A DNA stretch of 31,873 bases from a virus. A program made the position numbers and the translations under genes. Location of the stretch: the IMG/VR virus record IMGVR_UViG_3300027375_000008, positions 1 to 31,873 of that record; one strand, written 5' to 3'. This document shows positions 1-31,873 of this stretch, one piece after another; within the stretch, counting starts at the first letter, position 1, and each line of letters opens with the position of its first letter. A model generated the notes under the pieces. It was not told the DNA's origin, made no database searches, and saw nothing but the letters and a program-made list of their open reading frames with translations.

Positions 1-270
1 GAGGCGCACCCGGCCAGTACGGATAGCGCGATCAAGGGCGGAAGACTTTTGATCGAGAGCATGGTTGACCTCTTCAAGTTTTGTGGCGTGGGTGTTGATC
101 TGATCGCTTAGGCGCTGTTCTGTCTGCCGAGCCTCTTCATTCTTTCTGGCGATCTCGGCTTGCATCTCAACGTCGCGTTTGGTCCAGCCCTCATCGAAGC
201 CGAACCGGTAGATGCCGAAGATCACCAAGAGGGTGATCAGGACGGCGATGCCAAGTCTTTGAATGCTCAT
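1..270 (-). CDS. Probable inner-membrane spanin (Rz-like), 3' end outside window
   Basis: Ninety codons are visible before the window edge. The product opens with a short basic N-terminus (MSIQRLG), one hydrophobic segment at about residues 7-20 (IAVLITLLVIFGIY), and then a long charged helix rich in E, K, R and Q. That is the usual shape of a phage i-spanin, which sits in the inner membrane and reaches through the periplasm to an outer-membrane lipoprotein during the last step of lysis. The ATG overlaps the stop of the upstream membrane-protein gene in an ATGA. The position at the end of the late operon fits lysis. The C-terminal half and any embedded o-spanin lie outside the window. Spanins are recognised by architecture rather than sequence, so the call is an inference. 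Confidence 0.6.
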   Translation of the reverse strand, partial: MSIQRLGIAVLITLLVIFGIYRFGFDEGWTKRDVEMQAEIARKNEEARQTEQRLSDQINTHATKLEEVNHALDQKSSALDRAIRTGRVRL

Positions 271-773
271 GCCTCACTCCTGGCAGCAGCGCGCTCCTGC
301 GCAATCTCCTCAGCCTCCGGCGGGATATGGCTAGCCGGTGTGGCGGGCGGGGGAGGCGGCACCCAGGACTCGTCGAGCTCGGGGTTCTGGTAGCCCATCC
401 AGTTCCAGTCAGGAGTTACCGGATGGGCTGGCGGCTTTGGGGGCTCACCCCCCGCTGCCGGAGCTGGCGCTGGCGGTGTCGGTGTTGGCGCGATGGCCTT
501 GGCGATTGCGCCAGTGGCACGCTTAGACATGACGCCACCGATCCCGCCGACGATGAGCAGGACGATGTCGTTAAGCATCTTGGTGTACGCCTGGTCGATG
601 GGTGCCATCGACTTAATCGGCTGGGTGACGAACGTCACCGAGTACAGCATGGAGACTACGATGAAGCAGAGGATCAAGGTCACCGTGATGACAACAAAGC
701 CCCAGATTCGGACTTCAATGTCGTCAGCGGTTAGGTGCTGCTTCGGATGCGGGTTGAGTATTTTGAACGGCAT
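267..773 (-). CDS. Two-helix membrane protein with Pro-rich tail (holin candidate)
   Basis: The 168-residue product has two hydrophobic segments, about residues 24-46 (WGFVVITVTLILCFIVVSML) and 67-82 (LNDIVLLIVGGIGGVM). They are followed by a tail of about 75 residues very rich in proline and alanine and a charged C-terminus. Two short helices next to a spanin and a lipoprotein gene make it a holin or holin-associated candidate, but no family motif was recognised. It overlaps the lipoprotein gene upstream by 50 bp and the spanin downstream by 3 bp. A weak GAGAAG ribosome site precedes the ATG. The long low-complexity tail is unusual for a holin and could be periplasmic or cytoplasmic. Confidence 0.6.
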   Translation of the reverse strand: MPFKILNPHPKQHLTADDIEVRIWGFVVITVTLILCFIVVSMLYSVTFVTQPIKSMAPIDQAYTKMLNDIVLLIVGGIGGVMSKRATGAIAKAIAPTPTPPAPAPAAGGEPPKPPAHPVTPDWNWMGYQNPELDESWVPPPPPATPASHIPPEAEEIAQERAAARSEA

Positions 774-948
774 TGATTTGCTTCTCCAGAATTGGCGCGA
801 CTAAGTACTCGGGACACATCTGCGTGAACAGACACTTCGGCTTCTGACACTCTGCCTTGGCGAAGTTGTCGGGGTTCTGGCAGAAATACCGGTACCTGTC
901 TTCACAACCTGTTAACAGCAAGATCATCAATATTGCGGCGAGCTTCAT
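724..948 (-). CDS. Small Cys-rich lipoprotein
   Basis: The 74-residue protein begins with a classic lipoprotein signal: MKLAAILMI, then the lipobox LLTGC with the lipidated cysteine at residue 15. The mature part is short and contains four further cysteines (CQNP, CQKPKC, MCPEYL), suggesting disulfides in the periplasm. Small lipoproteins in phage lysis regions often act as o-spanins, but this one lies upstream of the i-spanin candidate with another gene between, so that role is only a possibility. It overlaps the upstream membrane-protein gene by 4 bp (ATGA) and the downstream one by 50 bp. Confidence 0.7.
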   Translation of the reverse strand: MKLAAILMILLLTGCEDRYRYFCQNPDNFAKAECQKPKCLFTQMCPEYLVAPILEKQINAVQNTQPASEAAPNR

Positions 949-1427
949 TGTTTCATCCCATACATCACGAGGTAGACGCCGAAGCCCACGAGAACGAAGA
1001 TGACAACGATGCCGCCGACAACAATCAAAATCTCGAAGAGTTCTTCCTGTTCCTGCTTAGCCCGAAGCGCCCGGTCACGAGCGAGTTGCGCATCAATCTT
1101 GTCCTGCTTATCCATCTCGGCCACGCGGACCATGATGGAGTTCCACACGTCCATGTTATTTGGGAAGAACAGTCCTTTGACCTGCTCCTCAAAGTCGCGC
1201 TGGGCCTTGAGGTCGAGCTCGATCTGAACGGCTTGCCCCATGTTGGAGCCGCCCTTCTTTTTGGCGACCTTCAGCGCTTTGGTGACTTCGTGCTTTTGCT
1301 CGAAGTATCTGCCCAGCAGAGGCCCGAGGCTTCGTACGTCGTCCGCAGTCTTGGACGCCTCCTTGATCATGGACACCGTCTTTTGTACGGCGGCCATAGC
1401 TGCAAGGGCCATCGTGATCGGCTCCAT
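945..1427 (-). CDS. Late-operon protein with C-terminal membrane helix
   Basis: The 160-residue product has a mostly helical N-terminal two thirds (starting MEPITMALAAMAAVQK), a charged segment around residues 100-128, and one strong hydrophobic helix at about residues 132-155 (ILIVVGGIVVIFVLVGFGVY). It could be a C-tail-anchored membrane protein of the lysis cassette or a minor virion protein that meets the membrane. No family was recognised. It starts 10 bp after the end of the gene at 1438-1749 and shares an ATGA with the lipoprotein downstream. Confidence 0.6.
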   Translation of the reverse strand: MEPITMALAAMAAVQKTVSMIKEASKTADDVRSLGPLLGRYFEQKHEVTKALKVAKKKGGSNMGQAVQIELDLKAQRDFEEQVKGLFFPNNMDVWNSIMVRVAEMDKQDKIDAQLARDRALRAKQEQEELFEILIVVGGIVVIFVLVGFGVYLVMYGMKQ

Positions 1428-1437
1428 GCTGCGCTCC

Positions 1438-1749
1438 TTACTTCACACGGAAGTTCTGCCAAGTAATGCCAATGGCAGTGATGGCGCCTCCAACCCATAG
1501 GATGGGTTTTGCCAGCCTGCCTAGCCACTCGAGCACGGTGAATGCGCCTTGAGCAGCACCAAACGCTGCAACGACGTTCTCGGTTGCTCTGTCAATCTTG
1601 TCGACCTTATGCTCAACGGCTAAAAGCCGGTCGTAGATTTCTCGGTGTGATACATCAATCTCGTCCATAGGTAATGCTCTTGGTGTGTTCAGGGGGACCG
1701 GTTGCTGGAATGAAATGTTGCTGGCATTGACAACCCCATTTGGAAACAT
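1438..1749 (-). CDS. Small one-helix membrane protein (holin-like)
   Basis: The 103-residue product has an N-terminal flexible part, a charged helical stretch at residues 32-58 (HREIYDRLLAVEHKVDKIDR) and a hydrophobic segment near the C-terminus, about residues 80-97 (AKPILWVGGAITAIGITW). A coiled-coil-like helix followed by one C-terminal membrane helix resembles XhlA-type holin partners; this rests on architecture only. No good Shine-Dalgarno is seen at the ATG at 1749. An internal ATG at 1668 (MDEIDVSHRE) would give a product of about 76 residues and remains an alternative start. Confidence 0.55.
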   Translation of the reverse strand: MFPNGVVNASNISFQQPVPLNTPRALPMDEIDVSHREIYDRLLAVEHKVDKIDRATENVVAAFGAAQGAFTVLEWLGRLAKPILWVGGAITAIGITWQNFRVK

Positions 1750-1761
1750 TTTAGGTGGCGG

Positions 1762-2178
1762 TCATGAATGACCGTGGCTCGTGATGGCAATACGACGGCC
1801 CGGCGAGCTTGGGTTGCTTAGGGTGTCGCCGCGCACAGCCCCGGCAACTCTTACGGGGTTTACTCCGTTCGGGATCATTGCTGGGTCAAGAATCTCTGAC
1901 TGATCAGCCGTGCGGAGTGCGTGAATGCAGTAGGCAACCGTTCCGTCTTCAAGCGCTTCAAGCTCATGAACATGATCTTTATGGATGTAGATCATGTGCG
2001 GCGCCGCGAAGAGCGAGACCTGGCCGCTGACCGTTACCTTGAGCTTGCCTTTGGCCAGCAGCGTCAAGTGATCAAACTGGTGAACGTGCCCAACCTCAAT
2101 GTCTCCAACCTTCTCAAACACCATCATGCGGCTGAACAGGTTGGCCACGCAGCCAATGGCAATCTCCGGGGCGCTCAT
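1762..2178 (-). CDS. Cupin-fold protein
   Basis: The 138-residue protein contains a cupin-like pattern: GHVHQFDHLTLLAKGKLKV at residues 30-48, with histidines 31, 33 and 37 in place of the first metal motif, and a second group around HKDHVHELEAL (66-76) and CIHAL (84-88). Small cupins bind a metal and can be enzymes or purely structural. In a phage late operon it may be a virion or host-modifying protein. Substrate cannot be told. It shares an ATGA with the gene at 2175-2762, whose product also carries a clustered-histidine segment. Confidence 0.6.
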   Translation of the reverse strand: MSAPEIAIGCVANLFSRMMVFEKVGDIEVGHVHQFDHLTLLAKGKLKVTVSGQVSLFAAPHMIYIHKDHVHELEALEDGTVAYCIHALRTADQSEILDPAMIPNGVNPVRVAGAVRGDTLSNPSSPGRRIAITSHGHS

Positions 2179-2762
2179 GCCTTACCCTCCAAGACCAGCT
2201 GCCTGTAGTTGGAAGGCTTCGTGATGTCGGCGTACCCGCGCTCAATGAAGGCGTTGGGATAGAACCTCCGAATCAAGTTCTCCTGCATGGGGCCAACAGT
2301 CGGCCCCTTCCAAGCGGCAGCAACGGTGCAGGGCTCTCTGTGCTTCCATTGCTGGAACGCAACCAGAGGAAATCCAAGCTGTCGAGAATACTGTGACCCA
2401 GTGCTCCCATGAGCCTGGCCGTCCAGCAAGGTTTCAGACAACCTTCCCCAAGTAGGTGAAGATTCAAATGGGCCTGTCCGTGGAGAGTACGTTCCCTCGA
2501 TCCGCATCTTGATGACTTCAACGCCAGGGTGCTCGTGAGCCTGCAAGTTTGGATTCGGGTGAATCAAATACAGCTCAACTTGAAATCTCCCTCTCCTGAA
2601 AACGCACATCGAGGTTGCATCATCAGACAGGAAAATCTCCGCTCCATCTGGCGGGAGAAACGGCATGCCAACGCCGCACCACCAATGAGCAAATTCCCGA
2701 ACGTCATCCCAGGTTTCCGGGATGCTGGTCAGATCAATTATTGGCTTGGCGTACTCAAACAT
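2175..2762 (-). CDS. Uncharacterised phage protein with His-rich segment
   Basis: The 195-residue product was not recognised. The ATG at 2762 (MFEYAKPIIDL) was chosen; a TTG four codons upstream is also open. It overlaps the preceding gene by 8 bp. The segment NPNLQAHEHPGVEVIKMRI in the first half holds HEH, reminiscent of a cupin or jelly-roll metal site, and the next gene encodes a cupin-like protein, so the two may be related or act together. The C-terminal half contains FIERGYADITKPSNYRQL. No signal peptide or membrane helix is seen. Confidence 0.6.
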   Translation of the reverse strand: MFEYAKPIIDLTSIPETWDDVREFAHWWCGVGMPFLPPDGAEIFLSDDATSMCVFRRGRFQVELYLIHPNPNLQAHEHPGVEVIKMRIEGTYSPRTGPFESSPTWGRLSETLLDGQAHGSTGSQYSRQLGFPLVAFQQWKHREPCTVAAAWKGPTVGPMQENLIRRFYPNAFIERGYADITKPSNYRQLVLEGKA

Positions 2763-3117
2763 CTTTGGGGTCAAAACGAACAGGGTTGATCAAAGGCATG
2801 TGCCAAGCCTCAAACAGCAGGTTCTGTTCGGCTTGCTGCATTGCTTGTTCGTGGACTGCAACCAGACCATCGACCCAAGGCTGACCGCCTTCATGAGCTG
2901 CAACCCAATCCAAAACCTGTTGAGCCTCTAGCTCAGCAATGTTGATGAATGTCGATGGGTTCGGGGCAGCCAGGTCAGTTTGACCCCGCGCAAACACCTT
3001 GGCGCCGTTGCGCTTGAGCACGCACACCCAATGCACTCGAGCAATCGAATTGGGCGTGCCCTCGTACTGACGCACGTAAAGGCGCTCAATGTAAAACTTG
3101 TGCTCGATTCCATTCAT
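2755..3117 (-). CDS. Uncharacterised 120-aa phage protein
   Basis: The start at 3117 (MNGIEHKFYIERLY) was preferred over the longer open frame because its ATG overlaps the stop of the fibre-like gene upstream in an ATGA, the normal junction in this operon. The product looks like a mixed alpha/beta soluble protein (VHWVCVLKRNGAKVFARGQT, then a helical part near ELEAQQVLDWVAAHEGG). It has no recognised domain. It lies between fibre genes and the cupin-like genes, so an accessory virion role is possible but not shown. Confidence 0.65.
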   Translation of the reverse strand: MNGIEHKFYIERLYVRQYEGTPNSIARVHWVCVLKRNGAKVFARGQTDLAAPNPSTFINIAELEAQQVLDWVAAHEGGQPWVDGLVAVHEQAMQQAEQNLLFEAWHMPLINPVRFDPKDV

Positions 3118-3530
3118 GGTTTTTCTGCTCCGTAGAAGTTGCGCATTGAAATGGGGCCGCTGGTGGGTATGACTCCGTTGGCTGAAACCAGGGTTGTCAA
3201 AACGCGATACACGTAGTTCCACACATAACCTGAGCCGCCGTATCCACTATCGTTAGCAGCAACATCACCCTTGAAATACGTGTAACCGCCCGTTGTGTAT
3301 GAGGTCATAGTCGGTGACCAGCCGGACGATTGAGGAACAATGTTCGCCCCGCCCCAGTACAACTCAAAATAGCCGCTGTCTGTAGACAGCCAATGAGTTG
3401 AGTTCTGGGAGTAACTTCGAATGTAAGAGCTGTTGCGGTAATAGTCCCCAAGCGACGGGCTGGCTACCCCACCAAACAGGGTTTTTATGTTGTTAAGTGA
3501 GATCGCGCCGGATGACTGAAGAGCTGGCAC
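3114..3530 (-). CDS. Tail-fibre-associated small virion protein
   Basis: The 138-residue protein is rich in G, S, Y and N, as fibre tips often are. Its N-terminus has GAISLNNIKTLFGG followed by SLGDYYR, and its C-terminus ends in GPISMRNFYGAEKP. The two ends look like versions of one short motif (G-x-I-S-hydrophobic-x-N..F-G/YGA) that I associate with small phage structural proteins. It starts directly after the stop of the S74-type fibre gene, so it is probably expressed with it and may form part of the receptor-binding tip. No enzymatic motif is seen. Confidence 0.6.
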   Translation of the reverse strand: MPALQSSGAISLNNIKTLFGGVASPSLGDYYRNSSYIRSYSQNSTHWLSTDSGYFELYWGGANIVPQSSGWSPTMTSYTTGGYTYFKGDVAANDSGYGGSGYVWNYVYRVLTTLVSANGVIPTSGPISMRNFYGAEKP

Positions 3531-4511
3531 TTATTTCTCCAGCAACTTCTCAATCAGCAGCTCAAGACGCTCGATGCGCGCACGAAGCTCAAGATTGTTT
3601 TTGGCCAGCTCGATTGCAGAAACCAGGGCCGCATTACCGTAAGCCAGCGACAGGGTTTTGTCGGAATCAGATCCAGTCATGACGACTTCAGGAAGAAGCT
3701 TCTGCCAGTCCTGGGCTGACGCGCCTGCCTGGCGCTCGTTGGTGTCGACGCGAATGTAGATGCCGCTCTTGACGGCGGCTAGGCGCTCGACAAAATCAGC
3801 GGGCAGCGCGGCCCAATCTTTCTTCAGGCGTTCATCCGAGTACGCGGTGACGTTGCCTTGGGCAATAAAGTTTCCGTTCGCCCCATCAAACTGCCAAAGG
3901 GCCAAGGACGCCCCAGCGCTGTTGATGTGGTGAATGCAGAAGTTGCCCGGATTCGCGGCACTGGTAGTTAAATGCCCGAGGCTGTACTGACCTGCGTATC
4001 CGCCTGTGTACTCGTAGTACATCGAGAACCCCGGCCCGTACGAACTTCCCGTATGGTTTACCGTTGCTCTGAATGGCGCGTAGCGGCCCCACATCGCGGA
4101 AAAACCACCTCCTGTGGTTGCCGCATTAAAAGCTGCGGTGGTGGTGCTGCCGCTGGTGACCCCGTTTAATGTGCCGGTCAGCGTGCCGCCAGTCAGCGCA
4201 AGTCGCTCGGCCTTCAGGTCATTAAGCATCGCCCTCGTGATCCGAATCTCAACGATGTCGTTTACGGAGAATGCGCGACCCGTGGTGCCGTCTTGCCCAC
4301 GAACGACGGTGAATGTGTCGGTGGCTCGAGCGGTGACCCGCACGACCTCGAGGTTGCCAGCCGAGTCCATTAGCGTGGCGTAGAACACGTCGCCGCCAGA
4401 GATGGCCGGGAACAATGCGCCAGTGCCCGAGGTCACCGAAAAGCTGGTGGCGGTGTTCGTGATCGAGGCGGAGAGCCTCGAGGCTGCATTGTTTGCGTAC
4501 AAGACTGGCAT
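3531..4511 (-). CDS. Tail fibre with C-terminal S74 self-cleaving chaperone domain
   Basis: The 326-residue protein begins with a beta-rich virion-attachment-type domain (residues 1-100, containing VVRGQDGTTGRAF). A glycine- and threonine-rich shaft follows. The C-terminal intramolecular chaperone domain starts at about residue 224: AYSDERLKKDW, with Ser225, Asp226 and Lys230/231. In peptidase S74 proteins the serine-lysine pair cleaves the chaperone off after the fibre trimer has folded. The last 30 residues (SAIELAKNNLELRARIERLE) form a predicted trimeric coiled coil typical of the family. The gene overlaps the repeat-protein gene upstream by 1 bp. It probably forms the distal, host-recognising fibre. 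Confidence 0.85.
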   Translation of the reverse strand: MPVLYANNAASRLSASITNTATSFSVTSGTGALFPAISGGDVFYATLMDSAGNLEVVRVTARATDTFTVVRGQDGTTGRAFSVNDIVEIRITRAMLNDLKAERLALTGGTLTGTLNGVTSGSTTTAAFNAATTGGGFSAMWGRYAPFRATVNHTGSSYGPGFSMYYEYTGGYAGQYSLGHLTTSAANPGNFCIHHINSAGASLALWQFDGANGNFIAQGNVTAYSDERLKKDWAALPADFVERLAAVKSGIYIRVDTNERQAGASAQDWQKLLPEVVMTGSDSDKTLSLAYGNAALVSAIELAKNNLELRARIERLELLIEKLLEK

Positions 4512-6313
4512 TACGCTACCCGTTTCATCTCAATCGTTTCCAGCTCAGCAACAACGCTGATCTGGCCGCTGGCCTCGGAGGACAGCGAGAAGTCGCCCAC
4601 AGCTTCGGCGCTCAGGCCAATGAGTCCGGCGATAGGAGCCGCCAAGAGCTGCTGCACTTCGGCCTGCACGTCGATCCGTTCAGCGACTGCGGAAGCAGAC
4701 AGGCCTTGGACAAAAGCAACTGCCGTCACACCGTTGTAGATGTAGAGGCGGCGCAGATTCCCCTGCGTGACCACCGTAGCCAGCGAGTAGCCGTCGGCGT
4801 TCTTGGTGATGTGAAGCGTCGTGCTACTGAGAGCAAACGACCCCGACATCCCGGACATGCTGACCGTGACGGCAAGCTGCCCAACAAGGGTCGAGACCTT
4901 ATCCCCCGCGCCAGAAATGTTCTTGGACACCGCTACAGCAGCGGCCGGAATAGACACTGAGCAGATGACAGACGCCGCAATCTGCTTTTGAATTCCGAGC
5001 AGCGCAGATGTGGTTGCGCCGGTTGAGCCAACGAAGGCAACACTCTTGGTTACCGAGGCCACGCCAGAGGTCTGCGCTGTCGCCAACGCAGCAATCGACA
5101 TTGACTTGATAACTCTGGCGGCGGATGCGGTGGAGGCGACTGCTTGGGCTGTAATGCCCAGAGACTTAGTAATGCTTGCTGGCGCAGAGGCAACGGTCAT
5201 CGTTGCGGAGCCAGCAAAGCTCATGTTCTTCGAGACAGCAGCCTGCACGACTGGAGTCACAGTCGCAGAGCCGCCAGCGGCAATCGACTTCTCGATGTCA
5301 GCCGCGCTGGATGTTGAGGCGACTGCGTCGGCGTTAACCGCCATCAGCTTGGTGACGGCAGCGGAAGACGATGTCGAGGCGACTGCGTTCCCGGCAAAGG
5401 CGATGTTCTTGACGATCAGAGCCGAACCCGCTGTTTGCGCAACAGCGTTCACGCCAAGTGCAGCAAGCGGGTTAATCAGGCTCGCCAGACCGGAGGTCGA
5501 TGCGGTGGCGCTCGCGGCAGCGGCAGACACCTTGGAGACATTCGAGCTAGCAGTGGTTGTGGCTGTTGTGCTGCCGACAAATGCAAGCACCTTCGACAGA
5601 CCGGCGGAGCCGACAGTGACACCGCTCGTCGAGGCTGATCCAGACTGCCTACTGGTCTTGCTGAGCGCGACGGAAGGCGTTGCTACGACAGAGGCTGCGG
5701 CGGCAACAACATAGTTGACTCTGAAGACTCCAGACGCTATCGCGACGACAGACGCTCCGGCGGACTGCGTGCTGGTCTTCGAGACTGCACCCGACACCGC
5801 TGCGGAAACGGAGGCCGAACCGGATTGGCGGGAGGTCTTGCTGACTGCCGCAGAAGCTGCCGCTGCCACGGACATGGACGCAGCAAGATTCGCGGTTTTG
5901 CCGACCGCGCCAGACACGCTCGCCGACGCAGAGATGGCGGCAGACTGCCAGGAGGTCTTTGCGGCCGCGCCAGCCACAGAAGCTGTGACAGTCGGGGCAG
6001 ATCCCAGCTTGAAGCCCAGAGACACGTTCGCGGCAACGGTTGCTGCGACTGTTTGGCTCGAAGCGATCTTGTAGCCAACAATGAAGTTGGCCACGGTGCC
6101 GACAGAAGCGTTCCCGGCGACGGCAAGTCTCTTGGTGAGAGATGCCGATGCGACCGGGCTTGCAGCGCCTGTGATTACTCCCGCAGCGCGGGCTGTCTTC
6201 GAGATGGCGGCAGAAGTCGCTGCGGTGGCGGTGATTGCCCCTGCGAGCTGCTGAAGCGTCCCAGACCGCCCGTTCAGGACGAGCTGGTTAAGCTGTGACG
6301 CATTCAGCAACAT
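4511..6313 (-). CDS. 600-aa Ala/Ser/Val repeat protein, probable fibre shaft
   Basis: After a short N-terminus (MLLNASQLNQLVLNGRSG) the protein is built of about 21 degenerate units of 20-22 residues, roughly residues 25-462. Each unit starts near a lysine (SKTSRQSGSAS, VKNIAFAGNAV, TKSVAFVGSTG) and alternates small and hydrophobic residues, which suggests a regular beta-solenoid or collagen-free fibrous shaft. Residues about 463-600 form a distinct non-repeat C-terminal domain (LRRLYIYNGVTAVAFVQGL). Composition is extreme: mostly A, S, V and T, with very few aromatic or acidic residues in the repeats. Position between adaptor-type genes and the S74 fibre suggests a virion fibre. Repeat number may vary between relatives by unequal recombination. 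Confidence 0.7.
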   Translation of the reverse strand: MLLNASQLNQLVLNGRSGTLQQLAGAITATAATSAAISKTARAAGVITGAASPVASASLTKRLAVAGNASVGTVANFIVGYKIASSQTVAATVAANVSLGFKLGSAPTVTASVAGAAAKTSWQSAAISASASVSGAVGKTANLAASMSVAAAASAAVSKTSRQSGSASVSAAVSGAVSKTSTQSAGASVVAIASGVFRVNYVVAAAASVVATPSVALSKTSRQSGSASTSGVTVGSAGLSKVLAFVGSTTATTTASSNVSKVSAAAASATASTSGLASLINPLAALGVNAVAQTAGSALIVKNIAFAGNAVASTSSSAAVTKLMAVNADAVASTSSAADIEKSIAAGGSATVTPVVQAAVSKNMSFAGSATMTVASAPASITKSLGITAQAVASTASAARVIKSMSIAALATAQTSGVASVTKSVAFVGSTGATTSALLGIQKQIAASVICSVSIPAAAVAVSKNISGAGDKVSTLVGQLAVTVSMSGMSGSFALSSTTLHITKNADGYSLATVVTQGNLRRLYIYNGVTAVAFVQGLSASAVAERIDVQAEVQQLLAAPIAGLIGLSAEAVGDFSLSSEASGQISVVAELETIEMKRVA

Positions 6314-6328
6314 CGCAGACCCAAGCGA

Positions 6329-6763
6329 TTAAGCGAAGGTGATCGACAGGGACGCAGCGGGGAACGTCACCGTGTCAGCCTGGTTGATCGTCTTGGAGAT
6401 GGTGAGCGCACCCCAGAACAGCAGGTTGCCTGCGCTCGCGGCGTCGTAGATGCCAAAGTGAGTCACCGCGCCCCAGTTAGCGGAGGGCGTAGGGAACGTG
6501 ATGGCAGCGTTGTTGCTGGTCTGACCACCGGAACCGGTCGAGGCAACGGTGCTACCGGCCGACTGAGTGCCAGCCCAGTTGGCCAGCGACGATGTCACGG
6601 CCACACGGGCGTAAGAGCCACCAGTGACCTCGGTGCCACCACCGGAATCAGAGGGCGCTGCGGTCAACAGACCGACGTGCAGGGTGGTGGTCGTGGGCGC
6701 GGCCTGGCCACGGAAGAGCTGGTCGATGATCTTGTTTTCGAGAAAGTCGGACATTGCGGACAT
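6329..6763 (-). CDS. Phage tail/decoration protein of the small 'tail fibre protein' family
   Basis: The 144-residue protein has the pattern I recognise from many phages: an N-terminal helix (SDFLENKIIDQLFRGQ), then TTLHVGLLTAAPSDSGGGTE, GGSYARVAV, a Gly/Ser/Thr-rich middle and NNAAITFPTPSANWG followed by VTHFGIYDAASAGNLLFWG. Such proteins are usually labelled tail fibre or minor structural proteins and are likely beta-sandwiches. The gene lies in the connector-fibre block, between the immunoglobulin-like protein and the repeat fibre. The exact place in the virion is not known from sequence. Confidence 0.7.
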   Translation of the reverse strand: MSAMSDFLENKIIDQLFRGQAAPTTTTLHVGLLTAAPSDSGGGTEVTGGSYARVAVTSSLANWAGTQSAGSTVASTGSGGQTSNNAAITFPTPSANWGAVTHFGIYDAASAGNLLFWGALTISKTINQADTVTFPAASLSITFA

Positions 6764-6773
6764 GGTTTACTCC

Positions 6774-7106
6774 TTATGCAAACTGGGAACGGACGTTGAA
6801 CTTGAGGACCTCATAGACGGTCTGAAGCTGACCATCGAAATCCACCTCGACTTCGCCCTCGTAGGGGCCTGGCTCAACGTCGAGTACGCCTGGGCCGAAG
6901 TTGAATCGGACCTGACCGCCAGTGCCACCGCTCACCTTTTCACAGGTGATCGTTGACAGGACTGTGCTGCTGCCCGATGCGCGAAAGCGCACGCGAACAA
7001 CAATCTCTGAATCAGACAAGTTGATCGCCGCGCCGGTCGACGGGTCGGTCAATGTCAGCTTGATGTACGGCAGGTTGTCGCCCTGCACGAGATTGATTTT
7101 GGCCAT
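6774..7106 (-). CDS. Small beta-sandwich virion protein (BppU N-terminal-like)
   Basis: The start at 7106 (MAKINLVQGDNLP) was chosen because the ATG overlaps the stop of the previous gene in TGATG; the longer open frame upstream is a shadow of that gene. The 110-residue product is almost all beta: IKLTLTDPSTGAAINLSDSE, VRVRFRASG, GQVRFNFGPG and PGPYEGEVEVDFDGQLQTVY. This resembles the N-terminal domain of baseplate upper proteins (BppU type), which attach fibres to the tail. Assignment is by pattern only. It probably links fibres to the tail or decorates the head. Confidence 0.6.
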   Translation of the reverse strand: MAKINLVQGDNLPYIKLTLTDPSTGAAINLSDSEIVVRVRFRASGSSTVLSTITCEKVSGGTGGQVRFNFGPGVLDVEPGPYEGEVEVDFDGQLQTVYEVLKFNVRSQFA

Positions 7107-7756
7107 CAGATCTTCCTCATCTTCACGCTCAGGCTCGAGCGCACATGGCCACGAGAGGCTCGCTGCCTGGCGACGTTGATCGCCTGGTCGAAAAAGCCCT
7201 TGTTGATCACAGCCATATCTGGGTTCGTGTACGCCTTGCCAACGCTCACCTGAAGGCGATACGCAGCGCCCTGACCAATAGCCTCGGCGTAGTCCTCGAA
7301 GACCTCGTCCTCGATAGTGGTCGAGGCCCTGGTGGGCTTGAGCGCAATGCGCATCGTCAGACCATTGCGGTACTGTCGATCTGGCAGGGGCCACACAGAG
7401 ATCGTGCGAGCGTCCTTCTGGAGGTACGCCGTGGGCGTGCTGCCGCGAGCCTGGTATGAACTGAAGAGCCGGTTGTAGACGGCGGGGTCGTTCACGAAGT
7501 CAGGAGCCAGCGGGGTGATCTCGCGGTTGTCGAGCCACGCCTTCTGCACCTTGACGACCAGGTAACCAGTCGGTGGCTCGAGGTCGTAGTCGACGATGTT
7601 CTGACTGATCGTCACCGGATCGTGATCGCGGGTGAGGATTAAGCTCTTCTCGCAGAACTCGATGCAGGTATTGCGAATCGCCTGGACGACCAGCGGCTCA
7701 GGAGCGCCGATCACCTCTGGCATGACGTACGGGAAGAAGTCTTCATAGGACGCCAT
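7106..7756 (-). CDS. Connector/tail-nozzle-type protein
   Basis: The 216-residue protein starts MASYEDFFPYVMPEVIGAP and contains IRNTCIEFCEKSLILTRDHD, VDYDLEPPTGYLVVKVQKAW and WPLPDRQYRNGLTMRIALKP. I recognise this as a common phage head-tail connector or tail protein type without a fixed name. It begins 1 bp inside the previous adaptor gene (stop and start share a base), so the two are co-translated and probably assemble as successive rings below the portal. No catalytic motif is present. Confidence 0.65.
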   Translation of the reverse strand: MASYEDFFPYVMPEVIGAPEPLVVQAIRNTCIEFCEKSLILTRDHDPVTISQNIVDYDLEPPTGYLVVKVQKAWLDNREITPLAPDFVNDPAVYNRLFSSYQARGSTPTAYLQKDARTISVWPLPDRQYRNGLTMRIALKPTRASTTIEDEVFEDYAEAIGQGAAYRLQVSVGKAYTNPDMAVINKGFFDQAINVARQRASRGHVRSSLSVKMRKI

Positions 7757-8445
7757 CAGACGCCTCCAATCTGCTGGGCCGGTGCGCTAGGCTGGTCGCC
7801 AGGCCGGTTCATCGCCGGAGCGAACGCGTTGTCCGCCATGGTCTTGTCGCCGAGCATTCCGTTGAAGAGCGCCAGGTAACTGGCTGCGAGCTCTGCGTTG
7901 CCTGCGAACTCCGTGTCTCGAGCGTAGGACTTGTAGAGCACGAACACGACCAGGTGCTCCATGTACTCATCACGCAGGCCGATCGTGTCGCTGGTCTGGG
8001 ACACGTTGCCAATGACGGCAGAGACCTTTGCCTGGATCCTTGCGCCAGTGTTGGCGGGCGGGTAGACCTCGAATCGCCGTGCGGTTCTTGGATCGAAGAT
8101 GTAGTGCTTGATCGTGGATGACTTGGCTCCAGCTCGCCAGTTGGGGCTGAAGGCATCGAGGACGGTGTTGTCCACCAGGGTGACAGCACGGCCCTGGGCG
8201 TCGTCCACGCCGAGGTTGCAGACGATGTCGATCAGGCGGTAGGCGGAGTCAGGAATCGTTTGGAGCGCGCCAGCCACCAAGGTCAAGGGGGATAGGATGG
8301 TGTTGGCGTCAGGCCGCTTGATCAGGACCATGCGGCAGGCATCGTTGATGTAGCTGATCAGGTCAGAGTTCGACCAGCGATATGCGGCTGCATCACTGTC
8401 GTTGAGTACCGGTCGTACGCGGCCAAGGATGTCGGAGACGATCAT
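7756..8445 (-). CDS. Head-tail adaptor protein (DUF6682-like)
   Basis: The 229-residue protein has the adaptor pattern: an N-terminal helical part with ILGRVRPVLNDSDAAAYRW and DLISYINDACRMVLIKRPDA, then LIDIVCNLGVDDAQG and a C-terminal part with HLVVFVLYKSYARDTEF, where long-chain helices pack in a ring. This matches the phage adaptor family called DUF6682, which bridges portal and tail. The C-terminal 30 residues are disordered (PGDQPSAPAQQIGG). It overlaps the small gene upstream by 4 bp (ATGA) and the nozzle-type gene downstream by 1 bp. Confidence 0.75.
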   Translation of the reverse strand: MIVSDILGRVRPVLNDSDAAAYRWSNSDLISYINDACRMVLIKRPDANTILSPLTLVAGALQTIPDSAYRLIDIVCNLGVDDAQGRAVTLVDNTVLDAFSPNWRAGAKSSTIKHYIFDPRTARRFEVYPPANTGARIQAKVSAVIGNVSQTSDTIGLRDEYMEHLVVFVLYKSYARDTEFAGNAELAASYLALFNGMLGDKTMADNAFAPAMNRPGDQPSAPAQQIGGV

Positions 8446-8696
8446 GGAGCACCTGATGTTCGTGAGCTGGGCTTACGTCCCAGCTTGGTGACCTGTCTGC
8501 GAAACACTGCCTTGGCGACCTCGAGGTCTGTTTCCGGCTCATCCGCGCTGGTGTTGACAGGATTCTCACTGGTGTTTTCTAGCTCGGAAGCCTGGACTGG
8601 GGTGGGGTCGTAGACCTCCATGTCGTCACGGGAGGCCAGGTTTTCCGTCCACACGTAGATGTGGCCGGTTGTCTTTTGCTTGAGAAGTTTTTTCAT
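8442..8696 (-). CDS. Small uncharacterised protein downstream of the capsid terminator
   Basis: The 84-residue product begins MKKLLKQKTTGHIYVWTENL, a segment common in small phage proteins next to capsid or adaptor genes, followed by an acidic, Pro/Thr-rich middle (PVQASELENTSENPVNTSAD) and a basic C-terminus. It is the first gene after the terminator that follows the capsid gene, so its expression and that of the connectors depends on read-through. A head-completion or decoration role is possible. Confidence 0.6.
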   Translation of the reverse strand: MKKLLKQKTTGHIYVWTENLASRDDMEVYDPTPVQASELENTSENPVNTSADEPETDLEVAKAVFRRQVTKLGRKPSSRTSGAP

Positions 8697-8702
8697 GGCG
8701 CC

Positions 8703-8739
8703 AAAAAATAAAAAAGGGGAGGGGAGTTACCCCCTCCCC
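8703..8739 (-). terminator. Rho-independent terminator after the capsid gene
   Basis: Read on the minus strand there is a perfect 9-bp stem GGGGAGGGG/CCCCTCCCC with a 6-nt loop (8716-8724, 8725-8730, 8731-8739), followed by a run of T broken by one A (8715-8703). It lies 18 bp after the capsid stop codon. It should cut most transcripts after the capsid gene and so raise capsid mRNA relative to connectors and fibres. Confidence 0.9.
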
Positions 8740-8757
8740 CTCACGGGTTAACGTGGA

Positions 8758-9741
8758 TTACTTGGACACGTAGCCGTGGACCAAGGCTTCAGGCTTGGTC
8801 ACCTTGTAGCCGTACACGTTCAGGCCGCGCATGATGTTGCCGAACGTGGACTGCGAGCGCAGGGTTTCCACGTTGGTGATCTGCGAAGCGAACGAGATGG
8901 CATCGCGGGTACCGGCCATGATGTTCCAGGCCGACTTGTCAGCAGCGCCGCCAGTGCCGCCAGAAGCACCATCGCTACCCAGGTCGGTGACCTTGGACAG
9001 GTTGTTGCTGATGTAGACGGTGAAGCGGTCGATCATGCCGATCTTGCCGTTACGCAGAGGCGTGACGGAGTCACCGGTCAGGTAGGCTTGCTTCAGATCA
9101 GAGTTCTTGATCATCGAAGCCATCCAGGCGGGGATCACCATCCAGCGACCGTCTTCAGGCGTGTTCTGCTCGTCCAGGACCTGGCCCATGTCCAGGATCA
9201 TGTCCAGGATGTTGGCCTTGGTCAGGGCGCGAGGAGCGCCAGCGGCACCCAAGTTGATGTCGCCAGAGATCGCGCCAGCGGTGGCGCCCTTGTTGGCGGC
9301 AGCGGCGTCTGCGTACACAGAGCCCAGAACGTCGCCGTCGATGGCGATCTTCATCTGCTGACTTGCGTCGTTGGTGAAGATGTCCATCAGCTTGATGTCG
9401 GCCTGGACTTCGTCCACGTCGTCCAGGACGACCTGGAAGTACTTGCCCTTGTCGATGCTCAGCTCCAGAGGAGTGCTGTTAGGAACCTGGGAAGTCAGGT
9501 TCATACCCTTCTGGTAGTTGCTGATGTTGATCGTTGGGATGGTGCGGATGAAGACCTTGTCGCCTTGGCCCTTGATTTCGCCTTCCCAATCGTTGTTGGT
9601 GATTTCGCCCAGGACGGTGCTCTTGTAGAACTTGACCTGGAGCTTGCCGGACCAGACTTCGGGGATGAAGCCATTGGCACCAGCGTATGCGTCAGTGCCG
9701 CTACCGGCGCCGTAGTAGTTACCGTTTACTGCGAGAGACAT
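8758..9741 (-). CDS. Major capsid protein (HK97 fold, BPP-1-like)
   Basis: The 327-residue product forms the icosahedral head. It begins MSLAVNGNYYGAGSGTDAY and contains FIPEVWSGKLQVKFYKSTVL, GDKVFIRTIPTINISNY, DVDEVQADIKLMDIFTND and a central peripheral-domain-like region (RWMVIPAWMASMIKNSDLKQ). This pattern belongs to coat proteins of podoviruses related to BPP-1. A strong AAGGTGA ribosome site lies 5 nt before the ATG. The gene directly follows the scaffold gene and is followed by a strong terminator, as expected for the most abundant virion protein. A Gly/Ala/Ser loop (GAAGAP, SGGTGGAADK) may carry surface insertions. Confidence 0.85.
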   Translation of the reverse strand: MSLAVNGNYYGAGSGTDAYAGANGFIPEVWSGKLQVKFYKSTVLGEITNNDWEGEIKGQGDKVFIRTIPTINISNYQKGMNLTSQVPNSTPLELSIDKGKYFQVVLDDVDEVQADIKLMDIFTNDASQQMKIAIDGDVLGSVYADAAAANKGATAGAISGDINLGAAGAPRALTKANILDMILDMGQVLDEQNTPEDGRWMVIPAWMASMIKNSDLKQAYLTGDSVTPLRNGKIGMIDRFTVYISNNLSKVTDLGSDGASGGTGGAADKSAWNIMAGTRDAISFASQITNVETLRSQSTFGNIMRGLNVYGYKVTKPEALVHGYVSK

Positions 9742-9768
9742 GATGTCACCTTAAAACTTGGTGGCCGC

Positions 9769-10707
9769 TTACCGCACTCGTTGTTCGCGGATCGCAGCCT
9801 GGATTTCTGCATCAATGGCAGCAGCTTGTTCTTCGGTGTACTGCCCACGGCGATCAGCTGCGTAGAACGCGGCGATCTCGGCACGAGCCCAGAGCTTCTT
9901 GCCTTTCGGCGCTTCTGGCGTGCGAGTAGCCTCGGGGGCTACCTGGGACTCCAACGAAGTCGAGCTTGCTGCCGACTTATCTTGCTGAACCCTCTTGAAC
10001 GCACTGAAGAATCTGGCAACACGATCTGCATCGCGCTTCTCCTCAGCCTGCGACAGAATGTCTTGGCGTTGCATGCCGGTGAGGTCATCGACTTCACCTA
10101 GCCAGGTGTGGAACTCGGGGTCGTCGTTGATGACACGCCAGTCGGGGACTGCCATGCCGAGACGATCGTAGAAGCTGACCTCGACGTTTGCCGTCGCGGT
10201 ACCGCTCAACTGCTCGAGCTTCCTGCGGAGTTCTGATATCTCGCCGTCCTTGACCTGCACCTCTTCACGAGCTGCGCGGCGGATAAGGTCGACCAGTGGT
10301 TCACCGAACTCGCTCACCTCTTCAGGCTTGACCAACTTCTCTTGGGGAGTAGTCAGCTTCGCCTTCAACGCCTCCACTTCTTCGGTCAGGCTATTCAACT
10401 TGCCATCACGCTCTTTGATCGCGGCATGCAGTCGCGGGACCTCGGCGTTGTACTTGCCACTCAGAGTCTTGAACCGGGCCTCCCACTTGTCATCTCCCTC
10501 GGCCGGAGGGGTGTTCTGGGGTGCCGGAGCATGAGCTTCCGGTGGTGCCGAAATACCGCCCGAAGACTCCGTGCTGGGAGGCGTCGGGTCACCAGGAGGA
10601 GTTACACCTTCTGGTTGTGTCTGCTGCGGCTGGCGAGCCTGTTGCAGTCGTTGAAGAGCTTCTTCTGCCTTTCTTTCCGCCTCAATGACGGCGCGTGGTA
10701 GGTTCAA
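9769..10707 (-). CDS. Scaffold / head assembly protein
   Basis: The 312-residue protein has a Pro/Gln/Thr-rich disordered N-terminal region (residues 25-70), a long coiled coil around residues 72-165 (RLHAAIKERDGKLNSLTEEV, SELRRKLEQLSG), a helical C-terminal half, and a basic end (AAIREQRVR). This is the normal layout of a phage scaffold, which binds the capsid protein by its basic C-terminal helix. It lies just before the capsid gene with 27 bp between. The start is a TTG at 10707; an AAGGAG site six nucleotides upstream supports it, and no in-frame ATG is near. Confidence 0.8.
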   Translation of the reverse strand: MNLPRAVIEAERKAEEALQRLQQARQPQQTQPEGVTPPGDPTPPSTESSGGISAPPEAHAPAPQNTPPAEGDDKWEARFKTLSGKYNAEVPRLHAAIKERDGKLNSLTEEVEALKAKLTTPQEKLVKPEEVSEFGEPLVDLIRRAAREEVQVKDGEISELRRKLEQLSGTATANVEVSFYDRLGMAVPDWRVINDDPEFHTWLGEVDDLTGMQRQDILSQAEEKRDADRVARFFSAFKRVQQDKSAASSTSLESQVAPEATRTPEAPKGKKLWARAEIAAFYAADRRGQYTEEQAAAIDAEIQAAIREQRVR

Positions 10708-10832
10708 TTCAAACTCCTTGAGCCTTCACTTCCTGCTGGGAGCCACTTAGGGTTTTCCCTTACGGTCGATTCGGTGTTCTCGGTGCCCACGCTATCCGCC
10801 GTAGGTCCTGCGGTTTGCCCCGACGGGGCGAA

Positions 10833-11066
10833 TTACTTCATCTTGTAGAGCGTGTCCCTGGCCGATCGCTTCTTCTCGAGAAGCTCATCGAGCACTTGGG
10901 ATGCCCCTTGATGCCACCTGGTCTGAACTTCATCCCTGGTGAGATCGTTCTGCTTTCGGAGATCAGAAAGAGACTCATCGAGCCACTTGCAGATCTCCTC
11001 GAAATCGTTGTTGCCCTCCAAGGAGGACAGCGCTGCGACAACTCTAGCTGGTGGTTTCAGCAGCAT
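10833..11066 (-). CDS. Small helical head-module protein
   Basis: The 77-residue product (MLLKPPARVVAALSSLEGNN, then EEICKWLDESLSDLRKQNDL) is charged and probably all helical. Its ATG overlaps the TAA of the 38-residue gene upstream (TAATG). Position between portal and scaffold suggests a minor head-assembly role; no family was recognised. The 125 bp down to the scaffold gene hold only a short hairpin (GCCCC/GGGGC at 10817-10829) without a T run. Confidence 0.6.
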   Translation of the reverse strand: MLLKPPARVVAALSSLEGNNDFEEICKWLDESLSDLRKQNDLTRDEVQTRWHQGASQVLDELLEKKRSARDTLYKMK

Positions 11067-11182
11067 TAGGACTTTTTCTTACCGTAGTCCTGAGGGCTAC
11101 GAACCCCAGGACCGAGCGTGCCGCACGGCAGGTTGGGAGCGGGGCAGGGCTTAGGGCCTTGTTCTTTGATGTGCTTGGACAT
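11066..11182 (-). CDS. 38-aa head-module peptide
   Basis: A very short gene of 38 codons: it starts MSKHIKEQGPKPCPAPNLPC and ends in PQDYGKKKS. Its stop shares a base with the next ATG (TAATG), and only 8 bp separate it from the gene upstream, so it fills the space exactly as a real gene of this operon would. It has two cysteines in a Pro-rich setting and basic ends. Function is unknown; a structural peptide or packaging accessory is possible. Confidence 0.5.
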   Translation of the reverse strand: MSKHIKEQGPKPCPAPNLPCGTLGPGVRSPQDYGKKKS

Positions 11183-11190
11183 GGCTCGCC

Positions 11191-11355
11191 TCAGCACTTC
11201 TTGGCGCCACGCACCATGCCGCCGTCTTTGTACTTCTTGACCATGCCACCGTCCTTGAGCTTGACCGGAGCGGCTTTCTTGCCGTGCATCTTGGCCTCGT
11301 GCTCTTTGACCTTCTTGGTGGCGACCTTGCTCATCATCTCTTTGGCTTGCTTCAT
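11191..11355 (-). CDS. Lys-rich 54-aa protein with DGGMV repeats
   Basis: The product is 54 residues, starts MKQAKEMMSKVATKKVKEHE and has 15 lysines. The C-terminal half repeats KDGGMVKK and KDGGMVRG, a glycine-methionine motif I recall in small proteins near portal genes of many phages. A GAGG site precedes the ATG by 5 nt. The gene starts 7 bp after the portal stop. High basic charge suggests contact with packaged DNA or with acidic virion surfaces. It is too short for many gene callers. Confidence 0.6.
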   Translation of the reverse strand: MKQAKEMMSKVATKKVKEHEAKMHGKKAAPVKLKDGGMVKKYKDGGMVRGAKKC

Positions 11356-11362
11356 GTGAACC

Positions 11363-13384
11363 TCATTGCATTAGGTTGGCTTCTGCGCCCCCGGCGGGAT
11401 TACCGGCTGCGTCAAGTGTGACCGGTGCTTGCGGCGCCTGGCCCTGGCCACCCATGGCCTGAGCCTGCTGCATCATCTGCTCGGCCATCTGCTGCTCCTG
11501 GCGGAACTCGAGCTGCTCGGTCGTGGGAACGAGCTTGTCGGTGTCCATCTGGAGCGTCTTGGCAACCTCGCGCAGGAGGTAGGCACGCCCAGTCGGGCCG
11601 ATGATCTGGAGGTCGACCGGGTTGGCGGTCGCTTGCAGGAACTCGTTGCGGCGAATCTGGAGCTGCTCCTTGGCAACCAGGCCCATCGCACCCTTGGCGA
11701 TGACTTTGAAGTCACCCTTGCAGGACATGTCCGAGTCGTAAACCATGTTGTGGACGTAGAGCCTGTCGACCAACGCGGACACCACGTTGTCGATGGAGGC
11801 GATCGCCGCCTTGATGCCCTTGGCTGCGTTGTCCATCAACATGCTCAGGCCAGACGCCGTGCGACCGACGCCGCCGCCAGAGGTGTTGCCGTAGACGTAG
11901 TTCGGGATGCCGGTGACTTCATCGGCCTGACGGCTGAAGTACTGGTACACGTTCATCAGGGCTTCAGCGTTCATGTTCGGCTGGAAGAACCTGACGGCTG
12001 GCTGACCGCCACCAGTCCGGTCAGACGTGGTCTGCCAGATCTTCCAGGGGTACATCGAGGTCACGTCCTCGCCGTCGGGCAGACGGTCCACACTGATCTC
12101 GGCCTGCGGGCCTGAAGCGATACCCATGTTGTTCGCCAAGCTGCGGGCTGCGGCGTTGCACAGGGTCTGCGTGTCGCGCATCTGCTCGGGCAGTGCGGTG
12201 CCCCAGAAGCTGCCAGGGATTGGAACCCACTGGGCGATCTCGTAGGGGCGAGCGCCGAGTGGATCGGGGTTGAGGATGGCCTTGATCACGAATGGGCCGA
12301 TGACCCAGACGTTGGCCTCGTACTCCTTGTACCGCTCGAGCTTCTTGCCCTTGTAGCCCCAGTCCATGAGCATCTTGCCGCTGACGCTGCCCCAGTACTC
12401 GACGGCTTCGATCACGTCCTTGGTGTACAGGCGGGCGTGCGGCTTGCCCTCGAGGCGGTCGCGCTCCTGGTCGCCCATGAGCCACTGGCGAAAGCCTGAG
12501 TCGCCGAATCGCTCGAGCACCTGGTCGATGTCGTCGTTGCTGTAGCCAGGCGTGCCCTTCATGGAGTCGAGTGCTGCGCGGGTGAGGCGGTGGCGCTCGA
12601 TGAAGTAGCCGTCGTGGATCGTGCTTGAGTTGGGTGAGGGGAAGGCGTCGTGCGGGGAGACGCGCTCAACCTTGCGCACGAAGTCGGTCATGATCACCGG
12701 CTTGAAGCCAGGACCCCACTTCATCACCTTCTTGCGGCGGATCACCGGACCCTTGAGGATCGCGGTGGGGTAGGTCACGAAGTCGTCCACGAACTCGCGG
12801 AACGCTGTGTTGAATTGACCCTGGTTGAGCTGGTCCTCGATCTTGTTCTCCATGCGGAAGGCTTTGAGCTTTGCCTCCTCCCGCATCTTGTCCATGATCT
12901 CGTCCTGGACCTGCTCCATGCGAACACGGAAGGCTTCAGGGTGAACCTGGCCACCGGCCTGCACGAACGCCTCCATCTCCAGGCGCACCAGGTCGACGAC
13001 GCCAGCAGCGATCTCGGGCGGCAGCTCGGGCTCCTTGGCCGGATCGAGCTGGAAGGCGCGACGCCCGCCGCTGATCATCACGTCGTTGATCCAGTTGGAA
13101 GCAGCCCTGGACTTGACGTCGGTGATGCGCATGTAGATGTCTGAGCCGCCGGTCCTGGCGATGTCCATCGCCTTGTCCGGGTCGTAGACGCCGCGACGCT
13201 GACGCTCGCACTGAAGCAGACGCTCGGTGATCTCTGTCTTGGCGAACTTGGCTCGGCTCCACGCCTCATTGACGTGCGCCGCAAGCTCGGTGCCGATCGT
13301 GTCGATCAGTTGATTTTTCTCGTCGACGAGAACCTCGACTTCGACGGGTGGCTCAGCCGCCACCATTGCAAGTCCCATTTTCAT
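11363..13384 (-). CDS. Portal protein
   Basis: The 673-residue protein forms the ring at the unique head vertex through which DNA is packed and ejected. It has the layout of large podovirus portals: an N-terminal helical region, a wing and stem with KVERVSPHDAFPSPNSSTIH, EYWGSVSGKMLMDWGYKGKK, a clip-like part with WVPIPGSFWGTALPEQMRDT, and the conserved region GIPNYVYGNTSGGGVGRTAS followed by long helices. The last 60 residues are Q-rich (QQMAEQMMQQAQAMGGQGQA), as in barrel-type C-termini. It starts in an ATGA overlap with the terminase stop. Confidence 0.9.
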   Translation of the reverse strand: MKMGLAMVAAEPPVEVEVLVDEKNQLIDTIGTELAAHVNEAWSRAKFAKTEITERLLQCERQRRGVYDPDKAMDIARTGGSDIYMRITDVKSRAASNWINDVMISGGRRAFQLDPAKEPELPPEIAAGVVDLVRLEMEAFVQAGGQVHPEAFRVRMEQVQDEIMDKMREEAKLKAFRMENKIEDQLNQGQFNTAFREFVDDFVTYPTAILKGPVIRRKKVMKWGPGFKPVIMTDFVRKVERVSPHDAFPSPNSSTIHDGYFIERHRLTRAALDSMKGTPGYSNDDIDQVLERFGDSGFRQWLMGDQERDRLEGKPHARLYTKDVIEAVEYWGSVSGKMLMDWGYKGKKLERYKEYEANVWVIGPFVIKAILNPDPLGARPYEIAQWVPIPGSFWGTALPEQMRDTQTLCNAAARSLANNMGIASGPQAEISVDRLPDGEDVTSMYPWKIWQTTSDRTGGGQPAVRFFQPNMNAEALMNVYQYFSRQADEVTGIPNYVYGNTSGGGVGRTASGLSMLMDNAAKGIKAAIASIDNVVSALVDRLYVHNMVYDSDMSCKGDFKVIAKGAMGLVAKEQLQIRRNEFLQATANPVDLQIIGPTGRAYLLREVAKTLQMDTDKLVPTTEQLEFRQEQQMAEQMMQQAQAMGGQGQAPQAPVTLDAAGNPAGGAEANLMQ

Positions 13385-14838
13385 GTCCAGCCCCTATTGG
13401 ATGCGTTGACGACCTGGCGTGCCCGGATGGGACGAAGGCCGTTGCGCACCCGCATGCACAAATACTGAAGAGCGTCGTGAGGGTGCGAGAAAGCATCCTT
13501 CACGGGGCGGTCCCTGTATCGTGCCGAGCCGGATGTCTTCATCCGCTCATACCGGTAGCGACCATTGAATCCTTTGCGCAGAGTCGTGCATCTCGGGTCC
13601 AGCAGCAGAGCTGGTCCTCCGTCGATCATCCGCGTGAGGAAGTACGCCACCGATTCTCGCCGGGGTATCCAGTCGTTGGTATCGGCGGGTTCGGTGGGTA
13701 TGCCGCACTCGTTCAATTCCATGAAGCAAGTGCGAGTGTCTGTCTGGGCGCGGATCGCACCAGCGGGGTCGCCGTCGCTGAACCGGGCAAAGCCGTTGTA
13801 GCGGTTGGTGAGGATCGGGCGCACCACGTCTGAGGCGAACTCCCGGATACCCATGTCCTCGCTGATGATCTCTTCGAGGATGTGCAGCCTGCCGTTGGGC
13901 ATCTGCTGGGCGATGATGCACGCCGGGGTAAGCCCGAAGTCCCAGCCCAAGATGATGGGCAGGCCACGCACCGGCTCGAGCTCTTTATCGCTGACGTGAA
14001 TCCGGTCGTTCCATTCGGGGAAGACAGGCTTGCCGTCTGAGGTCGTGCCGTAGTTGCCCAGCAGGAAGACGTTGATCCAGGTGTCTTGTTTGCCGCCGAG
14101 CTGCTGGAGGTAGTAGCCGTGCCCGTTGGGCAGGTTGTCCACGTTCTCGGCGTCGGGGTTGGGCTTGTAGTCCTCTTCGCCGTGATCGAAGTACAGGCCA
14201 CCTGGTTGGCGGAAGAACTGCCAGCCCTTGGGTGTATCGACCTCGGCGATCTGGTAGTACCAGTGGTCGTCGTCTGGCGGGTTGGTGTCGATGATGACGC
14301 CGCACCAGGAGGGACCGCCCTTGAGTTTGGAGGGGTAGCGGCCGACACGCTGGGTACACATGTCGAAGACCGCCTTGGGAATCTCTGAGCCCTCGTTGAT
14401 CCAGGCTCCGCTCAACTCAAGGGATCGCAGCTTGCCGGTGTCGAGCTCGGAGTCGAGCGCCAGGAAGATGACCTCGAGCTCCATCGAAGTGCCGTCGCCG
14501 ATGTCGTCGATGCGCATGAAGCTGGTGATGGGCGTGTCCCAGCGGATGGGCGCCACGTTCTGCGGGAACCAGGTCTGCCACGTCTTGATGGTCGTGGACT
14601 TCAGTTCGGGGTACGTGTTTCGTATGACTGCCCATCTGGACCGACGTACACCGTCAAGCCAGGGTCGCTGGGCAAGAGCACGCATGACGATTTCAGAGCA
14701 GCAGGCAGATGACTTGCCGCTACCAACAGGCCCCATGAGACCTCGAACGAAGCTGGAGTCCTGATGAAATTCGGAAGCGACAGGGCCAGGCGGATAGTAG
14801 GTGACCGCCTCTTCTGCATTTGCTACCGCCTCGCTCAT
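13381..14838 (-). CDS. terL: Terminase large subunit
   Basis: The 485-residue packaging motor has an N-terminal ATPase with Walker A GPVGSGKS (residues 36-43), Walker B-type segment LSGAWINEGSE (142-152, Glu149 as catalytic acid) and the coupling motif VIIDTNPP (181-188). The C-terminal RNase H-like nuclease has acidic residues in LGWDFGLT (Asp300), RFSDGDPAG (Asp355/357) and SHPHDALQYL (Asp455). It pumps DNA into the prohead through the portal and cuts genome ends. It overlaps the small-subunit candidate upstream and the portal gene downstream by 4 bp each, the normal packaging order. Confidence 0.95.
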   Translation of the reverse strand: MSEAVANAEEAVTYYPPGPVASEFHQDSSFVRGLMGPVGSGKSSACCSEIVMRALAQRPWLDGVRRSRWAVIRNTYPELKSTTIKTWQTWFPQNVAPIRWDTPITSFMRIDDIGDGTSMELEVIFLALDSELDTGKLRSLELSGAWINEGSEIPKAVFDMCTQRVGRYPSKLKGGPSWCGVIIDTNPPDDDHWYYQIAEVDTPKGWQFFRQPGGLYFDHGEEDYKPNPDAENVDNLPNGHGYYLQQLGGKQDTWINVFLLGNYGTTSDGKPVFPEWNDRIHVSDKELEPVRGLPIILGWDFGLTPACIIAQQMPNGRLHILEEIISEDMGIREFASDVVRPILTNRYNGFARFSDGDPAGAIRAQTDTRTCFMELNECGIPTEPADTNDWIPRRESVAYFLTRMIDGGPALLLDPRCTTLRKGFNGRYRYERMKTSGSARYRDRPVKDAFSHPHDALQYLCMRVRNGLRPIRARQVVNASNRGWT

Positions 14839-15077
14839 TCAGCCTTAGGCTTGACGCCTGTGTTCAGGTTGAACGTGATGCCCTGTGAGCCGGTCTCGAT
14901 CTTCACGTCGGACAGGTTGGGCAGGCTCTTGTCCATGAGGACCTTGATCGCCTGGACCTGCTGCGTGCTTAGGTCGGTCTTGCCCATGGCGCAATCGGTG
15001 AGTCGATTGATCAGCAGGCTGACCTGGATTTTCTTTCGCACATCCTCTTGATGTGTCTTGCGCATTCTCGCTGCCAT
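14835..15077 (-). CDS. terS: Probable terminase small subunit
   Basis: The 80-residue basic protein starts MAARMRKTHQEDVRKKIQVS and has the helical segment LINRLTDCAMGKTDLSTQQV followed by KVLMDKSLPNLSDV. That segment recurs in short proteins directly upstream of large terminases and is generally taken as the DNA-recognising small subunit. An AGAGGT site precedes the ATG. It is short for a small terminase, so it may only provide the DNA-binding core. It is the first protein gene after the tRNA cluster on this strand. Confidence 0.7.
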   Translation of the reverse strand: MAARMRKTHQEDVRKKIQVSLLINRLTDCAMGKTDLSTQQVQAIKVLMDKSLPNLSDVKIETGSQGITFNLNTGVKPKAE

Positions 15078-15129
15078 ATCAACCTCTATGCTTTCGTTGG
15101 TGGCTTTGCGGGAATTGTGGCTGGTGGTT

Positions 15130-15215
15130 TGGCGGAGCCTGAAGGAATCGAACCCTCACCTGTCGCCAAGTGGCCGGGGGTTCAAACCCCGTTTGTGCCC
15201 TGCACGCCAGGCTCC
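15130..15215 (-). tRNA. tRNA-Ser (anticodon TGA)
   Basis: The 86-nt gene folds as a class II tRNA: acceptor GGAGCCT/AGGCTCC, anticodon stem CGGGG/CCCCG with loop TTTGAAC (anticodon TGA, reading UCA), variable arm ACTTG-GCGA-CAGGT, T arm GAGGG/CCTTC, discriminator G and encoded CCA. Long variable arm and G discriminator are both serine features. The D region is short, 17 nt between acceptor and anticodon stems, with a GTGC/GCAC stem around only three bases or a 3-bp stem with a 5-base loop. Confidence 0.85.
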
Positions 15216-15220
15216 GCGTC

Positions 15221-15296
15221 TGGTGCCCCTGGTAGGAATTGAACCCACGACCTTCCGCTTACAAGGCGGCTGCTCTGCCAACTGAGCTACAAGGGC
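15221..15296 (-). tRNA. tRNA-Thr (anticodon TGT)
   Basis: A 76-nt canonical tRNA: acceptor GCCCTTG/CAGGGGC (one G-T pair), D arm TAGCTCAGTTGGCAGAGC, anticodon loop CTTGTAA with TGT reading ACA, T loop TTCAATT, discriminator A and encoded CCA. It lies 5 bp from the serine tRNA. Confidence 0.95.
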
Positions 15297-15297
15297 T

Positions 15298-15371
15298 TGG
15301 CACCCCGCGAGGGACTCGAACCCCCATCTTCGGTTTTGGAGACCGACGTCCTGCCATTGGACGAGCGAGAT
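15298..15371 (-). tRNA. tRNA-Trp (anticodon CCA)
   Basis: A 74-nt tRNA: acceptor ATCTCGC/GCGGGGT (two T-G pairs), D stem GTCC/GGAC, anticodon stem TCGGT/ACCGA with loop CTCCAAA (anticodon CCA, reading UGG), T arm GGGGG/CCCTC with loop TTCGAGT, discriminator G and encoded CCA. One base separates it from the threonine tRNA, so the transcript must be cut precisely. Confidence 0.95.
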
Positions 15372-15376
15372 ACGTC

Positions 15377-15451
15377 TGGCTCCGAGGGCTGGGATCGAAC
15401 CAGCGACCAATTGGTTAACAGCCAACTGCACTACCGCTGTGCTACCTCGGA
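15377..15451 (-). tRNA. tRNA-Asn (anticodon GTT)
   Basis: A 75-nt tRNA: acceptor TCCGAGG/CCTCGGA, D stem GCAC/GTGC, anticodon stem GTTGG/CCAAT with loop CTGTTAA (anticodon GTT, reading AAC/AAU), T arm GCTGG/CCAGC with loop TTCGATC, discriminator G and encoded CCA. Confidence 0.95.
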
Positions 15452-15471
15452 AAATCGTCGGGGGTTGATGG

Positions 15472-15558
15472 TGGTGGGGGTGGAAGGATTTGAACCTTCT
15501 CGACTCTTGGTCAACGGGTTTACAGTCCGCCGCGCCTCACCATCTGCGCCGCACCCCC
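15472..15558 (-). tRNA. tRNA-Tyr (anticodon GTA)
   Basis: An 87-nt class II tRNA: acceptor GGGGGTG/CACCCCC, D stem GCGC/GCGC, anticodon loop CTGTAAA (anticodon GTA, reading UAC/UAU), variable arm TTGAC/GTCGA, T arm GAAGG/CCTTC with loop TTCAAAT, discriminator A and encoded CCA. One A-C mismatch closes the anticodon stem next to the loop. Confidence 0.92.
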
Positions 15559-15571
15559 AGGCAGGGGGTTC

Positions 15572-15593
15572 AATACGACGAGGGTGTCGTATT
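15572..15593 (-). other. 8-bp perfect hairpin between tRNA-Pro and tRNA-Tyr
   Basis: AATACGAC and GTCGTATT form a perfect 8-bp stem around a 6-nt loop (15580-15585). It lies in the widest spacer of the tRNA cluster (52 bp). There is no T run on either strand, so it is not an ordinary terminator; an RNA-processing or pausing element is possible. Confidence 0.5.
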
Positions 15594-15610
15594 ACGCCAA
15601 GAGTTTGAAT

Positions 15611-15688
15611 TGGTCTGGGTGGCAGGATTTGAACCTGCGGCCTCCGCCTTCCAAGGGCGGCCGTCTACCGGGCTGACATTACACCCAG
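15611..15688 (-). tRNA. tRNA-Pro (anticodon TGG)
   Basis: A 78-nt tRNA: acceptor CTGGGTG/CACCCAG, anticodon stem CCGCC/GGCGG with loop CTTGGAA (anticodon TGG, reading CCA), T arm GCAGG/CCTGC with loop TTCAAAT, discriminator A and encoded CCA. It is the first tRNA of the leftward transcript. Confidence 0.95.
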
Positions 15689-15729
15689 AGAAAGTCGGTC
15701 GTGGAAGGGAAGCGAGTTGCATGGCGGCA

Positions 15730-15735
15730 ATTATA
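15730..15735 (-). promoter_or_regulatory. Possible -10 box of the leftward tRNA/late transcript
   Basis: On the minus strand the bases read TATAAT, a perfect sigma70-type -10 hexamer, about 40 bp upstream of tRNA-Pro. No good -35 hexamer is found 16-18 bp upstream (GGGCTA or close), so an activator or another sigma factor would be needed if it is used. Confidence 0.35.
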
Positions 15736-15792
15736 TACAGACCTTAGGGGGTTTAGCCCGTGGCGATAAACCAGGGTAAACCCTATATATGG

Positions 15793-15906
15793 GACCCCTT
15801 ACGGGGGTCAGTCGGCGTGGTCACCAGGGAGGAAAGGAAGACTCCACGGAGAAACTCCCGGCCCACGCTGCGGAGGTTACGTCCCCACCAACCGCTGGGG
15901 TTTTCT
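15793..15906 (+). ncRNA. Candidate structured small RNA or leader
   Basis: Read on the plus strand the segment folds into three elements. A hairpin GACCCC/GGGGTC (15793-15798, 15804-15809). A nested arm with GCGTGG/CCACGC (15815-15820, 15863-15868), inside it GGGAG/CTCCC (15827-15831, 15855-15859), and inside that CTC-CACG-GAG (15842-15851). Then CCCCA/TGGGG (15883-15887, 15896-15900) followed by TTTTCT, a weak Rho-independent terminator. A TATATA box lies at about 15784-15789. The order of hairpin, long arm and terminator is what a short independent RNA would look like. It was not recognised as a known RNA family. Confidence 0.35.
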
Positions 15907-16012
15907 CATGGCGAGACCTCAGTTTGACTGGGGTTTGATCCACCGCGCAAAGCGCAAATCAAGATCAAACTTCGAGAACTGGCACAGTCTTTGCTGTATT
16001 AAGATATACATA

Positions 16013-16169
16013 GGATACCGGTATCCTTATATACCGGTATCCCTTAGAAAATAACTAAAAGAATGCGTAAGCATTCTGGTTTTCTAATCATTGGTTATCC
16101 GCATAGCGGTATAAGGATACCGGTAGTAACCACCTTAATCTGGTTACCTATGGCTGGATACCGGTATCC
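16013..16169. repeat. Array of four GGATACCGGTATCC-type palindromes
   Basis: The 14-bp perfect palindrome GGATACCGGTATCC occurs at 16013-16026 and 16156-16169. Degenerate copies lie at 16029-16042 (12 of 14 bases) and from 16115 (GGATACCGGTAG). Between them are further inverted repeats: TATCCGC/GCGGTA around 16096-16112 and GTAACC/GGTTAC (16126-16131, 16142-16147). Repeated palindromes of this size are typical of binding sites for a dimeric regulator or for a replication initiator. Confidence 0.7.
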
Positions 16170-16174
16170 ACCGC

Positions 16175-16447
16175 TCACATCACAGCTTGACCACGCTTGA
16201 CGTGCTCGGCTGCGCCAGCAAAGGCGTACAGCAGCTGCTTGGCCAGCTTCATCAGGTCTTCCTGACCGCCGAACTCACGCAGATCGAGCTCGGTCTCGAA
16301 CGCATGAGGCTCACCGTAGACCAGAACGGTCCCGTGAACCTTCACGAACCAGGGTGCATAGACGAACTGAGTCGTCTCCTCGACGTTCACTTCCCGCAAT
16401 GGGTCGAATTGACGCAGGAAAGCCTGCACTTCAGGGGCTTTGAGCAT
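16175..16447 (-). CDS. Uncharacterised 90-aa protein
   Basis: The start at 16447 (MLKAPEVQAFLRQFDPLREV) is supported by a GGAG site six nucleotides upstream; the longer open frame has no such site and begins in low-complexity sequence. The middle is beta-like (FVYAPWFVKVHGTVLVYGEP) and the end helical (EDLMKLAKQLLYAFAGAAEH). It ends 5 bp from a perfect GGATACC palindrome and stands alone between two non-coding regions, so it may take part in regulating them; that is a guess from position. No DNA-binding motif is evident. Confidence 0.65.
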   Translation of the reverse strand: MLKAPEVQAFLRQFDPLREVNVEETTQFVYAPWFVKVHGTVLVYGEPHAFETELDLREFGGQEDLMKLAKQLLYAFAGAAEHVKRGQAVM

Positions 16448-16499
16448 GGGTTTCTCCGGTTGATGTTCCAAAAAGGATTCTGACCGGGGTTCCTTTAGG

Positions 16500-16534
16500 C
16501 CCCCCAGGGTCGTTTTCCTGGGTCCACTGGGGGG
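16500..16534 (-). promoter_or_regulatory. Mutually exclusive stem-loops in the leader of the 16447 gene
   Basis: CCCCCCAG pairs with CTGGGGGG (8 bp), while the inner CCCAGG can instead pair with CCTGGG (6 bp). The two pairings share bases. They lie 53-87 nt upstream of the leftward start codon. The arrangement could act as a leader switch or may only be one nested structure. Confidence 0.3.
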
Positions 16535-16804
16535 TAGGTACCACCCACCCCAAGAAAACGCAGCCAAGGCCTGAAATAAGCGTCCTGGCTATGCCTTCGG
16601 CTGGGATTAGGGCTTGGGGTTGTGAAAGGCGGGTCTCGCACGAGTGATCCTATACGTGCTGGAGTCCTCATACCCCCCGTACTCCGCTCCGGCTGGCCAT
16701 AGGCCCCCTCCCTCCACCACCTTCCGGCCTGTACAGACCGGTAATCAGTAGTAACCCTATGTGAATCAATGGGTTATCTACTGTCTGTGTACTTAATCGT
16801 CTGT

Positions 16805-16834
16805 TGTCTACCTTTCTTTGGGAGAAAGGTAGCC
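16805..16834 (+). other. Hairpin family copy A
   Basis: TGTC, then a 9-bp stem TACCTTTCT/AGAAAGGTA around TTGGG, then GCC. It shares length, loop core GGAG and flanks with copies at 17274 and 21531, while stem pairs differ in a compensating way. It lies 115 bp before the first gene of the rightward operon. Confidence 0.7.
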
Positions 16835-16843
16835 ACCTTCCTT

Positions 16844-16920
16844 GGGTTATTGGTGATGAAAATGTATGGAATCCAGCTCCCGTGTGGGTTGATCTATGAC
16901 ATTCCTCCTACCAATAACCC
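16844..16920. repeat. 11-bp perfect inverted repeat GGGTTATTGGT, 55 bp apart
   Basis: GGGTTATTGGT (16844-16854) is repeated inverted as ACCAATAACCC (16910-16920). Related GGGTTAT or GGTTAT words occur at 16771 and 16093. The sites lie just upstream of the first rightward gene and could be operators that loop the DNA. Confidence 0.5.
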
Positions 16921-16949
16921 CAACCCCTTGATTTAGAAAGCAAATCGCC

Positions 16950-17087
16950 ATGAAACCCCCCATTGCAAAAACCTATCTCGACTACGTTTCCTATTGCCGT
17001 AGCCGAGGTCTCAAACCCATGCCTCTCATCAGCTTCAATCAGCTCCTCAAAGCTGGTTACAACCCCTTCACAACCTCCTGGAGTTAA
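16950..17087 (+). CDS. 45-aa peptide, first gene of the rightward operon
   Basis: The product starts MKPPIAKTYLDYVSYCRSRG and ends in a Pro/Phe/Trp-containing tail (YNPFTTSWS). The residue pattern, with a helix then KPMPLISFNQLLKAGY, looks like a small host-interacting or DNA-binding peptide, but no family was recognised. The upstream ribosome site is weak (AGAAAG). Only 3 bp separate it from the next gene, which supports a real coding unit. Confidence 0.5.
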   Translation: MKPPIAKTYLDYVSYCRSRGLKPMPLISFNQLLKAGYNPFTTSWS

Positions 17088-17090
17088 TAA

Positions 17091-17264
17091 ATGTACGCAA
17101 CCATCGCAACCCTCTTCACCGTATTAACCGTTCCAGCCATGTATCTCGGTCTACTGGTAGTCAAGACCTATGACCTGAGGTTTGAGCTGTTCTGCCTTCC
17201 CATCTTCCTGTGCTTGGCCATCGCTTGCTGGGCTGTCGCCAGGATGGATGACGTCTCCCGCTGA
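17091..17264 (+). CDS. 57-aa two-helix membrane protein
   Basis: The product has two hydrophobic segments, about residues 4-24 (TIATLFTVLTVPAMYLGLLV) and 32-50 (LFCLPIFLCLAIACWAVAR), joined by a short charged loop and ending in MDDVSR. A GGAG site lies 8 nt before the ATG. Small inner-membrane proteins of this kind in early phage operons often act in superinfection exclusion or membrane takeover; that is only a possibility here. A hairpin of the three-member family follows the stop. Confidence 0.65.
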   Translation: MYATIATLFTVLTVPAMYLGLLVVKTYDLRFELFCLPIFLCLAIACWAVARMDDVSR

Positions 17265-17273
17265 GCCTAAATC

Positions 17274-17303
17274 TGTCTGGCTCTCCTTTGGAGAGAGCCA
17301 GCC
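17274..17303 (+). other. Hairpin family copy B (possible weak terminator)
   Basis: TGTC, stem TGGCTCTC/GAGAGCCA with loop CTTTGGA, then GCC, followed by a pyrimidine-rich stretch (AGCTTTCTCTTGTGTTTG). It lies 10 bp after a stop codon and 55 bp before the next ATG. It has the same 30-nt frame as copies A and C. Confidence 0.7.
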
Positions 17304-17358
17304 AGCTTTCTCTTGTGTTTGTTTAATTAACCCTTGTTTGTCTTGAAAGGACACTCTC

Positions 17359-17802
17359 ATGTTTTTCACCACCAAATCCCTGAACGCCAACGGTCCCACT
17401 CCCAAGCAAGTGGAGTGGTTTGCTCGCCGCAACATGGTTGCTCCGGCTACCCGTGAGGAAGCGAGCTCGTTGATCGCCGCTGAGATCGCCAAGCAGGAGA
17501 CCGCTCCCGCTCCCGAGAAGGTTCTCGGTGCTGCGTACATGCTCGGCGTTGGCCTGGGCTGGTGCGGCAAGGAATTGCCCGGCGCTGGCATTCGAGAGGC
17601 GATGACCCAGGTCAAGATCCTCGAGCAGGTTCAAGCCATCCAGCGAGCCATGCTGGACGACAGCAAGTCTCAGGACGACGTCGACGCCGCAGTGAAGATG
17701 CTGATGGCAACGTGCCTGGAACGACTGGCCAAGCAGATGCCGGTCGAGCGCCGTGTGGTGGGCATGCAGCCCGCAGCGCACGCAGAACCAGCTCCGTACT
17801 GA
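17359..17802 (+). CDS. Uncharacterised 147-aa helical protein
   Basis: The product starts MFFTTKSLNANGPTPKQVEW with an AAAGGA site before the ATG. It is rich in helices and methionine (REAMTQVKILEQVQAIQRAM, KMLMATCLERLAKQMPVERR) and has an Ala/Pro-rich tail. No catalytic or metal motif is seen. It stands alone between hairpin B and a strong terminator, so it is a single-gene unit or the end of the first sub-operon. Strong isolation suggests it is highly expressed early. Confidence 0.65.
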   Translation: MFFTTKSLNANGPTPKQVEWFARRNMVAPATREEASSLIAAEIAKQETAPAPEKVLGAAYMLGVGLGWCGKELPGAGIREAMTQVKILEQVQAIQRAMLDDSKSQDDVDAAVKMLMATCLERLAKQMPVERRVVGMQPAAHAEPAPY

Positions 17803-17819
17803 GCAGGTTGACCGGAACA

Positions 17820-17850
17820 GGGGGTGGCTACGGTCACCCCCTTTTCTTTT
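17820..17850 (+). terminator. Rho-independent terminator
   Basis: GGGGGTG/CACCCCC (17820-17826, 17835-17841) with an 8-nt loop, followed by TTTTCTTTT. It ends the transcript of the 17359 gene. Confidence 0.9.
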
Positions 17851-17860
17851 CTCGGGAGCT

Positions 17861-17884
17861 ACTCCCAATTCGATATTTACACGA
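17861..17884 (+). promoter_or_regulatory. TTCGATATTTACACGA element, copy 1
   Basis: ACTCCCAATTCGATATTTAC followed by ACGA. It matches copy 2 (19806-19829) in 20 of 24 bases and copy 3 (25083-25098) in 15 of 16. It lies directly after a terminator and 7 nt before an ATG, so it overlaps or abuts the GAGG ribosome site. A phage-specific promoter with a very short leader is the simplest reading. Confidence 0.5.
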
Positions 17885-17891
17885 GGCTGAC

Positions 17892-18260
17892 ATGACAACC
17901 GACACCATCACCCTTCAGCAAGAGCTCGAACAGTTCATCGGCACTGAGAAGTACCACTACAACCCGCTGTACCGCTGGCTCAAATACACCGACGGCGTGA
18001 AGTACTTCGCCGAGAACGCAGGCGGCGGAGCCTACTGGTTCCTCGACATCATCGGCACCGAGCTGCGCAGCCTGGCGCACTTCCGCAGTTTCCTGGTCAT
18101 CGAGCTGGGCGTCCACACCAACCAGTCAGCCGACATTGTCGTGACTGACGGCGATGACTCCGAGCTGTGGGCCAAGGTCATCAGCGCAACCGACTGCCCG
18201 ACAGGCAACTGGCGCTTCTTCCTTCAGGGAGACGTCTTGATGCTGACCTCGGAGTATTGA
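17892..18260 (+). CDS. DUF6876-like protein
   Basis: The 122-residue protein starts MTTDTITLQQELEQFIGTEK and contains YRWLKYTDGVKYFAENAGGG, AYWFLDIIGTELRSLAHF and VVTDGDDSELWAKV. The pattern FxGTE..Y, YTDGVKYxAE and YWxLDxI matches the DUF6876 family found in phages and bacteria, whose role is unknown. The start was placed at the ATG after GAGGCTGAC; the longer open frame runs back through the terminator and is not real. It heads the operon 17892-19751. Confidence 0.75.
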   Translation: MTTDTITLQQELEQFIGTEKYHYNPLYRWLKYTDGVKYFAENAGGGAYWFLDIIGTELRSLAHFRSFLVIELGVHTNQSADIVVTDGDDSELWAKVISATDCPTGNWRFFLQGDVLMLTSEY

Positions 18261-18262
18261 CC

Positions 18263-18580
18263 ATGAGCCTGTCCCCACAGCAGGCCTTCATGCTCAAGAT
18301 GTTCGCCGATGGGTGGGGATTCAAGATGTACAACGACAAGCCGGGGTCTTGGAACACCTACTGGTCTCTGCGTCGGCGCGGACTGCTCAGCGCAGGCAAG
18401 ACAGTCAAAACATCAACCAACCTCATCGCCAAGGACAGGCTCACCGACAAGGGGAGAAAGGCCTTGGCCAAGTACATGGAGAAGCAGAAAGGAAAAACCA
18501 ATGGGTCGAATGAAGAAGCTCTACGAGCTGACCGCCGAACAGGACAAGCCGTTCCTGTACTTCATGCAGCGCACGACTGA
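18263..18580 (+). CDS. Uncharacterised small protein, possibly winged-helix-like
   Basis: The 105-residue product starts MSLSPQQAFMLKMFADGWGF and contains SWNTYWSLRRRGLLSAGKTV, then TDKGRKALAKYMEKQ. The order helix, helix, RRGLL and 'LTDKGRKAL' resembles winged-helix proteins that read DNA, so a small regulator is possible. Its last 26 codons overlap the next gene by 80 bp, and the sequence there (EEALRADRRTGQAVPVLHAA) reads like an out-of-frame tail. The biological end could have been near residue 80 before a frame change. Confidence 0.6.
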   Translation: MSLSPQQAFMLKMFADGWGFKMYNDKPGSWNTYWSLRRRGLLSAGKTVKTSTNLIAKDRLTDKGRKALAKYMEKQKGKTNGSNEEALRADRRTGQAVPVLHAAHD

Positions 18581-18764
18581 CCTAACCGCCGCGTGCGAGA
18601 AGGCGCTCGACAAGATTCGTCAAGCCGAGTTCCTGCTCGGCGACTTCCTGGCCAACGCCGAGTTCACGCCGTATGAAGGCGAGGACATCGAGGCTGCTCG
18701 CCAATTCCTCAACGAAGCAATCGAACTACTGGAGGGACCGAATGCTCGTCCGACTGGACTTTAG
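18501..18764 (+). CDS. Uncharacterised 87-aa helical protein
   Basis: The ATG at 18501 follows AAAGGAAAAACCA, a good ribosome site, inside the end of the previous gene. The product starts MGRMKKLYELTAEQDKPFLY and is almost entirely helical with charged faces (CEKALDKIRQAEFLLGDFLA, AARQFLNEAIELLEGP). No family was recognised. It overlaps the zinc-ribbon gene downstream by 23 bp. Confidence 0.65.
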   Translation: MGRMKKLYELTAEQDKPFLYFMQRTTDLTAACEKALDKIRQAEFLLGDFLANAEFTPYEGEDIEAARQFLNEAIELLEGPNARPTGL

Positions 18765-18960
18765 GCTGGGAACGCCGACGCCCAGCAACATGTTTGGCCG
18801 ACCGTTGATCAGCACGCCGGTTACCAGGTCAACCAGCCCTGAGTACAAGGGCCGAACCCATCCGCCGTGCAGCGACTGCGGCGCCGATGCCAACCAGATG
18901 ATCACCGAACGCAACCACAACACCTGGTTCTGGTGCGGCGTCTGCGAGGTGGGCGGATGA
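18742..18960 (+). CDS. 72-aa zinc-ribbon protein
   Basis: The product starts MLVRLDFRLGTPTPSNMFGR and ends with a ribbon: CSDCGADANQMITERNHNTW and then WCGVCEVGG. The two C-x2-C knuckles about 25 residues apart are a typical zinc-binding pair, found in small phage proteins that touch nucleic acid or host factors. GGAGG lies 6 nt before the ATG. It overlaps its neighbours on both sides. Confidence 0.65.
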   Translation: MLVRLDFRLGTPTPSNMFGRPLISTPVTRSTSPEYKGRTHPPCSDCGADANQMITERNHNTWFWCGVCEVGG

Positions 18961-19205
18961 ACGAGCTCGCCAGAGGCCTGGCCCCAGCGCCAGCAACAGC
19001 GGCCGAGAAAGCGGCCAAGACTACCGAGCGCATGAAGACTGAGACGATCCACGCTCAGGCCATGCAGCTCGAGTACATGCGACTGCGTCTGATCTCCCTG
19101 GAGGAAGAGGTCAAGCAGCTCACCAAAGAGAATCGCAGCCTGGGCTTCAAGCTAAAGGCTGCACAACGCCACATTGAACAACGAGGAGAAACACATGGGT
19201 CTTGA
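18957..19205 (+). CDS. 82-aa coiled-coil protein
   Basis: It starts at an ATGA overlap (MNELARGLAPAPATAAEKAA). Residues 20-75 form a heptad-like charged helix (RLRLISLEEEVKQLTKENRS, GFKLKAAQRHIEQR), so it probably dimerises. No other domain is present. It may be a partner of another product of this operon. Confidence 0.6.
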   Translation: MNELARGLAPAPATAAEKAAKTTERMKTETIHAQAMQLEYMRLRLISLEEEVKQLTKENRSLGFKLKAAQRHIEQRGETHGS

Positions 19206-19599
19206 TATGTACGCTTACACGATCCCAGCCAATCGGCTCGGTGACAAGCAGGTCGATCTTAACGACCAGGTATTCGAGGATGGCAAGGCAAGAGAAGGCG
19301 TCGACACAGACTTCGCCTACTGGCGCAAGTTCAACAACCTGCACCAGTGGATGGCCGACCTGTACTACAAGAAGGGCGGCGGCTCTGAGTCGTTCAACTG
19401 CACCACGCTCAGGCTCATGCCAGCCGACCTGGACAGACTATGGGATGAGGCGGGAAACCTGAAGCCCAGGTCTGGATTCTTCTGGGGTGACGAGGATGAG
19501 ATGACTCCAGAGTCCACCCAAGAGGTCCGGGACTTCGTTACCAAAGCACGAGCAGCCATCGCCGAAGGCAAGGCAGTCGTGTACGACTCTTGGTGGTGA
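19195..19599 (+). CDS. 'MGLDMYAY' phage protein of unknown function
   Basis: The start at 19195 follows the site GAGGAG; an ATG 21 bp upstream is less likely because the conserved N-terminus is MGLDMYAY. The 134-residue protein continues with FAYWRKFNNLHQWMADLYYK, CTTLRLMPADLDRLWDEAG and a C-terminus with TQEVRDFVTKARAAIAEGKA and VVYDSWW. Proteins that open with MGLDMY are widespread in phages and bacteria, still without an assigned role. It is rich in W and Y. Confidence 0.7.
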   Translation: MGLDMYAYTIPANRLGDKQVDLNDQVFEDGKAREGVDTDFAYWRKFNNLHQWMADLYYKKGGGSESFNCTTLRLMPADLDRLWDEAGNLKPRSGFFWGDEDEMTPESTQEVRDFVTKARAAIAEGKAVVYDSWW

Positions 19600-19601
19600 T
19601 C

Positions 19602-19751
19602 ATGGGCTGGGTCATCGGCATCTCGGCGATCTGCGCCTGGTTCACGCACATCTTCTTCTGCTTCAGCACAGCCTCATGGCTGCTGCTGTTGGCCGGGGCG
19701 ATCTTCTTCCCGATCGGCATCATCCACGGCGTCTACTTATGGTTCACATGA
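19602..19751 (+). CDS. 49-aa membrane protein
   Basis: The product is hydrophobic through most of its length: residues 2-24 (GWVIGISAICAWFTHIFFCF) and 26-46 (SWLLLLAGAIFFPIGIIHGV), separated by only a few polar residues. The segment FFPIGIIHG resembles small membrane proteins in many phages. It is the last gene before a terminator and starts 2 bp after the previous stop. Confidence 0.6.
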   Translation: MGWVIGISAICAWFTHIFFCFSTASWLLLLAGAIFFPIGIIHGVYLWFT

Positions 19752-19771
19752 CCATACACAATCCATGACAG

Positions 19772-19791
19772 CGCCCCTTCGGGGGCGTTTT
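19772..19791 (+). terminator. Rho-independent terminator
   Basis: CGCCCC/GGGGCG (19772-19777, 19782-19787) with a TTCG tetraloop, then TTTT. It ends the operon that starts at 17892. Confidence 0.9.
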
Positions 19792-19805
19792 CATTTAAGC
19801 GAAGC

Positions 19806-19829
19806 ACTCCCATTTCAATATTTACGCAA
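19806..19829 (+). promoter_or_regulatory. TTCAATATTTACGCAA element, copy 2
   Basis: ACTCCCATTTCAATATTTAC followed by GCAA. It lies 15 bp after a terminator and 11 nt before the ATG of the next operon, the same setting as copy 1. Confidence 0.5.
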
Positions 19830-19840
19830 GAGATAATCGA

Positions 19841-20011
19841 ATGAAGACAAACGCTTTGCGCCATGTGCGCCAACTATTCAACAACCCTCACATCCCGGCG
19901 AATCACAACCGCTCATACCAGCGTCAATGGGTGCGTCAGATTCGCTTGCTCGGTGACAGGTGGTTGCTCGCCAAACCAATCGAAAGGGGAACAGGCAATG
20001 CTTCCTTATGA
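19841..20011 (+). CDS. 56-aa basic protein
   Basis: The product starts MKTNALRHVRQLFNNPHIPA and contains NHNRSYQRQWVRQIRLLGDR then WLLAKPIERG. It is strongly basic with a conserved-looking QRQWVRxIRxLGDRWLLAK core that I associate with small proteins in related phages. A nucleic-acid-binding role would fit the charge. It heads the operon 19841-21520 and overlaps the next gene by 14 bp. Confidence 0.6.
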   Translation: MKTNALRHVRQLFNNPHIPANHNRSYQRQWVRQIRLLGDRWLLAKPIERGTGNASL

Positions 20012-20180
20012 CTACGCCAGATGCCACGCATCGCTGCCTGATCAGAACTGCAAGCGATGCCAGCGCTGGGCCAAGCACCCAGATCAGACCTGGGGTGAGC
20101 GCACGCCGCAGCATGAGTGCGTCAACTCGCTCGACGAGAACTGCCAATACATCCCGATCGACCGGGAGGACGGCAAGTGA
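19998..20180 (+). CDS. 60-aa Cys-rich protein
   Basis: The start at 19998 follows GGGGAACAGGCA. The product begins MLPYDYARCHASLPDQNCKR and has cysteines at CHASLPDQNCKRC, HECVN and ENCQY, with histidines between, suggesting one zinc site. Function is unknown. Its last codon and stop overlap the GTG of the next gene. Confidence 0.6.
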   Translation: MLPYDYARCHASLPDQNCKRCQRWAKHPDQTWGERTPQHECVNSLDENCQYIPIDREDGK

Positions 20181-20569
20181 GCAAGCGTGCGTACAGGGCG
20201 ATCGTCCTGGCCGCACTGCCAGGCAGCAACGCTGATGTCAGGGCCAGGACAGGTCTCAGTCTGGCCACTGTCTCTCGATGGTTCACAGACCTGCGTACCG
20301 CAGACGAGATTCATCTTCACCACAAGGAAGTGCATCCAAACGGTGGACCGATGGTTTCTGTCTTCCACCCTGGACCTGCGCCAGCTGGCTTCAAGCCAAA
20401 GATTCCCAAGCTGCTAAACGACATCGGCCGCACTCGAAGGTACAGGCGCAACGCTCGTGCGTCGGGTGAATGGGAAGACATCAAGGCAAGACGCAGAGCG
20501 GCGTATCACGCAAACAAAAAACCAAGACGCGACGCGCTGACGTCCGCGCTTTTCGGAGTAACACCATGA
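20177..20569 (+). CDS. Helix-turn-helix DNA-binding protein
   Basis: The start is a GTG at 20177 in a GTGA overlap with the previous stop, after GGGAGGACGGCAA. The 130-residue product opens with SKRAYRAIVLAALPGSNADV, then RARTGLSLATVSRWFTDLRT and ADEIHLHHKEVHPNGGPMVS, the order of a winged helix-turn-helix with a beta wing. The C-terminal third is very basic (RTRRYRRNARASGEWEDIKA). It is probably a transcription regulator of the phage's own operons or of the host. The target is not known. Confidence 0.65.
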   Translation: MSKRAYRAIVLAALPGSNADVRARTGLSLATVSRWFTDLRTADEIHLHHKEVHPNGGPMVSVFHPGPAPAGFKPKIPKLLNDIGRTRRYRRNARASGEWEDIKARRRAAYHANKKPRRDALTSALFGVTP

Positions 20570-20658
20570 GTCAATGCCAACACCGCTGGGAACCCGTGGA
20601 GGGTCAGCCACTTTACAAGTGCTCTCGGTGCGGCGCGTTTATGAGGATCATCAAATGA
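20566..20658 (+). CDS. 30-aa zinc-ribbon peptide
   Basis: A gene of 30 codons starting in an ATGA overlap and ending in another. The product, MSQCQHRWEPVEGQPLYKCS then RCGAFMRIIK, has C-x-H and C-x2-C, which together can hold one zinc ion. Precise overlaps on both sides argue that it is translated. Confidence 0.5.
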   Translation: MSQCQHRWEPVEGQPLYKCSRCGAFMRIIK

Positions 20659-20822
20659 ACTGCTGTGACGAATACGGCAACTGCCGACAAGGCAGGGAAT
20701 GCCCGGTGCGAAAGCAACTGGAGGAAGAAAAGCCAACCCCTGCTGACGGGCAATTGGTGTGGGCTCTGTTGGGATTCATTGTCCTGATGCTTGGCCTGAT
20801 GACGTTGAGGAGTTGCTTATGA
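20655..20822 (+). CDS. 55-aa protein with Cys-rich head and one membrane helix
   Basis: The product starts MNCCDEYGNCRQGRECPVRK, with four cysteines in the first 16 residues, followed by a charged linker and one hydrophobic helix (LVWALLGFIVLMLGLMTLRS). The cysteine cluster would face the cytoplasm if the positive-inside rule holds. ATGA overlaps join it to both neighbours. Confidence 0.6.
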   Translation: MNCCDEYGNCRQGRECPVRKQLEEEKPTPADGQLVWALLGFIVLMLGLMTLRSCL

Positions 20823-20896
20823 CTTGGTGGATGTACCTCATCGGCACCGCTCACACGCTTGTCTACGTGTGGGCTTTCTGGAGAAGAAACAAATGA
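20819..20896 (+). CDS. 25-aa membrane peptide
   Basis: A 25-codon gene lying exactly between two ATGA overlaps. The product, MTWWMYLIGTAHTLVYVWAF followed by WRRNK, is one aromatic hydrophobic helix with a basic end, as in many membrane-inserted micropeptides. Codons and junctions match the neighbours, so it is probably real although short. Confidence 0.45.
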   Translation: MTWWMYLIGTAHTLVYVWAFWRRNK

Positions 20897-21060
20897 GCAA
20901 AGAAGACGCGATCAAACTGATCAAGCTGCTGTCCGCGCTGGAGTCGTGGGCATTCAGCACCAAGACACCGCTGCCCGACTACCTGCATGAGGACCTGTGC
21001 GTTGCAGTGGAGAAGCTGGAGAAAATTGTGCTGGAGAACCGTGGTGCGCAAACGCAGTAA
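20893..21060 (+). CDS. 55-aa helical protein
   Basis: The product starts MSKEDAIKLIKLLSALESWA and continues STKTPLPDYLHEDLCVAVEK, all helical with an amphipathic pattern. No family was recognised. It starts at an ATGA overlap and overlaps the GTG start of the next gene by 17 bp. Confidence 0.6.
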   Translation: MSKEDAIKLIKLLSALESWAFSTKTPLPDYLHEDLCVAVEKLEKIVLENRGAQTQ

Positions 21061-21520
21061 GTACAAACCAAAAGGCGTGCGCCTGGACAACATGAGCTGG
21101 ATCAAGTCGGGAATGCAGAAGGCTGCCGACGTCGAGAACGGATCAATCATCACCCGCACCAGGATCAGAAACCACATCGCCATTGACTCTCTGCGCAAGG
21201 GCGAGGCCAACAAGGACGACATGGACGCCATCATCAATGCGTTCAACGTCACCGAAGCGCTAGCCATCAAAGGCCTGGGCGAGGACTACAGAAGCGAGAT
21301 CAAGGCGGGCCAAGACGCTCTGTACAGCGTCGGCGTGCGCTCGTCCAAGGTTGGCAAGTTTGTTCTGTCAGGACCTGAGCTGACAGCAATCAACCAGACG
21401 ATGGAAATTCACGACGCCCAGCTCGACATCTGCACGATCAATCAACTTGAGTCGGCACTCGACTACGTGTGGAGTCAGATCAGGATGAAGAAGGCCCGGA
21501 GGATTCCAGTGCCTGCTTGA
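21044..21520 (+). CDS. Uncharacterised 158-aa protein
   Basis: The start is a GTG at 21044 with GGAG nine bases upstream, giving MRKRSKYKPKGVRLDNMSWI at the N-terminus. The first 20 residues are strongly basic, then mostly helices (TRIRNHIAIDSLRKGEANKD, MDAIINAFNVTEALAIKGLG) and a C-terminal half with FVLSGPELTAINQTMEIHDA and basic end. The fold suggests a soluble helical protein that binds nucleic acid through its N-terminal arm. It closes the operon before hairpin C and a strong terminator. Confidence 0.65.
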   Translation: MRKRSKYKPKGVRLDNMSWIKSGMQKAADVENGSIITRTRIRNHIAIDSLRKGEANKDDMDAIINAFNVTEALAIKGLGEDYRSEIKAGQDALYSVGVRSSKVGKFVLSGPELTAINQTMEIHDAQLDICTINQLESALDYVWSQIRMKKARRIPVPA

Positions 21521-21530
21521 ATCAACTGAG

Positions 21531-21560
21531 TGTCTTCCCTCCTGTTGGAGGAGGGAAGCC
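21531..21560 (+). other. Hairpin family copy C
   Basis: TGTC, stem TTCCCTCCT/AGGAGGGAA with loop GTTGG, then GCC. It lies 10 bp after a stop codon, as copy B does, and 41 bp before a second, stronger terminator. Confidence 0.75.
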
Positions 21561-21601
21561 CCTCTTGCTGTTTGTATGTAGAACTGTTTGCACATTTCGT
21601 G

Positions 21602-21626
21602 ACCCGCCAATCGGCGGGTTTTTTAT
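21602..21626 (+). terminator. Rho-independent terminator
   Basis: ACCCGCC/GGCGGGT (21602-21608, 21613-21619) with an AATC loop and six T. It separates the small-gene operon from the amidoligase gene. Confidence 0.92.
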
Positions 21627-21646
21627 TGTCCAAACACGGAAGGTTT

Positions 21647-22984
21647 ATGAAGAACTATCCATACCTTGAACGCCTGGCCACACAAACCTACACGGCCAAG
21701 TCAAAGTTCGCACATCAAGTTGCCAAGCGAGCACTCGAAGGAGGTGACGTCGACCAGCTCTTCGACATCTGCAAGTTCGTCGGCATCAAGTCCATTGTTC
21801 TCACCATCATGGGGGAGGAAGAGGGCTGCATGATGCTGCACCTCAAGCTCTGGCTTGATCGCTACTCCGCCTGGGAAGTCGGCGACTTCAGCGACTGGAT
21901 CAGCCGGTACGACAGCGCCGACGACTCAGACGATTGCATCGACCTCCTGAAAGACAGGGACATCATCACCCGCTGCGATGACTGCGGTGAGTGGGAGCTG
22001 GTGCGTGAGGTGCGGTCCTACTACAACAACGAGGACGCGCAGATCTGCCGCAGCTGCATCGACGACAGCTACCGCTGGTCCGATTACTACGACATGTACG
22101 TCTACTCGGACAGCTCACGCGACGCGCTCGACCAATACGGCAACCGCTGCGTGATCCACGAGGACGACGACGACTTCCAGTTCGACGACGACGACGACGA
22201 GTACCACCACGTCGACTACAGCCCGTCAGCTCGTGTCATCGGCAACTACCACAGCAGCAAGGGATCGCAGCGTCCGCAGATCAGCGACTGGACCAAGATG
22301 AAGAAGCGCTACCTCGGCGTCGAGCTCGAGGTGGAGGTGCGGGATAACGAGCGTGGCGAGAAGGCTCTGGCGCTACACAAGCTGATCAACGACGAGCAGT
22401 TCGGAGCCAAGGTGTTCTTCGAGAACGACGGCTCTCTGAGCAACGGCTTCGAGATCATCAGCCAGCCGATGGGCCTGGACAAGCACCGTGATCTTTGGGC
22501 CTGGCTCAAGGACAAGAACGCCGTCCGCAGCCTGCGCTCGCACAACACCACGACATGCGGACTGCACGTTCACGTCAGCAAGGATGGGTTGTCCAAGTTG
22601 CAGATCGCCAAGATCGTGTCGTTCATCAACGACCCGGACAACGAGGACCTGGTCCGCGCTGTCGCACGTCGGTACGCCGAGGGCTATTGCCGCATCAAGA
22701 GCAAGAAGATCGGCCGATCAGCACAGTCCGATGACCGGTACGAGGCAGTGAACATCACGCCGCGCAAGACCATCGAGTTCCGCATCTTCAAGGGCAGCCT
22801 CAAGTACGAATCGGTCATGGCTGCGATCCAGTTCTCGAACGCTCTCGTCGAGTTCTGCGGTCGCTCAACCACGTCGATCCGCGAACTCAAGGCCGACAAG
22901 TTTCTCGAGTTCATCCGCTCCGACGAGTCCGGCGACACCGACATGCTCGTCCCGTATCTCGAGAACCGTCTCGAAACCGCCTGA
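21647..22984 (+). CDS. Amidoligase_2-type enzyme with zinc knuckle and acidic linker
   Basis: The 445-residue protein starts at 21647 after AAGG. Residues 1-100 are helical; residues 110-137 hold C-x2-C (CDDC) and C-x2-C (CRSC), a zinc ribbon; residues 172-185 are nearly all aspartate. From residue 222 comes a domain with the marks of putative amidoligases of the glutamine-synthetase-like fold: YLGVELEVEV (Glu-x-Glu), FFENDGSLSNGFEIISQP, TTTCGLHVHVS, and NITPRKTIEFRIFKGSL. Such enzymes use ATP to join a carboxyl group to an amine through metal-bound Glu and His residues. The gene for a class II glutamine amidotransferase follows after 28 bp, which could supply ammonia or process the product. 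Substrate is unknown. Confidence 0.8.
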   Translation: MKNYPYLERLATQTYTAKSKFAHQVAKRALEGGDVDQLFDICKFVGIKSIVLTIMGEEEGCMMLHLKLWLDRYSAWEVGDFSDWISRYDSADDSDDCIDLLKDRDIITRCDDCGEWELVREVRSYYNNEDAQICRSCIDDSYRWSDYYDMYVYSDSSRDALDQYGNRCVIHEDDDDFQFDDDDDEYHHVDYSPSARVIGNYHSSKGSQRPQISDWTKMKKRYLGVELEVEVRDNERGEKALALHKLINDEQFGAKVFFENDGSLSNGFEIISQPMGLDKHRDLWAWLKDKNAVRSLRSHNTTTCGLHVHVSKDGLSKLQIAKIVSFINDPDNEDLVRAVARRYAEGYCRIKSKKIGRSAQSDDRYEAVNITPRKTIEFRIFKGSLKYESVMAAIQFSNALVEFCGRSTTSIRELKADKFLEFIRSDESGDTDMLVPYLENRLETA

Positions 22985-23012
22985 TCAAACATTCAACCAA
23001 GGAAATATCAAC

Positions 23013-24002
23013 ATGTGTCTTCTCGTACAACAAACCACCCAATCCACATTCAGCGATGAGTTTCTCGCCGACGTCTACAACAAGAACCAGGACGGCCTGG
23101 GCGTCATGTATGCCGACGGCGACAAGATGCACATCTTCAAGTGCCTGCCCGCCAACGCGCAGGAGTTCGTCGACTTCTACCGCAAGCACGCCGAAGGCAA
23201 GAACTGCGTGTGGCACGCACGCATGCAGACGCACGGCGACATCGACTTCGACAACTGCCATCCCTACAAGGTGACGGACGACGTCTGGCTGGCGCACAAC
23301 GGCATCCTGTCCACCGGCAACGCCGCAGACAAAGCCAAGTCCGACACCTGGCACTTCATCCAGAACTTCATCCGTCCGGCGCTCATCGGCAACCCCGAGC
23401 TGCTGACCGACGTCGACTGGCAGAAGTTCGTGGGCGAGCTCATCGGCCGCAGCAACAAGTTCGCACTGGTGCGTGCAGACGGAGCCGTCGTGGTGATCAA
23501 CGCGCAAGCTGGCGTCAACTACCAGAACGCCTGGCTGTCCAACACCTACGCCTGGTCGTACCACAAGTTCACCGGCACGCAAGGCGGCGGCTACACCAAC
23601 ATGTACTCAGGCTACGGCGGATACCGCAGCCGCTTCCAGGACGACGACTACGAGGACTACTACAGCACCTGGCGCACCGGCACGACCGAGGCCAAGGGTT
23701 CGTACATCCCGGATAGCAAGGACACCAAGTCCTCGCACAGGGGCCTGCCGAAGCAGACGTTCACCGCATCACAGATCAGCCCGTACGTTCGCGCAGCACA
23801 CAACCAATGGTCGCGTCGCGGCGTAGAGGGTGTCGAGCAGTGGGTGTTCGACGCACCGCACAAGGCGGCAGCTCTGCTGTCGTACTGGTACGACGACGTC
23901 GATGACGTCGAGGACCTGGTCGAGGACTTCCCCGAGACCGCAGCCGAGTGGATCGCCGACTTGTTCGCTTCCGACTCCATCGCCCCCAGCCTCATCAACT
24001 AA
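23013..24002 (+). CDS. Class II glutamine amidotransferase-like (Ntn hydrolase) protein
   Basis: The 329-residue protein begins Met-Cys (MCLLVQQTTQ), so removal of Met exposes the N-terminal cysteine nucleophile of class II amidotransferases. Other marks follow in order: NQDGLGVMYADG (25-36), WHARMQTHGDIDFDNCHPY (67-85), WLAHNGILS (92-100) and SDTWHF (110-115). Known members release ammonia from glutamine; relatives act as peptidases. Residues about 175-329 form an unrecognised extension, first Gly/Tyr/Asp-rich and disordered (GGGYTNMYSGYGGYRSRFQD), then helical and acidic. AAGGAAATATCAAC gives the ribosome site. It is probably transcribed with the amidoligase gene. Confidence 0.8.
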   Translation: MCLLVQQTTQSTFSDEFLADVYNKNQDGLGVMYADGDKMHIFKCLPANAQEFVDFYRKHAEGKNCVWHARMQTHGDIDFDNCHPYKVTDDVWLAHNGILSTGNAADKAKSDTWHFIQNFIRPALIGNPELLTDVDWQKFVGELIGRSNKFALVRADGAVVVINAQAGVNYQNAWLSNTYAWSYHKFTGTQGGGYTNMYSGYGGYRSRFQDDDYEDYYSTWRTGTTEAKGSYIPDSKDTKSSHRGLPKQTFTASQISPYVRAAHNQWSRRGVEGVEQWVFDAPHKAAALLSYWYDDVDDVEDLVEDFPETAAEWIADLFASDSIAPSLIN

Positions 24003-24015
24003 GCACGGGAGGCAG

Positions 24016-24210
24016 ATGGACGATTGGAAAGAGCACGTCAAGCTGGAGATCACGGACGCGTCGACAGACACGTTCCGCCTTCTCCAGATTCAGGTAGCCA
24101 TCTCAGACATGAAGGAGATCGACCTCATCCCAAACACGATACACACCGAACTCACAACCCTCATTCAAACAGTCAACGATGCCAGCAATCAAGGCGATAC
24201 CTCGCAATGA
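24016..24210 (+). CDS. Uncharacterised 64-aa protein
   Basis: The ATG follows GGGAGGCAG. The acidic product starts MDDWKEHVKLEITDASTDTF and is probably two helices (RLLQIQVAISDMKEIDLIPN, TELTTLIQTVNDAS). It lies 13 bp after the amidotransferase stop and overlaps the next gene by 32 bp. No function can be given; it could be a small partner of the enzymes upstream. Confidence 0.55.
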   Translation: MDDWKEHVKLEITDASTDTFRLLQIQVAISDMKEIDLIPNTIHTELTTLIQTVNDASNQGDTSQ

Positions 24211-24442
24211 GGTAGAGCTGGAGTACATGCTGGTGTGCAAGGACGGCTCACGCTCGCGTGGGCCTTCCATCGAAGTTGCACGTCAGCGCATCCAGCGCGT
24301 CACTCACTCGCCCGTGATGATGTCTCTCAGGATTCACCCAGAGACAACCATCACCAGCAATGGATACATCCAGTACCCGGACGGCTACCCACCCGAGGAA
24401 GTGGGAATCAGGAAAGGAAAGGAGTGGACCGCCATCAACTAG
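24179..24442 (+). CDS. Uncharacterised 87-aa protein
   Basis: The product starts MPAIKAIPRNEVELEYMLVC and is mixed alpha/beta with SIEVARQRIQRVTHSPVMMS and TSNGYIQYPDGYPPEEVG. It ends in basic residues. It overlaps the genes on both sides. No family was recognised. Confidence 0.55.
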   Translation: MPAIKAIPRNEVELEYMLVCKDGSRSRGPSIEVARQRIQRVTHSPVMMSLRIHPETTITSNGYIQYPDGYPPEEVGIRKGKEWTAIN

Positions 24443-24627
24443 AAGTTCGGCGGTTGATCAAGGGACTCGGGCTCAGGCTCGAGTCCACCGATCAATCAGG
24501 CGGACACATCAAGTGCGTCATCCGAAAGGACGACGTGATTCACAAAGTCATCTTCCCGGTGTCGCCGAGCGACCAGAGGTGGAAGAAAAACATGATGTCG
24601 TATCTCAGAAAGACTTTTCAGTTATGA
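24424..24627 (+). CDS. HicA-like small protein (dsRBD-type fold)
   Basis: The start is a GTG at 24424 preceded by AGGAAAGGAAAGGA; a TTG at 24454 is an alternative. The 67-residue product runs helix (VRRLIKGLGLRLESTDQSGG), then HIKCVIRKDDVIHKVIFPVS, then helix (DQRWKKNMMSYLRKTFQL). This alpha-beta-beta-beta-alpha order with a glycine-histidine before the first strand matches HicA/YcfA-type toxins, which cut mRNA through that histidine. No HicB antitoxin is adjacent. The similarity is short, so a harmless RNA-binding role is also possible. Confidence 0.5.
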   Translation: MDRHQLEVRRLIKGLGLRLESTDQSGGHIKCVIRKDDVIHKVIFPVSPSDQRWKKNMMSYLRKTFQL

Positions 24628-25034
24628 GCTCCACAGAACCAACCAAGCCAAGAAAACGCAAGTCCTCGCCGCGCCGCAAGGTATCGCCGCAAGAACGCAT
24701 GACCATCATCCAGCTCTGGACGTCAGGCCAGGGCAAGGTGCAAGAGATCGCCGATGCAATGCGTCGTCCAACCTCGACCATCTACAACGTGCTCATGAGC
24801 GCCGGTCTCTGGCCTGGGTACGATGACTACGCTAAGGCTGGCACGACTCCAGACCGGAACAAGGACACGCCCGGTCTGGCCAGAAAGCAGCCCAAGCCAG
24901 TGATCAAGATCGTCAAGGACAAGCCGCCGAAGATAGTGATGCCCGAGCCGACCCCGGTCGAGGCCGGAACCATCACCATGATTCGTGGTCCGAAGCGCAG
25001 CCTGTGGCAGCGCATCAAGGACTTCTTCCAGTAA
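24624..25034 (+). CDS. Helix-turn-helix protein with amphipathic C-terminal helix
   Basis: The 136-residue protein starts in an ATGA overlap. A basic arm (TKPRKRKSSPRRKVSPQERM) precedes a helix-turn-helix: MTIIQLWTSGQGKVQEIADA, then MRRPTSTIYNVLMSAGLWPG, similar to resolvase or IS630-type domains. A Pro/Lys-rich linker of about 60 residues follows, ending in RSLWQRIKDFFQ, an amphipathic helix that could bind a membrane or a protein partner. It is a likely DNA-binding regulator and the last gene before a terminator. Confidence 0.65.
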   Translation: MSSTEPTKPRKRKSSPRRKVSPQERMTIIQLWTSGQGKVQEIADAMRRPTSTIYNVLMSAGLWPGYDDYAKAGTTPDRNKDTPGLARKQPKPVIKIVKDKPPKIVMPEPTPVEAGTITMIRGPKRSLWQRIKDFFQ

Positions 25035-25039
25035 AGAGT

Positions 25040-25067
25040 GGGGGCTATGCCCCCATTTCTTTTTTTT
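25040..25067 (+). terminator. Rho-independent terminator of the rightward block
   Basis: GGGGGC/GCCCCC (25040-25045, 25049-25054) with a TAT loop, followed by TTTCTTTTTTTT. It is 5 bp after the stop codon. Confidence 0.93.
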
Positions 25068-25080
25068 AACCTCGGGGGCC

Positions 25081-25098
25081 AAGTCGATATTTACACGA
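25081..25098 (+). promoter_or_regulatory. CGATATTTACACGA element, copy 3
   Basis: AAGTCGATATTTACACGA, 15 of 16 bases identical to copy 1 over the shared core. It sits between two converging terminators. No convincing gene lies downstream on the same strand, so if it is a promoter it makes either a short RNA or antisense RNA to the leftward operon. Confidence 0.45.
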
Positions 25099-25105
25099 CC
25101 GCCCA

Positions 25106-25137
25106 AATGAAAAGCCCCTGGACGCAATGCCAGGGGC
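25106..25137 (-). terminator. Rho-independent terminator of the leftward replication operon
   Basis: On the minus strand GCCCCTGG/CCAGGGGC (25137-25130, 25121-25114) with an 8-nt loop, then TTTTCATTT. It lies 49 bp after the stop codon of the resolvase-like gene. Confidence 0.9.
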
Positions 25138-25185
25138 CTATGTTGCAGCTCACCGCATTTGGGTGGAGGCTCATGCCTCAACGCT

Positions 25186-25638
25186 TCATGCCGCGATCTT
25201 ATGTGGTGTTGCGTTGCTTTGTAAAGCGGCGAGGACAAGCCGCTCCCGCACCAGGGTGGCAAATGCCTTGAGCGACAGCTCAATGGTGAAGTCCACATCC
25301 TCATCCCAGTCCTCTTCCATCATGAATCCCCACGGGATTCGCACACGCCACGAGCAGAAGTCTTCCCGGTACGCCAGCACTGGCTCGGCGTCGACACGCC
25401 TCGCTTGATCCACGGCCTGCGCCCAAAACCTGACGATGTCCCCCTCCTTGATTACCTTGTACCGTTTGATCTCGATGGCAAAGCCATCCAGCCCAACGAT
25501 GTCGTGACCACCCTTGCGGGTCTGCTCCAGGTTGCGCTTCATCGGCTCGAGTAGCGCATCCCCCAGGAACTCGCTCAACTCCTTGATGAAGCTTCTTTCG
25601 GCCTGGGCGCCTTTCGCCCTGCTGTTGATCTTTCCCAT
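25186..25638 (-). CDS. PD-(D/E)XK nuclease, Holliday junction resolvase-like
   Basis: The 150-residue protein has a basic start (MGKINSRAKGAQAERSFIKE) and the nuclease core RNLEQTRKGGHDIVGLDG then FAIEIKRYKV. Glu14, Asp46, Glu56 and Lys58 match the E...D...ExK metal site of this fold, and FWAQAVDQARRVDAEPVLAY gives the usual helix and strand after it. Members near phage replication genes resolve branched DNA before packaging. It is the last gene of the leftward operon and overlaps the HExxH gene by one base (TAATG). Confidence 0.75.
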   Translation of the reverse strand: MGKINSRAKGAQAERSFIKELSEFLGDALLEPMKRNLEQTRKGGHDIVGLDGFAIEIKRYKVIKEGDIVRFWAQAVDQARRVDAEPVLAYREDFCSWRVRIPWGFMMEEDWDEDVDFTIELSLKAFATLVRERLVLAALQSNATPHKIAA

Positions 25639-26039
25639 TACTTACCCTTCTTTGCTTTGCTGCTCTTGCTGAGTCGAGACGAGAACTCCGCCATCAACTC
25701 TTGCGCCACTGCCTGAATGGCGTACGCCTCTTGCTCTCGGCCGGGTGATGACTCGCCGTAGTAATCGCAGTATTCCTGCCAGATGTGAACCGCCTCGTGT
25801 ACCAGCAGGCCAGCTATCTCGATGGGGTTTCGCTCTTCCCATCCACTCAAACAGACGATGCAAGCCAATCCCTTGGCGGAGACCAGGTGGTGCGCTGTTG
25901 CATCCGCCTGGCTGGTCTTAATCCAAGGCGAGATCGGCTCACAGTTCATGTGCTTCATCGCCTGCTTGTATTCGCGGTCACTCAAGCACAAGGTCAGGTG
26001 TGGCCCAGGCGCAGAGATTCTTCGGTCCAACCACTTCAT
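25638..26039 (-). CDS. HExxH metallopeptidase-like protein
   Basis: The 133-residue protein contains HEAVHIWQEY (residues 81-90), a zinc metallopeptidase HExxH motif, followed by REQEAYAIQA (101-110), which can offer the third glutamate ligand. The order HExxH then E-x-x-A fits minimal gluzincin-like phage proteins. No signal peptide is present, so it would act in the cytoplasm, perhaps on host proteins or as a non-catalytic metal-binding protein. The C-terminus is Lys/Ser-rich. TAATG junctions on both sides link it to its neighbours. Confidence 0.65.
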   Translation of the reverse strand: MKWLDRRISAPGPHLTLCLSDREYKQAMKHMNCEPISPWIKTSQADATAHHLVSAKGLACIVCLSGWEERNPIEIAGLLVHEAVHIWQEYCDYYGESSPGREQEAYAIQAVAQELMAEFSSRLSKSSKAKKGK

Positions 26040-26344
26040 TACTTGCTTTCAAATACCAGTCGACGCATGTCTTCCAGGTGATGTTTCATTGATTCGATCT
26101 GGCCTGCTGTGCCGATCGACTGCGATGGCCTGCACCCCGCCTGCCACAGCTCATCCATCAAAGACTGCGCTGCACCGAACGGGATGCTCATACAAGGCGA
26201 GACCGTCTGGCCAGACTCGATGACACGCATGGTCAGTGGCTCGGCGACAGAGAAGCCGCCATCGTCTTGCTTGACGCCAATGCGCAGCGAGATGGCATCG
26301 CTCCAGATTTCCCGCTGTGCCGAGAACTTCCACTGCTCGTTCAT
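26039..26344 (-). CDS. Uncharacterised 101-aa protein
   Basis: The product starts MNEQWKFSAQREIWSDAISL with a beta-rich first half (FSVAEPLTMRVIESG) and a helical end (SMKHHLEDMRRLVFESK). Segment GAAQSLMDELWQAGCRPSQS resembles small phage proteins of unknown role. ATGA and TAATG junctions link it to its neighbours. Confidence 0.65.
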   Translation of the reverse strand: MNEQWKFSAQREIWSDAISLRIGVKQDDGGFSVAEPLTMRVIESGQTVSPCMSIPFGAAQSLMDELWQAGCRPSQSIGTAGQIESMKHHLEDMRRLVFESK

Positions 26345-26577
26345 GACACGTCCTTCCTCACGCCGTTGATCGCGATTTGCAGAGTGATGCCATCGAGTCC
26401 GATGTCGCGCACCTCATAGACCCTGGCAACGATGTCGTTGCAGGCCTCCTCGATGACAGCGTCGATCTCCTGATTCACCACCTCGTTCAGGCGCTTGCGC
26501 AGGTCGGCCTTGATGACTTGCCTGAGGTTGGCCTCGACCAATGGAGCCACTGCTGTGTACTTCAATGTGATGCTCAT
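26341..26577 (-). CDS. Uncharacterised 78-aa protein
   Basis: The product starts MSITLKYTAVAPLVEANLRQ and has one long helix (DLRKRLNEVVNQEIDAVIEE) then strands (VYEVRDIGLDGITLQIAING). It starts 2 bp after the previous stop. No family was recognised. Confidence 0.6.
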   Translation of the reverse strand: MSITLKYTAVAPLVEANLRQVIKADLRKRLNEVVNQEIDAVIEEACNDIVARVYEVRDIGLDGITLQIAINGVRKDVS

Positions 26578-26579
26578 GG

Positions 26580-26918
26580 TCAGGCTCCGTATGCGCGGCG
26601 CTCCGCACGCTCGTTCGCACTCTTGGTGCGGTACAACTCGATCTGAAGTTCGACTGCCTTGAGGTGGTAGCGAACCTTCTCCTCCTCATACACCGCCTGC
26701 TTGAGGTCATCGAGCAGCTTGATGTACGTGGGGTGGGCATAGGCCTCACGCTCTTGACCGGACGTGGTCGTGATCTTCTTCTCGCGCTCGGCGTCCTTCA
26801 TGAGCATGGCCAGGCAGGACTTCTTGTAGTCCTCGAGGTGGCCACGCGCAGCGCGGGCGGGTGCGTACCTGTCTGCAAGCTGGCGGTACAACTCCAGCAT
26901 TTCTTCGATGTCCATCAT
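26580..26918 (-). CDS. 112-aa coiled-coil protein
   Basis: The product is nearly all charged helix: MDIEEMLELYRQLADRYAPA, LKQAVYEEEKVRYHLKAVEL and QIELYRTKSANERAERRAYG. The first two codons are both ATG. It shares an ATGA with the winged-helix gene upstream. A structural or adaptor role in the replication complex is possible, but nothing specific is seen. Confidence 0.65.
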   Translation of the reverse strand: MMDIEEMLELYRQLADRYAPARAARGHLEDYKKSCLAMLMKDAEREKKITTTSGQEREAYAHPTYIKLLDDLKQAVYEEEKVRYHLKAVELQIELYRTKSANERAERRAYGA

Positions 26919-27334
26919 TCGATCCTTTCTATGCGGCCATCACGGTAGTAGTGCCAGTTGCCGATGCGGCTCGGGTACGCAAGGAAGTCCTGCGATCCTG
27001 GGCGCAATGGGCGCTGTTTGTTGTCCCGCTCGGGGACGTAGTTAGGGAGCAGCATCTTGGTGTTCTTGAGACTCTTTGATTCAGGATTGAAGCCAGAGAC
27101 AGGGCCGAGCTCTTCGAGCTTTGCCTTGCCTGACTTGGTGATTGCCCATGCGCTTTGAACGCTGCGCACGTAGCCACTGGCCACGAGGCGGGACATGTAC
27201 TCGCCATCGAATCGGCTGATGCTGTTGATCGCGCCGACGACTAGCTTGAGTTCCTTGCTGCTCTTCTCGCCGAAGGACAGCGCGTACAGGATGCGATGCG
27301 ACCCTGCGTTACGTACGACTTTGCCGATGCTCAT
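26915..27334 (-). CDS. Winged-helix DNA-binding protein
   Basis: The start at 27334 (MSIGKVVRNAGSHRILYALS) was taken because of the ATGA overlap with the zinc-ribbon gene; the longer frame upstream is its shadow. The N-terminal 75 residues look like a winged helix: SHRILYALSFGEKSSKELKL, VVGAINSISRFDGEYMSRLV and SGYVRSVQSAWAITKSGKAK. The C-terminal half is basic and Tyr/Pro-rich and may wrap DNA or bind a partner (LLPNYVPERDNKQRPLRPG). It is a likely regulator or replication accessory. Confidence 0.65.
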   Translation of the reverse strand: MSIGKVVRNAGSHRILYALSFGEKSSKELKLVVGAINSISRFDGEYMSRLVASGYVRSVQSAWAITKSGKAKLEELGPVSGFNPESKSLKNTKMLLPNYVPERDNKQRPLRPGSQDFLAYPSRIGNWHYYRDGRIERIE

Positions 27335-27543
27335 GACTTGCCTCGCCTTCCCTCGGCAGAAAGCGCGGCCATCGCGCCAGTAGGGCGGGTTGCCTTCAGA
27401 CGCCAGCACTTGCCGCATACCCATTTGCTTCGGCTGATCTGTACGCCGTCGTCGATTGGCCTGCGCTCTTCGCAACGCGAGCAGTTAGCTGAGTAGCCAC
27501 TGATGTCTCGCATGCCAGGCATGGTGATGTCGTTCTCGATCAT
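27331..27543 (-). CDS. 70-aa zinc-ribbon protein
   Basis: The product has CSRC (21-24) and CGKC (43-46) in a ribbon: YSANCSRCEERRPIDDGVQI, then SRSKWVCGKCWRLKATRP. It ends in a basic tail. Small ribbons of this kind are common in phage replication operons. It is joined to its neighbours by ATGA overlaps. Confidence 0.7.
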   Translation of the reverse strand: MIENDITMPGMRDISGYSANCSRCEERRPIDDGVQISRSKWVCGKCWRLKATRPTGAMAALSAEGRRGKS

Positions 27544-27917
27544 TCGCCCATCACCTTTCCCGCCTTGCTCAGATCGTCGGCTTTGGAGATCAGGTCGTAC
27601 GTGCTGCGCTGAATCCGATCGGCGTCCGCAATCGCCTCTGCGATCTGCTCCTTGCTGAACTGAGTGCAGCGGGTGTAGTAGGTCATGATCTGCGCAACCA
27701 TGCTCATCTGCGCTTTGGAGATGCCCTGCGCCAGCTCTCTCGTCTCAGGCGTGGTGCTCTCGACAAAGATGTTGGTGACGTTCTCGATCTGATCGGCAAG
27801 GATGATCGAGTGAACCAGCCGTGCGTAGTTCTCGCCACGCACTGCGCGCAGTGTCTTGATCATTCCGATCGACTCTTCACGAATCGCTTGAGTGCTCTTG
27901 AAAAACTCTTCTGTCAT
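27540..27917 (-). CDS. Uncharacterised 125-aa helical protein
   Basis: The start at 27917 (MTEEFFKSTQAIREESIGMI) is in an ATGA overlap with the YbcO-like gene. The product is helical throughout (GENYARLVHSIILADQIENV, TRCTQFSKEQIAEAIADADR) with no metal or catalytic motif. It lies among replication and nuclease genes. Confidence 0.65.
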   Translation of the reverse strand: MTEEFFKSTQAIREESIGMIKTLRAVRGENYARLVHSIILADQIENVTNIFVESTTPETRELAQGISKAQMSMVAQIMTYYTRCTQFSKEQIAEAIADADRIQRSTYDLISKADDLSKAGKVMGE

Positions 27918-28207
27918 TTGTTCACCCCGATAAGTCCTTTGATCCACATCTCTTGGTACGTCTTGCAGATAGCCGTGAGGATGTAGTCACGCTTGTCCAC
28001 CTTGTTCATCTTGTTGCCCTGGTCGTACTCGGCGTGACACCGATAGCAGAGCCATGCGGCCATGCCGTCATGCGCCTTCTGCGCAAAGCCCTTGCCGTGC
28101 TCGCCAAGATTGCTGTGCGCCGCCACGACCGTGCCGTCATCAGCGCCACACATCACGCATCGCTGGTCCTTAGCCAGGTCAAGAAGCTTGCGGTTGCGAT
28201 AAGTCAT
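27914..28207 (-). CDS. YbcO/DUF1364-like nuclease
   Basis: The 97-residue protein has C-x2-C at 17-20 (CVMC), VVAAHSNLGEHGKGF with His31, and LCYRCHAEYDQ with Cys54, Cys57 and His58. This is the pattern of the YbcO (DUF1364) family of small HNH-like zinc proteins encoded by lambda-like phages and prophages, where they are thought to be nucleases acting in recombination. Its place beside resolvase-like and primase genes fits. Whether it cuts DNA cannot be told from sequence. Confidence 0.75.
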   Translation of the reverse strand: MTYRNRKLLDLAKDQRCVMCGADDGTVVAAHSNLGEHGKGFAQKAHDGMAAWLCYRCHAEYDQGNKMNKVDKRDYILTAICKTYQEMWIKGLIGVNK

Positions 28208-28434
28208 GCTCGCCCCCTTGCTCGGATGGCTGCGGCGCAGTCAAGCATGGTCGTCCGCTCAGCCTGGGCGATGCCTAGCTGGTCTGGCCACTCAGGTGTA
28301 AGCCCTTCACACACCTTTGCACACGCCTCACGCTCTGCTGCGGCGGCTGTCTCGACGATGTACATCAGGCTGTCGATGTCCTTGTCTGACCAGCCTGAAG
28401 CCCGCGCCATGCGGATGATGTCTTCGCGGGTCAT
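28204..28434 (-). CDS. Uncharacterised 76-aa protein
   Basis: The start at 28434 (MTREDIIRMARASGWSDKDI) is in an ATGA overlap; the longer frame upstream crosses the primase gene and is a shadow. The product continues MYIVETAAAAEREACAKVCE, a pattern common in small phage proteins that carry 'AAERExCAxxCE', and ends in TTMLDCAAAIRARGRA. Function is unknown. Confidence 0.65.
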   Translation of the reverse strand: MTREDIIRMARASGWSDKDIDSLMYIVETAAAAEREACAKVCEGLTPEWPDQLGIAQAERTTMLDCAAAIRARGRA

Positions 28435-28676
28435 GAGGCCTCCCGAGCATTGATGGCCTCGAGCAGCTCCTCGACTGTCTCGAACTCCTGCTTGGTGGGC
28501 ACGAGCATGTAGGTCACTTTGCCGTTGCCCCACATCCCGGTCTTCTTGTTGCGAGGTGTGCTGACCTGCTTGCAGATCAGCTTGTCCTTGCTCATGTACT
28601 GACGTACGGCGTGGGTGTCGGCGCTGTAGCCAAACGTGTATTGCAGCGGAATGCTGCGCAGCTCTTCGAGTGTCAT
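28431..28676 (-). CDS. Uncharacterised 81-aa protein
   Basis: The product starts MTLEELRSIPLQYTFGYSAD and has basic, strand-rich middle segments (CKQVSTPRNKKTGMWGNGKV) and a helical end (EFETVEELLEAINARE). It lies directly after the primase-helicase gene, with an ATGA overlap. A role as a small replication partner is possible. Confidence 0.6.
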   Translation of the reverse strand: MTLEELRSIPLQYTFGYSADTHAVRQYMSKDKLICKQVSTPRNKKTGMWGNGKVTYMLVPTKQEFETVEELLEAINAREAS

Positions 28677-30379
28677 GCGTCACCCCCTGTTGGTGGGGAG
28701 TACGCCCCGTTGAACTCAGTGAAGCGGCCGGAGTGCGACTGCCATTGCAGGTACGCTGTGCCGCGCTTGCCAAGCCAGCGGCTACGAACCTTCTGGACGT
28801 GGACCTCGGTGGCCGCACGCGGGTTGCTGGTGTCCCGGTGGACGGCAATGATGTTGTCGGCCTTGTTGTAGAAGTGCGCCGAGCCTGAGACGGCGTAGCC
28901 ATCGGGCACGGGGTACGTGCCGTCCTTATCCTTCATCAGCTTCGAGGGGTGCGCCACCAGCCAGATGTGGATCTGGTTGTCACGGGCGAACTTGCGCATC
29001 TGCGTGAGGAACAGCGAGACGTACTCGGTCTCACTCACCCCGTCCTTGCGCTTGGTGTGATCGAGCTCGTTGTACGGGTCGATGATCAGACCCTTCATGC
29101 CCTGCCTGCGGATCAGGACCTTAGCCTTAGCCAGCACGGAATCAAGGCTTGGCTCCTCGGGCATGATGAAGTGGAAGTGCTGGTTCATCCACTCCTTGGC
29201 GTCGGCGAACCTCACGCGATCCACCTGACCAGCCACGAGGCGAGAGCCCATGCGCTTCTCGATCAGCTTTGCGGCGTGCCACGAGATCGGCTGGTTCTCA
29301 GGTGAGCAGATGCCGAAGGTCCAGCCAGCGTTCTCTGCGATGTTCACCGCCATCGCGTCCAGCCACTCGGACTTGCCCATCGAGGGGATGCCTGTGACCA
29401 GGGTCCACTGACCAGGCGCTGGTTTGTACAGGCCGTTGACCGACTCCCATCCGGTCGGCTCGCCCTGGACCATGCCGAACTCGAGCATCTGGTCGATGTC
29501 GTCAGCAATGTCGTCGATCGAGAACACGCCTTCGACAGGGAAGGGCTTGGCATCCTCGATGCACTCGCGCAGACGTTGAGCGCCGTGCTTGACCAGCACC
29601 TCGTTGGCGTCTTTGCAGTCTTCGGGCCAGATCACCCGAAGGCACTTCTCCCTGCCCAGGCGGCGAGAGAGCTCGTCCTCGAGCTTGCGACCAGGCTCGT
29701 CAGAGTCAACTGCGAGCACCCATTGCTTGACGGCGTCGAGTCGCTCGTCGTCAAGGAACTCGAACTTCTTGTCGAAGTTGGTGGCCCTTACCTCGGGCGC
29801 CCCATCAGGCACGCTGATGCAGTGCTGGAACCCCGCGACCTCGAGGGACAGGGCGTCCATCTCACCCTCGCAGATGATGGTCTGCTGGGTCGAGATGTCG
29901 TCGTACTTGTAGAGGATCTTCTCTGCGCCAGCGACCTGGCGGAAGTTCTTCTGCGCGTCCCGGTACTTGATGTTCACGACCTCGCCGCCCTTGTAGTAGG
30001 GGAAGGCAATCGCCGTGACCTCGTCCTCGATCTGAGGCATCCAGACCCGCTCCATGCTCACGCGGTTGCGGACCAGCACCTCAGTGGTGACGCCGCGCTT
30101 GGTGAACCACTCGTGAGCCTTCTCGCTCAGGCTGGCCGGACGGAACTCGGGCTTGGGGTAGACGCGACGTGAGGGTGGGGCAGAGCGGTTGATGACGCCG
30201 CTGCCCAGACCACCGGACCAGCCGCAGTGATGGCAGTGCCAGATGCCCTTGAGCGTGTTGACGTTCAAGCAGGGGTAGCTCTGCTTCTTTCGGGTGTGCG
30301 AGCACTGCGGGCAGGTCGTCTTGACCTCCTCGCCAGTCCGACCCTTCAGGTCAATTCCGAAATCCTGAAAAGTTTTCAT
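28673..30379 (-). CDS. Primase-helicase (T7 gp4-type)
   Basis: The 568-residue protein combines both replication-fork activities. A zinc-binding domain has CPQC (23-26) and CHHC (49-52). The TOPRIM primase core has ICEGEMDALSLE (169-180, Glu171) and VLAVDSDEPGRK (221-232, Asp225/227). The RecA/DnaB-type helicase has Walker A TGIPSMGKSEW (329-339), Walker B GLIIDPYNELDH (429-440) and WLVAHPSKL (472-480). Layout and length match the T7 gp4 family. It is the first gene of the leftward operon. A CTCACGGAGAAC leader, also found before the ERF gene, precedes its ATG. Confidence 0.93.
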   Translation of the reverse strand: MKTFQDFGIDLKGRTGEEVKTTCPQCSHTRKKQSYPCLNVNTLKGIWHCHHCGWSGGLGSGVINRSAPPSRRVYPKPEFRPASLSEKAHEWFTKRGVTTEVLVRNRVSMERVWMPQIEDEVTAIAFPYYKGGEVVNIKYRDAQKNFRQVAGAEKILYKYDDISTQQTIICEGEMDALSLEVAGFQHCISVPDGAPEVRATNFDKKFEFLDDERLDAVKQWVLAVDSDEPGRKLEDELSRRLGREKCLRVIWPEDCKDANEVLVKHGAQRLRECIEDAKPFPVEGVFSIDDIADDIDQMLEFGMVQGEPTGWESVNGLYKPAPGQWTLVTGIPSMGKSEWLDAMAVNIAENAGWTFGICSPENQPISWHAAKLIEKRMGSRLVAGQVDRVRFADAKEWMNQHFHFIMPEEPSLDSVLAKAKVLIRRQGMKGLIIDPYNELDHTKRKDGVSETEYVSLFLTQMRKFARDNQIHIWLVAHPSKLMKDKDGTYPVPDGYAVSGSAHFYNKADNIIAVHRDTSNPRAATEVHVQKVRSRWLGKRGTAYLQWQSHSGRFTEFNGAYSPPTGGDA

Positions 30380-30706
30380 TGTTCTCCGTGAGTAAAAGCG
30401 TTGCTGTATGTAGCGATAGCGAGCAGCTATAGAGCTGTGTGTGCTTCGCCGCTTGTCTGCGTACCGCCGACCTATTTGTTACGCTTCGCTGCGTGACTTA
30501 GAACAATCTAAGCAAACACCTCGGCGCTCAAAAAAACGTAGACGAATCAGTGGGTTGAATTATCTGCGACGAAATTTACTTTGCCATAGGGGTATACCCT
30601 AAAGCAACAGCGTTGCATTTACAGCTACACTACAACCCACAAAACGCGGCGACTGTCCAATTCAATTTGGCTATCGCCAATTTTCAACCAGTCTCACGGA
30701 GAACCC
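30380..30706. other. 327-bp divergent control region between primase and ERF genes
   Basis: No gene is seen here. It must hold the promoters of both replication operons. It contains a 16-bp palindrome CTTAGA-acaa-TCTAAG (30497-30512), a GTTACGC/GCGTGAC hairpin just left of it, CAGCT-ATAG-AGCTG near 30424, and the 10-bp palindrome GGGTATACCC at about 30590. A run of six A follows at 30530. No clear sigma70 -35/-10 pair was found. CGAAATTTAC at about 30570 differs by one base from the core of the 17869/25083 element. Confidence 0.5.
30497..30512. promoter_or_regulatory. Operator-like palindrome CTTAGA-N4-TCTAAG
   Basis: A perfect 6+6 inverted repeat with a 4-bp spacer, about 118 bp from the primase start and 195 bp from the ERF start. 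Size and symmetry suit a dimeric repressor. No second copy was seen in the window. Confidence 0.4.
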
Positions 30707-31309
30707 ATGAAAGAAATCGCCTCGGCGTTGGTTCGTGCGCAAAAAGCGTTCGGTCCAGCCCTCAAACAGAGCGCCAACCCGCACTTCAAGAGCCGCTATG
30801 CGGACCTCGCCACATGTGTTGAGGCCGTCATCGACGCGCTCAACGACAACGGCCTGGCCCTGATCCAGCAGACCCATGAGTGCGACAACGGCGTGATCGT
30901 GGAGACCACGTTCATCCACGAAAGCGGCGAGACCTTCAGCGCCGGAAAGCTGCACGTCCCTTCGTCTAAGCACGACGCCCAGGGGTACGGCTCGGCGCTC
31001 ACCTATGCGCGTCGCTACAGCCTTATGGCTGCATGCGGCATCGCCCCCGAGGACGACGACGGCAACGCAGCGACTGCTGCACCACCCGTGCGTCGCGCCC
31101 CGACCGCTGCACCCGCAGCACCCACCCCGGCCAAGGCCTCAGCTTTGGACGTGGACACGATCTCGAAGCTGGCAGCAGCCAAAGGCGTCGACACGACCGC
31201 CATCTGCGCCGCCTACAAGATCAATTCGTTGAGCGACCTTCCCGCAACCAAGGTGCAAGAAGTCGTCGCTCGTCTGCAAGCCAAAGAAGCAACCGCAACT
31301 CAGGAGTAA
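30707..31309 (+). CDS. erf: ERF-family single-strand annealing protein
   Basis: The 200-residue protein has the ERF marks: NPHFKSRYADLATCVEAV (24-41), LALIQQTHE (50-58) and QGYGSALTYARRYSLMAACG (92-111) followed by GIAPEDDDGN. ERF proteins anneal complementary single strands and work with an exonuclease in phage recombination and concatemer repair. An Ala/Pro linker (residues about 125-147) leads to a small helical C-terminal domain (KLAAAKGVDTTAICAAYKIN). CGGAGAAC before the ATG is the ribosome site. The SSB-like and exonuclease genes follow within 3-7 bp. Confidence 0.92.
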   Translation: MKEIASALVRAQKAFGPALKQSANPHFKSRYADLATCVEAVIDALNDNGLALIQQTHECDNGVIVETTFIHESGETFSAGKLHVPSSKHDAQGYGSALTYARRYSLMAACGIAPEDDDGNAATAAPPVRRAPTAAPAAPTPAKASALDVDTISKLAAAKGVDTTAICAAYKINSLSDLPATKVQEVVARLQAKEATATQE

Positions 31310-31312
31310 TTC

Positions 31313-31582
31313 ATGTCCGCTACGTACAACAACCAGATCGAGATCGTTCTCTTCGAGAACACACGAGCCACCAGCGCCAAGGCCCCGACCAAGACCGGCA
31401 CCGTCACCTTCCCTGATGGGACTAAGTACGACGTTGCCATCTGGAGCAAGGTCAGCAAGAACGGCACGCCCTTCGAGTCCGGCGTCCTGAAGCTGCCCGA
31501 CCCCAAGTACACAAAGAACGACGGCGGCAACGGCGGCTATCGCGCAGCTCCTGCACGTCAGGACCAGGACATTCCTTTCTGA
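31313..31582 (+). CDS. Putative SSB-like protein with DIPF tail
   Basis: The 89-residue protein is beta-rich (NNQIEIVLFENTRATSAKAP, GTVTFPDGTKYDVAIWSKVS) with a Gly/Asn-rich linker and the C-terminus QDQDIPF. The last four residues are those of the bacterial SSB tip, which recruits repair proteins. The length fits a short OB-fold-type phage single-strand binder. It lies between the annealing protein and an exonuclease, where an SSB would be expected. OB-fold assignment is by impression and not certain. Confidence 0.6.
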   Translation: MSATYNNQIEIVLFENTRATSAKAPTKTGTVTFPDGTKYDVAIWSKVSKNGTPFESGVLKLPDPKYTKNDGGNGGYRAAPARQDQDIPF

Positions 31583-31589
31583 GGCCGCG

Positions 31590-31873
31590 ATGTCCCTCTA
31601 CACCAACGTACACGGCTTGCCTGACGCGTTCGTCGCGGCCGTCCTGAACGACCCGTATCAGGGCGGCGGCGATATTTCCGCGACCAAGCTGATTGATTCG
31701 CCACGTCGTCGCACCCTTTACAGGGCGCACAAGGAGAGCGTGGTCGAGGACGTGTCAGAGCGCGTCTGGTCCGTGATGGGTCAGGCCGTCCACACAGTCC
31801 TCGAGAGGGCTGAGACAAGCGCCCTTGTTGAGGAGCGCCTGTACGCCGAGGTCGATGGCTGGAAGGTGAGCGG
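31590..31873 (+). CDS. RecB-type PD-(D/E)XK exonuclease, N-terminal part only
   Basis: Ninety-four codons are visible before the window edge. The product starts MSLYTNVHGLPDAFVAAVLN and contains GGDISATKLIDSPRRRTLYR, ERVWSVMGQAVHTVLERAE and VEERLYAEVDGW. Helices around 'SATKLIDSPR', the 'MGQAVHTVLE' motif I and 'EERLYAEVDGW' are those of Cas4/RecB-like nucleases next to phage annealing proteins; the catalytic D-ExK lies outside. Together with ERF it should form a two-component recombination pair. Confidence 0.8.
   Translation, partial: MSLYTNVHGLPDAFVAAVLNDPYQGGGDISATKLIDSPRRRTLYRAHKESVVEDVSERVWSVMGQAVHTVLERAETSALVEERLYAEVDGWKVS

Follow-up and report, generated by a model that had tools for sequence, protein, structure and literature searches.

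Amidoligase genes next to genes for class II glutamine amidotransferases (GATases) have been described in several phages, the adjacency being noted for Marvin, MEP401/402, phiEco32 and LUZ24-like phages (PMC10580990, PMC3890496). The pair in MEP401/402 and in more than 30 metagenomic genomes was listed among auxiliary metabolic genes (PMC10580990); that paper also relays earlier proposals that the pair modifies the cell wall in phiEco32 (citing Iyer 2009) and takes part in secondary metabolite synthesis in Marvin. The amidoligase and GATase of a Planctomycetes phage were treated as nitrogen metabolism genes, with no enzymology on them in the part of the paper that deals with them (PMC10945688). 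No report giving a substrate for any amidoligase-GATase pair was found in the literature searched. EgtA and EgtC of ergothioneine synthesis are a ligase of the glutamine synthetase superfamily and a class II GATase-fold protein acting in one pathway, in which EgtC cleaves a gamma-glutamyl amide by hydrolysis; around the pair described here no gene for ergothioneine synthesis was seen. GatD is a class I GATase. Together with MurT, described as a Mur-ligase-type protein, it performs two-subunit, glutamine-dependent carboxylate amidation in Staphylococcus aureus (PMC3267633), which makes MurT-GatD a functional parallel with no homology to the present pair.

The pair lies in a 31,873-bp stretch of viral DNA (IMG/VR record IMGVR_UViG_3300027375_000008), the whole of which is called the window here. 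A 55,831-bp IMG/VR contig (G001) contains the entire window at 99.997% identity, and the window has no near DNA matches among phage records. Among the products of the window are a terminase, a head-tail adaptor/portal protein, a major head protein, a primase-helicase and an Erf-like annealing protein, while G001 additionally carries genes for a tyrosine integrase and a GH19-like lysis enzyme. The phage origin assumed in the earlier note is supported, and the source is a podovirus-like phage that is probably temperate. A 2,914-residue ORF of G001 with an LPD38 domain (L152, 4524-13268) probably specifies a polyvalent internal protein of very large size. Six tRNA genes (Ser, Thr, Trp, Asn, Tyr and Pro) are clustered on the minus strand of the window at 15130-15688.

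The two ORFs were found where the earlier note had placed them, 28 bp apart, in a plus-strand unit away from the minus-strand structural genes (Table 1). An alternative in-frame GTG upstream of the ligase ATG would give a protein of 484 residues, but near relatives begin at the ATG used. The pair had been described as isolated from upstream genes by a terminator, and a terminator-like hairpin is present there. Left out of that description were the small plus-strand ORFs that continue beyond the pair to a second, two-way hairpin. The ligase and GATase genes thus head a longer operon reaching approximately position 25034 and do not form a closed two-gene unit. In 11 other loci an ORF like the 87-residue one directly follows the GATase gene of the pair, the homology of the window copy being judged by eye.

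Table 1. Features of the amidoligase-GATase locus, in window coordinates.
Feature	Position	Strand	Remarks
Terminator-like hairpin 5′ of the pair	21601-21620	+	8 pairs, 6 of them GC, then T-rich tail
Amidoligase_2 ORF, 445 aa	21647-22984	+	ATG start
Ligase N-terminal helical domain	21647-21961	+	Lowest conservation in the ligase; mean pairwise identity 0.29
Ligase putative zinc ribbon, C110-x2-C113 ... C134-x2-C137	21974-22057	+	Invariant in near relatives
Two Cys-poor beta-hairpin units including Asp-rich stretch	22061-22219	+	Model strand pattern
Asp-rich stretch	~22157-22204	+	
Ligase catalytic core, glutamine-synthetase-like	22310-22861	+	Invariant residues
GATase ORF, 329 aa	23013-24002	+	Begins Met-Cys
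Ntn-hydrolase glutaminase domain of GATase	23013-23567	+	Conservation, Foldseek
Tyr/Gly-rich GATase linker	23568-23759	+	pLDDT mostly <50; variable in alignment
Acidic helical C-terminal domain of GATase	23760-23999	+	Model, alignment
Small ORF 3′ of the pair, 64 aa	24016-24210	+	No family; shares operon with the pair
Small ORF 3′ of the pair, 87 aa	24179-24442	+	No Pfam family
Small ORF	~24451-24624	+	HicA-type likeness by eye, without Pfam support
ORF, 136 aa, weak helix-turn-helix similarity	24624-25034	+	HTH_38, 24.5 bits, under cut-off of 27
Two-way terminator-like hairpin, operon end	25036-25058	either	

IMG/VR scans, run with the single proteins and with alignments, gave more than 100 loci. 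A ligase gene is situated directly upstream and on the same strand in 59 of 60 GATase clusters (90% identity), within 50 bp in 55 of these, and the functional pairing proposed in the earlier note is thereby supported. In the remaining cluster, from a Bifidobacterium phage, a diverged amidoligase-like protein with a ribbon is encoded two genes upstream (profile E 3e-4; motifs by eye). Counted by locus, the pair was seen in 79 of 80 GATase-seeded viral loci, the other (L103) beginning within the GATase gene; nowhere were the two genes seen fused. The two-gene module also occurs in Marvin, MEP401/402, MW202733 and Acinetobacter phage vB_AciJM_313, and spans phages of Mycobacterium, Bifidobacterium and Betaproteobacteria. 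Because motifs and adjacency are conserved in dozens of distinct contigs, chance can be excluded. Ligase and GATase distances correlate (r 0.88; 0 of 2000 permutations), a value to which shared phage ancestry contributes.

Among 369 sampled bacterial genomes the GATase profile mostly finds GlmS-like proteins, judged by open-frame length (about 610 residues), and only two closer relatives, one stand-alone and the other accompanied by a ligase in a probable Azoarcus prophage. The plasmids searched gave a single weak GATase match. In the Azoarcus sp. MAG contig (L151, about 2593-9094) the pair is approximately 2 kb from an integrase gene and probably marks a prophage edge, so that some of the group may plausibly infect betaproteobacteria. 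There, genes resembling queA and murI by eye come after the pair. A lone GATase relative on a bacterial chromosome (L185, 9421-10323; E about 1e-40) is next to a gene that resembles one for an ABC-transporter binding protein, with no amidoligase within approximately 9 kb.

The most economical reading of the pair, and the one we favour, is a two-subunit, glutamine-dependent amide ligase acting early in infection on, most likely, a host carboxylate; we consider it reasonably likely. In its favour are the family assignments and fold matches of both proteins, the invariance of the catalytic motifs expected of them, the strict pairing of the genes and the parallel divergence of the proteins. Against it stand the inflation of the distance correlation by common ancestry, the stand-alone bacterial GATase, and the amidoligases of Clostridioides and Microcoleus phages, which have no GATase nearby. 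The latter indicate that the ligase fold does not require a GATase. The ribbon described below is missing from the ligases of both of these unpaired lineages, which are too few for a general claim.

The assignment of the first protein to Amidoligase_2 was borne out by a match to PF12224 of 38.3 bits (cut-off 22; E 1.7e-9), and all 48 core ligase relatives match this family at E <= 0.01. The motifs quoted previously are present as GVELEVE, ENDGS, CGLHVHV and TIEFRIF. Nineteen positions are invariant over 48 diverse ligases, in which the motifs GxExE, DGS, GFE, SH...CGxHxH, R and TxExRxF do not vary; the invariant core residues are E226, E228, D261, S263, E269, H299, H307, H309, R342, R364, E377 and R379. 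The Glu, His and Arg motifs predicted to form the metal/ATP site (ExE, DGS, E, HxH and ExR) are intact. The structure prediction proposed in the earlier note gave a model with a pLDDT of 84, for which a Foldseek search of the PDB placed glutamine synthetase, YbdK, Dop and PafA on top (best E 4.8e-6). This agrees with a glutamine-synthetase-like fold, the TM-scores of approximately 0.3 bearing on fold class only. A PDB sequence search with ligase profiles returned nothing but RRN9 and NAIP, which were rejected as chance matches covering an acidic or single-motif stretch only.

Ahead of the core lies a putative zinc ribbon. All of 10 near relatives share the CxxC-~20-CxxC arrangement unchanged. 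Of 59 paired ligases, 58 have one or more CxxC ahead of the core, and the remaining sequence is truncated; the ribbon had been called an uncommon addition, which is wrong, since virtually every paired ligase has one. Distant relatives (L065, L067-L069 and L001) carry several CxxC ribbons in tandem at the same site. In the window ligase the units following the first ribbon show a hairpin-like strand pattern in the model, with Tyr, Ser and Asp replacing the Cys of the distant relatives. These Cys-poor units, including the Asp-rich stretch, are probably degenerate ribbon repeats. The Asp-rich stretch reported previously does exist, then, but to regard it as an uncommon addition is misleading. One 22.7-kb contig (IMGVR_UViG_3300032167_007622) carries two amidoligase-GATase pairs several kb apart (L067 and L068), and each of their ligases has three tandem CxxC ribbons. 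In LUZ24 and phiEco32 the ligase is without CxxC, but the motif is present in the GATase C-terminus, from which it appears that the CxxC motif follows the pair, where it may serve in docking or target binding. C-terminal CxxC motifs were recorded in the GATases at L157 4412-5311 (Marvin gp106), in gp19 of L155 and in gene 83 of L158; the window GATase has no match to them.

The second protein matches GATase_4 (PF13230) at 25.6 bits (cut-off 23; E 7e-6), a family that all 51 relatives match too, and the motifs MC, NQDGLG, HARMQTHG, NCHPY and HNG are present, in agreement with the earlier assignment to the class II GATases with an N-terminal Cys. Over 51 GATases 15 positions are invariant (M1, C2, DGxG, HxRxxTxG, HP, HNG and D111), including C2, D27, G28, G30, H68, R70, T73, G75, H83, P84, H95, N96, G97 and D111. 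The structural model is weak (mean pLDDT only 61), which counts against the two-subunit reading, and the Tyr/Gly-rich linker is probably disordered, as judged from the model. Foldseek nevertheless ranked GlmS glutaminase domains best (E 1.5e-4). The presence of EgtC chains further down the same list, and of YbdK, a relative of glutamate-cysteine ligase, in the ligase list, is compatible with a different pathway, in which the ligase would place a gamma-glutamyl or related group on a small amine or metabolite, for later removal by the GATase acting as an EgtC-like amidohydrolase. The folds suit both steps of such a metabolic route, which would not be an amidation machine. However, EgtC ranks below GlmS, and the profile of the 51 GATases matches GlmS (E 7.7e-9) and also finds PurF, not EgtC. 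Moreover, no further metabolic-pathway gene adjoins the pair in the window, and the ribbon array speaks for a partner or target of large size, so we consider this pathway unlikely.

Comparison with the described systems places the window pair within a known type of system, as a new, well-supported lineage with a shorter gene set. In LUZ24 (gp18-gp19) and phiEco32 (genes 84-83) the amidoligase likewise adjoins a class II GATase near replication genes, but those clusters add a RimK-type ATP-grasp enzyme and a GGCT/UPF0131 protein, unlike the window; phage UFV-P2 also has an ATP-grasp enzyme and a PF06094 protein. A search of 22 related records, among them the 55.8-kb contig, gave no match to RimK (PF08443) or GGCT (PF06094); this set may contain incomplete records and had no LUZ24-type positive control. 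Because no such partners were found, the window module is taken to be a short form of the kind seen in Marvin. There, and in Marvin-like phages of M. smegmatis mc2 155, the amidoligase (gp105) is likewise followed by the class II GATase (gp106) in the same order and on the same strand, with a gap of 79 bp against 28 bp, CxxC ribbons ahead of the ligase core, and no RimK or GGCT gene annotated alongside. The Marvin proteins are nevertheless distant from those of the window, with profile-level similarity only and Pfam scores just under the cut-offs, and gp106 has extra C-terminal CxxC motifs that the window GATase lacks. In the Methylophilales (OM43) phages MEP401 and MEP402 (gp05-06 and gp06-07) the ligase adjoins the GATase and contains a ribbon, as in the window, and the ligase cores share approximately 29% identity; unlike in the window, there is a long unrelated N-terminal part and the genes overlap slightly.

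The targets listed in the earlier note (a host protein, the virion, a metabolite or peptidoglycan) are conjectures. A specific form of the two-subunit reading has a peptidoglycan precursor as the substrate, the D-Glu or diaminopimelate carboxylate of the stem peptide being amidated to alter lysis or block superinfection. UDP-linked peptidoglycan precursors are cytosolic, and an export signal would be unnecessary. The phage has its own GH19-like lysis enzyme, and the cell-wall role suggested for phiEco32 is of the same kind (PMC10580990, citing Iyer 2009). However, neither in the window nor in G001 does a cell-wall gene accompany the pair, and the hosts of phages with the module differ greatly in their walls (Mycobacterium, Bifidobacterium and Betaproteobacteria). 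We rate this form as rather improbable, and the data separate it only weakly from the gamma-glutamyl pathway considered above. The phage itself might also be the object of modification, with the pair supplying an amidated base or virion protein. Phage glutamine amidotransferases serve 7-deazaguanine DNA modification, but the main window genes and the larger G001 ORFs included nothing recognisable as a base-modification gene (the small ORFs being partly scanned), and the pair is on a plus-strand unit while the structural genes are on the minus strand; self-modification is thus very unlikely.

Returning to the favoured two-subunit ligase, the N-terminal Cys of the GATase would split glutamine to give ammonia, which would pass to the ligase within a physical complex. 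The ligase, with ATP and metal, would convert a carboxylate to its activated acyl phosphate, to which the ammonia, or less likely another amine, would then be joined. The ribbon-hairpin array ahead of the ligase core would most likely hold the partner or a macromolecular target, and the target would most likely be a host carboxylate on a peptidoglycan precursor, protein or peptide, modified early in infection. One could go further and regard the pair as a minimal, self-contained tagging machine driven by glutamine. Its ribbon array, carried by the ligase in most phages but by the GATase in LUZ24 and phiEco32, would bring the two enzymes together or hold a host macromolecule in place, and amidation of a carboxylate of that macromolecule would reprogramme the host. 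This is a doubtful extension, to which we give little credence; if true, it would add a protein modification so far undescribed in phages.

In the lineage represented by the window the pair is retained although its usual companions, RimK and GGCT, were not found. Amidoligase-GATase pairs occur in phages of many hosts, and the similar two-gene module of Marvin-like phages of the laboratory strain M. smegmatis mc2 155 makes their function experimentally tractable.
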